Virus record (IMG/VR): IMGVR_UViG_3300031576_000109
Location: 1-44,156 of that record
Origin: a virus
DNA: 44,156 nt
Strand: one strand, 5' to 3'
The notes beneath the pieces were generated by a model. The model ran no database searches, was not told the origin of the DNA, and saw only the letters and a program-made list of their open reading frames with translations. Shown piece after piece: positions 1 to 44,156 of this stretch (within the stretch, counting starts at the first letter, position 1; every line of letters begins with the position of its first letter). Both the position numbers and the translations under genes were made by a program.

Positions 1-127
1 CTCGCGCGCCTTCTCGATCGGGAGGAGCCGGCCCTCGGCGACGTCGTTCTTCCGCTTCGCCTCCCGATACCGCTCGTTCCTCCACTTCTCCAGGGCCTCG
101 CTCGTCTGGCCGTCGTCGAGGAGGGCG
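1..127. repeat. Direct terminal repeat, left copy
   Basis: These 127 bases are identical to 44030-44156. The small-terminase reading frame continues exactly through the join, so the repeat is best read as an assembly overlap of a circular or permuted genome, not as a biological cos or long terminal repeat. The length 127 equals a common maximum k-mer in metagenome assembly, which supports that reading. The unique genome is therefore about 44,029 bp. Confidence 0.95.
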
Positions 128-369
128 TCGTCTTCGGGCTCGGCCGCATGCTCCTGGAGCCACCGCTCCACGGCCGGGCGGGAATACAGGGAGGGCCGCC
201 CTCCCTTCCCGGGCCGCGCCACGGGCAGCCCCTGGGCGACGTACCGCTGCCAGGTCCGCTCCGATTTCCCGTACAGGTCCTGGAGCTCGGCCGCGCTCGC
301 GAGCCCCTCCGGCACCGGGCGGCGCCGGCGCTTCGGCTTCCGGGCACGAACGGAGGATCTCGTCTTCAT
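1..369 (-). CDS. terS: Terminase small subunit, N-terminal part (continues at 44029)
   Basis: First 123 codons of a 198-residue small terminase, which recognises phage DNA and recruits the large subunit for packaging. The start ATG (369-367) overlaps the stop of the preceding 59-aa gene as ATGA. A basic N-terminus is followed by a winged-HTH-like segment at about residues 24-70 (AAELQDLYGKSERTWQRYV), typical of Nu1-type proteins. A charged helix then carries WRNERYREAKRKNDVAEGRLLP, a pattern shared by Nu1-like phage terminases. The frame is uninterrupted to base 1 and resumes in phase at base 44029. The stop at 43802 overlaps the terL start as ATGA. Identification rests on the HTH, the length and the position directly before terL. 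Confidence 0.85.
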   Translation of the reverse strand, partial: MKTRSSVRARKPKRRRRPVPEGLASAAELQDLYGKSERTWQRYVAQGLPVARPGKGGRPSLYSRPAVERWLQEHAAEPEDDALLDDGQTSEALEKWRNERYREAKRKNDVAEGRLLPIEKARE

Positions 370-545
370 CGGGCGGCCCGCCGGCGGTTATGGAGGATGA
401 CGCTCAGGCCCAGGCGGGACACGCGGACCCGCCCGCCCGAGAGAACCCGGCCCGGGGCGTAGGTCCGGACCCAGTGCTCCACGTACTCGTCGGTCTCCCC
501 CCGGAGGAGCTCGCGGATCTGGCGGATCGTCAGCACGGTATGCAA
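366..545 (-). CDS. Small HTH-like DNA-binding protein
   Basis: 59 residues from a TTG start preceded by a GAGGGG Shine-Dalgarno. The frame is open further upstream (to 623) but without a convincing ribosome site. The pattern LTIRQIRELL...VEHWV...RVRVSRLGL resembles short excisionase or MerR-like winged helices. The stop TGA overlaps the terS ATG (ATGA), so the two are probably translationally coupled. It could be a regulator, an excisionase-like protein or a packaging accessory; nothing in the sequence decides between these. The actual start (545 or GTG 536) is uncertain. Confidence 0.5.
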   Translation of the reverse strand: MHTVLTIRQIRELLRGETDEYVEHWVRTYAPGRVLSGGRVRVSRLGLSVILHNRRRAAR

Positions 546-718
546 GGTCCCCTCACCCCCCCCCGAGGGGGCTCTGAATGCCGCCGTCACCCCGATTTCA
601 CCCTGTCCATGTGCAAAAGTCACGAAAGCAAAGGGGCCCCATTCGCCCCCTTGGCCGGAAAGAACCTACCAATTTTCACAAAAGCCAAAATCCAGAGATT
701 CTGCCGTGATGCGGTACA
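546..718. other. Intergenic region before the terminase genes
   Basis: A 173-bp gap in the otherwise tightly packed minus-strand array. It is more A/T-rich around 660-710 and contains an imperfect G/C hairpin near 632-652 (GGGGCCCC core flanked by AAAG and CTTG). A late promoter or terminator would be logical here, but I see no convincing -35/-10 pair on the minus strand. The only in-frame reading after the upstream gene is a 17-codon ORF, which I did not call. Confidence 0.4.
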
Positions 719-898
719 TCAGCGACCACAGCCAAGGGCGGAACCGCCGCAGGTGAAGCAGTACCATCCGCTCCCGCGCTGCTCCATTGTGTGACCATCG
801 CACCCGCAGCACCGATGGTCGGCCCGGAAGCGTTCCCTCACCGCTCGATTTGCGGCTTCAATGCGCTCGTTCTCCCTGTCGTCTTCTTCGGGTTTCAT
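719..898 (-). CDS. Small zinc-ribbon protein
   Basis: 59 residues, MKPEEDDRENER... The ATG at 898 is preceded by a near-perfect AAAGGAGG Shine-Dalgarno. The acidic/basic N-terminal helix (residues 1-28) is followed by CCGC and CFTC pairs (residues 30-50) that form a four-Cys zinc knuckle. It overlaps the preceding gene as ATGA. No specific family recognised. It belongs to the set of tiny Cys-rich proteins that fills this operon. Function unknown. Confidence 0.7.
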   Translation of the reverse strand: MKPEEDDRENERIEAANRAVRERFRADHRCCGCDGHTMEQRGSGWYCFTCGGSALGCGR

Positions 899-1218
899 CG
901 ACTCCTCCTTTCGGTGAGTGGGTCAGCGATAATCGGCCTCTCGATTCCACTCTTAGAATCTATCCAGGCATTGTTTAGCCGCTGGACCATCTCTCCCCAG
1001 ATGGCTCCAGCGGATTCCCAGGGGGGGGTCATGTTGGCCTTGTACAGGAAGGACTCTACGGCCTTCTGTAAGTCGCCAAGCCGTAGAAGCGCGACACCCA
1101 ACTCCCTCCGAAGCTCCTCCGCGCACTCGACTGGGTTCCGCTCCCCGTGAGCGTAGCAATGCTGCTTGTTGGCCGCTACGTGGCTATCGCTCCAGAAGCT
1201 ACAAGGTGTCATACTCAC
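895..1218 (-). CDS. Hypothetical protein, 107 aa
   Basis: GTG start at 1218 overlapping the upstream stop (GTGA), and stop overlapping the next ATG (ATGA), so it is coupled on both sides. The helical middle region contains NPVECAEELRRELGVALLRLGDLQKAVESFL (given here as a region at residues 28-58), resembling dATP/dGTP-binding or MazG-accessory-type small phage proteins only superficially. No catalytic motif is seen. The region has lower GC than the structural genes. Function unknown. Confidence 0.6.
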   Translation of the reverse strand: MSMTPCSFWSDSHVAANKQHCYAHGERNPVECAEELRRELGVALLRLGDLQKAVESFLYKANMTPPWESAGAIWGEMVQRLNNAWIDSKSGIERPIIADPLTERRSR

Positions 1219-1664
1219 TCTTTCTTTTCAGCGCAAAGCGCCTCCCTGGCAACCTCTCGGATGATCTCCACCTCTTCGCACTTGTGGGAGAATGCCACCG
1301 TTGAGATCCGACCGAGGGTGGCTCGCAATGCTTCGACCTGGAGCTGTGACGCTCCAAGCTCCTTGTCCTTCTCGGCGATAACTTCGAGCAGACCCTTGAT
1401 CTCTCGGTGCAAGTTCTCTGGGTTGAACAGTCCGTCGGTGAAGGTCTTGACTTGCCTTAGCGCCTTCGGGCTGTCCTTGCAGTTCTCGCACCAGAGGGTA
1501 TTCGTAGTCGGCTTCCCGCAGACTAAGCAGGTCCACGGCACAGGAATGCAGTTAGCGACAAGCGGCAGGCAGGTGTGGACCGTGCCCGTACTTGAGTGAT
1601 CCCCCGGCCACCAGTTCAGGCCGCATAGATTACACTTAGGCATAGCGTCACACGCCTTCTTCAC
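1215..1664 (-). CDS. Zinc-finger plus coiled-coil protein
   Basis: 149 residues from a GTG whose GTGA overlap with the upstream stop decides the start. The N-terminal half has several Cys pairs (CNLCG, CLVCG, CENC) consistent with one or two treble-clef zinc ribbons, between residues about 10 and 60. The C-terminal half is a charged helix/coiled coil (IKGLLEVIAEKDKELGASQ). This zinc-ribbon plus coiled-coil layout is common in phage accessory proteins of unknown role. It could act on RNA, DNA or host proteins; no enzyme motif is present. Confidence 0.65.
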   Translation of the reverse strand: MKKACDAMPKCNLCGLNWWPGDHSSTGTVHTCLPLVANCIPVPWTCLVCGKPTTNTLWCENCKDSPKALRQVKTFTDGLFNPENLHREIKGLLEVIAEKDKELGASQLQVEALRATLGRISTVAFSHKCEEVEIIREVAREALCAEKKE

Positions 1665-1840
1665 TGACAACAGAATTCACAGGCGCATGATTTGTCATCG
1701 TGGCCAGCGGGGCTTTCGTGCGGACAGGCCATGTGTTGTCCCTTCCCGCAGAAGTCACAGGCGCCAGGATCTTCCGACTCTGGGAGGTGCTGCACGAGCG
1801 CCCACAGTTTCTTTAGGACCTCGCCATCTGTAAGAGTCAT
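1661..1840 (-). CDS. Small Cys-rich protein, 59 aa
   Basis: Starts at ATG 1840 (MTLTDGEVLKKLWALV). A short amphipathic helix is followed by a dense cluster of Cys/His residues (CDFCGKGQHMACPHE... CACEFCC), probably binding one or two zinc ions. The stop overlaps the next gene's GTG as GTGA. No family recognised; function unknown. Confidence 0.6.
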   Translation of the reverse strand: MTLTDGEVLKKLWALVQHLPESEDPGACDFCGKGQHMACPHESPAGHDDKSCACEFCCQ

Positions 1841-1841
1841 C

Positions 1842-2075
1842 TTATTCCTTCCGCGTGTTCCAGTTGAGCAGCGCCTCCAGCCTCGTCTGTCCGGAAACAC
1901 AGGGGCGAACGCTGCACTCCTCGTTATCGCAACCGACCATTCTTTTCGTGGAGCGACCTCCATGCCATGGCTGGATGGTCGGCTGTTCCCCGCACCACGG
2001 GCACGGCTTCGCGTCTTCCAGGGTGAGAACTGTCGGGTCTTCCTTGGCTGTCTGAAGCATCGCTTTCTCCTTCAC
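1842..2075 (-). CDS. Lar-like zinc-ribbon protein
   Basis: 77 residues from GTG 2075 (GTGA overlap with the gene before). It carries KPCPWCGEQPTI..., a second Cys cluster (CDNEECSVRP) and the terminal signature TRLEALLNWNTR. The CPxCG...AxxxWN.R pattern is typical of Lar-family (restriction alleviation) and related phage zinc ribbons. Family membership is inferred from this pattern; an anti-restriction role is known only for Rac-prophage Lar and is not shown here. A second protein with the same ending lies at 4795-5058. Confidence 0.65.
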   Translation of the reverse strand: MKEKAMLQTAKEDPTVLTLEDAKPCPWCGEQPTIQPWHGGRSTKRMVGCDNEECSVRPCVSGQTRLEALLNWNTRKE

Positions 2076-2269
2076 AAATACTCCTTCTTACCCTGCCTCA
2101 AATCGTGAGCGGCCCATCCAGGCAGCTTCCCCCTCCGAAGCCGCTTCGCCACAAACCGAGCGATTTCCTCGCTGTCGCACGTCCAGGTCGCGACCTTGTG
2201 GCCGCGATTATAGGCGTGGACTCGCCAAGACTTCTGACGGCCTTCGGGCTCGACGAGCAGGAATGTCAC
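2072..2269 (-). CDS. Hypothetical basic protein, 65 aa
   Basis: Starts at GTG 2269 behind an AAGAGG ribosome site. The sequence MTFLLVEPEGRQKSWRVHAYNRGHK... ends in a strongly basic RLRRGKLPGW stretch. Its stop overlaps the following GTG start (GTGA). No Cys motif, unlike its neighbours. A small nucleic-acid-binding protein is possible from the charge, but no family is recognised. Confidence 0.55.
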   Translation of the reverse strand: MTFLLVEPEGRQKSWRVHAYNRGHKVATWTCDSEEIARFVAKRLRRGKLPGWAAHDLRQGKKEYL

Positions 2270-2285
2270 ACTACCTCTTCTGCAC

Positions 2286-2477
2286 TTACGTCTGAATGAA
2301 ATCCTGATAATCCAACTCGTTCGCGATCTCCTTGAGCCACGCCCCGCAATCCCCCATTTCACAACGCCTGTCCTCACCTGCCGCCCGAAGCTCCAGAGAT
2401 ACCTCTCGAAGGGCAGCAGACGCTTGAATTGGAGTAAGCCCGCGTTCAACGAGAACCTTCAACAGCCGATCTCTCAT
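2286..2477 (-). CDS. Hypothetical helical protein, 63 aa
   Basis: ATG 2477 has an excellent AAAGGAGG Shine-Dalgarno about 6 nt upstream. The protein is mostly helical (MRDRLLKVLVERGLTPIQAS...), with two Cys residues in the middle and an acidic C-terminus. The TPIQASAAL segment could be part of a small HTH, but this is weak. Unknown function; same accessory operon. Confidence 0.6.
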   Translation of the reverse strand: MRDRLLKVLVERGLTPIQASAALREVSLELRAAGEDRRCEMGDCGAWLKEIANELDYQDFIQT

Positions 2478-2498
2478 CTATCCTCCTTTGGCACAGAA

Positions 2499-2621
2499 TT
2501 AGTCGTGGGCGTATACGTCGTGGCACCAACATTCGCAGCTCCAGCCGTCTTTGCCCATCCAATGCGGTTCCTCGAAAACCAAGATCACCCGACACTCGGC
2601 TTGCTTGCAGTCTGGGCACAT
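2499..2621 (-). CDS. Very small Cys-rich protein, 40 aa
   Basis: A short ORF filling the gap between its neighbours. It starts at ATG 2621 with an AAAGG site about 9 nt upstream and ends in TAA at 2499. MCPDCKQAECRV... has CxxC near the N-terminus and CECWC at residues 29-33, so it could bind one zinc. Evidence is the ribosome site, the metal-binding pattern and exact fit in a tightly packed array. Function unknown. Confidence 0.55.
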   Translation of the reverse strand: MCPDCKQAECRVILVFEEPHWMGKDGWSCECWCHDVYAHD

Positions 2622-2625
2622 AGAA

Positions 2626-2808
2626 CTAGCCTTTCGATTTTAGGCTCAGTTTGACGAGACGGTGAGGCCCGCAGTGACCCCAAGCCTGATGAGCGTCGGC
2701 CGCCTTCGCCTCGCGCTTCGTCTGTGCGATTCCATGAATCCCCCACGACTTACAGACCATCGCCCAGACCTGGCGAACGTATCCGCGTCCATCGGTGTAG
2801 ACCATCAT
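2626..2808 (-). CDS. Hypothetical protein, 60 aa
   Basis: Begins MMVYTDGRGYVRQVWAM at ATG 2808 with AGGTGA upstream. It begins 8 bp after the stop of the 58-aa gene. It is basic toward the C-terminus (RLVKLSLKSKG) with two central aromatic/Cys positions. No domain recognised. Either of the two adjacent ATG codons could be used. Confidence 0.55.
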   Translation of the reverse strand: MMVYTDGRGYVRQVWAMVCKSWGIHGIAQTKREAKAADAHQAWGHCGPHRLVKLSLKSKG

Positions 2809-2816
2809 GAGTTCAC

Positions 2817-2993
2817 CTAGCGCGCAATCACTACGGCCTTGTGTACGTCGATCAGCCGAACCGAAACCTTGGCCTGCGGATCTCCGATTCGATCCCGTAC
2901 CCAATCAACGAGCATCTTCCGAAGCCTCTCACCGTAGATGCCTTGATCGAGGTACGGCTTCAAGTCAACCTCTTGTTTGAAGGACGGTTTCAT
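2817..2993 (-). CDS. Hypothetical protein, 58 aa
   Basis: A complete small ORF, MKPSFKQEVDLKPYLDQG..., from ATG 2993 to TAG 2817. It fills the space between two coupled genes almost exactly. The composition is soluble and mixed charge (RLRKMLVDWVRDRIGD, then a beta-like VSVRLIDVHKAVVIAR tail). No family recognised. The ribosome site (GGGTAGG) is moderate. The call rests on packing and coding-like composition. Confidence 0.55.
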   Translation of the reverse strand: MKPSFKQEVDLKPYLDQGIYGERLRKMLVDWVRDRIGDPQAKVSVRLIDVHKAVVIAR

Positions 2994-2997
2994 AGAC

Positions 2998-3192
2998 CTA
3001 CCCTTTCGTCGCTCTCTTCAAACCTCCGGTCTTGTGACGAACCATCGTCCCATCACGCGGGCGCTGCTGGGTCGGCCTCCACGCCTCGGACTTGTCTGCG
3101 TAGAACGGGATCACTGCGGCGTCACCGTTCTTCCAGCGATGCCACCAGTACCAACCATCGAACGGGCTGTACTGAAGTGTGTTCTCGTGCAT
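2998..3192 (-). CDS. Hypothetical Trp/Tyr-rich protein, 64 aa
   Basis: ATG 3192, TAG stop at 2998, 4 bp before the next start. The N-terminal half is aromatic (SPFDGWYWWHRWKNGD), the C-terminal half basic (RPRDGTMVRHKTGGLKRATKG). Possibly nucleic-acid binding from charge alone. No recognised family. Confidence 0.55.
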   Translation of the reverse strand: MHENTLQYSPFDGWYWWHRWKNGDAAVIPFYADKSEAWRPTQQRPRDGTMVRHKTGGLKRATKG

Positions 3193-3218
3193 CGTTCACC
3201 CATTCTGACGTTCACGCT

Positions 3219-3578
3219 TCAGAAGCATGCCTCGCAACCGCAGTTCCCCGCGTGGTCGTTCTTGTTGTTCGGCTTCACCGTATCGGGGTGTTCTTTCCCG
3301 CATAGACACGCAATCTGCACGGACTCCTTTGGCTCGTGACTGTGGCCGTCGAGGAAAGGCGACCCAGTGCAGAAGATGTGATCCAGGTCTGCGGCCAACG
3401 CCGGGAACTTCTTACTGCATAGCATCGCGTAAACTTCCAACGCGGGACGGGCGAACTCGTCATGTGTCAGGTCCAGCACGAAGTACCTGCACTTCTCGTG
3501 CTTGCCCCCCGGCTCACTGGAGCCGTTCGTCCGCTTGACGGTGAACTTCTCGTACAGCCCACGTTCAGTGTCGTTCAT
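3219..3578 (-). CDS. Conserved-type phage hypothetical protein, 119 aa
   Basis: MNDTERGLYEKFTVKRTNG... The segment SEPGGKHEKCRYFVLDLTHDEFARPAL (residues 21-47) matches a pattern I recognise from many phage accessory proteins of unknown function, with a conserved K-H-x-x-C-x-Y-F-V-L-D-L-x-H-D core. The C-terminus ends in a Cys cluster (CLCG...CGCEAC). No enzymatic role is known to me. It stands alone with short gaps on both sides. Confidence 0.65.
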   Translation of the reverse strand: MNDTERGLYEKFTVKRTNGSSEPGGKHEKCRYFVLDLTHDEFARPALEVYAMLCSKKFPALAADLDHIFCTGSPFLDGHSHEPKESVQIACLCGKEHPDTVKPNNKNDHAGNCGCEACF

Positions 3579-3579
3579 C

Positions 3580-3780
3580 TCAAAGCCCCCACATTCTCAA
3601 GGGCTTCTCTGGAAAGAATCTCTGGGGAAGAAGGCCGGGCTCTTTAGCGCATCGCGCACAGAAAAGAAGCCTCATTCGGCACTCGAAGCCATCGTCAACG
3701 GGTTCGCTCATCTCGAATAGCCAGCACTTCTTGATTTGGTTGCATCGCTGGCAAAGCCCGTCAGTTTTCTTGCGCTTCAC
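3580..3780 (-). CDS. Small zinc-finger protein, 66 aa
   Basis: Starts at GTG 3780, which overlaps the stop of the tyrosine recombinase (GTGA), so it is likely coupled to that gene. Begins KRKKTDGLCQRCNQIKKCW, with CxxC and a second pair CARC near residue 42: a four-Cys zinc knuckle. Because it is coupled to the recombinase it could be a recombination accessory (excisionase-like), but that is inference only. Confidence 0.6.
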   Translation of the reverse strand: MKRKKTDGLCQRCNQIKKCWLFEMSEPVDDGFECRMRLLFCARCAKEPGLLPQRFFPEKPLRMWGL

Positions 3781-4433
3781 AGCACCGTCTCCATCCCGGC
3801 CAACGTCTCGGCCATGTCGGTGACGTGAGCGTACCTCTCGGTCATTTGGCTGGACGAGTGACCGGCAAAGACTTGGGCCTTGCGGATGTCCTTCGTGGCC
3901 TTGTAGATGGCCGTGATTGCGCCGTGCCGCGTGGAGTGAATCCCCCGACCGTACTTGTAGAGGCCGATCTCGGTCAGCAGCTCCCGCCAGCGCCGCTGCA
4001 CGTTCCGAATCGAAGCGTGTCCTCCGATGCAGAATTGCTCCGTCCCCATCTCCTCGCCGCGCTTGCCCGTGTGCTCGATGAAGCACGGGGCCTGCTCGCC
4101 GGGGAACAGGAAGCCGTCCTCTACGCGCTCCGCAAGGGCCTTGATGAGATTGTGGATGCCGGGATTGACTTCGATGGGCTCGGGGTGCAGGTACTTCTTC
4201 TTGCGACGGATGACCAGGAGCCGAGTCGGGAGAACATCAGCCCTCTCCAGGTGCAGAATCTCCGACACGCGCAGGCCCGTGTTGATCCCGATGGCGATGA
4301 CCTCGTACATGGGTGTGAGCCAGTAGGGGTCGTACTCGCCCAGCTCGCGGCACTTGGCGAGGATGATCCTGAACTCCTCCGGGGTGACGATCTTGGAATC
4401 GGACAGCGACCAGTCGGCGTGAGACTTGGGCAT
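3777..4433 (-). CDS. Tyrosine recombinase, catalytic domain only
   Basis: 218 residues, starting at ATG 4433 behind GGAGGG. All catalytic positions of the phage-integrase family are visible: Arg55 (TGLRVSE), Lys around 79 (RRKKKYLH), His166 and Arg169 (HSTRHG), His192 (GHSSS) and Tyr201 (ERYAHV). The N-terminal arm/core-binding (SAM-like) domain is almost absent, only about 15 residues precede the catalytic fold. The frame is open to an upstream ATG (4502), which would add a hydrophobic stretch resembling a signal peptide (FSLGLLFSRAYA). I prefer 4433 because of its ribosome site. The gene lies in the leftward operon, far from the plus-strand integrase at 13741, so it may serve in dimer resolution, excision or cassette recombination and not primary integration. 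Confidence 0.85.
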   Translation of the reverse strand: MPKSHADWSLSDSKIVTPEEFRIILAKCRELGEYDPYWLTPMYEVIAIGINTGLRVSEILHLERADVLPTRLLVIRRKKKYLHPEPIEVNPGIHNLIKALAERVEDGFLFPGEQAPCFIEHTGKRGEEMGTEQFCIGGHASIRNVQRRWRELLTEIGLYKYGRGIHSTRHGAITAIYKATKDIRKAQVFAGHSSSQMTERYAHVTDMAETLAGMETVL

Positions 4434-4573
4434 GGGTTGACCCTCCGCGTATGCACGCGAGAAGAGTAAACCCAAAGAGAAGCATACCCAGATCACGTTC
4501 ATCGGTCAAGCCTCAGCGTCATACCCAAAGGTCAGTCACTCACCACGGCCGCTGTAATTCATCGAATCAAAAT
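4434..4573. other. Short gap upstream of the tyrosine recombinase
   Basis: 140 bp with only micro-ORFs on the minus strand (MNYSGRGE, MTLRLDR), the second overlapping an in-frame upstream ATG of the recombinase as ATGA. They could be leader peptides, but I see no further support. The A/T content is higher than in neighbouring genes and no clear promoter is seen. Confidence 0.35.
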
Positions 4574-4798
4574 CTACGCCTGAACCTCTCTCCCTACGCA
4601 GGAATCCAACAGCACCCTCCCGACGTATTTCAGGTCGCGCCATCCCGCCAGCCGCCTGCCCCCGGGCCAGCTATCGACCAGCGTCACCCGGACCGTCGTA
4701 CTCGTGGGCGTCAAGTAGAGGAGTTCGCGGCCGGCCGCTTTCGCCATTGAGGGACTGAACCATCCATAACCGATATTCTGGGCGCGAGACATCATCAT
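4574..4798 (-). CDS. Hypothetical basic protein, 74 aa
   Basis: Begins MMMSRAQNIGYGWF at ATG 4798, which overlaps the stop of the zinc-ribbon gene before it (ATGA). Three consecutive ATG codons make the exact start ambiguous. Mixed beta-like sequence with SMAKAAGRELLYLTPTSTTVRVTL and a basic GGRRLAGWRDLKYVGR part. No family recognised. Confidence 0.55.
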   Translation of the reverse strand: MMMSRAQNIGYGWFSPSMAKAAGRELLYLTPTSTTVRVTLVDSWPGGRRLAGWRDLKYVGRVLLDSCVGREVQA

Positions 4799-5058
4799 TC
4801 CGCCTCCCCGCGCCGCCCGTTCCACGAGGCCACGGCGTCCAACCGAGAGTCCGCCACGGGCCCCGAGGCGTGACAAGGACCGGGACAATGGACCCAGAAG
4901 ATGACACCCTTCATGTCGAGAGACTTGGCCAGCCGCCCGTTCACGGATCCGCAGAAGGGGCAGGCACCGAGGACCACAGGTTCGGCCACTGGAGGCTCCG
5001 ATCGGGGATAGCCCGCGCTCGCCAGGGAGTCATAGGGAGGGGGAGTCGGGTCGGGCAT
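4795..5058 (-). CDS. Lar-like zinc-ribbon protein
   Basis: 87 residues with a Pro-rich N-terminus, then ACPFCGSVNGRL, a second Cys pair (HCPGPCHASGP) and the closing DAVASWNGR. The order CPFCG...C...GP...A..WN.R is the Lar/restriction-alleviation-type zinc ribbon, as in the gene at 1842-2075. It starts immediately after the previous stop (TAGATG). Function inferred only at family level. Confidence 0.7.
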   Translation of the reverse strand: MPDPTPPPYDSLASAGYPRSEPPVAEPVVLGACPFCGSVNGRLAKSLDMKGVIFWVHCPGPCHASGPVADSRLDAVASWNGRRGEAE

Positions 5059-5310
5059 CTAATCATCCTCCCGCTCACCGCTGGCCCGGCGCATCCGGTC
5101 GAGGCCAGATGGCCCTGCAGACGTCTGCAAAACGACGCATCCTGGGCACGGAACGAGCGGCGGGGGGTAGACCACCACGCGGTTCGGGTACACACGGACT
5201 ACGGGTTTCTGGCCCGGGACCAGGCCACACCCCCGGCAGCGGGGACACCCAGGCTGTGGCTGTCGCCTCCGAAGGACCGGGGCGGCGGGACGGCGGGCGG
5301 GCCGCCTCAT
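5059..5310 (-). CDS. Small zinc-ribbon protein, 83 aa
   Basis: Starts at ATG 5310 (ATGA overlap with the replication gene). Basic N-terminus MRRPARRPAAPVLRRR, then CPRCRGCG and PCPGC pairs for a zinc ribbon (residues about 21-55). One of three copies of the palindrome CAGACGTCTG lies inside it (5118-5127). Function unknown; coupling to the replication protein suggests a DNA-related accessory role. Confidence 0.6.
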   Translation of the reverse strand: MRRPARRPAAPVLRRRQPQPGCPRCRGCGLVPGQKPVVRVYPNRVVVYPPPLVPCPGCVVLQTSAGPSGLDRMRRASGEREDD

Positions 5311-6140
5311 GGCCGCACCTCCTGGGGGGCCGCACAGGTGGGGCAGGGCTTGAAGGCCGTCGGGGCGCCCACGGGGGTCTGGCTGAGGTCGACGACGTGG
5401 CCATGGCCCCCGCACTGGGGACAGACCGGCTTCGTCGGCCGGCCCGACCGCGCTGGCACCTTGGCGTGGCCGTTCTGCAACGAGCGGATGACGGCGAAGA
5501 AGTCCGACGTCGGGTTCTCCCGAGCGGCGGCCCGGAGGCGCTCGGGCGTCACGCCCTGGCGGAAGAGGTCCCGAAAGGCCTGGACCTTGGCCGCGCGGTG
5601 CGGCCGTTCGAAGGGGCGAAAGGCCTCAAGCACGGCCTCCATGTCCGAGGCCTCGGGTGCGGGTTCTTGTGGACCATTCCCAGAAGATTCAGGCGGGGCG
5701 GCTCTACACCCCCCCGCTCCCTGTTCCCTGTTCCCTGTTCCCTGTTCCAGACAAGAACGTTCTACGAGGCCTCGGCGAACGTTCGCCGAATCTGGCGGCG
5801 GCGGTAGCTTGGAGTTTGATGGTTTGTCGATTCGCTCTTCGCTGTTAAACCTTGGCAGCCAGTAGTATCGGGCGCCGGCGACCCGGTAGAAGACGACGAG
5901 CGGCCCGTGCTCGTCGTGGACTGTCTCTAGCTCATGAAGGGCCGCCCTCCAGCCGCTCTTCGAGGTGTGCGGGGTCTGTGCGTGGAGTCTGCCCCAGATG
6001 TGCTCGGGGTCTCCGCGCCCTCTGCCTTGGTCGTCTGCCAGGGTCTTGAGGCCCAGATAGGTGAGTCGGGCGAGGAAGGAGCAGCGCCCGAGCTGCTCGT
6101 GGTCCCACCACTCCGGCTTGATCGTCCTAATCCTGGCCAT
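5307..6140 (-). CDS. Replication initiator-like protein (phage replisome organiser type)
   Basis: 277 residues from ATG 6140. The N-terminus MARIRTIKPEWWDHEQLGRCS... ARLTYLGLKTLADDQGRGRGDPEHIW is the typical start of phage replisome-organiser/DnaD-like replication proteins with a winged helix (IRTIKPEFW pattern). A Pro/Gly-rich linker (residues about 110-150) leads to a helical segment and a C-terminal zinc ribbon (CPQCGGHGHVV...CPTC). Such proteins open the origin and load the host helicase. No helicase or loader gene is seen next to it, so host functions are presumably used. The linker DNA at 5716-5750 contains a repeated CCCTGTT motif, which could be an iteron-like origin, although it may simply encode the linker. 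It overlaps the RuvC gene by 14 bp. Confidence 0.7.
   Translation of the reverse strand: MARIRTIKPEWWDHEQLGRCSFLARLTYLGLKTLADDQGRGRGDPEHIWGRLHAQTPHTSKSGWRAALHELETVHDEHGPLVVFYRVAGARYYWLPRFNSEERIDKPSNSKLPPPPDSANVRRGLVERSCLEQGTGNREQGAGGCRAAPPESSGNGPQEPAPEASDMEAVLEAFRPFERPHRAAKVQAFRDLFRQGVTPERLRAAARENPTSDFFAVIRSLQNGHAKVPARSGRPTKPVCPQCGGHGHVVDLSQTPVGAPTAFKPCPTCAAPQEVRP
5718..5749. repeat. Short tandem repeat inside the replication gene
   Basis: Four direct copies of the CCCTGTTC heptamer/octamer run head to tail within the linker-coding part of the initiator-like gene. Many lambdoid phages carry their origin iterons inside the O gene linker, so this is a plausible origin, but it may be ordinary slippage of a Glu/Gln/Gly-rich coding repeat (GTGNREQGAG). 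Confidence 0.45.
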
Positions 6141-6675
6141 AAAAACCACCTTCCAACGCGTGCACCCGGATGAACTCACGGGTGGCCTGAACCTGCGAAT
6201 GGCACCAGGCGACGGCGAGGGCGTCCGCCTCGTCCGGGCCGAGGTCCCGCCGGCCGAAACGCAGGCCCATGACGAGGGCAACCGCGCTCTTGCAGGTCTG
6301 GCCCTGGCCGGTCGCGACCTGCTTGACGGCGGCGGGGGCGTAGAGCGCGATCGCGGCATGGGACGCGATCGCCGCTCCCATCATCAGGCCACGGGCCTCC
6401 GCCTGGTAGAGGACCGGGTCCGGGTTCCGGCGGCCGCTCCGCCCCCGATAGGCGCCGCCCGACTCGAAGGCCACGGAGTCGAGAGGTTGCTGGCGGAGGA
6501 GCTCCACGAACTCGGCGTAGAGCGAGGCCAGGCGCGCGGGCCGCGCGGCGCCGCGGGCCTCGATCACGCCACTCCGAACGTAGGTGGGGGACCTCGGCTT
6601 CGCGACGTCGAGCACCGCCCAGCCGACCCGGCGCGGCGAGGGGTCGACGCCCATCGTGAGATAACTCCGGTCCAT
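6127..6675 (-). CDS. ruvC: RuvC-like Holliday-junction resolvase
   Basis: 182 residues starting MDRSYLTMGVDPSPRRVGWAVLD. Catalytic acidic residues fit RuvC: Asp11 (GVDPS), Glu about 71 (VAFESGG) and the C-terminal DEADALAVA pair. AAVKQVATGQGQTCKSAVALVM corresponds to the conserved K-x-x-x-x-G-x-G-x-A-x-K region. Phage RuvC enzymes resolve branched replication intermediates before packaging. It follows the DUF5131 gene by 4 bp and overlaps the replication gene, in keeping with a DNA-metabolism block. Confidence 0.9.
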   Translation of the reverse strand: MDRSYLTMGVDPSPRRVGWAVLDVAKPRSPTYVRSGVIEARGAARPARLASLYAEFVELLRQQPLDSVAFESGGAYRGRSGRRNPDPVLYQAEARGLMMGAAIASHAAIALYAPAAVKQVATGQGQTCKSAVALVMGLRFGRRDLGPDEADALAVAWCHSQVQATREFIRVHALEGGFYGQD

Positions 6676-6679
6676 CTTT

Positions 6680-7645
6680 TCAGGCCTCCGCCCTCCGGGG
6701 AAACTCGCTCCACTCGCGGCCATCGAGGGCCCGCCCCGCCTCCTTCTTGCCGACCCGGGCAAAACCCATCCCGGGCCCGCCGTGGTCGCCCGCCTCACCC
6801 GGACCCGAGGTCCCGTCCGGCCAGAGAAAGGAGTAGTGGTCCTCCGAAACCTCAACGACCTCGACCCGGAGCCCCGGCGCGGGCCCGGCCATCGGCGCCC
6901 ACACGCCCCATTGCTTGAAGAAGAAGGGGACGGCGGCAGCCTGGCACTGGTCGCGGAGCGTCCGGAGCCAGGCCGGATGGGTCGGCCGCGCCCCGGCGCC
7001 GCTCTCGCCGCCGGCGATGACCCAGTCGACCCGCGGGCGGGCCTCGCCGTAGGCGGCCTCCGCCTTCACGCCCTCCCAGCCCTCCCCGCGCGCGGCGATC
7101 GGGAGCCATCGCTCGAGACTCGTCGGCCCGAGGAGGGGCTCGACCGAAAGGAAGCGCCCGCGGGCGGGGACCTCAAGGAGGAGCGGGACCCGCCGGTCCG
7201 CCCATTCCTGGTTCTCGACCGTGGTCCCGTACCAGACGTTGGCCGGCGGGCTCTCGAGCCAGGGCTGGGGGACCATGAGCATGACCAGCTCGGGCCGCTT
7301 CGTGAGGAGGAGCCAGTCGAGGTGGGGCGTCGCGTCGATCAGGTCCCAGAGCCGGTCCCGCCAGGCGACGAGCTCCTCGCGGTCCTCGAAGACGTCGGCC
7401 ATGGAGGCGCAGAAGACGCGGCGGCGGACGCCCGCGGAGCGGGCCTCGTCGTCCCACTTCACCGGCCCGAACCAGTGGGCCGCCGCGAAGGTCCGCCGCG
7501 GCGCGGCGTCGCCCCAGACGTCGTAGCCCACCCGATGGGAGAAGGCCTCGGCGTAGCAGTTCGTGCAGGCGGGGGAGACCTTCGTGCAGCCCCACCAGGG
7601 GTTGAAGGTATGGTCCGTCCACTCGATGCCCGTCCGCTTACCCAA
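6680..7645 (-). CDS. DUF5131 (phage Gp37/Gp68) three-Cys protein
   Basis: 321 residues. A TTG start at 7645 is chosen because GGAGG lies 6 nt upstream and it overlaps the HD gene stop. The N-terminus IEWTDHTFNPWWGCTKVSPACTNCYAE has Cys20, Cys27 and Cys30 (CX6CX2C), the hallmark of the DUF5131/Gp37-Gp68 family, related to radical-SAM enzymes. Later conserved blocks are FCASMADVFED, DWLLLTKRPE, WYGTTVENQ, RFLSVEPLLGP, WVIAGGESGAGARP and PFFFKQWG. The chemistry is unknown. In other genomes such genes often sit beside a tcmP partner (three-Cys-motif partner); I do not see one here. Confidence 0.85.
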   Translation of the reverse strand: MGKRTGIEWTDHTFNPWWGCTKVSPACTNCYAEAFSHRVGYDVWGDAAPRRTFAAAHWFGPVKWDDEARSAGVRRRVFCASMADVFEDREELVAWRDRLWDLIDATPHLDWLLLTKRPELVMLMVPQPWLESPPANVWYGTTVENQEWADRRVPLLLEVPARGRFLSVEPLLGPTSLERWLPIAARGEGWEGVKAEAAYGEARPRVDWVIAGGESGAGARPTHPAWLRTLRDQCQAAAVPFFFKQWGVWAPMAGPAPGLRVEVVEVSEDHYSFLWPDGTSGPGEAGDHGGPGMGFARVGKKEAGRALDGREWSEFPRRAEA

Positions 7646-8309
7646 GGCGCACCTCCGGGAGGAGGTCCCCGAGGACCACCTCCCAGCCCTCGAAGGCGCT
7701 CGCGAGGTCCCCGCGCCGCACCTCGGAGAGGATCTCCTCGACGCCCACGACCGCGGGCGCCGCCTCCGGGGCGAGGCAGCTCGAGGGGTCAAAGAAGGGC
7801 GAGCGGCGGAGCGCCTCCATGAGGTCGACCTCGTGGCGCGCCGGCGCGGGGAACTCCGCCAGGTCCTCGATCTCCGTGTAAGCGCGCGCGAAGTTCGGGA
7901 GCTGGAGGACGACGGCCTCCGCGATGAGCGCCCGCTCGTCCATGGCCTTGACCATGGCCAAGTCGATCGAGGACTCATCGAGGTGAAAGGCGTCCCGAAT
8001 CCGCCGGTCGAGCTCCGCCTGCCGGGCCCTGAGCCCGTCCGGCTTCCACGGCCGGACCACCTCCCCGGTCACCACCTCGTGGGCGTCATGGAGGAGTCCC
8101 CAGGCCCACGTGGGGAGGTCCGACGCACGCAGGCGGACGTGGTGGATGGCCTTGAGGACCAGCCCCGCCACGAGAACCGAGTGGGCGAGAAGCGGGCACC
8201 AGACCGCGCCGCCATAGCGCGTGATGCGCGCCATCTGGACCGCGATGTCCCGCGGCGAGGGGACGAGGTCGTTGTCGGGAGCGACCCGGATGCCGGTATA
8301 GGTGATCAT
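7638..8309 (-). CDS. HD-domain phosphohydrolase (YfbR/5'-nucleotidase-like)
   Basis: 223 residues from ATG 8309. The HD metal site is visible: His43 (LLAHSVLVA), His74-Asp75 (WGLLHDAHEVVTGEV), with a distal acidic position expected in the later helices. HDAHE and the length fit the YfbR-like deoxyribonucleoside 5'-monophosphatase group, which phages use to adjust nucleotide pools. It overlaps both neighbours (ATGA upstream, 8 bp downstream). The C-terminal 40 residues extend beyond the usual domain. Exact substrate unknown. Confidence 0.75.
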   Translation of the reverse strand: MITYTGIRVAPDNDLVPSPRDIAVQMARITRYGGAVWCPLLAHSVLVAGLVLKAIHHVRLRASDLPTWAWGLLHDAHEVVTGEVVRPWKPDGLRARQAELDRRIRDAFHLDESSIDLAMVKAMDERALIAEAVVLQLPNFARAYTEIEDLAEFPAPARHEVDLMEALRRSPFFDPSSCLAPEAAPAVVGVEEILSEVRRGDLASAFEGWEVVLGDLLPEVRLG

Positions 8310-8818
8310 GGGTTCGGAGCTCCTTGGGGTTCCTTGCAGTCGAAGGCGTAGGAGTGGGGTGCCCCGCAGTCCGGGCAGGGCTCCCACGCCTCCTCCGGGT
8401 CCTCACCGTCCGCTGCGCTCGACTCAATCTCGTCCACGCAGTCCGGGCAGTACCCCCGGATCCGGCTGAAGTCAAACTGCTCGTTCCTGGCCCAGTAATT
8501 CCCGCAGCCGCGGCAATAGCCCTGCTCCTGGGCGCAGTCTCCGCAGAGGTATTCCACCTCGTCCCAGGTGTATCCGTCGGCCCTCGGGTCCCAGGAAGGC
8601 AGGCAACGGAAGGCGAAAGTCCCATCGCACCTAGAGCAGGGGACCGGCCCGAGCTCGCCGCCGCTCCTCGAGGAGAGGAGCTGGCGCGCCGCGCGGCGCG
8701 CGCGGGGGGCCGTCCGCCAGTGGCTGGCGATGCGGCGACCGCCCGGCTCCTCCTCGAGGAGCCTCCACCGGGAAGGCCGCTCGCGGCGCGGCGCGCGCTG
8801 GACCTCAATCCTGATCAT
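8306..8818 (-). CDS. Multi-zinc-ribbon protein, 170 aa
   Basis: ATG 8818 begins MIRIEVQRAPRRERPSRW. After a basic N-terminus there are at least four CxxC modules: PCSRCDG, LCGDCAQEQGYCRGCGNYW, YCPDC and PCPDCGAPH. Probably two or three structural zinc sites. The acidic segment EIESSAADGEDPEEAWE separates the last two. No enzyme motif. It overlaps the HD gene (ATGA). Function unknown. Confidence 0.65.
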   Translation of the reverse strand: MIRIEVQRAPRRERPSRWRLLEEEPGGRRIASHWRTAPRARRAARQLLSSRSGGELGPVPCSRCDGTFAFRCLPSWDPRADGYTWDEVEYLCGDCAQEQGYCRGCGNYWARNEQFDFSRIRGYCPDCVDEIESSAADGEDPEEAWEPCPDCGAPHSYAFDCKEPQGAPNP

Positions 8819-9219
8819 GGCCGTTTCCTTCGCTGCTCGGCCTTCCGCTGGCGGGGCTCCGCCAGGCTGAAGAGGTGGCCATCCGCGTCCTGGACGAGCG
8901 GGACGTAGACGACCCGCACGGGCCCTCGCCGCTTCCGGGGGTCCCCGATCGAGCCCATGACCGCGCGGCAGATGGGGCAGGGACATTCGAGCCGCGGCCG
9001 GTAGGGCTGGCCTTCGACGGCCTCGACCGCGAGGCGTTCGCCGAGCGGACAGAGGAGGTTCTCGGCGCAGGACGTGCAGAGCCCCCAGTTTCCCTCGAGG
9101 TCGAGGTGCTCCCAGGCGCAGCCGCCCGGGCACGGGAGCTTCTCCGTGCAGCCGCAGACCAGGCAGCTCGACTCTGCCGGCGGCCTCGCGGGGACCCGGG
9201 GCCAAAGGGGGAACTTCAT
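8815..9219 (-). CDS. Cys-rich protein, 134 aa
   Basis: MKFPLWPRVPARPPAESS followed by CLVCGCTEKLPCPGGCAWEHLD and LCTSC, then CPCPICRAV. The pattern C-x2-C-x-C-x5-C-x3-C-x-W resembles a phage zinc-binding domain that also occurs at the end of the ParB-like protein at 9838-11808 (CGRCGCTKDEAC...WAVLDRATNHGLCTTC), so the two share a module. Unknown role; basic C-terminal tail (RQRKAEQRRKRP). Confidence 0.65.
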   Translation of the reverse strand: MKFPLWPRVPARPPAESSCLVCGCTEKLPCPGGCAWEHLDLEGNWGLCTSCAENLLCPLGERLAVEAVEGQPYRPRLECPCPICRAVMGSIGDPRKRRGPVRVVYVPLVQDADGHLFSLAEPRQRKAEQRRKRP

Positions 9220-9237
9220 GCTCTCACGCGGCGGCTC

Positions 9238-9750
9238 TCAGCGCCCCCCCCCCTCCGCGTCCGCCCCGGGGACCTCGACCTCGCGTACGGTCGCGATGAG
9301 GAGCTTCGTCTCCTTGAGCGCCCCCTCGTGGTGGTCGTGGACCGCCTCGAGCATCCGAAGGACCTCCTCCTTGATGGCGCCCGGCCGCCCGGAGCCGGGC
9401 CCGGGCGGCGGCACCGCGGCGGGCGATGGCTCGCCGGCGCGGACCCGCTCCAGCCGGTCGCCTTCCGGCCCCGAGCAGCCTGCCACGTGCTTCTCGTACA
9501 GCTTGCCGCCGCGCCGGTACGCCTTCCCGCACTTCGGGCACTTGGGCTTCGCCATTGCCGCTTCCTCCTCGCTTCCCGCCCCGGGCTCCGGAAGCCGGTC
9601 CAGGAGCCGGAGCCGGGCCACCGGGAAACACTCAAGACACCGCCCGCACTGGTAGCGATGGACCGCATCGGAAGAGGCCAGGCGGGAGAACGATCGGACG
9701 GGCCCGCAGCGGGGGCAGGTGACCGACTGGACCTCTCTCTCCACGTCCAT
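9238..9750 (-). CDS. Tandem zinc-ribbon protein with possible internal start
   Basis: 170 residues from ATG 9750 with GAGAGGG upstream. Two zinc modules: residues 12-40 (TCPRCGPVRS...QCGRCLEC) and residues 70-92 (CPKCGKAYRRGGKLYEKHVAGC, C2HC-like). The C-terminal helix is predicted to be amphipathic (IKEEVLRMLEAVHDHHEGALKETKLLIATV). An in-frame ATG at 9554, just before the second module, has its own AGGAGG site, so a 105-residue short form may also be made. Function unknown. Confidence 0.65.
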   Translation of the reverse strand: MDVEREVQSVTCPRCGPVRSFSRLASSDAVHRYQCGRCLECFPVARLRLLDRLPEPGAGSEEEAAMAKPKCPKCGKAYRRGGKLYEKHVAGCSGPEGDRLERVRAGEPSPAAVPPPGPGSGRPGAIKEEVLRMLEAVHDHHEGALKETKLLIATVREVEVPGADAEGGGR

Positions 9751-9837
9751 GGGACCCTCTCGCTCCAGGGCCGCGCGAGACGCCGCTCCCCGGGGACCTC
9801 CGCGACCGGACCGCGACAGGCGGCTCGACCGCTACGA

Positions 9838-11808
9838 CTATTTCTTCTTCCCGCGCCCCGCCGGAGGCCGGGCCTTCGCCTGCGTGACGGACTTCAGTTT
9901 GTTCGCGGGTTTCGACTTACCCCCCCCTGCGGGCTTTTTCGGTTTCACGGCCGCCTTCGCATGGTCGCCCAGGCGGCCGAGCTCATCGACCGTCACGCAG
10001 GTCGTGCACAGGCCGTGGTTGGTCGCGCGGTCGAGGACCGCCCACTCGGCGCCCGCGAGGCCCTCGACCTCGTGCTTCTTGCAGGCCTCGTCCTTCGTGC
10101 AGCCGCAGCGGCCGCACGTGGGCTTCGTGGGCTTGCCCTTCGTCTTCCCGAGCGCCTCGGGCCCAAGGAGCTCCACGACCCCCGCCATGCCGGCGCCCCG
10201 GCCCGCGGCGATGCGCGCGTCCTGCGCATCCCACTTCTTCTTGAGCGAGAGCTTCACCTGGCCGACGGGGACCTTCCATCGCTTGCAGGCCTGGAGGACC
10301 GCGTGCTCGTCGACGTCGTCGTAGCCGTCGCTCATGGTGAAACCGAGGACGAACCGGACGAGGTCGCGCGCCTTGAGCTTCTTCATGGCCGCCTCATGGG
10401 AGCCGTAGCTCCTGAACTGAGGATAGAGCCGGGTGACTTCCGCGGGGATGTCGCCGACAGAGAGATAGGCGGCGAGGGCCTGAAACTCGGGAAAGCCGGG
10501 CCGCGAGGGGGCCTTGTCGAGCGCCGCGCGGAAGAGGGCGACGGTCAGCTCGCCGTCGCGCCGGTTCTTGCGCTCGCGGTCTTCGGCGTCCCGGCGTTCC
10601 CGCTCCAACTGGGCGGGGGACTTCCCGGCGCCAGACGGGCGGGCGGGGCTCGAATAGGTAAGGCGGGGATTGTGGACGCTGCAGCCGGCGGCGCCGCACA
10701 CGGGGAGCGTCTTCCCCCGGTCGCTCCCGTCGACCACGAGGCCGACCACCTGGCTCCCGCACTTCTTCTTCCCGAGGCCATGCCAGTCGCCCTTGTACTT
10801 CACGCCCTCCTGGGCCTCATCGACCTTCCATCTCTCTTCGGTGGAGATGAAGGCGGCCTTCTGGCCGGCCTCCTCGAGGGCCTTCTTCTCGCGGGCGAAC
10901 CAGGCCTCGAGCTTCTCCCTGAAGCAGGCCCGATCCGTGCAGGTCGTGTCCTTCCGGACCTCGGGGAAGAGGCCCGGGCAGTTTCCCGTCCGCTTCGGGC
11001 AGCTCCGGCACGGGCCGGCCTTCGGCAGGAGCGACGCGTCGTCCGTGTCCCACGGGGCGCGCTTGAGGTCGGCGTGGACCTCGTCGGCGACCCACTTCGC
11101 GAGGGACCGGACCGGGAGGACGACCTTCTGCGGCGCGGCGCCCGTCCGCTCGATCTCGTCATAGAGGTCGACGTGGGCGGCGCGGTCGCCGCCCTCGTTC
11201 GTCGAGACGAACGCGTCGGGAAGGCAACGGTGGAGTGCCGCCTTCTGGTCTTCCGGGGAGAGGCGCGCGATGAGGATGGCGTGGCCCGCCGTGATCTCGT
11301 CCTTGAGGAACGCGTCCTTGGCCGGCGCGGCGAGGTCCGCGAGCTTGAGGCGCTGGTAGACGTACGAGGCCGACTTCCCGACCTTCCGGGCGAGGGCGGC
11401 GACCTCGTAGCCCGCCTTCTCCATGAGCTGGCGGTAGCCCTCGCCCTCCTCCATCGGGTGGACGTCCGCGCGCTGGAGGTTCTCGATGACCTGGACCTCG
11501 AGGGCCTGCTTGTCCGTGAGCTCGCGGACGAGCAGGGGCACGTCCCGGAGCCCGACCTTCTTCGCCGCCCGGTAGCGGCGCGCGCCGGCGACGACCTCGA
11601 AGCCGCCGTTCACGGGACGCGCCACGATGGGGACGATCATCCCCTTCTCGCGGATGGACGCCTCGAGGTCCGCCTGGGCCTGGGGGGGGAACGTCCTCCG
11701 GGGGTTCGTCCTGGACTCGTGGAGCTTCTCGAGGGCCACGACTTTAAAGACCTGGTCCTCCGGCTCGAGGACCTCCCGCGGGGGGGCCGCCGGCTCCGGG
11801 TTCGCCAT
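9838..11808 (-). CDS. ParB/Spo0J-like protein with zinc modules
   Basis: 656 residues. The N-terminal ParB domain spans about 22-120 with GARRYRA (75-81) in place of the GERRxRA box and IENLQRADVHPMEEGEGY (108-125). The HTH lies at 134-160 (YEVAALARKVGKSASYVYQRLKL). A Cys-rich region follows (CRSCPKRTGNCPGLF...TCTDRACF), then a long charged linker and a C-terminal zinc module. Large ParB-like proteins of this layout are known from plasmids and phages and may segregate plasmid-like prophages, regulate transcription or act on DNA. Newer work on ParB shows CTP binding by GERRxRA, so CTPase activity is plausible. No ParA is found in the window and no canonical parS was noticed. Confidence 0.85.
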   Translation of the reverse strand: MANPEPAAPPREVLEPEDQVFKVVALEKLHESRTNPRRTFPPQAQADLEASIREKGMIVPIVARPVNGGFEVVAGARRYRAAKKVGLRDVPLLVRELTDKQALEVQVIENLQRADVHPMEEGEGYRQLMEKAGYEVAALARKVGKSASYVYQRLKLADLAAPAKDAFLKDEITAGHAILIARLSPEDQKAALHRCLPDAFVSTNEGGDRAAHVDLYDEIERTGAAPQKVVLPVRSLAKWVADEVHADLKRAPWDTDDASLLPKAGPCRSCPKRTGNCPGLFPEVRKDTTCTDRACFREKLEAWFAREKKALEEAGQKAAFISTEERWKVDEAQEGVKYKGDWHGLGKKKCGSQVVGLVVDGSDRGKTLPVCGAAGCSVHNPRLTYSSPARPSGAGKSPAQLERERRDAEDRERKNRRDGELTVALFRAALDKAPSRPGFPEFQALAAYLSVGDIPAEVTRLYPQFRSYGSHEAAMKKLKARDLVRFVLGFTMSDGYDDVDEHAVLQACKRWKVPVGQVKLSLKKKWDAQDARIAAGRGAGMAGVVELLGPEALGKTKGKPTKPTCGRCGCTKDEACKKHEVEGLAGAEWAVLDRATNHGLCTTCVTVDELGRLGDHAKAAVKPKKPAGGGKSKPANKLKSVTQAKARPPAGRGKKK

Positions 11809-11857
11809 GTCCGCCTCCTGTCTCCGGGGCCGCCGTGAGGGGCGGCGGCCGGACGTT

Positions 11858-12181
11858 TCACTTGCCCGGGTCGGCCAGCTTCTTCCGGAGGACCTTGAGC
11901 TTGAGTTTCCGCACGACCGACGCCTCGAAGCTCGCGGGGCCGATTTTCCCCGCCTGGAGCTTGAGCCCGTCGAGGGCCCCGAGGGCCTCGTCGAGCAGCC
12001 CCTGCTCCTCCTCGCGGAGCTGCTTGGCGGTCGCCTTCCGCTTCTCGCGGAATTCCGAGAGCGCCTTCAGGGCCTCGAGGGCGCGTTTCTGCGCCGGCGT
12101 CAGGGCCTTTTCCTTCAGGCCCGGGATGTCGACCTCGCCGGGCTCGTCGTCCAGGCTGCCGCCTTTGAAAGTCATGGTCAT
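11858..12181 (-). CDS. Hypothetical charged helical protein, 107 aa
   Basis: ATG 12181 is chosen because it overlaps the preceding stop (ATGA); a second ATG lies two codons later. Rich in Lys, Glu and Ala, with a long helix LTPAQKRALEALKALSEFREKRKATAKQLREEEQG (residues about 27-62) and a basic C-terminal helix (VVRKLKLKVLRKKL). Possibly a coiled-coil DNA-binding accessory of the adjacent ParB-like protein; this is inference from position. Confidence 0.6.
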   Translation of the reverse strand: MTMTFKGGSLDDEPGEVDIPGLKEKALTPAQKRALEALKALSEFREKRKATAKQLREEEQGLLDEALGALDGLKLQAGKIGPASFEASVVRKLKLKVLRKKLADPGK

Positions 12182-12447
12182 TTCTCCGTTCTCGGGACAC
12201 CGGGGTCGCGCGCGGGGCCCGAGGCCGCGGCGGACGGGCCCGTAACCCCCCCTCTCTCCGCCGAAGACTGGGAGGCGGGTTGACCGGGGCAGTTCCGCGA
12301 GGAGTCCGCGCCGCCCACCTCGTTGGGGGAATTCTGGGGGGCCGCCGGGACGGGCGCGGCGCACGTCGCGCAGCAGAGGTAGATGGCGGGGGCGTAGCTC
12401 GGGGTCTCGTCGATGATGATCCCGCAGGCCGAACAGATGACGCGCAT
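12178..12447 (-). CDS. Small zinc-ribbon protein, 89 aa
   Basis: MRVICSACGIIIDETPS...YLCCATCAAPVP: two CxxC pairs in the first 30 residues form a compact zinc ribbon. The rest is a low-complexity Ser/Pro/Ala tail. ATGA overlap with the next gene. Function unknown. Confidence 0.6.
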   Translation of the reverse strand: MRVICSACGIIIDETPSYAPAIYLCCATCAAPVPAAPQNSPNEVGGADSSRNCPGQPASQSSAERGGVTGPSAAASGPARDPGVPRTEK

Positions 12448-12449
12448 GG

Positions 12450-12677
12450 CTAGGACCCCCTCCCGTCGCGGACCGCCTCCCCGTACTCCTGATGGGCGGC
12501 CGCCTCGAGCTTGAGGAAGTCCAGCCGCTCCCGGGCGCAGTAATGACGGAGGTCGACGAGGAGGTCCGGGAGGAGCCCGACGGCCGGCGGTCTGGCTTCG
12601 CGGGCGACGCGAGCGACGGAGTAGGCCTCGAGGGCGAAGGCCGCGGCCGCGGCGCGCGCGGGGTCGAAGTCGCTCAT
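12450..12677 (-). CDS. Hypothetical helical protein, 75 aa
   Basis: MSDFDPARAAAAAFALEAYSVARVAREARPPAVG..., Ala-rich and helical with one Cys. ATG 12677 overlaps the previous stop (ATGA). No known family. Coupling on both sides makes it a credible gene. Confidence 0.55.
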   Translation of the reverse strand: MSDFDPARAAAAAFALEAYSVARVAREARPPAVGLLPDLLVDLRHYCARERLDFLKLEAAAHQEYGEAVRDGRGS

Positions 12678-12907
12678 GCCATCACCTTGAGGGCTGCCGA
12701 GAGGGCAAAGAGGACGGCGGGGACGAGGATGAGCACCGCAAGTTCCGGCCCGTAGTCGGCCTGGCGGACGCCGAGGAGCCCGTCGAGAGTCCGCGGCGAC
12801 CAGCGCCCGAAGCAGGCCGAGCAGAGGGGCTTCGGATGCTCCGGGTCGACGGCGTAGGTCATTTCGGCGGGACTCTTCCGGCAGAGAGCGCAGAGGTCCT
12901 GGCTCAT
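12674..12907 (-). CDS. Small zinc-ribbon protein with C-terminal membrane helix
   Basis: 77 residues. Zinc ribbon at 6-34 (CALCRKSPAEMTY...LCSACFGRW), then a hydrophobic segment near the C-terminus (ELAVLILVPAVLFALSAALKVMA) long enough to cross a membrane. A tail-anchored zinc protein is an unusual layout for an early phage gene; its partner is unknown. ATGA overlap at both ends. Confidence 0.65.
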   Translation of the reverse strand: MSQDLCALCRKSPAEMTYAVDPEHPKPLCSACFGRWSPRTLDGLLGVRQADYGPELAVLILVPAVLFALSAALKVMA

Positions 12908-13062
12908 GCCCTCGCCTCCGTCCGGGGCGGGAAGGGATCGCCTCCCATCCGCCCCTTGAGGGAGCCATGATGCTTTACGACCTCGGCATACCGGAGGGCC
13001 CGTCTCTTGCGGGCCCGCCTGAGTTCGTGGGAGTGGAGGCGCGCGGCGCGCAGGTCTCTCAC
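12904..13062 (-). CDS. Short basic protein, 52 aa
   Basis: GTG start at 13062 overlapping the upstream stop (GTGA); stop TGA overlapping the next ATG (ATGA). GAGGT lies about 8 nt upstream. Strongly Arg/His-rich: RDLRAARLHSHELRRARKRR followed by ALRYAEVVKHHGS. The reading fills the gap between two coupled genes precisely, which is the main support. A small nucleic-acid-binding protein is likely from the charge. Confidence 0.55.
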   Translation of the reverse strand: MRDLRAARLHSHELRRARKRRALRYAEVVKHHGSLKGRMGGDPFPPRTEARA

Positions 13063-13373
13063 GGTCCCACCTCAAGGCCCGGTCCGGCCAAGCGCGCCTC
13101 TTCGAGGATGTCCCAGCAGCCGCACCGGCATGTGGCTCTCGGCTCGTGGTCGAGGCCCGCCGGCCGGGCCACGTCCAAGCGATCCCACAGGGTCCGGAGG
13201 CGGCCGTAGAGCTTCCGGAGGGCGAAGTGCTCGCCGGAGAGGCCCCGCACTGAGCAGATGGACACGGCCGCGGCGTCAATCTGGCGCTGAGCCTCCTCGA
13301 GAGCCGCCAGCGCGTCCTTGAGCTTGACCTGGGCGATGGCCTCCGACCGAGGGTCGCCCGCCGCCGTTGCCAC
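13059..13373 (-). CDS. First gene of the early operon, 104 aa
   Basis: Starts at GTG 13373. The helical N-terminal half (KLKDALAALEEAQRQIDAAAVSICSV) is followed by HFALRKLYGRLRTLWDRLD and a C-terminal CRCGC motif that may bind a metal. It is the first gene after the leftward promoter at 13521-13548, with a leader of about 140 nt. Its GGGGAGG ribosome site is embedded in a perfect 8-bp hairpin (13378-13396). Function unknown; the position of an early regulator. Confidence 0.6.
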   Translation of the reverse strand: MATAAGDPRSEAIAQVKLKDALAALEEAQRQIDAAAVSICSVRGLSGEHFALRKLYGRLRTLWDRLDVARPAGLDHEPRATCRCGCWDILEEARLAGPGLEVGP

Positions 13374-13377
13374 GTCG

Positions 13378-13396
13378 CCTCCCCGTTGCGGGGAGG
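13378..13396 (-). promoter_or_regulatory. Hairpin sequestering the first early-gene ribosome site
   Basis: CCTCCCCG and CGGGGAGG form a perfect 8-bp stem with a 3-nt loop. In the leftward transcript the 3' arm is the Shine-Dalgarno sequence of the GTG start at 13373, only 4 nt away. Folding would hide the ribosome site, so translation of the first early gene may be controlled by RNA structure or a protein. Confidence 0.6.
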
Positions 13397-13431
13397 TCGC
13401 GTCCCTGGTAGAATCCCGGGCTCCAGGCCCG

Positions 13432-13488
13432 GGGGCCGTTAGCTCAGTTGGCTAGAGCGCCTGCTCTAGCCAACCCGCGCGCGGCCCC
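13432..13488 (+). other. tRNA-Ala-like fragment with 11-bp inverted repeat; attP candidate
   Basis: GGGGCCG-TT-AGCTC-AGTTGGCTA-GAGC-GCCTGC reads like the 5' third of a bacterial tRNA-Ala (acceptor strand, D arm, start of the anticodon stem), but no anticodon loop or T arm follows. Instead TTGGCTAGAGC (13448-13458) is repeated inverted as GCTCTAGCCAA (13463-13473) around a 4-nt centre, and a CGGCCCC (13482-13488) can pair with the GGGGCCG. It lies 250 bp upstream of the integrase. tRNA fragments next to an integrase are typical attP cores. Upstream, TTGCGG-17-TAGAAT (13386-13414) could be the captured tRNA promoter, though it overlaps the early-leader hairpin. Confidence 0.65.
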
Positions 13489-13520
13489 AAGAGATGCGAC
13501 CTCGACCCGACCATGGCGGG

Positions 13521-13548
13521 AGTATACCCCGGGGGCGAGCGAAGTCAA
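13521..13548 (-). promoter_or_regulatory. Early leftward promoter
   Basis: On the minus strand TTGACT (13548-13543) and TATACT (13526-13521) are separated by 16 bp, five of six matches to each sigma70 consensus. Immediately upstream (13553-13582) lies the most A/T-rich stretch of the region, positioned as an UP element. Transcription would start near 13514, cross the tRNA-like element in antisense and enter the early operon at 13373. Confidence 0.75.
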
Positions 13549-13687
13549 CGGGAAATCGCAAAAAAAATAGAAAAAATAATCAGACGCCAACCGTACATAG
13601 ATACGACCGGGGTAATGGCCGCGAGGACAGGGACACACGGGTCAGGGACGTTCCTCGCGGGGCGCGGGGAGGGAGGGCGTTGACCGC

Positions 13688-13706
13688 GCCCCCACATTGT
13701 GGGGGC
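13688..13706. promoter_or_regulatory. 19-bp perfect palindrome upstream of the integrase
   Basis: GCCCCCACA-T-TGTGGGGGC, perfect 9-bp arms around one base, 35 bp before the preferred integrase start. It could be a repressor operator, an integrase arm/accessory site or a hairpin. It overlaps the most upstream possible integrase start codon (GTG 13699), an argument for a later start. Confidence 0.5.
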
Positions 13707-13740
13707 TTGGGTGGCGGATTCCCGGTCACACACGGGGTCG

Positions 13741-14631
13741 GTGTCGGTCGCGGTCCACGGCGAGCAATGGCTGACCGAGCTCGCCAACCATGGCCGCGAG
13801 CCGTGGACGGTCAAGACCTACCGCGACCGCCTCCGGTGGCTCTCCGAATGGCTCACCTCCCTCGGCCTCGGCGTGGCCGAGGTCACCCCGGGCGGGGTCG
13901 AGCAGTGGCTCTCCGACCAGCGGGAGCGGGGCCTCGCCCCGAAGACGCGCGCCGCGAACCTGTCGGTCGTCCGCGGCTTCTTCGCCTGGCTCCACCTCTG
14001 CGGCTATCTTGACCGGGACCCCCTCGCCGGCGTCGGCCCCATCCGGGTCCCCCGGCGGCTCCCCCGGGACCTCCCGGTGGAGGAGGTCCTCCAGGTCCTG
14101 GCGGCCGCGCGGACCCCCCGCGAGCGGGTGATCGTGGAACTTCTCTACGGGAGCGGGGTCCGGCTCGGCGAGCTCCTCTCCGCGACCGTCTCGGGGACCA
14201 CCCTCGCGCCCGCGGGCGGGCCGACGGGCGGGAGGATCCTCGTCCGGGGGAAGGGCGGCCACGAGCGGCGCCCCCCGCTCTCCCGCCCCGCAGCCCTCGC
14301 GATCCGGACGTGGCTCCCGGAGCGCATGCGCCTCGCGGCGGCCCTGCCGGCGCCGACGGATCTGCTCCTCCTCGGCCGCCAGGGGCCGCTCAAGCGAAGC
14401 CGCGTCCGCGGGATCCTCTATGCCGTCGCCGCCCGGACCGCCCTCGACCGGCGGGTCTACCCCCACCTCCTCCGGGTCTGCTTTGCCACCCATCTCCTCG
14501 AGGGCGGGGCCGACCTCCGCACGGTCCAGGAGCTCCTCGGCCACGCCAACCTGGCCACCACGCAGCTCTACACGGCCGTCGCGGACGGCCGCGCCGTGGC
14601 CGAGTACGGCCGGACCCACCCGCGGGCATGA
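13741..14631 (+). CDS. int: XerC/D-like tyrosine integrase
   Basis: 296 residues from the GTG at 13741. Earlier in-frame GTG codons (13699, 13711) exist, but the chosen one places the SAM-like domain at the usual distance and leaves the palindrome untranslated. The N-terminal core-binding domain is residues 6-95. Catalytic residues: Arg141 (SGVRLGE), Lys171 (GKGGHE), His242 and Arg245 (HLLRVCFATHLLEGG), His268 (GHANL) and Tyr277 (QLYTAV). Family knowledge: site-specific integration or excision of the prophage. It runs opposite to nearly all other genes and lies directly beside the tRNA-like attP candidate. A second, shorter tyrosine recombinase is at 3777-4433. Confidence 0.9.
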   Translation: MSVAVHGEQWLTELANHGREPWTVKTYRDRLRWLSEWLTSLGLGVAEVTPGGVEQWLSDQRERGLAPKTRAANLSVVRGFFAWLHLCGYLDRDPLAGVGPIRVPRRLPRDLPVEEVLQVLAAARTPRERVIVELLYGSGVRLGELLSATVSGTTLAPAGGPTGGRILVRGKGGHERRPPLSRPAALAIRTWLPERMRLAAALPAPTDLLLLGRQGPLKRSRVRGILYAVAARTALDRRVYPHLLRVCFATHLLEGGADLRTVQELLGHANLATTQLYTAVADGRAVAEYGRTHPRA

Positions 14632-14652
14632 GCGCGTCCGGGAGGAGCCGCG

Positions 14653-14662
14653 CAGACGTCTG
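14653..14662. promoter_or_regulatory. CAGACGTCTG palindrome, copy upstream of the HicB promoter
   Basis: Perfect 10-bp palindrome 24 bp upstream of the -35 of the rightward promoter at 14687. The same 10-mer recurs at 15517-15526 (just after this module) and 5118-5127. Position suggests an operator. Confidence 0.5.
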
Positions 14663-14686
14663 TACGGGGATAAAGCACGGGGTCCC

Positions 14687-14715
14687 TTGACGTCGAGGGG
14701 GCCATAGAGTAGATT
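14687..14715 (+). promoter_or_regulatory. Promoter of the HicB-like operon
   Basis: TTGACG (14687-14692), 17-bp spacer, TAGATT (14710-14715). The start would be near 14722, leaving a leader of about 90 nt that contains a 7-bp G/C hairpin (14747-14766) before the AGGAGG ribosome site at 14803. The moron at 23348 uses the same -10 hexamer and spacing. Confidence 0.65.
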
Positions 14716-14815
14716 GACACCGGTCCTGCGATGCACGAAAGAGAGACCCCCGGCCGGTCCCGGGGGCGGGGGGCGGGACAAAAAGCATCGGGTGGGGACC
14801 GCGAGGAGGCCTCAG

Positions 14816-15193
14816 ATGCACCCCAAGTACCCCGTCAAGCGAATCCTGATGAAGAGGGACGCGCGGGCGGACTGCTGGGTGGCCCAATGCGTCGATTTCG
14901 ACCTCGTGGCCCAGGCGAAGACGCTAGAGGACCTCCCCAAGGCGCTCGGCCACGTCTACTGGGGCGAGGTCATCCTGGCCCTCGAGAACGGCGAGGACGT
15001 GAGGTTCAATCCCGCCCCCGAGGAGGCCATCATCGAATGGGCGAACATCACCGAGAGGACCACGGCCAAGAAAAGCCTCCCCTGGAAGGACTTCACCCCG
15101 ACCTGGCTGCCCGGCGCCCTCGGGCGGCTGGCCAAAAAGTTCCTATCGGCCGCCCGGAAAGATGTTGAAGTGGCCGAGATGGCGCCCTCCTAA
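14816..15193 (+). CDS. HicB-like antitoxin-fold protein
   Basis: 125 residues from ATG 14816 with AGGAGG 7 nt upstream. The N-terminal strand-strand-helix (KRILMKRDARADCWVAQCVDFDLVAQAKTLEDLPKAL, residues about 8-44) matches the partial RNase-H-like HicB fold. HicB-type antitoxins neutralise a HicA RNase and repress their operon. The C-terminal half (WANITERTTAKKSLPWKDFTPTWLP...) does not show a clear DNA-binding HTH or RHH. No typical HicA follows; the next gene is a 90-aa protein of unknown type. It could be an orphan HicB acting as lysogeny regulator. Confidence 0.6.
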   Translation: MHPKYPVKRILMKRDARADCWVAQCVDFDLVAQAKTLEDLPKALGHVYWGEVILALENGEDVRFNPAPEEAIIEWANITERTTAKKSLPWKDFTPTWLPGALGRLAKKFLSAARKDVEVAEMAPS

Positions 15194-15205
15194 GGGCGGC
15201 TTTCG

Positions 15206-15478
15206 GTGCCTTACAATCCCGCCTGGGATAGGCTCGTTCCATGCACTCCGGGGGAAGTCATCGACCGGTGCGCCCGAGCCGGCATCACCCTCGAGGTCCG
15301 CGCCTCGAAAAGCGCGCCGGAAGTCCGCTACCTCGTGCGCCTGGAGAACGGGGTGCCCCTGACGGTGGACGGCCGGCCGTTGCGGGCCATCCTTTCCCCG
15401 GGCGTCGGAGACCGCTACGCGACCCTCCGGTACTTCTGCGACGCGCTAAGAATCCCCCGCGACCTCTTCAAGGTATAG
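15206..15478 (+). CDS. Hypothetical partner of the HicB-like protein, 90 aa
   Basis: GTG start 12 bp after the HicB-like gene, with AAGGG upstream. Sequence MPYNPAWDRLVPCTPGEVIDRCARAGITLEVRAS... An N-terminal helix with the P-G-E-V-I-x-x-C-x-x-A-G-I pattern, then short strands and a C-terminal helix (ATLRYFCDALRIPRDLF). It lacks the Gly-Ser-His motif of HicA, so I do not call it a HicA toxin. Followed by a plausible intrinsic terminator at 15496. Confidence 0.5.
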   Translation: MPYNPAWDRLVPCTPGEVIDRCARAGITLEVRASKSAPEVRYLVRLENGVPLTVDGRPLRAILSPGVGDRYATLRYFCDALRIPRDLFKV

Positions 15479-15495
15479 AGGGCCTGCGGACCTGA

Positions 15496-15515
15496 GCCCC
15501 CAGGGGGGGCGTTTT
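15496..15515 (+). terminator. Terminator of the rightward module
   Basis: GCCCCC-AGG-GGGGGC stem followed by GTTTT, 18 bp after the last plus-strand stop codon. It fits a rho-independent terminator for the HicB-like operon. Confidence 0.65.
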
Positions 15516-15516
15516 A

Positions 15517-15526
15517 CAGACGTCTG
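15517..15526. promoter_or_regulatory. CAGACGTCTG palindrome, copy after the HicB operon
   Basis: Second intergenic copy of the palindrome, 39 bp beyond the last plus-strand gene and between convergent operons. Together with the copy at 14653-14662 it brackets the HicB-like operon. Confidence 0.45.
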
Positions 15527-15588
15527 CACGAACGGGCGGGGGCCCGGACCTGGACCGCGGTTTGTCTGGACTGACCCCGCCCGGAAAG

Positions 15589-15635
15589 GGCCCCGGGCGG
15601 CCGCGGCGTGGCGAGTCCGCGGCCGCCCCGGGGCC
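15589..15635 (-). terminator. Large hairpin at the end of the leftward late operon
   Basis: An 18-base arm (15589-15606) pairs with 15617-15635, with one bulged C and a 10-nt loop. It lies 17 bp beyond the holin stop on the minus strand. There is no U tract, as often in very GC-rich genomes. Together with 15496-15515 it separates convergent transcription. Confidence 0.6.
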
Positions 15636-15648
15636 GGGCGGGGAGGCA

Positions 15649-15671
15649 CGGCTACGTCCCGGACGTAGCCG
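15649..15671. terminator. 23-bp palindrome covering the holin stop codon
   Basis: CGGCTACGTCC and GGACGTAGCCG are perfect 11-bp arms around a single base. The holin TAG stop lies inside the palindrome. In RNA it would form a stable hairpin at the 3' end of the late message, probably contributing to termination or message stability. Confidence 0.5.
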
Positions 15672-15897
15672 ATGGCGAAGCTGGGGAAGACGGGGGCGAC
15701 GCCGCGGCCTTCTTCTCGCCCCAGGCGCTGGCGGCATCGATGGCCGACTCGCCCAGGATGAAGGCGGACATGACGCCGGCGATGAGCATCACGGTGTCCG
15801 GCTGGAGCCCGAGCTTGAGGGCGTCGTTCAGCCCGGCGAGAAGCGCGACGGCGATCGCCGAGAAGTACTTCCGGCTCTTGAGCGCGGTCGGCAGCAT
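15652..15897 (-). CDS. Putative holin
   Basis: 81 residues, MLPTALKSRKYFSAIAVALLAG... Two hydrophobic segments (about 12-32 and 36-56) joined by a short loop (LKLGLQPDT), followed by a polar Ala/Ser/Pro tail. The layout and RKYFSAIA...LNDALKLGL...ILGESAIDAASAWG resemble two-TM phage holins. It is the last gene of the late operon and overlaps the u-spanin-like gene (TGATG). Holins form holes that trigger lysis. Confidence 0.65.
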   Translation of the reverse strand: MLPTALKSRKYFSAIAVALLAGLNDALKLGLQPDTVMLIAGVMSAFILGESAIDAASAWGEKKAAASPPSSPASPSATSGT

Positions 15898-16334
15898 CAG
15901 GCACCCCCTCGTTTTCCGGCGTAGCCCTGGAGGACGGCCAGGCCCACGGCGAGGATCGAGCCCCAGACGCTCGCCCCGCCCTTCGGATCCGGTGCGGGAA
16001 GTTTCGCCTCCGCAATGCGGGCCGCCTCGAGGCGCGCGATCTCGCTGGCTTTCGAGGCGACCTCATCGGCCTTCTTCTCGAAGGCCTCTTTCAGGCGCGC
16101 GGCCGCCTCCGGCTCGAGGCCCTCCTTCTTCAGGCGCCCAAGGAGTTCCTCGGACAACTTCGAGAAGGCGGTCCGCGCCGCGGCCTCGCCGGCGCGCCCC
16201 GCCAGGTCAGCGGTCGCGGCGACCAGGTTCTGGCGCTCCTCGGGCGACAGGCCCGCGCACCCTCCCACGGCCCCCAGGGCCAGGGCTCCGACGACGGCGG
16301 CCCCGAGGGTCGCCGTCCAAGCTTGCTTGCCCAT
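15897..16334 (-). CDS. u-spanin-like lipoprotein with C-terminal membrane anchor
   Basis: 145 residues. ATG 16334 is chosen because AAAGGAGG lies just upstream; the earlier ATG 16352 lacks it. The N-terminal signal ALALGAVGGC places a lipobox Cys at residue 26. A helical, charged periplasmic-type region follows (LSEELLGRLKKEG...AAARLKEAFEKKADEVASKASEIARLEAARIAEA), then a C-terminal hydrophobic helix (SVWGSILAVGLAVLQGYAG, about 122-140). A lipoprotein at one end and a transmembrane helix at the other is the topology of unimolecular spanins, which fuse inner and outer membranes at the end of lysis. Adjacent holin supports this. The C-terminal KRGG is short. Confidence 0.65.
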   Translation of the reverse strand: MGKQAWTATLGAAVVGALALGAVGGCAGLSPEERQNLVAATADLAGRAGEAAARTAFSKLSEELLGRLKKEGLEPEAAARLKEAFEKKADEVASKASEIARLEAARIAEAKLPAPDPKGGASVWGSILAVGLAVLQGYAGKRGGA

Positions 16335-16361
16335 CCGTCCTCCTTTCCCCATGTCGATGCT

Positions 16362-16661
16362 CTACTTCATTCCCTTCTCGATCCGGTCGAGCTGCTTGAA
16401 CATCGCCCGGTCGCGTTCGTCCCGCACGGCGATGGCCTGCGAGAGCGTCCCCGCGAGGGCCTGCGTGGCGTGGGTATTGGCCTCGATGGCCCCGGTGTTG
16501 GCCCGCATGTTCTCGAGCGCGTTGTCCACGAGCGTCCGGTTCTGCGCGATCAACGTGCGGATCAGGCTCTTGACCAGCCAGACCATGAGGCCGCCGAGCG
16601 TCCCGCCCCCCACGAACGCCGTCACGACGGCCAGGAGGACCGTTTTCCACGTCTCGCTCAT
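16362..16661 (-). CDS. Membrane-anchored coiled-coil protein of the lysis block
   Basis: 99 residues with one N-terminal membrane segment (VLLAVVTAFVGGGTLGGLMVWLV, residues 8-30) and a long helical cytoplasmic or periplasmic part (TLVDNALENMRANTGAIEANT...). Position between QueA-like gene and the spanin suggests a lysis accessory such as an antiholin, second holin or i-spanin. No further evidence for any one of these. Confidence 0.55.
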   Translation of the reverse strand: MSETWKTVLLAVVTAFVGGGTLGGLMVWLVKSLIRTLIAQNRTLVDNALENMRANTGAIEANTHATQALAGTLSQAIAVRDERDRAMFKQLDRIEKGMK

Positions 16662-16673
16662 GGGGATTTCCCC

Positions 16674-17642
16674 TCACACGATCAGCATCGAGTCGCCATA
16701 GTCGGCAAAGCGGTATCTCTGGGCGATGGCCTCCCGGTAGGCCCGCCGGACGTTCTCGGTCCCCCCAAAGGCCGCCGTCATGGCGAGCATCTTTTCCCGG
16801 GGGAAGTGGAAGTTCGTGAGGAAGGCCGCGGTCGCCTTGAATTCGAAGCCTTCGTAGACGAGGAGGGTGGAGCGCCCCTCGGCCTGGCCCGTCCGGGCCC
16901 AGGTTTCGAGCGCCTTCACCACCGTGGTCCCGACCGCGAGGACCTTCCCCGCGGGGGGGTCCGCGATCCGGTAGGGCTCCGCCGGCGAGAAGGGCTCGTG
17001 CTGTTCGACGTAGGCCGTCTCGATGCGCCGGAGGCCGTCAATGTCGATGTGGAGGGTGAGCTCCCGCAGATCGAGCTTCCCGAGCGTGTCGGGGTCCAGG
17101 CTTACGCCGGCCGTGGGCGAGGCCAGCGTCCCCACCTCCCGCGCGTAGAGCGGCTCGTACCACGGATATTCCGCCGGGTCCTTCGGGCGCCGGACCCAGC
17201 TCAGGACGGGGAGATGGCCCACCATCTCGAGGTCGGCCGGCTCCTCGAACCCGAGGAGGACCCGCTGCGGCCCCAGGACCTCGAGGATTTCCACCTTGCT
17301 CCCGTCCGCCTCGAGATACCAGGCCCGCCGGTCCTCGATGTAGCCCGTCGCGGCGGCGAGGGTGGCCTCCCAGGTCCGGTCGTCCCGCTTCCTCTTGAGC
17401 CACGCCTCGGCCCGATGGCCCGTGTCCCGCCAGAGGACCACGACGCCGCGGTAGAGCTTCGAGTTGTTCACCCAGACCTGGAGGCCCCGGGCGTACTCTG
17501 GAAGGTCCGCCAGCCTCCGATGCTCGCACTTCCCGGTCGTCCGGTCGAGGACCAGCATCCGGGACTTGCCGCGGAAGGGGAGCGGCCCGCCCGTCACGAG
17601 GCCGGGGGGCAGCGAGAAGTCGAGGTCCGAGGTCGGTGTCAT
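16674..17642 (-). CDS. queA: QueA-like S-adenosylmethionine:tRNA ribosyltransferase-isomerase
   Basis: 322 residues from ATG 17642 (ATGA overlap with the 208-aa gene). Bacterial QueA transfers and isomerises the ribosyl group of SAM onto preQ1 in tRNA, giving epoxyqueuosine. Matching blocks: N-terminal DLDFSLPPGLV and RMLVLDRTTGKCEHRRLADLPEY; SPTAGVSLD (175-183) for the family APTAGLHFD; LTLHIDIDGL (195-204) for TLHVGAGTF; AVGTTVVKALE (236-246); FLTNFHFPREKML (274-286); AFGG (291-294); YRFADYGDSMLI (310-321). The family's glycine-rich VGAGTF loop is changed, so the substrate may differ. No other queuosine or 7-deazaguanine gene (folE, queC-F, tgt, dpdA) is seen. It is slightly shorter than the roughly 350-aa bacterial enzymes. 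Confidence 0.85.
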   Translation of the reverse strand: MTPTSDLDFSLPPGLVTGGPLPFRGKSRMLVLDRTTGKCEHRRLADLPEYARGLQVWVNNSKLYRGVVVLWRDTGHRAEAWLKRKRDDRTWEATLAAATGYIEDRRAWYLEADGSKVEILEVLGPQRVLLGFEEPADLEMVGHLPVLSWVRRPKDPAEYPWYEPLYAREVGTLASPTAGVSLDPDTLGKLDLRELTLHIDIDGLRRIETAYVEQHEPFSPAEPYRIADPPAGKVLAVGTTVVKALETWARTGQAEGRSTLLVYEGFEFKATAAFLTNFHFPREKMLAMTAAFGGTENVRRAYREAIAQRYRFADYGDSMLIV

Positions 17643-18265
17643 GGCTTTTCCAGCTTCCCCGTCTCTTCCGTGGCGACGGCGGGGGCCTCGGCCTCGTCGT
17701 CGATGAGGCGCCGGACTTTGTACTCGTCCAGGCCGAGGTTCTTCCGGATCATGGCCACCTTCCCCAAGGCCGCCGCGAGGGGCCAGATCCAGCGGTCGGC
17801 CTCTTCCGGCGATGCCGTCGGCAGTTCGGTGAGAACCACGTCGCCCACCTTGCGGCCGCCCTCGATTTTTTTCGCCGGCGAGAGGGCCATCTCCAGGCAC
17901 CAGACGGCCCCGGACATCTCCTCGTCGGAGAGCTCGAGGGTCTGCGTCCGCACGCGCGCCGTCTCCAGCAACCGCAACTTCTGCATCGCGCCGGTCTCGG
18001 TATCGAACTGCACCTCCCAGTCGTCCTCCGCGCCGAAGAGGAGGGCGTATTTCCCCCCGTGCTGGCGCGCGTAGTAGGACTCGCGCTTCAGGGCCTGGAG
18101 GAGCGCGTAGGTCTCGAACTGCGCGAACCTGCGCTGGGTGGCGTCATAGACCGTGTCGCCCACTCTCGATGGCAGTTCGAAGCCGGCCGCGAGCTGCATC
18201 AGATAATTCGCCTGCTCCACGGTCAACTGCACCCGGTACTTCTTCCGGTTCTGTGACGTAGCCAT
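17639..18265 (-). CDS. Hypothetical protein, 208 aa
   Basis: MATSQNRKKYRVQLTVEQANYL..., soluble, with mixed alpha/beta character. No signal peptide or membrane segment. Distinct parts include QALKRESYYARQHGGKYALLFGAEDDWEVQFDTETG and a helical C-terminus (WIWPLAAALGKVAMIRKNLGLDEYKVRRLIDDE). Its stop overlaps the QueA-like start, so the two are likely translated together and may cooperate. Not an endolysin by any motif I recognise. Confidence 0.6.
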   Translation of the reverse strand: MATSQNRKKYRVQLTVEQANYLMQLAAGFELPSRVGDTVYDATQRRFAQFETYALLQALKRESYYARQHGGKYALLFGAEDDWEVQFDTETGAMQKLRLLETARVRTQTLELSDEEMSGAVWCLEMALSPAKKIEGGRKVGDVVLTELPTASPEEADRWIWPLAAALGKVAMIRKNLGLDEYKVRRLIDDEAEAPAVATEETGKLEKP

Positions 18266-18285
18266 GCCGCGACCCTCCCCTTTCC

Positions 18286-18507
18286 CTAAAGCCCGAAGTC
18301 CGCCTTGACCTTCGCGTTCGCCGCATCGTAGGCGACCTTCTTCGCCGCCTCCACTTCGTATCGCTGGACCGCGTTGGTCACATCGGCTTTGAGGATACGC
18401 TCGGCCTCTTCCCTGGGGCTCCGGCCCGGCGGCGGCTGCTGCCCGCCGAGAAGGGCGGTAATCGCCCGGGTCTCTTGATCTTGAGTCGCAAATGTGATTT
18501 GCAGCAT
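18286..18507 (-). CDS. Hypothetical small protein, 73 aa
   Basis: MLQITFATQDQETRAITALL followed by a Pro-rich turn and a helix (EEAERILKADVTNAVQRYEVEAAKKVAYDAA). It follows the glycine-rich adhesin by 8 bp. Such small helical proteins often follow fibre genes in phages as assembly accessories, but nothing proves this here. Confidence 0.55.
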   Translation of the reverse strand: MLQITFATQDQETRAITALLGGQQPPPGRSPREEAERILKADVTNAVQRYEVEAAKKVAYDAANAKVKADFGL

Positions 18508-18515
18508 TGTACCTC

Positions 18516-19421
18516 CTAGAAGTAGGCCGTTACCACTACCAGTCCGGCGACACCATCTCCTCCCGCGCCCGATTCTCCTGCCCCATCGGTAGTGCCCCCG
18601 CCTCCGCCCCCGCCTCCGCCGTATTTACTACCACTCCCCCCGTCCCCGCCATTGTTGCCTGCTGTGTTTTCTCCACCCCCACCGCCGCCTCCTGCGCCTG
18701 CATAATTAGTTTTACTGGGATTGGGGGCTCCGCCATCTCCTCCTGGTGTGCCTCCGTTAGCTCCACCCGTCAAGGCCTCCCCCAAGGTCTGCGCCGTTCC
18801 GCCACTCCCACCGATGCCCTCGGCGTTTCCAGTAGTTACACCTCCCCCTCCACCCCCGGCCCCAGTGCCGTTGACGCTCCCTCCACCTTGTGCTCCCCCA
18901 CCAGCTCCGCTCGAACCCGCACCGCCCGCCCCACCAGTCGCGGTAAATCCAGTCCCCGCCGTCCCCGCCGTTCCGGTAGAGGTCCCTCCACCTTGTCCTC
19001 CCCCACCAGCTGAGGCCGTCAGTCGCAGCGATCCAGACGCGGATTGACCGAATGAGCTGTTGCTACCGGCGTTGCCGTTGTTCCCGTTGGTCGAGTCTAC
19101 GGTCTGGGCGCTGGCCCCCGTCCCGCCTCCCCCTACGGTGATCGTCATCGTGTCGGGGATGTCCCCCGCCGCAAACCAGTGATCCGATATTCCGCCCCCG
19201 CCTCCTCCGCCTCCGCCCGATCTTCCGGTTCCCGCAAGCCCTTTCCTGCCACTGCCACCCCCGCCGCCCCCGCCGATCAGCCTCACTCGAAAGAGCCTAG
19301 CCCCATAGGGCTTGGTCCATCGATAAGTTCCGGGTTTGTCAAAGACCTCAATCTTTATTCGAGGACGTGCACCCTCTGAGTCGATCGGAGCGATAGAATA
19401 GGGGCCTGGATCGCCAGCCAT
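18516..19421 (-). CDS. Glycine-rich tail-tip adhesin
   Basis: 301 residues. The N-terminal beta segment (RIKIEVFDKPGTYRWTKPYGARLFRVRLIGGGG) is followed by about 230 residues dominated by runs of Gly with Ala, Ser, Thr and Asn, ending in the hydrophobic GLVVVTAYF. This is the phage glycine-rich domain in which polyglycine-type strands form a receptor-binding sandwich, as in gp38-like adhesins, where variable loops between glycine blocks decide host range. It sits directly after the fibre genes. Its DNA is very repetitive (GGN codons), so recombination and assembly errors are possible. Confidence 0.8.
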   Translation of the reverse strand: MAGDPGPYSIAPIDSEGARPRIKIEVFDKPGTYRWTKPYGARLFRVRLIGGGGGGGSGRKGLAGTGRSGGGGGGGGGISDHWFAAGDIPDTMTITVGGGGTGASAQTVDSTNGNNGNAGSNSSFGQSASGSLRLTASAGGGGQGGGTSTGTAGTAGTGFTATGGAGGAGSSGAGGGAQGGGSVNGTGAGGGGGGVTTGNAEGIGGSGGTAQTLGEALTGGANGGTPGGDGGAPNPSKTNYAGAGGGGGGGENTAGNNGGDGGSGSKYGGGGGGGGGTTDGAGESGAGGDGVAGLVVVTAYF

Positions 19422-19422
19422 C

Positions 19423-19821
19423 CTAGTAGTCCCCTCCGCCCTCGGCCCACACGGAGAACGTCTCAGCGTTGTGGGTGGAGCACTTGAGCACGTCGGTGGC
19501 CCCGAGCATGATCCCGCCTGGGGGATACCACTCGATCGAGAACGCCTCGACGGTCGTCGAGGGCGTCGTGGCGGGGACCAAGAGTTCCTTGATGAGCTCG
19601 TTGTTGCCCGCCCCCGCCGTCTGGATGTAAATGCGCACGACCCCGGCCGTGACCGTCCCTTCCGACTGCACCCGGAGGCCCTTGAAGAACGCTCCGTCCG
19701 CCCCGGCCGTGTAGACCGTGCCGAGCGTCCCCGTGCCGTCGCGGGCCGTGTTGGCCGTCGCGATCCGGACGGACGGGTGCTTCGGGGTGTCGACGAAGAC
19801 CGGGACGGTGGCCGCAGGCAT
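19423..19821 (-). CDS. Virion structural protein, 132 aa
   Basis: MPAATVPVFVDTPKHPSVRIATANTARDGTGTLGTVYTAG... Beta-rich, without Cys clusters, similar in style to phage fibre or decoration beta-sandwich proteins (IKELLVPATTPSTTVEAFSIEWYPPGGIML). The start overlaps the fibre stop (TAATG) and the stop is 1 bp before the adhesin start, so it belongs to the fibre module. Exact role unknown. Confidence 0.65.
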   Translation of the reverse strand: MPAATVPVFVDTPKHPSVRIATANTARDGTGTLGTVYTAGADGAFFKGLRVQSEGTVTAGVVRIYIQTAGAGNNELIKELLVPATTPSTTVEAFSIEWYPPGGIMLGATDVLKCSTHNAETFSVWAEGGGDY

Positions 19822-21311
19822 TAGACAAACCTTTCAAAACGGAGCACTTTGTTGGCCTCGGCTTCGGAGCCGCCGCCCAGGTCCGCGTAAGCCCCGCCCT
19901 GGACGGACGTCTGCCACTTGCCGGCCGTGTTGTTGTACCTCAAGCGGCCCGTGGCCGCTCCGCTCACCGCCGCGGTCGAGCCATCAGCAGACTCGAGGTG
20001 CTGCGTCGTGGCGCCCGACAGATGGAAAGACCCGTCGGATTCCAGCCTCGCCACGTCGGAGGCCCCGTTGTAAAGGCGCAGGTCGTTTGAGGAACCAGGA
20101 ACGTAGACGTTCCACTTCACGACGCCGTTCTGAGCAAACTCCAGGACGGCCGCCCGGGCGGCCGCCGATGAGCCAATTCGAACGTAAGTGTCGGCTGATG
20201 GGTTGTTGATCTCCAGCAGTCGCACCGGTGTAGCCGTTCCAACGCCGAGGCGATCCGCGGAGGCATCCCCAAAAAGAAGGTTGACGAAAGTGTCTCCCTC
20301 TACCCTTAAATCTTGGTCCACCCCGCCCTCATTTATCACCACTGGCCCGGTGGTGCCATCATAGGCAGCGATCTTTGAAGCGGTAGCCACAATCGTGCCA
20401 CCATTATTCAGGCACCAAGCGGTAGCACTCTGGTCCCAACCGAATGACCAAGGGTTACCGATAAAAACCCCCCCAGCTTGGAGACCACAGCGAAAATATG
20501 GGTCGCCCGCACCCTCCACGATGGCTTCTGAAATTGCATCACCCGCTCCAGAATTCACGATGGCCCAGGACCTTGTTGATACCGAAGACAGCTTCACATA
20601 GAACTGATAAGGGGTAGTAGCCGAATCGAAGATGAACCCCGGATTGCTCGCCACTTGACCGGTGCTTGTGGAGAAAAAAGCTACGCCATTGGTCGTCATG
20701 CTGGCAACCTCAACGGTGCCGCCGAACCGCGCGGTGCCGGCCGCGATGAGCGCCGCATAGTTGGCCGCCCCGACCGCCGCGGGCGCGCCGGCCACGTAGA
20801 GGGACGCCGCCGTGGTAGTGGTCGCCGTATCATTTACCACGGTCAGCGCTGCGACGTGAACTGTAGCCATCAATCCATGTATACCCGCGTCCGCCTGCTC
20901 AGTAAAAGTTGCACTAAAATAGGCCCCATATGCATCTCCACTGCTAGTAGGGGTCTTAGTCGCGCGCACTGATAAAGATGAAATATACGTCCCGTGATCG
21001 GCGTTATTTCCGATTCGAAGCTCATCCAAAGACGCCTTCCAAAAGAAGTCGGTGGCGTCCACCGCCAGGTTACCGGCGTTGGAATAGACCACGCCGCCGT
21101 CGGCGAGGCCGGCGCTCGGGGCGATCGCCAAGCGGTACTCCACGGCGGACGGAGAGACCACCAGGGGGCCCCACGACTTGAAGGCGAGCTTCCAGCGGTC
21201 GATTCCGGAGCACGAACCCGGGAGCGCCACCGAGTCGGACGGAATCTGCTGGAGCTGCAGGTACTCTCCAGTCTTCCCGTTCTGCGCCAGGTAGGGCACG
21301 ATGTTGAGCAT
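19821..21311 (-). CDS. Tail fibre/spike protein
   Basis: 496 residues, MLNIVPYLAQNGKTGEYLQLQQIP... Thr/Ser/Ala/Gly-rich beta sequence with repeated short motifs, including SADRLGVGTATPVRLLEINN and GSFHLSGATTQHLESADGS, typical for phage fibre shafts; GVGTATP...LEI is also seen in peptidase-S74 type fibres, but no S74 chaperone domain is recognised at the C-terminus (GKWQTSVQGGAYADLGGG). The Shine-Dalgarno is weak. DNA in 20200-20700 is less GC-rich than the flanks, consistent with fibre exchange. Confidence 0.75.
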   Translation of the reverse strand: MLNIVPYLAQNGKTGEYLQLQQIPSDSVALPGSCSGIDRWKLAFKSWGPLVVSPSAVEYRLAIAPSAGLADGGVVYSNAGNLAVDATDFFWKASLDELRIGNNADHGTYISSLSVRATKTPTSSGDAYGAYFSATFTEQADAGIHGLMATVHVAALTVVNDTATTTTAASLYVAGAPAAVGAANYAALIAAGTARFGGTVEVASMTTNGVAFFSTSTGQVASNPGFIFDSATTPYQFYVKLSSVSTRSWAIVNSGAGDAISEAIVEGAGDPYFRCGLQAGGVFIGNPWSFGWDQSATAWCLNNGGTIVATASKIAAYDGTTGPVVINEGGVDQDLRVEGDTFVNLLFGDASADRLGVGTATPVRLLEINNPSADTYVRIGSSAAARAAVLEFAQNGVVKWNVYVPGSSNDLRLYNGASDVARLESDGSFHLSGATTQHLESADGSTAAVSGAATGRLRYNNTAGKWQTSVQGGAYADLGGGSEAEANKVLRFERFV

Positions 21312-21322
21312 AAAAGTCAATC

Positions 21323-21766
21323 TTAAGAGTAAGCGAACCCCTGCGTCCCGCCCCCCACGCGATAGGCGAGGATGGGCTGGCCGAAGAGGAAGTTCGGCCC
21401 CGTCGAATCCGAGAGCATCTGGAACCACACCCGGAGCTTCCCGAGCTCCTTCCCCTGGATCGCGGCGTAGGCGATCGTGTACTTGATGCGCGTGATCGTC
21501 GTCGCGTTGACCGGGTCCGACGAGTTGAACGTCTTGTGGATCCAGGTCACCGATCCCGAGGCGACCGCGGCCGCGTTCTTTCCCTGCACGATGAAGCCGA
21601 ACGATGTCTTCGAGCTCTGCGCCCCTGAGTAGGCCGCGCTGATCTTCATGGGGAACGATATCTCGAGCCGCTCCTTGAGCTTGTTGTCGATGAGCTCGGG
21701 CATGTCCCACCGGGCGCTCCAGGACTGGAAGCACCCGGGGACGAACTTGTGCCAGATTCCTGCCAT
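21323..21766 (-). CDS. Hypothetical tail-module protein, 147 aa
   Basis: MAGIWHKFVPGCFQSWSARWDMPELIDNKLK... An N-terminal aromatic segment and a beta-rich remainder (SFGFIVQGKNAAAVASGSVTWIHKTFN...KLRVWFQML). No recognised family. It lies between the 326-aa structural protein and the fibre gene. Confidence 0.6.
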   Translation of the reverse strand: MAGIWHKFVPGCFQSWSARWDMPELIDNKLKERLEISFPMKISAAYSGAQSSKTSFGFIVQGKNAAAVASGSVTWIHKTFNSSDPVNATTITRIKYTIAYAAIQGKELGKLRVWFQMLSDSTGPNFLFGQPILAYRVGGGTQGFAYS

Positions 21767-21777
21767 CGCTCACGTTC

Positions 21778-21939
21778 TCACGCCGCGTCGTAGCCCACGG
21801 TGTTCGGGTTCACGTCCACCCCGGGCGCCTCCGGTTGAGCCGAACTCGGCTCGTTCGGACTGATGGGACCCTGCGCCTCGCCCCCATACGCGTGGCCCGG
21901 CTCCGTCGTGCCAGGAGGGTCCTGGTCCTTCGGGGGGTG
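21778..21939 (-). other. In-frame coding-like extension behind tandem UGA
   Basis: After the two consecutive UGA codons (21945-21940) that end the 326-aa gene, the same frame stays open for 53 codons to a UGA at 21780-21778. Third positions are almost all G or C, as in real genes here, and the translated text (PPKDQDPPGTTEPGHAYGGE...VDVNPNTVGYDAA) continues the Pro-rich linker of the upstream protein. It has no start codon with a ribosome site. It may be a readthrough extension, a remnant after a nonsense change, or a sequence error. The alternative frame from ATG 21943 has poor third-position bias. Confidence 0.45.
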
Positions 21940-21942
21940 TCA

Positions 21943-22923
21943 TCAGCCCGGGTCCGGCGGGGTCTTCTTGACGCGGACCAGGCCGCCGATGAGTTGGCCG
22001 GCGACCCGGGCGATCGCGGGCTGGTTGCTGCTCGCGTCCGCCTTGAGGTCGAGCTGCGGGTTGACGGAGCCCGGGCCCACGTAGGCCAGGTGAACCACCC
22101 GCGCCTCGTCGTCGTCGTCGCCCTCCTGGGCGTCGGCCGGGGTCTGCAGGGGCGGCTCCAGTTGCCCCACGTCCTGGCCGAAATCGATCAGTCCGTCCCC
22201 ACGCATCATGAGATTGCCCTTGGCCTTCGGGGCGCAGGAGGCCGCTCCCGTCGTGGTTTGGCCCGGTCCCGCCACGGTTTGCCCGGGAGCGGACGGGAAC
22301 CCCATCGTGAAGAAGTGCCAGAACTGCGCGACGATGTCGCCGTCGGTGACAAACCCCGCGTTCTTCGCGACGTTGTTGGCGACCGCGCCCTCCGCCGGCC
22401 AGGACTCGTTCTCGCTGTCCGGGTAGAGCATGTGGAGGAAGCCGGCGCCGTTGAACTCCAGCTCACGGTCCGCCACGATGGCCCCGAGGTCCACCACCCA
22501 GAACAGGCTCTGGAGCCAGCCCCATCGCTGGCTGTCGCACTCGTCGATGACCATAGTCGACCGGTGCTTCCGCTTGTCGGTCTTGTTCGAGTGGTCGGCA
22601 ATGAGCCTGGGGGCGAGCACGACGTCATTGCCCTGGGCGTCCTTCTCGTGGAACCGCGGGACCCAGCTGTCGGGCTCGACGAAGACCAGACTCGAGGCCC
22701 CGCCCCCCGGCTGATATCCGTCCGCCAAGGGGTCGCTCAAGGTCCCCTTCTTGACCTCGTCGACGGCGGCTGCCATCGCCATCGCGAACCGCCCAAGCTT
22801 CTTCTTCCGGTCGTTCTTGAGGGGACGCTCCGTGATGTCCCAGTAGATGAAGAGGGACTGGTTGGCCCCGTGCTCGCGGTCCTCGAGGGGGCTCGCATCG
22901 TTCACTCGCCTCTTGATGGCCAT
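21943..22923 (-). CDS. Hypothetical structural protein, 326 aa
   Basis: ATG 22923, MAIKRRVNDASPLEDREHG... A mixed alpha/beta protein with DNAs of high GC. Visible pieces are SLFIYWDITERPLKNDRKKK, STMVIDECDSQRWGWLQSLFWVVDLG and an acidic EGDDDDEARVVHL region. The C-terminus is a Pro-rich VKKTPPDPG that ends at a double UGA. No family recognised; location in the tail-tip region suggests a virion or assembly role. Confidence 0.6.
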   Translation of the reverse strand: MAIKRRVNDASPLEDREHGANQSLFIYWDITERPLKNDRKKKLGRFAMAMAAAVDEVKKGTLSDPLADGYQPGGGASSLVFVEPDSWVPRFHEKDAQGNDVVLAPRLIADHSNKTDKRKHRSTMVIDECDSQRWGWLQSLFWVVDLGAIVADRELEFNGAGFLHMLYPDSENESWPAEGAVANNVAKNAGFVTDGDIVAQFWHFFTMGFPSAPGQTVAGPGQTTTGAASCAPKAKGNLMMRGDGLIDFGQDVGQLEPPLQTPADAQEGDDDDEARVVHLAYVGPGSVNPQLDLKADASSNQPAIARVAGQLIGGLVRVKKTPPDPG

Positions 22924-22927
22924 CGTC

Positions 22928-23284
22928 CTACACCACGCTGTCCACGGCGCGCTCGACCACGTAGTCCACGGCCACACTGTCGGTCGGCGGGTTCGTCGTC
23001 ACCCCGTCGCTCCACCAGCGGATCTCCCCCGGATAGGTGCCCGGCGCGAGGTTTGTGTGCTCAAGCGTGAGCGTCAGCGTATATTCCCCGTTCGCCGCGT
23101 CCACGATCACGCCGGCGAGGTCGAAGTATGCCCTCGAGTCCGCAAGCTCGAGGTCTTGCTTCACGATGAGCTTGATGGCGTATCCCGTGATGTTCGGGGG
23201 AGTTCCGTCGGAGTCATCGCGGCTTGGGATGACTTTCCTCAAGACCACCCTCGACATCTCCCGGACGCGGATCTCGTCGGCCAT
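22928..23284 (-). CDS. Baseplate/tail-tip beta protein, 118 aa
   Basis: MADEIRVREMSRVVLRKVIP... The order NITGYAIKLIVKQDLELADSRAYFDLAGVIVDAANGEYTLTL...PGTYPGEIRW (residues 30-90) resembles the N-terminal beta-sandwich of BppU-type upper-baseplate or fibre-attachment proteins (polymer-like 'k..d...a.f...g.iv....G.y...lt...t..aG.y..ei'). It probably adapts fibres to the tail tip. Divergent from the moron next door. Confidence 0.65.
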   Translation of the reverse strand: MADEIRVREMSRVVLRKVIPSRDDSDGTPPNITGYAIKLIVKQDLELADSRAYFDLAGVIVDAANGEYTLTLTLEHTNLAPGTYPGEIRWWSDGVTTNPPTDSVAVDYVVERAVDSVV

Positions 23285-23309
23285 GGCTCAAATTCCCTGC
23301 GGATTCAGG

Positions 23310-23338
23310 TTGCGATCCCGCAGCGTGTGAGTTAGATT
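23310..23338 (+). promoter_or_regulatory. Moron promoter, near-leaderless
   Basis: TTGCGA (23310-23315), 17-bp spacer, TAGATT (23333-23338). The start codon of the plus-strand gene is at 23348, only 9 bp beyond the -10 box, so the transcript would begin within about 3 nt of the ATG. No Shine-Dalgarno is present, which fits leaderless translation. Confidence 0.6.
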
Positions 23339-23347
23339 TTCACTTGA

Positions 23348-23887
23348 ATGAGAATTAATAGGCCAACCCCCAAGCGACGTGCCAGCCGGCGCGGAATCTT
23401 CATAACTGTTTCGGTGGGGCTCATCGCCTTTATTGGAGCTCTTGTTTTCCACTATCAAATCCAAACGGCCATAGAAGAAGACCGGCATCAACGACAAGAG
23501 GATGGTCGGATCAATAGCGAGAATGAACAGCTCCAAAAGGAGATAGACGCCAAGAAGGAGGCCGAAAGGAAACGAGCTAAGTATCTTGAGGAGGTCTACA
23601 CCCTTCGCGTAGTGGTTCCATGCACTGTTTGTCAGGGAAAGAAGCTCATTGAGGAACAAGGTAAATTCGTCCGCTGCCAAGAGTGCAATGGGACTGGGAA
23701 ACATGACCCCGATAGAGAGTTTCTTCAGCTTCTTCAAAATGCTTCGGACGCAGCCCTCGACGAGAAAAGACGAGAAGAGCAACGGGAACCAATTACCTGC
23801 CAGCTTTGCAACGGCAGTGGGCTGTTCAAAGAAGTCGACGGTAGAACCAAAGCATGCGGAAGATGCAAAGGAAGGGGGAAGCAATGA
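23348..23887 (+). CDS. Moron: membrane-anchored DnaJ-type zinc-finger protein
   Basis: 179 residues. Basic N-terminus (MRINRPTPKRRASRRG), a single membrane helix at about 17-36 (IFITVSVGLIAFIGALVF), a charged coiled coil (40-85), then four CxxC(x)GxG-type repeats: CTVCQGKK (92-99), CQECNGTG (110-117), CQLCNGSG (151-158) and CGRCKGRG (170-177), as in the DnaJ cysteine-rich domain. There is no J-domain. The DNA is clearly less GC-rich than its neighbours, the gene runs against the tail operon and has its own promoter, all marks of a moron expressed from the prophage. It may act at the cell membrane on protein folding or superinfection. It ends 4 bp before the convergent tail gene. Confidence 0.85.
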   Translation: MRINRPTPKRRASRRGIFITVSVGLIAFIGALVFHYQIQTAIEEDRHQRQEDGRINSENEQLQKEIDAKKEAERKRAKYLEEVYTLRVVVPCTVCQGKKLIEEQGKFVRCQECNGTGKHDPDREFLQLLQNASDAALDEKRREEQREPITCQLCNGSGLFKEVDGRTKACGRCKGRGKQ

Positions 23888-23891
23888 CATT

Positions 23892-26504
23892 TCAATTCTC
23901 GTTCGAGACCCTCTCCAATGAATCGCGGATGTCAATCGAAACAGTTTGACCGACACCACCTCCCCTACGTTGCCCCGGACCGAGCGGCATCCGGGCTGCC
24001 GGTGCGTTGATGGCCAGGTGGGTCCTGGCGACATCGCCGGCCCAGATAAACTGCACAGAACTCACGCCAGCGTCGAGAGGAAATGAGTGGAAGCCGCTGA
24101 ATTCGTACGTGTGACCGACCACGACGGAGGGCACGTCGAGAACCTCCGCAGCGCGCTCGAGAGCTTCGCTAAGGCAAGCGTTGAAGTTGACCGGGGTGCC
24201 TTCATCCAGTTCGTAGAGCCGACCCGGCATCGGAACGGTCATCGCTTTCACGGGAGATGACCGGCAGACGCCGACGAATTGAGGCTCTCGAGAGGCCGCA
24301 TCCTTCGTAGCGTCAGCGGCCTGAAAGAGAAAACTTGTCCAGCCCTTGATGCTGTTCTCCTGGAGCTCGTAGCCATAGGTCACGCTCACCGCCCCATCCG
24401 CCACCACGATTGCGCCAGCTCCGTGGAAGAAGATTGGTTTGTCTACGTGGCAGAGGGGCTCGCTCGTATGCAGAATCCCGGTTTTTGTGTCTATGGAAAA
24501 GCGTCCATCTTCAAGCGGTCCATGGGGAATGTTATACAAAGCACGGATCCCATTACGCTTCTCGTAGACCTTCTTGAACTGGTTGAACCGCTCGTCGAGC
24601 CTCACGCGCTTTGCCTGTTCATCAACAATGCCAAGCTCTATTTGTTTGATGCCCTTGGCGACCGCCAATAGGTCTCGAGCTCTAGCCGGCGAATCTTTGA
24701 CCATGGCCGCGTCCGCTGGCCCATGCAGATGTACTCCAACCTCTCGAGCTGCGCGCTGGACTTCCGCATCTATTGAGGAGTTGTCATGACCCGCCACCGC
24801 CGCAAACTTTGAACTGATCTTCTGCGGCGATATCGTGGAGGTGGCCGAATCCTGCGTGGCATTCAGGAAATCAGCGGATTCCTTCTGCGACATCACCCAT
24901 TGCGTCAACAGAGCATGGTAGTTCTCTGCAATCAGAAGGCTGGTCGCCTTAAAGCCATCGAAATAAGCCTTGACCTCCTTGAAATCCGCGAAGACTTGCT
25001 GTCCGACCCGGTTCGCGCGCACGACCGGAGGCGAGAGCACGAAGTCCTCGCGGTCGCCCTTCTTTCGCGGACCGTTCTCCGGGATGGAGGTCCCCAGCAC
25101 GGCGAGCTCGCTCACGTACCACGGACATTCCTGCATGGGCAGGAAGGAGACGTGCTCGAAATCGCTGTCGGCCATGCCCTGATCGCGCAATGATGTCGTG
25201 GTCGACCCGGGCGACACCTGGAAGAGGTGCGCTGGCGCGTAATACCGGTAGACCCCCTTCAGGGTCTTCCGCCGGCGCTCGTGGAGCTGGCCGCCGCCCC
25301 CGCCACCGAGAGGTGCCCCGCCCGTCACGCTGGCACCGACATTCAGGTTCCCACCCTCAGCCTGGCCCTGCGCCGCGAACTCCGACTGCGCCTCTCCGGA
25401 GACACCCCCTCCTTCGAAGGCGCTCACGTAGGTGGGGGGCACGTCGCGGAAGTTCTTTTCGGCGCCGATGAACGCGCCGGCATTGATCTGGCGCATAGAG
25501 TAGCCCCACCGCGCCGCGATGACTTCGATCGGATACCAGCGGCCGTCCGTGTCCTGGAGGACGGCGATGTACGGCACAGTGATCCGCCGGATGCGCCGCC
25601 TGCCGAACACGAGGACGAGCGGCGGCCGGTCCCCGACGTACGCCGTACGGCGCTCGTAATGGAGCGCCTTGGGGCCCCGCGCCACACCGCCGCCGGCCTT
25701 GGGAACCTGCTTGTGGCCGAATTTCGATGAGAGCTTCCTCGAGACGACGTAGTTATTGTCCTCGAGGAGGCCGGCCTCAAGGGAGAGGCGCTCGAGGAGT
25801 TTCTCCAGGTGCTGGACCACGGGCTCGCCTTCGCCCACGATGTCCGTGGGCGGATTGAGCTTGAGCTTCTTGACCTCCGAATGGCCAACGATAAGAGGCG
25901 AGCCCGGCAGCTGACTGAACAGGAACTCCAGGACCTCGAGCGCCGAGAACGGCGTTTCCGCGTCCTTCACCGTGATGGGGTCCCACTCGCCGCTCGACAG
26001 CCGACAGTTGATGCGGCAGAAGAGACCTCCGCATTTCTGATACCAACGCCGGATGTCCGTGAGGGGCACCCGGACGGTGCCCACGGCGTGGGACTCGATC
26101 TCGGCAAGGTCCCTGGTGATCTCTTCGATTCCGGAACTGGCCACGTAGACGTCGTGGTAGGTGGTCTGCCCGACCACGCCGCCCGTGGTGTCATCATAGG
26201 TGGTGAGAATGAGGTCCCCGAAGAGATTCAGCCCGCCCCCCTTCGGGGCGGGGATCGCGGGCGGCGTCGTCACGGTCACCCTCGAGCGGAGCTTGAGCCA
26301 GGTGAAGATGTCCAAGGCCCCGTTCATCTCCACCTGGTTCGCGGCGCGCCAGGGGATCTCACGGGGGTGGATCTCGATCTTCCCGAGATCGGCCATGTCG
26401 ATGTCGATCCAGCCATGCTCGGGGTTGAACCCCGGGCTCCGGCGATATTCCACTCCCTTGCCTGGAAGGCCCTGGTACGTCGCTTCGTGCCGTAGGACTG
26501 TCAT
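23892..26504 (-). CDS. Large tail hub/tip protein
   Basis: 870 residues, the largest late protein, starting MTVLRHEATYQGLPGKGVEYRRSPGFN. Recognisable regions: an N-terminal beta domain with LGKIEIHPREIPWRAANQVEMNGALDIFTW, a basic middle part (RRIRRITVPYIAVLQDTDGRWYPIEVIAARWGYS), a Gly-rich linker (about 360-410), a helical region (LDERFNQFKKVYEKRNGIRALYNIP) and a C-terminal beta domain. Position after tape-measure and distal-tail candidates suggests the hub or tip that contacts the host. No lysozyme or peptidase motif seen. Stretches at 24200-24900 are less GC-rich. Confidence 0.6.
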   Translation of the reverse strand: MTVLRHEATYQGLPGKGVEYRRSPGFNPEHGWIDIDMADLGKIEIHPREIPWRAANQVEMNGALDIFTWLKLRSRVTVTTPPAIPAPKGGGLNLFGDLILTTYDDTTGGVVGQTTYHDVYVASSGIEEITRDLAEIESHAVGTVRVPLTDIRRWYQKCGGLFCRINCRLSSGEWDPITVKDAETPFSALEVLEFLFSQLPGSPLIVGHSEVKKLKLNPPTDIVGEGEPVVQHLEKLLERLSLEAGLLEDNNYVVSRKLSSKFGHKQVPKAGGGVARGPKALHYERRTAYVGDRPPLVLVFGRRRIRRITVPYIAVLQDTDGRWYPIEVIAARWGYSMRQINAGAFIGAEKNFRDVPPTYVSAFEGGGVSGEAQSEFAAQGQAEGGNLNVGASVTGGAPLGGGGGGQLHERRRKTLKGVYRYYAPAHLFQVSPGSTTTSLRDQGMADSDFEHVSFLPMQECPWYVSELAVLGTSIPENGPRKKGDREDFVLSPPVVRANRVGQQVFADFKEVKAYFDGFKATSLLIAENYHALLTQWVMSQKESADFLNATQDSATSTISPQKISSKFAAVAGHDNSSIDAEVQRAAREVGVHLHGPADAAMVKDSPARARDLLAVAKGIKQIELGIVDEQAKRVRLDERFNQFKKVYEKRNGIRALYNIPHGPLEDGRFSIDTKTGILHTSEPLCHVDKPIFFHGAGAIVVADGAVSVTYGYELQENSIKGWTSFLFQAADATKDAASREPQFVGVCRSSPVKAMTVPMPGRLYELDEGTPVNFNACLSEALERAAEVLDVPSVVVGHTYEFSGFHSFPLDAGVSSVQFIWAGDVARTHLAINAPAARMPLGPGQRRGGGVGQTVSIDIRDSLERVSNEN

Positions 26505-27511
26505 TTCGAGCTCGCGATCTTCCCGTCCGCCGGCGCCTGCCGGAACGTGATGGCGTTATGGCCACCGGCATGGACGGGGGCCGGGGTGGGGCCCGTGGAC
26601 ATCCAGACCTCGTGGAACGGCAGCCTGTAGATGCCCTTCTTTTCGTCCAGTATCTCGGGAGACCCCGCGGGGATGCGTGGCGCCGCCGTGACCTCCCGCA
26701 TGGTGGCGGACTTCTGGAAATGCCGGGCCGGCGGCTTGAGGGCGAGGGTGTAGCCCAAGACGTAGCCGTCGACCTTGATGGTGACCGCGCGGCGGAGTTT
26801 CTTGTGAAGAACGGCGTCTTTGTTGTTCCCCGCCTGCCCGTCGTCCACGAAATCTTCCCCACCGCCCTCGTAGGTCACGCTGCAGAACGTCTCCTGGAGC
26901 GCCTCCCAGACCCACGCCGCGAACGCGCGCGCCTCCTGGGGGGAAATGCCCACTTCCTCCTGGATGTCGCTTCCTGAGGGCTTGTAGGTCAAAATACGGG
27001 CCTTCGCCGCGGTGTGCGTCGCGGCCTTCCCGGAGGCTTTCCAGATCTTCCGGATGACCCGGTTGTGGTCCTTCATGGTCGAGAGCGAGGTCTGGAATTC
27101 GTAGAGGTCCGGCTCTGTGCCCCCTCCGCCCTTCGCCTTGTAGAAGATGGTCATGGCGTAGAGCCAGTTAGACTCGCCGTTCCCCTCGTCGGGCACCGAC
27201 CGGAACTCGATCACGTGCGGGCCCGAGAAGGCGAGGGATGGTTGCCAGTCGAACTTCGTCGTTCCGTCGAGGTCGAGCTTGACCCGGGCGGCCGAGAACT
27301 TCTCCGTCAGCTCCTTGGAATAGGTCACGAAGTCGTCCGCCACGAGGGCGGCCGTCGACTTCACGATGTTCCCCTCGAGCGAGCAGACGTAGTCTACAGA
27401 ATCGACCCTCCCCCCCTCGCCCAGGTTCTTTACCCAGGAGAGGTTGAAGTTGATGTCGGCCGAAATCTGGAGTTCGCTCGAGCCTTCGCCGATCTTCACT
27501 ACCCAGCCCAC
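26501..27511 (-). CDS. Distal tail/hub protein, 336 aa
   Basis: GTG start with GAGGTGG upstream. MGWVVKIGEGSSELQISADINFN... beta-rich at the N-terminus, middle helical segment (SLSTMKDHNRVIRKIWKASGKA), C-terminal LPFHEVWMSTGPTPAPVHAGG. It overlaps the hub gene by 4 bp. The place between tape measure and large tip protein is that of a distal tail protein, but no direct sequence family match was recognised. Confidence 0.55.
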   Translation of the reverse strand: MGWVVKIGEGSSELQISADINFNLSWVKNLGEGGRVDSVDYVCSLEGNIVKSTAALVADDFVTYSKELTEKFSAARVKLDLDGTTKFDWQPSLAFSGPHVIEFRSVPDEGNGESNWLYAMTIFYKAKGGGGTEPDLYEFQTSLSTMKDHNRVIRKIWKASGKAATHTAAKARILTYKPSGSDIQEEVGISPQEARAFAAWVWEALQETFCSVTYEGGGEDFVDDGQAGNNKDAVLHKKLRRAVTIKVDGYVLGYTLALKPPARHFQKSATMREVTAAPRIPAGSPEILDEKKGIYRLPFHEVWMSTGPTPAPVHAGGHNAITFRQAPADGKIASSK

Positions 27512-27523
27512 CGTCCACCTCGC

Positions 27524-28114
27524 TCAGGGCATCAACTGCCAGGTTTCGTAGTCGAGCTCCCGGGCCTCCTCGATCGCCTCGCGGCGGGCCTCCCGCCGAA
27601 CTTTCTCGATCTCAGCCTCCAGGGCCACCCGCTCGGCCTGAATGTCCTCCTCGATCTTGACCGTTTGGAGGCGCATCCGCTCCATGCTCTCCTGGAACCG
27701 CTCGACTCGGGCGTTCAGGTTACGGTTGGCAGTCACGAGTTCACCTACCGTGGCGGCGAGGCCGTAGAGAAGTCCAATTGCGGGGCCGCCCGAGAGAGCA
27801 GCGAAGCCGGCGCTGGTTGCAATGTTGGCAGCCGGGCGGGCAGCCTCTGGTATGTCGAAGCTCGACGCGACGATGGTCGCAGCGGATAGGGCGGCGGTCC
27901 TTCCGATCTGCTTCCCGAACGTCTTGAGTTTCGACTCGATCCGTCTCTCGAGGGCGTTGGCCTCGGCCTCGGTCCTCCGGAGGTCGTCAATGATCCGCTT
28001 CCGGCGGGCATCGGTCCGGGTCTGGAGGTCGTCGGCCTGGCGCGCCGCGTTCCGGAGCTGCGCCAGATTGAGGTCGATGTTAAGGCTCGCGCGTATTTCT
28101 TCGGCCATACTCAT
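27524..28114 (-). CDS. Short tape-measure candidate, 196 aa
   Basis: ATG 28114 overlaps the upstream stop (TGATG). Long N-terminal helix with heptad character (LAQLRNAARQADDLQTRTDARRKRIIDDLRRTEAEANALERRIESKL), a central hydrophobic Ala/Gly region (ALSAATIVASSFDIPEAARPAANIATSAGFAALSGGPAIGLLYGLAATVG, residues about 77-125), then a second coiled coil. Coiled coils around a hydrophobic centre and the position after a chaperone-like gene fit a tape-measure protein. At roughly 1.5 A per residue it would give a tail of about 30 nm, far below usual siphovirus lengths; gene transfer agents have similarly small ones (about 220 aa). No peptidase domain. Confidence 0.55.
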   Translation of the reverse strand: MSMAEEIRASLNIDLNLAQLRNAARQADDLQTRTDARRKRIIDDLRRTEAEANALERRIESKLKTFGKQIGRTAALSAATIVASSFDIPEAARPAANIATSAGFAALSGGPAIGLLYGLAATVGELVTANRNLNARVERFQESMERMRLQTVKIEEDIQAERVALEAEIEKVRREARREAIEEARELDYETWQLMP

Positions 28115-28488
28115 CAGCTCCTTGAAAACGCCTCTATGGCCTGCCGGACGAACTCGGAGCGCGCCTTCACGTCGGACTCGAACCTCCCAAGGACGCCCTC
28201 GGGCTCGAAGAAGGAGGCGAAGGCCGCGCCTTTCTCGGTGAGCGCATCCGAGGCCGCTTCGTATTCCGGAATGAGGGCCGCGAGCTTCTTGGCGGCACCG
28301 GCGTAGTCCGCCGTGCCATCGCCGTAGGCGCCGATGGCCTTCGATAGGATGAGCCGGACCCGGGTGGCGATGCGGAGGCCATCCGCAAACTCGAGAACCC
28401 GCTCCGCGGTGACGTCCTCGCGCAGCTTGAAGGCGGCCCCTCCCACCTCGACGCCGCGTTCCTGGAACTTCCATTCGACCTGTGTCAC
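28114..28488 (-). CDS. Tail assembly chaperone candidate, 124 aa
   Basis: GTG start at 28488, 15 bp after the 403-aa gene. MTQVEWKFQERGVEVGGAAFKLREDVTAERVLEFADGLR..., mainly helical. The position just before the tape-measure candidate is that of gpG-type tail chaperones. No slippery sequence and no -1 extension of the gpG/gpGT type is apparent, because the downstream gene starts in the overlap. Assignment rests on position only. Confidence 0.5.
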   Translation of the reverse strand: MTQVEWKFQERGVEVGGAAFKLREDVTAERVLEFADGLRIATRVRLILSKAIGAYGDGTADYAGAAKKLAALIPEYEAASDALTEKGAAFASFFEPEGVLGRFESDVKARSEFVRQAIEAFSRS

Positions 28489-28503
28489 CTGGCGTTGCTC
28501 CTG

Positions 28504-29715
28504 TTAAGTCACGCTCTCGCTCCCCGCGAGGGAATCGGTCCAGAGGTTCACTCCGCTCGTGGGCAGGTGGACCCTCCGGAGCTTGGCGAGCTTGGTCGAG
28601 AAGTTGCCGGCTTCGTCGTTCGTGATGGTGCGCGTCCAGCGGTCGCCAATCCGGGGCGTCTTGATGTCGAACTGGATGTCGTTGTCGTTGTTCGTGGCGG
28701 CAGGGAGGAGCGCGTGGGCGGCCGCCCGGTCGAAGGTGGATTGGAACCGGGTCCCGTTCTGGAGCGTGACATCGAGGGCCACGGTCCCGGTCGTCGTGTC
28801 CGCTGTGGTCCCTCCCACTTTCGTGGTCCTGGCGCTTGAGTTGAAAAACTCGATGTTCCAGATGGGGGCCACGGCCATGCGGGTGACCCGGCCCTGAAGC
28901 GTGCCGCCGTTCATGTCCCCCTCCTTGGGGGTCGCGATGGAGGTGGCCGAGAAGATGTTGCCGTTGTCCCCGCTCTCGGTCGGCGTAGTGAGCCCGTCCC
29001 GGTTGATCGTCATGACGAGGCCGACCTGGCCGTCCTCGAAGGACTTCTCGCATTGAAGGTCACGGTCGGCCTTGACGAAGGTGGAGAGGTCGGGGAGAGG
29101 GTTCGTGAGCTCGTTCACGACGGAGAGCTTCGGGGCATCCACGCTTTCGTCGACGACCTCAAGGACCAAGGTGCCGGTCAGGGCATGGGGGCGCCCGGTC
29201 ATGCTTCCCACGGTGAGCGTCCCGCGGTTCCCGGATTTCGCGGTGAACGTCCCGAAGGTGATGACGTTCGCCGTGACGTATTCGGTAAACGCCACCATGT
29301 CGTTGTAGAGCGCCCCCCAGACCCCCTTCCGTTTCGCGATGGAAATGGCTCCGTTGATGTCCTCGTACTCGTACTCGATGGCGAGCGGACTCGCCGCCTT
29401 GTCGTCCTCGGAGATGGGGATGTCGACGGCCAGGATGCCAAAGAGGTCCTCGAGGGACTCCATCTGGTCCCGGAATTGCTGCCAGAGCGACGATATCCCC
29501 GGCGCGAGGGTCGAGTCGAAGAACGCCAGCTGCTTTCCGTAGGCCCTCGCCTCCTCGGTGTCGGTCTGCCGGAGGCCGTTTGCCTGCGAGAGAAGCCGCC
29601 GGTTGTGGGTCGCCGCGCTCGCCCGGAGCGCGTGCTCAAGCTGCGCCTCGAGCTTCCTCAGGTTCTTGAGGTAGGCCCCTAGCTGGGTCGGGAGCAACGT
29701 GTAATTCAGTGGCAT
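28504..29715 (-). CDS. Tail structural protein, 403 aa
   Basis: MPLNYTLLPTQLGAYLKNLRKLEAQL... The N-terminal 110 residues are helical (RASAATHNRRLLSQANGLRQ...ISSLWQQFRDQMESLEDLFGIL). The remainder is beta-rich (TFGTFTAKSGNRGTLTVGSMTGRPHALTGTLVLEVV, FFNSSARTTKVGGTTADTTTGTVAL). It lies between the tube protein and chaperone, where siphoviruses normally have nothing or a second tail protein. It could be a second tube or tail-decorating protein. No family recognised. Confidence 0.55.
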   Translation of the reverse strand: MPLNYTLLPTQLGAYLKNLRKLEAQLEHALRASAATHNRRLLSQANGLRQTDTEEARAYGKQLAFFDSTLAPGISSLWQQFRDQMESLEDLFGILAVDIPISEDDKAASPLAIEYEYEDINGAISIAKRKGVWGALYNDMVAFTEYVTANVITFGTFTAKSGNRGTLTVGSMTGRPHALTGTLVLEVVDESVDAPKLSVVNELTNPLPDLSTFVKADRDLQCEKSFEDGQVGLVMTINRDGLTTPTESGDNGNIFSATSIATPKEGDMNGGTLQGRVTRMAVAPIWNIEFFNSSARTTKVGGTTADTTTGTVALDVTLQNGTRFQSTFDRAAAHALLPAATNNDNDIQFDIKTPRIGDRWTRTITNDEAGNFSTKLAKLRRVHLPTSGVNLWTDSLAGSESVT

Positions 29716-29724
29716 GCCTCTCTC

Positions 29725-30699
29725 CTAAGTCAAAGTCACGGTGACGAAGTTTCCTGACGAGTCGCGCGTGGCTTCTCCGGCCGCCAAGAAAGGATGGACC
29801 TCCTGCCCCTCGACCCCGATCTCATGGGGCTGGAGGAGCAGGTTGTAGAGGTCGACCTGCAGCACGGAGCTGCCGACCGTCGCCTTGAATCGGACCTGGG
29901 CGTCCGTCCCCGCCCGGTTGTTCGAGAGGAGCGTCCAGAGCTCGTCGCCAAGCCGCCGCGAGCCGATCTCGAGGGTCGCGTGAAGCTTGCCCGCTTTCGA
30001 CACGCTGTAGAGCTGCTCGGCCTGGTCGCGGACGTGCCGGAGCCGCTGATCCAGGGTCAGGCGGGCGAAGTCGATGGGCAACTCCACATTGGCACCGGAT
30101 GGGTCGCGGATGACCTGGACGTTGGCGACCGGGAAGACCGCCTTGTCCGACGGCTGCATGGGCGAGGCGGGGAGCGTGATGCCTCCGCCGTTGAGCGCCT
30201 GGACGCTCGACGTGCGGCCGGCCCAGTGGGCCAATATCTCAAGCCTGTCCTGGGGCCCGCGGGCGACGAAGTCCAGCTTGTGGATCCACGCGTCCCGGAT
30301 CCGCACGAATTGCTGGGTCCCGCCGGCGACGTTCTCCACCCACCCGATCGTGAGCCAGCGCGTCAAGGCGACCTGCGTGGCGAGAGTGAAGGTTCCGCCC
30401 GAGAACGCCCCATAGTTCGACTTGAGGAGCCATTCGAGGTTCTCCCTCGTGGCGGCCACGCGGAAGACTCCGGCGGGCTTCTCCGATCTCCGATAGCGGG
30501 CCGCCTCGCCCGGGCCCAGACTGGAGTCCATCCAGGCGTCCGCTGAAATCTCGCGGTGCGCCGGAAGCGTGACCGCCTCGCGCCAGACCTTGATCGCATC
30601 GGCCGTCGTGAAGTCTGAGACCAGGGTTCCCTTCGCCGTCTGGAAGGCGAGAAGAAGCGCCGTGACCCGCGCGGCCCGGACGTTCGTCGGCACCGGCAT
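29725..30699 (-). CDS. Tail tube protein
   Basis: 324 residues, MPVPTNVRAARVTALLLAFQTAKGTLVSDF... The pattern of an N-terminal arm (AFQTAKGTL), central beta domain (GGTFTLATQVALTRWLTIGWVENVAGGTQQFVRIRDAWIHKLDFVARG) and repeated tube-type strands (KLHATLEIGSRRLGDELWTLL) resembles phage major tail tube proteins. 'AxQxxKGTxVxDF' is a common start in that family. Only one such protein and no sheath protein is found, so the tail is non-contractile. Position after the terminator-like proteins agrees. Confidence 0.7.
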   Translation of the reverse strand: MPVPTNVRAARVTALLLAFQTAKGTLVSDFTTADAIKVWREAVTLPAHREISADAWMDSSLGPGEAARYRRSEKPAGVFRVAATRENLEWLLKSNYGAFSGGTFTLATQVALTRWLTIGWVENVAGGTQQFVRIRDAWIHKLDFVARGPQDRLEILAHWAGRTSSVQALNGGGITLPASPMQPSDKAVFPVANVQVIRDPSGANVELPIDFARLTLDQRLRHVRDQAEQLYSVSKAGKLHATLEIGSRRLGDELWTLLSNNRAGTDAQVRFKATVGSSVLQVDLYNLLLQPHEIGVEGQEVHPFLAAGEATRDSSGNFVTVTLT

Positions 30700-31182
30700 C
30701 TAGGTCCACCTCCGCGCTTCGACCTCAAGGACCACGGCGGCCTTGTAGGCGAGCATCTCCTCGACGTCGTCGAAGCCGGCGGCGGCGATGGAAGCCGTCT
30801 CGGGCGCGAGTAACTGGACCTGGCTCGAGATGCGGAAGACCGCCGCGTTCTTGTTGAGCCGGTCCCGGATGGTTTCGACCTGCGTCCGCGCGGTCTTCTC
30901 CCAGCTCGCGTCGCCGACCCGGACGTTCCAGTACCGGCACACGATGCGGTAGAGGGAGTAGTTCTCGCCGGGGGCGTCGCCCTCGAGCTCCCGGGCTCCG
31001 TCGGACGTCACCACCCAGAGGTCGATCGTCCCGTCGGCCTGCTGATAGGCCTCGATGGCCTCGCGCTCGCTCTCGAGCTTGAGAGCGGAATCGAGGACCG
31101 TGCCGGAGGCGGGATTGACCGCGTCAATCTCCGTTTTCACGGCCGCGACCACCTGCTCAAGCGTCGGCGTGGCGGCGGGCAT
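30700..31182 (-). CDS. Tail terminator-like protein, 160 aa
   Basis: MPAATPTLEQVVAAVKTEIDAVNP..., an alpha/beta protein with GENYSLYRIVCRYWNVRVGDASWEKTARTQVETIRDRLNKNAAVF in the centre. Beta strands followed by a helix of 'T...ve.i.d.L.....' type are usual for tail terminator/completion proteins. It directly precedes the tube gene. Either this or the 159-aa gene before it could be the true terminator. Confidence 0.55.
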   Translation of the reverse strand: MPAATPTLEQVVAAVKTEIDAVNPASGTVLDSALKLESEREAIEAYQQADGTIDLWVVTSDGARELEGDAPGENYSLYRIVCRYWNVRVGDASWEKTARTQVETIRDRLNKNAAVFRISSQVQLLAPETASIAAAGFDDVEEMLAYKAAVVLEVEARRWT

Positions 31183-31237
31183 TTAGGCGGTCCCCCGGGA
31201 GATTTTCTTCGTCTCGGCCCTTGCGGTCATGTCCATA

Positions 31238-31717
31238 TCAAATCGTCTTCGTCACGTAAGGGTTCGCCAAGTCGGCGCGCGCTTGGACCAGGAACCGCAC
31301 GACCGCGCTCGCGACGTCCTCCTGGACTTCCGTCTCGTGGATCCGGTCCTCGACGAGCCGGGTGGCCACGGCGAGGTTCGAGCTGCCGTTGTTCCAAAGC
31401 CGGTTCGCGTGGACGAGCTTCTTCACGTCGGCGACGAGGTCGGTGAGCGCCTCGTGGACGTCCGCGGCGGACCCGTCGACGGCGCAGAGGACCTCCACCT
31501 CGAGGTCGAGGTCCTCCGCCAGGCGCAGGTTCGACTCCGTGAGCTTCGTCTTCTTCCGGACGATGAGGGCGGGGCAGTCGGCCGCCGCGAGGTCGAAGAG
31601 GTCGACGGGGGGCCGGTGGACGCCGAGCACGGTCTCCTCGTAGCCGTTGGCGATCGTGATCGTGGCGAGCTTGCTCACCACGAGGTCGAGGACCTGCTCG
31701 TCGAGGGCCGTGGCCAT
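31238..31717 (-). CDS. Tail completion/terminator-like protein, 159 aa
   Basis: ATG 31717 (MATALDEQVLDLVVSKL). The central block PPVDLFDLAAADCPALIVRKKTKL...LDLEVEVLCAVDGSAADVHEALTDLVADVKKLVHANRLW reads like phage tail-terminator proteins ('p..PAlvv......e.....a.....e.t.di..v...d..a'). Frame is open upstream to 31828, but in sequence that belongs to the gp10-like gene. Role inferred from motif style and position. Confidence 0.6.
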   Translation of the reverse strand: MATALDEQVLDLVVSKLATITIANGYEETVLGVHRPPVDLFDLAAADCPALIVRKKTKLTESNLRLAEDLDLEVEVLCAVDGSAADVHEALTDLVADVKKLVHANRLWNNGSSNLAVATRLVEDRIHETEVQEDVASAVVRFLVQARADLANPYVTKTI

Positions 31718-31721
31718 CTTC

Positions 31722-32255
31722 TCAGACTCCGATCTTGGAGAGCACTTTCGCCCGGAGGCGCCGCCCGGGCGCGAGGTTGCGCTGGCCCCTCCGGGTGCCG
31801 GGGTCGAACCGGCCGAGAGCCGAGCCAAGCTCGAGGCCGAGCTCCTCGGCGCCCGTCTCGAAGGCCCCGGCGGCGGCCGTCACGCCGGAGGAGCTCCCGG
31901 CCAGGAACTGAATTCCCGTCCGGAGGGCGTCGACGGTCTGCTCGGCCTCCTCGCGGAAGACCCTCTGGAAAGCGAGGCGGCCTTTCTCCTCGTGCAGCTC
32001 GGCATAGGGCGCGATGGGGCCCCCGATCTGGGCGCGGAGGGCGATGCTCGACCCGCCGCTGAAGACGCGGTAGCGGAGGCTCCGCCGCAACCGTCCCTTC
32101 TTTTTGTTCAGCCCCGGAGGGCCGGAGAGCCGCTCGCGCATCATGCGGGAGCGAAACTTGCGGCCGCCCTGGAGGAGGGTGGCCCGCACGAACCGCTGGA
32201 GGTTCCGCTCGTAGGCCGCGAGCTGGGCCCCGACGCTCGATTGATAGGTCGCCAT
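31722..32255 (-). CDS. HK97 gp10-like tail component
   Basis: 177 residues. Features: KFRSRMMRERLSGPPGLNKKKGRLRRSLRYR, then IALRAQIGGPIAPYAELHEEKGRL and a helical middle. Basic N-terminus followed by I-x-x-P-Y-A-x-x-H-E-x-G is characteristic of gp10/minor tail Z-like neck-tail joining proteins. It is the first gene after the capsid gene and its strong terminator-like hairpin. Confidence 0.65.
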   Translation of the reverse strand: MATYQSSVGAQLAAYERNLQRFVRATLLQGGRKFRSRMMRERLSGPPGLNKKKGRLRRSLRYRVFSGGSSIALRAQIGGPIAPYAELHEEKGRLAFQRVFREEAEQTVDALRTGIQFLAGSSSGVTAAAGAFETGAEELGLELGSALGRFDPGTRRGQRNLAPGRRLRAKVLSKIGV

Positions 32256-32312
32256 CGTGTTCCTCGCCGCCTCCCGGCCTCCGCGCGGGAGGCCGGGAGG
32301 CGCCGGCGTGAA

Positions 32313-32342
32313 GCCGGGGGCCCCCCGAAGAGGGCCCCCGGC
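32313..32342 (-). terminator. Hairpin after the major capsid gene
   Basis: Perfect 11-bp G/C stem (GCCGGGGGCCC / GGGCCCCCGGC) with an 8-nt loop, 36 bp beyond the capsid stop. No U tract. Post-capsid hairpins in many phages allow partial termination or protect the abundant capsid message. Confidence 0.6.
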
Positions 32343-32377
32343 CGTGGCGGTTCACGCCCCCCGGAAGGGGAGGCCGG

Positions 32378-33334
32378 TTAGTCGATCTTCATCAGGTGGG
32401 CGAAGTTCTTGTCGATGATGAGCTCGTCCGTCGAGTGCCGGTAGCGCACCACGTCGCCCCGGACCTGCTCCTCGCGGTACATCTCGACGACCATCTCGCT
32501 CGGGCTGTCAGGGGTCCAGAGGAAGGTCCTCCCGATGCAGGGCGTCTGGAGCGGGGCGTTCTCGCCGGCGACGACGGCGACCATGGCGTAGTCATCCGTC
32601 CAGATGTCCAGGCCGCTGAAGGTCTGGCCCTCGATCGCGCTGTTCTCGACGGCGCCGCCGACGATGAGCCGCTCGAGGCCGAAGATGGCCCCCAGGTTCG
32701 CCCGGAGCATCTCCTCGGTGACGATGGGGGCGCCCGGGAAGCGCAGGATCACTTTGTCGTTCACGATGATGTTGTTGAGCTGCGCCTGCGAGAGGATGAG
32801 GGCGTTCGCCTTCATCCCGGAGTTCTGCCGGACCTTCTCCTTGGCGTCCCGGACGTGGCCGATCACGTCGCTCGTGGCGGTGTCCCAGGGGGCGGCGGAC
32901 CTGTCCGTGTAGAGCGCGGCCCCGGTCCACACGACCGTGTCGAAGACGGCGGCGGCCACCCGCTGCTCGTGCTGGAGGAGGAGCGCCCGGCCGACCATCT
33001 GGGAGGTCGCGCTCTCCGCGTCGAAATCGCTCTGGTAGAGCGCGCGCTCGGAGTCGTCGACTACGCCTTCGAGGCCGTACTCGAAGCACTCGTAGGACTT
33101 GTCCTTGGCCCCGAGGTTGATGCGGTTGTAGCCGCTCTTCGCCGCCCGGACCGCGTCGGGGTCCTGGGTCAGGGTCTCGCGCGTGATCGCGCTGAAGGAG
33201 GCCGCCTTCTTGTTCGTCCGGAAGAGCGGCAGGCACTGGAGCCCGATGAACTCGTTGAGCTGCATCGCGTACTCCATGAAGGCGGCACCGAGGTCGAGCC
33301 GCGGGGCCGCGTACGTCCCGCTGTAATTCACCAT
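32378..33334 (-). CDS. Major capsid protein
   Basis: 318 residues, MVNYSGTYAAPRLDLGAAFMEYAMQLNEFIGLQCLPLF... Length and order match lambda-gpE-like/phage major head proteins: N-terminal helix, KKAASFSAITRETL, central E-loop-like and spine-helix parts (LLLQHEQRVAAAVFDTVVWTG), and C-terminal SPSEMVVEMYREEQVRGDVVRYRH. It follows the decoration gene, as in lambda (gpD then gpE). The upstream leader contains two stable hairpins. Confidence 0.8.
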   Translation of the reverse strand: MVNYSGTYAAPRLDLGAAFMEYAMQLNEFIGLQCLPLFRTNKKAASFSAITRETLTQDPDAVRAAKSGYNRINLGAKDKSYECFEYGLEGVVDDSERALYQSDFDAESATSQMVGRALLLQHEQRVAAAVFDTVVWTGAALYTDRSAAPWDTATSDVIGHVRDAKEKVRQNSGMKANALILSQAQLNNIIVNDKVILRFPGAPIVTEEMLRANLGAIFGLERLIVGGAVENSAIEGQTFSGLDIWTDDYAMVAVVAGENAPLQTPCIGRTFLWTPDSPSEMVVEMYREEQVRGDVVRYRHSTDELIIDKNFAHLMKID

Positions 33335-33355
33335 GTTCGTGTTCTCCCAAAATCA

Positions 33356-33404
33356 GGGGGTCTTTCCCCCGTACACCTGGCCGGAACCGGGCCGGCCGCC
33401 CGGT
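33356..33404 (-). promoter_or_regulatory. Twin hairpins in the capsid-gene leader
   Basis: Between the decoration stop (33407) and the capsid start (33334) there are two stems: ACCGGGC/GCCCGGT (33386-33404, 5-nt loop) and GGGGG/CCCCC (33356-33370) followed on the minus strand by TGATTTTGGGAG. The second resembles an intrinsic terminator, but the following GGGAG is the ribosome site, so it is more likely a leader structure, attenuator or RNA-processing element. Confidence 0.5.
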
Positions 33405-33406
33405 CC

Positions 33407-34252
33407 CTACTGGCGCTTCTTCGTGACGTTCATGACCTCGAGCTTGCACGAGTTGTTGACGTGGGCCACGCTCCACGTCGCCTTGGCGACGATGGGGACG
33501 TCCACGTTCAACGCCTCCGAGGCCGAGGCCTTGCGGAAGGGCTTGGCCGTCGCCGTGCCGGGGACGCCGATGCTGACGACGCCCGCGCCGCGCACGGCGC
33601 CGCCGGCGCCGAGGGCGGTGACGACGATGTGCGCGTCGATGAAGAAGATGTCGTTGTCGGCCACGTCGAGGGCGCCCGTCGTCACGATCTCCTCGGTCCC
33701 GAAGTAGAGCTTCACGGTGAGGGTGTCGGTGGAGTTCGTGACCGTGGCGATGCCCTCCAGGCGGACGTGGATGACGTCGCCGACCTGGAGCTCGTTCCCG
33801 TCGATGGTGACCGACTTGTCGAAGGCCGTCTCCGTGATGGTGTTGGTGATGGCCGCCGAGTCGGCCGTCGTGGCGTAGATGAGGCCGTTCCCTTCGTCCT
33901 GCACGGGGATGACCTCCACGACGTCGTTGTTCGCGGTCGGGGCCTCGAGGGCCCGGCCCAGGGCGGTGCCCGCGCCCACGACGTCGTCCACCTTGCCGCT
34001 GTCGGCGGTGTAGATGACGTCGTTCACCGAGAAGGCGCCGGCGGCGATCATCTTGAAGGTGCCGGGGGCGCTCCAGAGCTTGACCGTGACGGGGTCGCCG
34101 TTGTCGGCCGCGGTCTGGGCGACGCCGATGCCCCGGTCGTCCACGTCGGCCGTCACCGCCTGCCCGGAGGTGTTCAGCTTCACGCGGGCGTACTGCACGA
34201 TGGCGGCCCCGGCCACGAAGGCCTTGAGGCCGTTGTCGTTCTGCTGGCTCAT
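33407..34252 (-). CDS. Capsid decoration protein with C-terminal extension
   Basis: 281 residues. The first about 110 residues (MSQQNDNGLKAFVAGAAIVQYARVKL...GIGVAQTAADNGDPVTVKLWSAPGTFKMIAAG) match DUF2190-type decoration proteins that sit at capsid three-fold positions. The second part is beta-rich, DNA unusual in length for the family: TITETAFDKSVTIDGNELQVGDVIHVRLEG and a Thr/Val/Ala-rich sandwich continuing to VNVTKKRQ-type end. The extension may add a second surface domain on the head. Confidence 0.65.
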   Translation of the reverse strand: MSQQNDNGLKAFVAGAAIVQYARVKLNTSGQAVTADVDDRGIGVAQTAADNGDPVTVKLWSAPGTFKMIAAGAFSVNDVIYTADSGKVDDVVGAGTALGRALEAPTANNDVVEVIPVQDEGNGLIYATTADSAAITNTITETAFDKSVTIDGNELQVGDVIHVRLEGIATVTNSTDTLTVKLYFGTEEIVTTGALDVADNDIFFIDAHIVVTALGAGGAVRGAGVVSIGVPGTATAKPFRKASASEALNVDVPIVAKATWSVAHVNNSCKLEVMNVTKKRQ

Positions 34253-34289
34253 GTCAGAGTTCTCCTTTCACGTTTCACGAACCGGGCCG

Positions 34290-34769
34290 CTACCGCGCGA
34301 CCCGCTGGAACTTCCGGTCGACCTTGGAGGACTTCCCGTTGTCGATGGCCGCCTGGCAGTGCCGCTCGAAGAGCTCGGGCTCCGTCCGGGCGAGGTGGCT
34401 CATCGCCTGCGTCTTCGTCCACTTGCGCTCGAGGGCGAGCTGCTCCGCGCGGGCCATGAAGTCCTGCTGGTCCTGGGAGGTCGCGCCGGGCTCGCCTTCG
34501 CTCGGGAGCGGCTCGGCGCCGCGGGGCTCGGCCGCCGGCTTCTTCTTGAGCTCGGCGTTCTCCCGGGACGAAGCGTCGAGCCGGCCCTGGAGGACCTCGG
34601 CGTAGGCTGCCTTGGCCTCGAGGAGCGTGGCTCCAGCCTCGAGCTGCGAGAGCGCGAACTCGGGGTCCTTCGGGAAGGCCGCCTTGAGCTCTCCCGGGGA
34701 CGCGGGCTTCCGCGGCGTGGACGCGAGCGCGTCCTGGGCGGCCGCGGCGGGGACCTTGGTATCCGCCAT
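34290..34769 (-). CDS. Scaffold protein from an internal start in the protease gene
   Basis: An in-frame ATG at 34769 inside the protease gene has an excellent ribosome site (CAGGAGAGAGTC before ATG). It would produce the C-terminal 159 residues separately. These contain Ala/Lys/Glu-rich helices (LSQLEAGATLLEAKAAYAEVLQGRLDASSRENAELKKKPAAEP) and a basic C-terminus (KSSKVDRKFQRVAR), typical of scaffolds that bind the inner capsid surface. The arrangement is that of lambda C and Nu3. Confidence 0.65.
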   Translation of the reverse strand: MADTKVPAAAAQDALASTPRKPASPGELKAAFPKDPEFALSQLEAGATLLEAKAAYAEVLQGRLDASSRENAELKKKPAAEPRGAEPLPSEGEPGATSQDQQDFMARAEQLALERKWTKTQAMSHLARTEPELFERHCQAAIDNGKSSKVDRKFQRVAR

Positions 34770-35642
34770 GACTCTCTCCTGAAAAGGAGCTTCTATACTC
34801 GCCGCGGTCCCGACGTGGGCCGCTGCCGCTTTCGTGGTGGGAAAGGACGTGACCGCCTGGATGAGGCCCTGGGCCGCGGCCTCGTCCGCGAGCCAGACCC
34901 GGCCCGTGGCCCACTTCTCGACGTCCTCGACCTTGACCTCGAGGCCGCGGGCGACGTCGGCGACGAAGTTCTCGGCCATGCCGTTGATGACTTCCTGCAT
35001 CGCGGCCAGCTGCTCGGCCGTGATGGGGGCTCCCGGGACACCCATCCCCTTGTGGGGCCCGCTCGCGATGACGTGGACCTTGATGCCGACGTTTTCGGCC
35101 ATGCGGGAGAGGTCGAGATAGGCCGTATAGACGCCGATCGAACCGACAAGGGCGTTCTTTCCGGCCGAAATCCTTCCCGCCTGGGAGGCGAGCCAATAGG
35201 CCCCGGAGGCGCCGATGTCCTCGATCTCGGCCGACAGGAGCGTCCTTGCCCGGGCCGCGTAGATGGCGTCCGCCGCCTCCTTCACGCCGGCGACCTGGCC
35301 GCCAGGGCTCGACACCTTGAGATTGATCGACTTCAGGGAGGGATCTGCGAGGGCGAGGTCGATGTCGGCGGCGATCTCGTCGTAGCCCGTCGCGTCGACG
35401 CCATAGAACCGGAGCCAGGCGGGGACGGTCTTGAGAAGGACGCCCGAAATCAGCACCGTCGCCGTCCCATCCTCGGAGAGCTTCATCCGCGATTTCCAGG
35501 CGGCGGTCCCGGGGCCGCTGACGGCGGCCGAGAACTGGGGCAGGACCGGGAAGGCCGAGACCCTGGTCAGGAAGGCCTCGAGCGCGGCCGGCTCCATCGC
35601 CCAGGGGATGGAGGCAAACTCCGAGAGGAAGGCGCTATTCAT
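34290..35642 (-). CDS. S49-family capsid maturation protease (gpC-like) with scaffold domain
   Basis: 450 residues from ATG 35642 with GGAGG upstream; overlaps the repeat-protein gene by 8 bp. ClpP/SppA-like fold: VLISGVLLKTV (63-73), LKVSSPGGQVAGV (108-120), Ser146 in GASGAYW and Lys198 in GPHKGMG. The 52-residue spacing of the Ser-Lys pair equals that known in bacterial SppA. The C-terminal 160 residues form the scaffold made separately from the internal ATG 34769. Such enzymes process head proteins and are autocleaved during maturation. Confidence 0.85.
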   Translation of the reverse strand: MNSAFLSEFASIPWAMEPAALEAFLTRVSAFPVLPQFSAAVSGPGTAAWKSRMKLSEDGTATVLISGVLLKTVPAWLRFYGVDATGYDEIAADIDLALADPSLKSINLKVSSPGGQVAGVKEAADAIYAARARTLLSAEIEDIGASGAYWLASQAGRISAGKNALVGSIGVYTAYLDLSRMAENVGIKVHVIASGPHKGMGVPGAPITAEQLAAMQEVINGMAENFVADVARGLEVKVEDVEKWATGRVWLADEAAAQGLIQAVTSFPTTKAAAAHVGTAASIEAPFQERVMADTKVPAAAAQDALASTPRKPASPGELKAAFPKDPEFALSQLEAGATLLEAKAAYAEVLQGRLDASSRENAELKKKPAAEPRGAEPLPSEGEPGATSQDQQDFMARAEQLALERKWTKTQAMSHLARTEPELFERHCQAAIDNGKSSKVDRKFQRVAR

Positions 35643-36822
35643 CGTCGTCCTCCAGCAGGGCCAAGACCAGCAGGGTCTCGTCCTCGGCCGCGCCGGCCGC
35701 GGCGGCGGCGCGCTCGCGGGCGATCCCTTCGGCCCGCTTGTGCTTGAAAAGTCTCCGAAGTTTCTCGGCCTTGCGCTCCCTCTCTTCCTCTTCCTCTTCC
35801 AGCTTCTTCCGCCAGGCGGCGAGGGCCTGCTCCCAGCCGGTGGCCCGGCCATGCCTCACGGGGCCCGGGGCGGAAGCACTCGCGGTCACCGTCGGGGCAT
35901 AGGTGGCCAGGCTGAGCGCGAGCGGCCCGGGCGTGACGGTGACGGGTCCGCCCTGGCCCGCCGTCACGGTCGGCGCGAAGGTCGCGATGGAAAGCGAGGC
36001 GGGCGGAGGGGTAATAAGCCGCGGCACATTCACGGTCGGGGCGAAGGCCGCAAGCGCGAGGGCAACGGTGCCGGGCGTGACCACGACCGGAGTCAAGACC
36101 GTCGGGGCGAACGCGCTGAGAGCGAGACTGGCAGTCGGGGGCACGACCCGGGTCCCGAGCCGCACGGCGGGGGCGAAGGTCGCCGTCGCGAGCGCGAGCG
36201 TCGTCGGCGTCACGAGGCGCGGGGTCAGGACCGTCGGAGCAAAGGCCGCCGTCGCGAGCGCGAGCGTCGTCGGCGTCACCGTGACGTTCCCGCTCGAGAC
36301 CGTGACGCTGGGCGTGGCGTCGTAGGCCGCGAAGGCCGTGCCGCCGTCCGTCACCCGAAGCTGGATGGTGTCGCCGGAGGCGACGTCGGCCGACCGGACC
36401 TGGACGCAGTACTCGACCTCGAAATGGCCGGACGCCGCGACGTCCATCGCCGTGCTTCCGGCCACGCCATTCACCTCGTCGAAGCCGCCGCCGCCGACGA
36501 AGGCCCCGGTCCCGGCCGTGAGTTGGTCGGTGGTCGCGGCGCCGTCGGCGACGTTGGGGGAGGCTGAGGACCTGACCACGCTCGAAGACCCAGTGACGTT
36601 GTTCCAGCCCGCGCCGTTCCGGTTGTACTGGAGCTGGATCGTGCTGAAATTGTTCTTCGCGCACCCCGCCGTCTCCTGGACCTCGAAGCGGACGCGGACA
36701 TTCGCGTCCTTGGCCTGGCTCCAGTTGACGTTCTGGTTCGCCTTCCAGGTGGCGGTCGTTTCGGAACCGTCGTCGTTCCTCCCCCGGAAGGCCTTCTGGT
36801 TCCAGGCGGCGGTGCAGCTCAT
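35635..36822 (-). CDS. Tandem-repeat head-module protein (APTV repeats) with coiled coil
   Basis: 395 residues. The N-terminal domain (1-165) is beta-rich and Asn/Ser/Thr-rich (AWNQKAFRGRNDDGSETTATWKANQNVNW, EVEYCVQVRSADVASGDTIQLRVTDGG). Then six repeats of about 20-24 residues of the type V-T-P-x-x-L-A-L-A-x-A-x-F-A-P-T-V (about 176-312). The C-terminal part is a charged helix, KKLEEEEEERERKAEKLRRLFKHKR, ending in an acidic tail (LEDDDE). It lies between the small head genes and the protease, a place usually without such a gene. The shape (adhesion-like domain, repeat stalk, coiled coil) suggests a head fibre or virion surface protein. Function is inferred. Confidence 0.6.
   Translation of the reverse strand: MSCTAAWNQKAFRGRNDDGSETTATWKANQNVNWSQAKDANVRVRFEVQETAGCAKNNFSTIQLQYNRNGAGWNNVTGSSSVVRSSASPNVADGAATTDQLTAGTGAFVGGGGFDEVNGVAGSTAMDVAASGHFEVEYCVQVRSADVASGDTIQLRVTDGGTAFAAYDATPSVTVSSGNVTVTPTTLALATAAFAPTVLTPRLVTPTTLALATATFAPAVRLGTRVVPPTASLALSAFAPTVLTPVVVTPGTVALALAAFAPTVNVPRLITPPPASLSIATFAPTVTAGQGGPVTVTPGPLALSLATYAPTVTASASAPGPVRHGRATGWEQALAAWRKKLEEEEEERERKAEKLRRLFKHKRAEGIARERAAAAAGAAEDETLLVLALLEDDDE
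35880..36300. repeat. Tandem DNA repeats coding for the APTV stalk
   Basis: About six diverged tandem units of roughly 66-72 bp. Two of them share 33 identical bases (36181-36213 and 36247-36279), spaced 66 bp, which shows a recent duplication. Unit number could vary among relatives. Confidence 0.75.
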
Positions 36823-37142
36823 CGCCGGGCCGCCTCTTCAATCGGAAGGTCGTTCATCGCCTTCGACATCACGTCCCGGAACTTGAGGTCCCCGATCATC
36901 CGGCCGAGCTTCACGATCTTCGCCCCCGGCTCGCCCAAGTGCTGCCAGAAGCCGGACGCATCGACGCCGGACCAGCGGCCGGCGTCGAAGATGTAGTAGT
37001 CCGAGCCGTGGGCCAGGCGCCGGCGGTGGTCCTCGTCGTACCAGGCCACGCAGATGACCCCGCCGGGCGGAGCGTCCTCGGCAGCCCCGTCCTCGCTCGA
37101 GAACGTCGAGCCATCGCCGTAGTAGATGCGCCAGTCGATCAT
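36819..37142 (-). CDS. Conserved-type phage protein, 107 aa
   Basis: MIDWRIYYGDGSTFSSEDGAAEDAPPGGVICVAWYDEDHRRRLAHGSDYYIFDAGRWSGVD... A widespread phage hypothetical pattern: 'W.iYY.DGstfs..dG...dAP..gVi.i', 'g.dyYi....W.g.D..G', and the C-terminal 'K.Gr.i.d..f..i...A..D'. The function of the family is unknown to me; it is usually in structural regions. ATGA overlap with the next gene. Confidence 0.7.
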   Translation of the reverse strand: MIDWRIYYGDGSTFSSEDGAAEDAPPGGVICVAWYDEDHRRRLAHGSDYYIFDAGRWSGVDASGFWQHLGEPGAKIVKLGRMIGDLKFRDVMSKAMNDLPIEEAARR

Positions 37143-37582
37143 GTGTTGAAGAGTTCCATGTCCTTCTCGAGGCGCGCGCGACCGCCCTCGGCGATGTACC
37201 GGGACTGGAGTTTCTGGAAGAGCGCGGCATCAACCTTGACGCCTTTCTCTCTCAAGGCGTCGCCTACGACCTTCTCGGCGTCCTCCTCGCGCACGGCTCC
37301 GAGCCCGGCATGGGCGAGGGCGTCCTCTTCCCCAAGCCCGCTGAATCCGGCCGCCTTGAGGACGCCGCTTAGGTAGACTTCGACGAACACCCCGTCGTGG
37401 GTGCCGGGGCGGTACTTGATCTCGTAGCCGGCCGCGAGGAGCGCAGCCCCGAAACCGGCAACGTCCACGAAGTGCCGCTCGTTCACCGGGTCGAAGCCGC
37501 AGTGCAGCCGGAGAATCCGGCTGATGGGCCCGGCCGCCTTGTGGGCCAGCTCCACCAACTGAGCGCGGTTCGCCGTCCTCAT
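37139..37582 (-). CDS. Hypothetical head-module protein, 147 aa
   Basis: MRTANRAQLVELAHKAAGPISRILRLHCGFDPVNERHFVDVAGFGAALLAAGYEIKYRPG..., with a helical C-terminal half (EEDAEKVVGDALREKGVKVDAALFQKLQSRYIAEGG). Overlaps the 107-aa gene. No family recognised. A head-completion or assembly factor would fit the position. Confidence 0.55.
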   Translation of the reverse strand: MRTANRAQLVELAHKAAGPISRILRLHCGFDPVNERHFVDVAGFGAALLAAGYEIKYRPGTHDGVFVEVYLSGVLKAAGFSGLGEEDALAHAGLGAVREEDAEKVVGDALREKGVKVDAALFQKLQSRYIAEGGRARLEKDMELFNT

Positions 37583-37592
37583 GAAACCCCCA

Positions 37593-38018
37593 TCAAGCCA
37601 GGGTGAACACGCCCGAGGCGTGGGCCGCCACCGTCAAGGTGTTCCCGTCCGTAGCCGTCACGTCGGCGGGCGCCGAATCAAGCAGGCAGTAGTCGAGCAC
37701 GTCCCCCGCGACCTCGTAGATCACCCCGAACCTGGCCGTGATGGAGCCTCCCGCGGCCGTCCAGACGGGGTCGGTCGAGATGTCGACGGTGACGGTCGTG
37801 GTCCCGGCCAGCGTCAACGTGATCGCGATGCCGCCGGTCGTGTAGCCGTTGGCGTTGGCGTGCTCGTTCGTGACGCCGGCGTAGGTCGTGGACGCGGCCC
37901 CGATGTTCGACGTGGACAGGAAGAGGGCCATCTTCCACGAATCCGAATCGATGTCGAACGTGCCGTTCAGCAGGCGGGTGCGCCCGCCGTTCGTGAAGGT
38001 CCATGCGCCGGCGGCCAT
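37593..38018 (-). CDS. Putative virion structural beta protein, 141 aa
   Basis: MAAGAWTFTNGGRTRLLNGTFDIDSDSWKMALFLSTSNIG..., continuing with YAGVTNEHANANGYTTGGIAITL and GGSITARFGVIYEVAGDVLDYCLLD. I recognise this order ('gt.dld.d.fk..l...t......yt.vt.E....gY...G......') from many phage structural-region proteins of about 140 aa, without known function. It follows the portal gene with a TGATG overlap. Confidence 0.65.
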   Translation of the reverse strand: MAAGAWTFTNGGRTRLLNGTFDIDSDSWKMALFLSTSNIGAASTTYAGVTNEHANANGYTTGGIAITLTLAGTTTVTVDISTDPVWTAAGGSITARFGVIYEVAGDVLDYCLLDSAPADVTATDGNTLTVAAHASGVFTLA

Positions 38019-39859
38019 CAGTCAATCTCCTCGGTGATAAAGCTCCCGTCGGGCCCCTTCGAGGTCTTCTTCTTCCTGGATTTGCGCTCGACAGGCGGCG
38101 GAAGATGGATCTCGGGTTTCGACTCGACCGTCACCTGCGCCGGGAGGACCGTCACCGGGGTCGGGAGGACCGCGGCGGGCTGGACCTCGACCCTGAACGG
38201 CGTCGGATCGACGTGGACCGGGGTCGGATTGACGGTGATCTCGTTAGTGACGTTCGTCACGGGGGCCTTCCCCATAAGCGTAATGTCGAGCGACACCTTC
38301 TGCCGGGACTCCTCGTCGCCTTCCTCGGGCTCCTGCTTCTCCGCGGGGGCGGGCGTGGCCCCGGGCGTGGGGGTAGGGGCGGGGGCCTCGGCCTTCTTCC
38401 CGGCGAACGGCTCCCACGGGACCTTGACGCCGGTCTCGGCCTCGATCTTCTTCGACCGGGCGATGGCATCGCGGATCTCGAGCTCGATGCCGGTGAGGAC
38501 CTCCTCGCGGTCCCGGCCGAGCCCTCTCAGGACCTCGGAGTGCGTGCAGAAGGAGCGGTCGAGCTTGGCCCCGTAGGCCTCGGTCTCTTTGAGCTGGTCG
38601 ATCCACGGGAAGGTGGGCTTGATCCATTCGTGGCGGAAGGGGTCGGCCTGGCCCGCCGGCGGCGCCAAGCGGTGGGAGGCCAGGGCCAGCTCGATGGCCC
38701 AGCGATAGACCTTCCGGTGGAAAAAGTGCTCGATCAGCACCTGCCAGCACTGGAAGGAGGTGTGGAACTGCTCGAGGACCGCGCGGCTCTGCGAGTAGTT
38801 CGACTTCGTCCAGTCGAGGAGGATGACCTCGAGGGGGAACCCGAGCGGGAGCCCGCCCAGGCGGATGAACATCATGAGCGAGGCGGTGAAATCCTTGCCC
38901 GGGATGTTCCGTTCCACGCCTTTTATCTCTTCGCCGAGCTCGCCGTGGAAGATGAGCGCCTGGTCGAGCTCGTGGACCCGCGAGGCGAAGTTTCCCTCCG
39001 TGTCGGACTTCGCGTCGTCCGGCTGGGAGGTCTGGAAGGCCAGCGTGCCCGCGCTCGAACGGTTGATCATGATGGCGATCCGGGCGAGCATCTGCCATGC
39101 GATCGCCTCCGAGTCGCAGACGTCCTTGATTCGGTGGAGCATGGGGAAGGACGACTGGCAGGGGGGCACGGCGCGGGCCATGGAGGGGCGCTCGGGGCGG
39201 GTGAGGAAGAGAAAGTCCTCCGTGGAGAGCTTCCTCGCCTTCGCGGTCTGGACGGCTCCCGTGGGCCCGTAGGGCGAGACCCAGTAGCCGATGATCGCCC
39301 CGTTCTCGGCGCGGACGAGGCCGTCGTCGTTCGCGGTCTGCCCGCGGACCTGCTCGGCCTCGATGACCTGGAGCTTGCCCCCTTTGACCTTGATGGCTCC
39401 GACGTCGCCGGCGACGAGCATCTCGCGGCAGATTTCCCTCTCGAGGCCCGGGCCGGACTGCAGGCCGCGGATGTCCGGCGTCTGCCAGAACTCTTCCCGC
39501 CAGTACCGCTCGGCCTCGCGGTTCCAGGCCTCATCCTCGGTGCGGGCCTGGAGGCCGAACCCGTTCCCGACGATGTAGGAGACCCCGCGCTCGATCATCC
39601 CCGAGAAGATGCCGTTGTCCCGCATGAACTCGCGGGCCTGGTCGAGCAGGCGCAGGCGGTCGTAGATGGCGTGGGAGTCGCCGCTCCCGGGGGTCGCCGA
39701 GCGGCCGTCCTTCGACATGATGCCGGCGGAGTGGTATCCGAAGGCCGTGTACTGGCCCTTGAGGCGGGTGACCTCGACCGTGTTCCGCCGGTCGGCCAAA
39801 AGGCGGCGCCCTTCCAGCCTCGAGGCCAGGCGCGGAGGGAGTTTTTTCGTCCGCTTCAC
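38018..39859 (-). CDS. Portal protein (lambda gpB type)
   Basis: 613 residues. MKRTKKLPPRLASRLEGRRLLADRR, then GYHSAGIMSKDGRSATPGSGDSHAIYDRLRLLDQAREFMRDNGIFSGMIERGVSYIVGNGFGLQ is characteristic of lambda-like portals. Also VAGDVGAIKVKGGKLQVIEAEQVRG and the crown-like helical region. The portal forms the dodecameric vertex for DNA entry. It is longer than lambda gpB (533) because of a C-terminal tail of repeated PTPV/V-x-V segments (NPTPVHVDPTPFRVEV...LPTPVTVLPAQVTVE) and a basic Lys-rich end. Confidence 0.85.
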   Translation of the reverse strand: MKRTKKLPPRLASRLEGRRLLADRRNTVEVTRLKGQYTAFGYHSAGIMSKDGRSATPGSGDSHAIYDRLRLLDQAREFMRDNGIFSGMIERGVSYIVGNGFGLQARTEDEAWNREAERYWREEFWQTPDIRGLQSGPGLEREICREMLVAGDVGAIKVKGGKLQVIEAEQVRGQTANDDGLVRAENGAIIGYWVSPYGPTGAVQTAKARKLSTEDFLFLTRPERPSMARAVPPCQSSFPMLHRIKDVCDSEAIAWQMLARIAIMINRSSAGTLAFQTSQPDDAKSDTEGNFASRVHELDQALIFHGELGEEIKGVERNIPGKDFTASLMMFIRLGGLPLGFPLEVILLDWTKSNYSQSRAVLEQFHTSFQCWQVLIEHFFHRKVYRWAIELALASHRLAPPAGQADPFRHEWIKPTFPWIDQLKETEAYGAKLDRSFCTHSEVLRGLGRDREEVLTGIELEIRDAIARSKKIEAETGVKVPWEPFAGKKAEAPAPTPTPGATPAPAEKQEPEEGDEESRQKVSLDITLMGKAPVTNVTNEITVNPTPVHVDPTPFRVEVQPAAVLPTPVTVLPAQVTVESKPEIHLPPPVERKSRKKKTSKGPDGSFITEEID

Positions 39860-40125
39860 AGCGCCCTCCCCCGGGTGAAGAAGGCGCGGCTCTCTGTGGC
39901 GGAAGAAGCGGACGAGGCGGTCGCCTCTTCCTTCTCCCTGGCCAGGAGCGCGGTCAGGTAGGCCTGGATCTCGGCGAGGTCCCGCGAGCGGCCTTCGACG
40001 CTGTAGCTGCCGCTCTTGATGGCGTTCGAGACTTCCTGGATGTGGAGGCGGAGGCGGCTGAGGCGGGTCGCGTCACCGGACGCGTATATGATCCAGTCCG
40101 AGTAGGTCCAGGCCGGCGCGGGCAA
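39856..40125 (-). CDS. gpW-like head-tail joining protein, 89 aa
   Basis: Located between terminase and portal, as gpW in lambda. Starts at a TTG (40125) preceded by AGAAGGGA. WTYSDWIIYASGDATRLSRLRLHIQEVSNAIKSGSYSVEGRSRDLAEIQAYLTALLARE: two helices and a short beta turn with 'G...SVegRsr.....l..yl..L', the gpW/small head-joining pattern. Overlaps the portal start by 4 bp. Confidence 0.65.
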   Translation of the reverse strand: MPAPAWTYSDWIIYASGDATRLSRLRLHIQEVSNAIKSGSYSVEGRSRDLAEIQAYLTALLAREKEEATASSASSATESRAFFTRGRAL

Positions 40126-40139
40126 CTCGCGTCCCTTCT

Positions 40140-40200
40140 CTCCAGGGAGCGCGGCCCCCGGAGGCGAGGTCCCTGGAGAGAACCTCAGCCTCCAGGGACC
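40140..40200 (-). promoter_or_regulatory. Leader hairpin and CTCCAGGGA repeats
   Basis: GGTCCCTGGAG (40168-40178) pairs perfectly with CTCCAGGGACC (40190-40200) around an 11-nt loop; a third copy of CTCCAGGGA occurs at 40140-40148, just before the gpW-like ribosome site. The third copy could pair with the first arm instead, giving two alternative folds, as in an attenuator or protein-binding leader. Confidence 0.5.
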
Positions 40201-40233
40201 CTCGGCGGGGATCGGCCGCCTACGCTTGCACTT

Positions 40234-40261
40234 CTTTTACAGCGAACGGCTCGAGTGTCAA
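40234..40261 (-). promoter_or_regulatory. Head-operon promoter candidate
   Basis: Minus-strand TTGACA (40261-40256, perfect -35), 16-bp spacer, TAAAAG (40239-40234). It lies in the largest gap of the late region, upstream of the gpW-like and portal genes. Start near 40227. Confidence 0.55.
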
Positions 40262-40289
40262 GCTGAAATCGACATTTGAGGCGAAAATG

Positions 40290-40305
40290 TTACCAAGTTT
40301 GGTAA
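40290..40305. promoter_or_regulatory. TTACCAA-GT-TTGGTAA palindrome
   Basis: Perfect 7-bp arms with a 2-bp centre, A/T-rich within very GC-rich DNA and located about 30 bp upstream of the -35 box at 40256-40261. Typical of a dimeric regulator site, such as an activator for late transcription. Confidence 0.55.
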
Positions 40306-40312
40306 AGGAGGC

Positions 40313-40567
40313 TCAAATAGTTGCTCCTTTGACCACGAAACGGCGGGAACAGACTGGGGCCAGGCACCGCCGATACTGGCTATCATCCTTCGTCGAATAG
40401 CTCATCGTGTTCGCGCTCCCGCAGCGCGGACAGCGGGCCCGCGTCGGAAACGCAAAGACGGGCCCCGCCGCCACGGGCACGGCGTCCACCGGGCGCGCAT
40501 CCATGATAGGCGGCGGCGCCGGCGGCGCCAGGGCCGCGATGGCCTTCCCGGCCTTCTTCCTGCTCAT
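40313..40567 (-). CDS. Zinc-ribbon protein, 84 aa (Ogr/transposase-type zinc finger)
   Basis: Start at ATG 40567 with GGAGGGAGAG upstream; another ATG lies four codons earlier. Ala/Pro-rich N-terminus (KKAGKAIAALAPPAPPPIMD), then CPRCGSANTMSYSTKDDSQYRRCLAPVCSRRFVVKG: C-x2-C, 17 residues, C-x4-C. This is the ribbon seen in Ogr/Delta-like late activators and InsA-type proteins. Its own gene lies directly upstream of the palindrome/promoter of the head operon, so a late activator role is tempting, not shown. Confidence 0.6.
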   Translation of the reverse strand: MSRKKAGKAIAALAPPAPPPIMDARPVDAVPVAAGPVFAFPTRARCPRCGSANTMSYSTKDDSQYRRCLAPVCSRRFVVKGATI

Positions 40568-40586
40568 CTCTCCCTCCATCCAGGTC

Positions 40587-41258
40587 TTATCTTCTGCCCT
40601 CTCCAGGGCCCAGGCGGTTCGTATAAGCGGCCGTCCCGTAATGCGTGAGCGCGACTTCGCGGGTGGCCCAGATGCGGGCGCCCCGTTCGCGGGCCATCCG
40701 CGAGAAGTGCCAATCCTCTGGCAAGACGCCGACGTGCGGCCCGTCGCTGGTCCCCCAGACAATCTTGTCCTGGATGGCGAACCAGACCTTGTCGGCCCCG
40801 GGCCACGACAGGTCGACGAGCATGAGCCCGGTATTAACGAGGAGGTCTGGGGCCGTGAACGTCGGATCGTAAGCCTCGTGGATCTCGGCGAGCGGCAGCC
40901 GGCGGGGCCCGCCGGGCAGGTCGAAGGCCGTGCTCGTGTCCCCGCTCCCGTCCTTGATGGGCGCAACCGCCGAGAGGATGTCGGCCTCGTGGGCGCGCAT
41001 GAGGCGGAGCATCTTGTCGAGCCAGCGGGCCTCGGGCACGATGTCCGCGTGGACCATGGCGAAGTGGGTGACGCCGGGCCTCGATCGGACGGCGTTCACG
41101 TAGAGCTGGTTGAACCCGTACGCGAGGAGCGACGATCGGCAGTGCTGGACCGAAAACCGGTGCTCCTTCGTCGCCTCAAGGAGCGCCATGGCGAGGCCGA
41201 CCTCGCATCGGCCATCGTGGGTCGGAACGCTGATGAGGACGTTCGCCTTTTCGATCAC
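40587..41258 (-). CDS. GT-A family glycosyltransferase
   Basis: 223 residues from GTG 41258 with AGGAGG upstream (GTGA overlap with the methyltransferase). ANVLISVPTHDGRCEV at the N-terminus is the nucleotide-sugar binding start; HFAMVHADIVPEARWLDKML gives a DxD-like metal site (HAD); FTAPDLLVNTGLMLVDL and the terminal PEDWHFSRMARERGARIWATREVALTHYG match the catalytic E-D...H motif of phage GT2-like enzymes. The substrate may be modified phage DNA bases, virion protein or host surface sugar. Neighbouring methyltransferase suggests a joint modification. Confidence 0.75.
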   Translation of the reverse strand: MIEKANVLISVPTHDGRCEVGLAMALLEATKEHRFSVQHCRSSLLAYGFNQLYVNAVRSRPGVTHFAMVHADIVPEARWLDKMLRLMRAHEADILSAVAPIKDGSGDTSTAFDLPGGPRRLPLAEIHEAYDPTFTAPDLLVNTGLMLVDLSWPGADKVWFAIQDKIVWGTSDGPHVGVLPEDWHFSRMARERGARIWATREVALTHYGTAAYTNRLGPGEGRR

Positions 41259-41818
41259 GACACCCTCCTGAGAACGGAAAGACTGTTGGCCCGGGCCTGG
41301 TGCTCCCAGCGGCCGGACCCGAGGAGGTCCTCCACCACCGCGATTACCCCGGGATAGGCGTACTGGCAGTCGTGGAAGGCCGCGAAGCCGCCGGCAGGGA
41401 CGTGCGGCTCGAAGTGCTCGAAGTCCCGCCGCACATTCGCCTCGTCATGCAGGCCGTCGATGAAGAGGAGTCCAATGGGTCCCCAGGACCACTCGACCTC
41501 GTAGGACCTCCGTCGAAAGGGGAATACTTCGAGCAGGAGGCGGGCCCGCACGAGGGTGTCCTGGAACTCCTCGAAGGTGGAGGGGCCGCCGGCGCCGCCG
41601 GTGACCTCGCCCTCGTGCGGGTCGACCGCGAAGACGCGGCGGCCGGCCACGACCTTGGCCGCGGCGCCGAGAAGGCACGTGCTCCGGCCCTTCCAGCTGC
41701 CGACCTCGACGATGGCGCCGGAAGAGGCGAGGGCGGCGTCGAAGAGCAGCGCCCCCTCCTCGCGCGTGAACCAGCCTTCAACGGTCTCCATGAAGTCCAG
41801 GGCCCGGTCCTTGTCCAT
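41255..41818 (-). CDS. Class I SAM-dependent methyltransferase
   Basis: 187 residues from ATG 41818 behind GGGGGAGG. Motif I VEVGSWKGRST (about 36-46), acidic end of strand 2 FAVDPHEG, and the post-motif LLFIDGLHDEANVRRDFEHFEPHVPAGGFAAFHDC (residues about 118-152), which is characteristic for the Methyltransf_24 family of small-molecule/sugar O-methyltransferases. It overlaps the glycosyltransferase, so the pair may build or modify a methylated glycan. No DNA methyltransferase motif (DPPY, PCQ) is present. Confidence 0.8.
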   Translation of the reverse strand: MDKDRALDFMETVEGWFTREEGALLFDAALASSGAIVEVGSWKGRSTCLLGAAAKVVAGRRVFAVDPHEGEVTGGAGGPSTFEEFQDTLVRARLLLEVFPFRRRSYEVEWSWGPIGLLFIDGLHDEANVRRDFEHFEPHVPAGGFAAFHDCQYAYPGVIAVVEDLLGSGRWEHQARANSLSVLRRVS

Positions 41819-41840
41819 TCTGCCTCCCCCTGTTTCCCGC

Positions 41841-43805
41841 TCAATACTGCGTCCGGATCCTGCTCTCCGGGTTCGGGGTCGCCGCGGCCGCCGCGGCCGG
41901 CGCCGGCCGCTTCGGCGCCGGCGGGCGCGGGATGAGCTTGATCCCGAGCATGTCGGCCGCGGCGCGCGCCCCCACCAGGCAGTCGAGGTAGTGGTTCGCC
42001 CGGGACTCCACGACCCAGTAGACGATCGGCTCCTTCCCGACCGGCTGCTCGACGTGGCGGCGCTCGGCGGTCACCTGCTGGGCGAACTTCCTCATCGCGT
42101 CGTCCGTCTTCGGCCAATTAAAGAGGGTGATCGAGCCGGGGCTCCCGACCGGCGCCGTGAAGCCGTCGTGGATCACGCCCTTCCAGTAGTCGGAATGGAC
42201 CTCGACGAGCTGGATCCCCTGGGCCTGGACCGTCACGGTCCATTCGTTCCCGACTTGGCGCCCCGGGCCTGACGCCCGGGGCGCGCGCCAGTGCTCGCGC
42301 TTGCTCGTGCCGAAGCCCTTCGAGGCGAAGTAGCGGCCCTGGCCGCTCTCTCGGACGAACTCGTAGACGACCTCGTGCTCGTAGCCGGAGTCGACGAGGA
42401 CGAGGTCCGGGCGGCGGCCGAAGAGCCAGCCCGGGGCGATCCGGCTGTCGCGGAAGCCCCGGAGCGCCGCGAGGACGGCGAGGGGGTCGTGCCCCTTGGT
42501 CCGGTCCCCGGGGACGTCGATCTTGCCAAAGTCGGCCACGTGGCCCGAGGCGTCGGCCTGCCAGGCGACGAGCGCCCACCAGCAGGCGTAGCTCCCGACG
42601 TCGATGAAGAGGGTCACCTTCTCGGCGCGCTCGGGCATGACACCCCGCGCGTGGCCCGTCATCTTCCGGAGGACTTGGTCGGCCTCGAGCCTCCTGAAGT
42701 CGAGCATCTCGCCCGAGTAGGGCCGGGCCCAGACGAACTGCATGAGGCCGCGCCTCACCTCGTCGTCGGCATTGTCGGCCTTGAACTCCTTCTCGGCGAT
42801 GTCGGCCTGGGTGAGGAAGCTCGAGGCCCCGGCGGTCCAGCGGAGGCCGAAGGTGTTGGTCGCCGGCGGCTCCCCGACCACCTGGCCCTCTGCGTCCACC
42901 GACTGGGTCTTGGCCACGATCCGGGGCGCGCGGAGCGCGGCGCGCCGGTCGCTCTCGGTCCAGGGCCTCCCGCAGCCCGGGCAGACGAACCTCCCGTGGG
43001 CCCGGGCCTCGACGACGTCCGGGGCGCCCTGCCAGCCCTGGAAGTGCTCGCGCTCGAGGGGCGCAGGTTTGGCGCAGGCCGGGCAGTCGAAGTAGAGCGC
43101 CCCCCCCGTCCCGAACTCCATCACCTCCTGGTGGATGCTGCCCTTCTCGATCGACATCGTGCATTCGCCGTAGGTCCGCGCGTATTCGCCATAGGAGGAC
43201 GTCCGGGCCTCGATCTGGGCGACGGGGCCCGCCTCCCGCGAGGCCTTGCCCGGGCGGTCCATCTTGTCCATCTCGGTCATGATGACGACGCGTGATGGGT
43301 AGACCGACCGCTGGTGGTCCCCGCCGCCGGCGCCCATGAAGCGCGCGATCGCGCCGTTCCCGAAACGGAGGGCGAGCCCACGGCCCCCGCGGGAGCCGGC
43401 GCCGGCGCGCGGAAGGAACTCCTCATAGCGGCTCGACCGGATGGAGGGGAGGAGCCGGTCGTGGTAGATCGACTGGGCGATCTCCGCCGTGGGGGCCCCG
43501 AAGATCACGCTCTCGCCGATCTCGAAGAGGTGGTACATGGCCGGGATTATGTAGCCGAGCAGCGTCTTCCCGCTCTGGGTGGGGCCCGAGAGGAAGAACC
43601 GCCGGTAGCGCGGCCGGTCGTACTCCTCAAGGACGAGCCGCGAGAACGGCATGAAGTCGGAGCGGAAGCGGAGCCCCTGGCGGGGGCCGTCGGGGAGCAC
43701 GACCTCCCGTTCGGCGAACTCGAGGAAGGGCCGCCGGCGGGCGGGCTTGAGGATCTGGAAGGCCGTGCGCCGGAAGTCGAGGACCAGGGCGGGGGCGGCG
43801 CTCAT
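41841..43805 (-). CDS. terL: Terminase large subunit (GpA family)
   Basis: 654 residues from ATG 43805 (ATGA overlap with terS). ATPase: Walker A SGPTQSGKT (73-81), acidic Walker B region VVIMTEMD (173-180). A zinc ribbon, CPAC...CPGCG, lies at about 241-279, as in lambda gpA relatives. Nuclease domain: TLFIDVGSYACWW, LVLVDSGYEHEVVYEF. The enzyme cuts and packages DNA through the portal. Length agrees with lambda gpA (641 aa). The Ala/Pro-rich C-terminus (APKRPAPAAAAAATPNPES) may bind the portal. Confidence 0.95.
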   Translation of the reverse strand: MSAAPALVLDFRRTAFQILKPARRRPFLEFAEREVVLPDGPRQGLRFRSDFMPFSRLVLEEYDRPRYRRFFLSGPTQSGKTLLGYIIPAMYHLFEIGESVIFGAPTAEIAQSIYHDRLLPSIRSSRYEEFLPRAGAGSRGGRGLALRFGNGAIARFMGAGGGDHQRSVYPSRVVIMTEMDKMDRPGKASREAGPVAQIEARTSSYGEYARTYGECTMSIEKGSIHQEVMEFGTGGALYFDCPACAKPAPLEREHFQGWQGAPDVVEARAHGRFVCPGCGRPWTESDRRAALRAPRIVAKTQSVDAEGQVVGEPPATNTFGLRWTAGASSFLTQADIAEKEFKADNADDEVRRGLMQFVWARPYSGEMLDFRRLEADQVLRKMTGHARGVMPERAEKVTLFIDVGSYACWWALVAWQADASGHVADFGKIDVPGDRTKGHDPLAVLAALRGFRDSRIAPGWLFGRRPDLVLVDSGYEHEVVYEFVRESGQGRYFASKGFGTSKREHWRAPRASGPGRQVGNEWTVTVQAQGIQLVEVHSDYWKGVIHDGFTAPVGSPGSITLFNWPKTDDAMRKFAQQVTAERRHVEQPVGKEPIVYWVVESRANHYLDCLVGARAAADMLGIKLIPRPPAPKRPAPAAAAAATPNPESRIRTQY

Positions 43806-44156
43806 GATGTCGCGACCTCCGATGCGGCGGCGGCCGGCGCCGGCGGGGCCGGGAGCTCCGGCGCAGCCGCGGCCGCGGGCGCGTCCGGGAGGGGCGCGGG
43901 GAACCGGAGTTCGGTCGCCCGCTCCGCGCGCTCGACCGCCTCCCGGATCGCGTCCGTCACGCCCGGCCCGTGGGCCCGCCCCACGGCCTCGAGCTCGGCC
44001 CGGAGCGATCCGAAGATGACCTGCAACTCCTCGCGCGCCTTCTCGATCGGGAGGAGCCGGCCCTCGGCGACGTCGTTCTTCCGCTTCGCCTCCCGATACC
44101 GCTCGTTCCTCCACTTCTCCAGGGCCTCGCTCGTCTGGCCGTCGTCGAGGAGGGCG
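43802..44156 (-). CDS. terS: Terminase small subunit, C-terminal part (continues at 1-369)
   Basis: The C-terminal 75 codons plus the in-frame part within the terminal repeat. The segment KAREELQVIFGSLRAELEAVGRAHGP across the join is uninterrupted. The C-terminal part is helical and acidic (DAIREAVERAERATEL), followed by an Ala/Pro tail that may bind TerL. Stop TGA overlaps the terL ATG. The full protein has 198 residues. Confidence 0.85.
   Translation of the reverse strand, partial: ALLDDGQTSEALEKWRNERYREAKRKNDVAEGRLLPIEKAREELQVIFGSLRAELEAVGRAHGPGVTDAIREAVERAERATELRFPAPLPDAPAAAAAPELPAPPAPAAAASEVATS
44030..44156. repeat. Direct terminal repeat, right copy
   Basis: Identical to 1-127. See the left copy: a circular or permuted molecule opened in terS. 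Confidence 0.95.

Follow-up and report, generated by a model that had tools for sequence, protein, structure and literature searches.

A strongly diverged QueA-family gene inside a phage genome, possibly retooled for another acceptor

A real, stand-alone and strongly diverged gene of the QueA family was found inside a phage genome, in the IMG/VR virus record IMGVR_UViG_3300031576_000109, whose complete stretch of 44,156 bases is called the window below. QueA normally helps to build the tRNA base queuosine. In its reaction, the ribosyl part of AdoMet is transferred to preQ1-tRNA with the release of adenine and methionine, while no substrate-bound structure is available and how the substrates bind is still to be established (PMC10491745). 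According to a survey of 2019, QueA, QueG and QueH are encoded by no phage or virus (PMC6884629), a statement repeated by a paper of 2021 (PMC8265664). The gene described here, termed P0002, belongs to the QueA family and lies within a phage, and it bears a mark that points to its capture from a single actinobacterial clade. Judging from the sequence, the chances are about even that an actinobacterial queA was captured as phage cargo and retooled for related AdoMet chemistry on another acceptor, with a pseudoenzyme as a further possibility.

Family, fold and genomic setting of P0002

The open reading frame of P0002 runs on the minus strand from an ATG at 17642 to a stop at 16674 (322 codons), and its third-position GC of 0.93 is like that of the neighbouring phage genes. 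The Pfam profile Queuosine_synth (PF02547) matches residues 4-321, that is, the full length, with 183.7 bits (E 6.4e-54) against a gathering cut-off of 25 bits, which bears out the family assignment made in the initial annotation. Three solved QueAs match P0002 by sequence at 4e-35 to 8e-42. The AlphaFold2 model (pLDDT 77) displays the QueA fold with its inserted beta-barrel and aligns with 1WDI, 1VKY and 1YY3 at Z 21.6-23.3 over 260-269 residues, while the next best unrelated structure reaches Z 7.7; the rmsd of 7-9 A to the solved QueAs suggests domain shifts. No viral structure in BFVD matched the model at E <= 0.001. With the curated equivalog profiles, P0002 scored 188.2 bits for NCBIfam NF001140 (cut-off 324) and 154.3 bits for TIGR00113 (cut-off 267), and lies below the threshold of both.

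According to PHROG profiles, the minus strand carries, from 44 kb down, terminase, portal, protease, scaffold and head genes, followed by unassigned genes in synteny with a sister phage (G001), and then by a glycine-rich tail protein, a 73-aa ORF, the 208-aa protein P0003, the QueA-like ORF and a holin-containing lysis module, past which an integrase lies on the opposite strand (Table 1). The ORF coordinates, the PHROG neighbours and the ATGA at which the P0002 start overlaps the P0003 stop confirm what had been proposed earlier, namely a stand-alone QueA-family gene in the late (tail and lysis) region that is coupled to a 208-aa orphan. The tyrosine integrase implies that the phage is presumably temperate, and the linear class given to the record by IMG/VR means that the phage genome may be incomplete. 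The 73-aa protein has no family match in PHROG and Pfam, and the 99-aa protein downstream of P0002 has a very weak PHROG 'hemolysin' match (E 0.096).

Table 1. Coordinates of the features of the window considered in the text
Feature	Position	Strand	Basis or remark
QueA-family protein P0002, 322 aa, divergent	16674..17642	-	Pfam, NCBIfam, fold match
PTAG-VSL	17097..17117	-	PTAG kept, invariant LHF replaced, His -> Ser181
TLH-IDIDGL loop	17031..17057	-	canonical TLHVGxxTF; nearest host clade TLHVGLDTF; preceded by 5-residue deletion
TNFH motif, kept	16806..16817	-	alignment
P0003, 208-aa orphan, overlapping the QueA-like ORF via ATGA	17639..18265	-	ORF; family searches negative
73-aa protein, upstream, same gene run	18286..18507	-	ORF
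Glycine-rich tail protein	18516..19421	-	PHROG tail families 7e-13; Pfam Gly_rich_2
99-aa protein immediately downstream of P0002, probable lysis module	16362..16661	-	position only
Holin	15652..15897	-	phrog_9987 lysis/holin 9e-9
Tyrosine integrase	13699..14631	+	Pfam Phage_integrase 2.5e-29; counterpart in sister phage G001
Terminase large subunit, at the upstream end of the run of structural genes on this strand	41841..44114	-	phrog_15 1.5e-60

The sister phage is the nearest phage found and shares the gene order, and its terminase large subunit (locus L066) is 71% identical. It has a counterpart of neither P0002 nor P0003; two other small proteins, dissimilar to P0003, take their place, so that the pair behaves like cargo. 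P0003 itself found no relative in any of the profile, PHROG, phage and genome searches made, apart from a weak sub-threshold Pfam match to NusA_N (E 0.004), and its single-sequence structure model is unreliable (pLDDT 44). A 269-aa ORF in the tail region of the sister phage (24587-25396 of G001, in L071) looks glycosyltransferase-like by eye and is a possible other cargo gene.

The earlier statement that the genome holds no other queuosine or 7-deazaguanine gene is upheld within this linear and perhaps incomplete record: the TGT profile, positive in 14 of 14 control genomes, found no match, Pfam scans of 49 ORFs yielded no queuosine, preQ0 or deazaguanine gene, and neither QueG nor QueH was found. 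The neighbours of P0002 are phage genes, with neither tgt nor another Q gene beside it. These results bear on the proposal that P0002 modifies the phage DNA by attaching a queuosine-like ribosyl group to a deazaguanine base, or uses preQ1-like bases there. Incorporation of 7-deazaguanines into DNA is known from phages (PMC6884629), and their systems (DpdA, FolE, QueC/D/E, QueF) resemble the present case in bringing queuosine-related chemistry into a phage; however, their DpdA/TGT-like and preQ0 genes were not found in the record, which may be a fragment, and those systems carry no QueA (PMC6884629). Moreover, P0002 occupies a late position, and dQ was not found in the phages tested (PMC6884629). 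A DNA-modifying role thus finds no support and is regarded as highly improbable.

Origin of the gene

P0002 sits inside the phage genome and is not host contamination, and the other QueA matches in viral collections differ from it in kind. A looser scan of IMG/VR gave 56 QueAs, 54 of which are no more than 1.3 kb away from where the stored stretch ends, and the QueAs with a readable loop are canonical in that motif. The two interior ones (L017 and L021) adjoin recombinase or integrase genes and were read as host genes at provirus borders. The QueA matches in INPHARED are mostly unannotated fragments, and an annotated Acinetobacter 'phage' contig turned out to be host chromosome with queA, tgt, yajC and secD; the other 'phage' queA matches examined look like host DNA. 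Queries with the whole of P0002, with its C-terminal half and with the TNFHFPR[ED] codon pattern revealed no close relative in IMG/VR, and patterns derived from P0002 revealed none in 84,980 genomes. The gene is carried by a single phage, and any maintenance across phages would be conjectural. As a separate observation, a host queA lies at or beside the end of many IMG/VR proviruses (in L017, a serine recombinase is beside queA), and queA may be a recurrent integration neighbourhood.

Host QueAs were sought in 396 Actinomycetota genomes and then in 299 genomes of one actinobacterial class, referred to here as the G118 class. The best identities of P0002, 40-44% over the full length with 42-44% at the top, are to QueAs of this class, most of whose genes have tgt within the stored flank. 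The spacing between PTAG and TLH is 19 residues in P0002 and in 30 of the 33 class members measured, while it is 24 in the other three and in all 49 remaining QueAs; among these 83 sequences, the corresponding 5-residue deletion of P0002 is common only to G118-class QueAs. In addition, the loop of the class reads VGLDTF, and its Asp is the second Asp of IDIDGL in P0002. From the shared spacing and the shared Asp, we infer that the gene was probably captured from an actinobacterial host of this class.

The phylogeny does not decide the matter, as the branch of P0002 is very long (3.16 changes per column). Its best placement was beside five QueA paralogs encoded on plasmids (L003, L008, L076, L077 and L078), with a support of 33/91 and possible long-branch attraction, while joining P0002 to the host class was not rejected (p-AU 0.448). 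The spacing of 19 residues, versus 24 in the plasmid paralogs, speaks against membership in their clade. When these paralogs were left out, P0002 fell among Actinomycetota, the phylum dominating the sample. The major head protein of the phage had no match in 149 genomes of the G118 class, so that it is only the QueA gene that points to the host.

Conserved positions and possible activity

All QueA blocks listed in the initial annotation were recovered, namely PTAG (176-179), AVGTT (236-240), TNFH (276-279), AFGG (291-294) and YGDSMLI. The replacement of the conserved loop after TLH by IDIDGL (TLH-IDIDGL, 196-204), which had been singled out there, is likewise real, but it is one of many changes and is milder when compared with the nearest host QueAs. 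Further changes include R67 to V, LPPYI to LPVLSWV, YQT to YEP, R243 to K and S314 to D. When the equivalog motif set (LPPYI, YQT, PTAGLHF, TLHVGxxTF, MHxE and GDA) was examined, PTAG, TLH and GD were kept, and LPPYI, YQT, LHF, VGxxTF, MH and A318 were changed. The conserved polar residues R24, R28, N59, Y162, H215, T239, T240, E246, T276, N277, H279, Y302, Y310 and D317 are kept, while those lost include R67, Q163, T164, H181, T203 and S314.

Across 78 canonical QueAs, a sample rich in Actinomycetota, 76 columns are at least 93% conserved and were taken as family-conserved. P0002 retains 43 of them, in comparison with 64-76 in canonical QueAs and 38-48 in the five plasmid paralogs; one of the losses, that of the Glu in MHSE, probably stems from the alignment (SPAEPYRI aligned with MHAERYSV), and without it the tally would be 44. 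P0002 and the paralogs have lost overlapping sets of columns (Fisher p 1.4e-5). Family-conserved columns that most of the five paralogs also keep were defined as core, and those that the paralogs lost as canonical-only. Although sites differ in tolerance and only five paralogs define the core, P0002 keeps 35 of 44 core columns versus 79 of 229 elsewhere (p 3e-8), the latter background being the match to the nearest host QueA over all other columns, while the 8 of 31 canonical-only columns kept are no better than this background. The two tiers indicate that the core is still under constraint, which looks relaxed for the canonical-only columns. The core may reflect folding or structure rather than catalysis, and a pseudoenzyme would then fit as well. 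P0002 has also lost some columns that the paralogs keep (H181, R243, P264 and F182).

The retention of the core bears directly on whether P0002 is the relic of a captured gene that is being lost by neutral decay, an outcome for which the initial annotation had allowed. Such decay would account for the very long branch and the many invariant positions lost, yet when a host gene was left to decay neutrally to the same identity, an open frame survived in 11 of 1000 simulations; the frame of P0002 is intact, as are its ATGA coupling and its phage-like third-position GC, and the core columns are retained at a rate well beyond the background. A relic is therefore very improbable.

The canonical-only columns, in turn, weigh on the earlier suggestion that P0002 restores queuosine in host tRNA. 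As a working and fast-evolving oQ synthase, it would draw on the TGT and preQ1 supply of the host and raise tRNA queuosine in late translation. That its closest relatives are host QueAs mostly near tgt, that the family match is full-length and the fold intact, and that R243K, V199I and F182L are mild changes would all agree with this role, and the Glu of MHSE may persist as E222 after a 2-residue insertion, as one reading of the alignment has it. However, the canonical-only columns are kept no better than background, the invariant H181, G200, T203 and R67 are lost together with the LPPYI and YQT motifs, and the scores fall far below the curated cut-offs; no QueG or QueH was found in the record to finish the pathway either, though that step could be provided by the host. 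An ordinary oQ synthase is thus disfavoured and appears unlikely.

The many conserved polar residues lost, as well as the position next to tail genes and the coupling to an orphan protein, would also fit a pseudoenzyme that has kept the fold and binding surfaces and lost catalysis, and that binds tRNA, AdoMet or P0003 or serves as a minor virion part. The 14 conserved polar residues listed above as kept, R24 to D317, are nevertheless more than a purely structural role needs, and we consider this explanation doubtful.

According to the retooling hypothesis, a host queA would have been taken up as a cargo gene into the tail-fibre/lysis interval. The fold and the residues common to canonical QueAs and plasmid paralogs, which conservation suggests to be an AdoMet-binding and catalytic core, would have been kept, while the canonical-only features, presumed by the same token to serve preQ1-tRNA recognition, would have been shed. 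The polar residues kept (R24, N59, H215, etc.) would then point to kept chemistry, and those lost (R67, H181, etc.) to a changed acceptor site. The protein is predicted to cleave AdoMet and to transfer the ribosyl part to an acceptor other than preQ1-tRNA, and its position suggests production late in infection. A more specific version, in which a phage QueA-fold AdoMet ribosyltransferase would modify another RNA, a phage component or a small molecule with a ribosyl or epoxycyclopentane-like group, P0003 being a possible partner, is put forward tentatively as one of the less likely outcomes. If P0002 turned AdoMet over, it would also resemble by description the phage SAM lyases (T3 SAMase and relatives) in the use of AdoMet; a SAM-lyase-like anti-restriction role was set aside, as there is no evidence for it and the gene lies late.

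Comparison with other QueA-type proteins and minor observations

Canonical QueA, described by PF02547, TIGR00113 and NF001140, is the tRNA preQ1(34) S-adenosylmethionine ribosyltransferase-isomerase. P0002 is similar to it in fold, in full-length alignment and in the core columns kept, whereas it scores far below the equivalog cut-offs, is changed in 33 of the 76 family-conserved columns, resides in a phage and is not beside tgt. Its nearest counterparts are found among the short QueAs typical of the G118 class, which share both the highest identity and the 5-residue deletion. The five plasmid paralogs show a similar loss of canonical columns at overlapping positions and likewise have no tgt neighbour in their annotated loci, but they are devoid of the 5-residue deletion, the phage possesses no gene cluster similar to theirs, and the kinship to P0002 in the tree is weak. 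Set beside P0002, they allow QueA to be divided, in a way open to test, into a core common to all and a part special to canonical members. Should P0002 indeed act on a different acceptor, the range of reactions in which AdoMet donates its ribosyl part would be widened.

The gene clusters around some plasmid paralogs contain either thymidylate synthase, PqqD and NUDIX genes or radical SAM genes, and this suggests that enzymes with the QueA fold can be adapted to other acceptors. On a Streptococcus salivarius plasmid (L076) and a Geobacillus plasmid (L077), the paralog is accompanied by genes for thymidylate synthase, a PqqD-like protein, a NUDIX protein, a phosphotransferase and an AAA ATPase, and these clusters look like small-molecule or peptide biosynthesis. 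On a Sinorhizobium plasmid (L008), the paralog at 2923-3948 follows an NTF2-like gene and precedes two radical SAM genes.

Several other genes on the minus strand of the window were recorded in passing. A Methyltransf_24 protein of 187 aa (41255-41818; PHROG 'DNA methyltransferase', 1.6e-14) lies between terminase and portal. A 656-aa protein (9838-11808), which has a relative in the sister phage, combines ParB N-terminal and HTH domains with a long extra C-terminal part. An ORF at 4795-5058, also with a counterpart in the sister phage, matches the restriction alleviation protein Lar below threshold (25.4 bits against a cut-off of 28.6), and a second phage-integrase catalytic domain (61 bits) occurs at 3777-4502, besides the integrase listed in Table 1. 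Finally, a DUF5131 protein (6680-7978, 276 bits), whose coding start is probably internal near residue 112-114, carries a CxxxxxxCxxCY motif that by eye resembles radical SAM proteins, and it also matches the PADLOC candidate families PDC-M41B and PDC-M30B.
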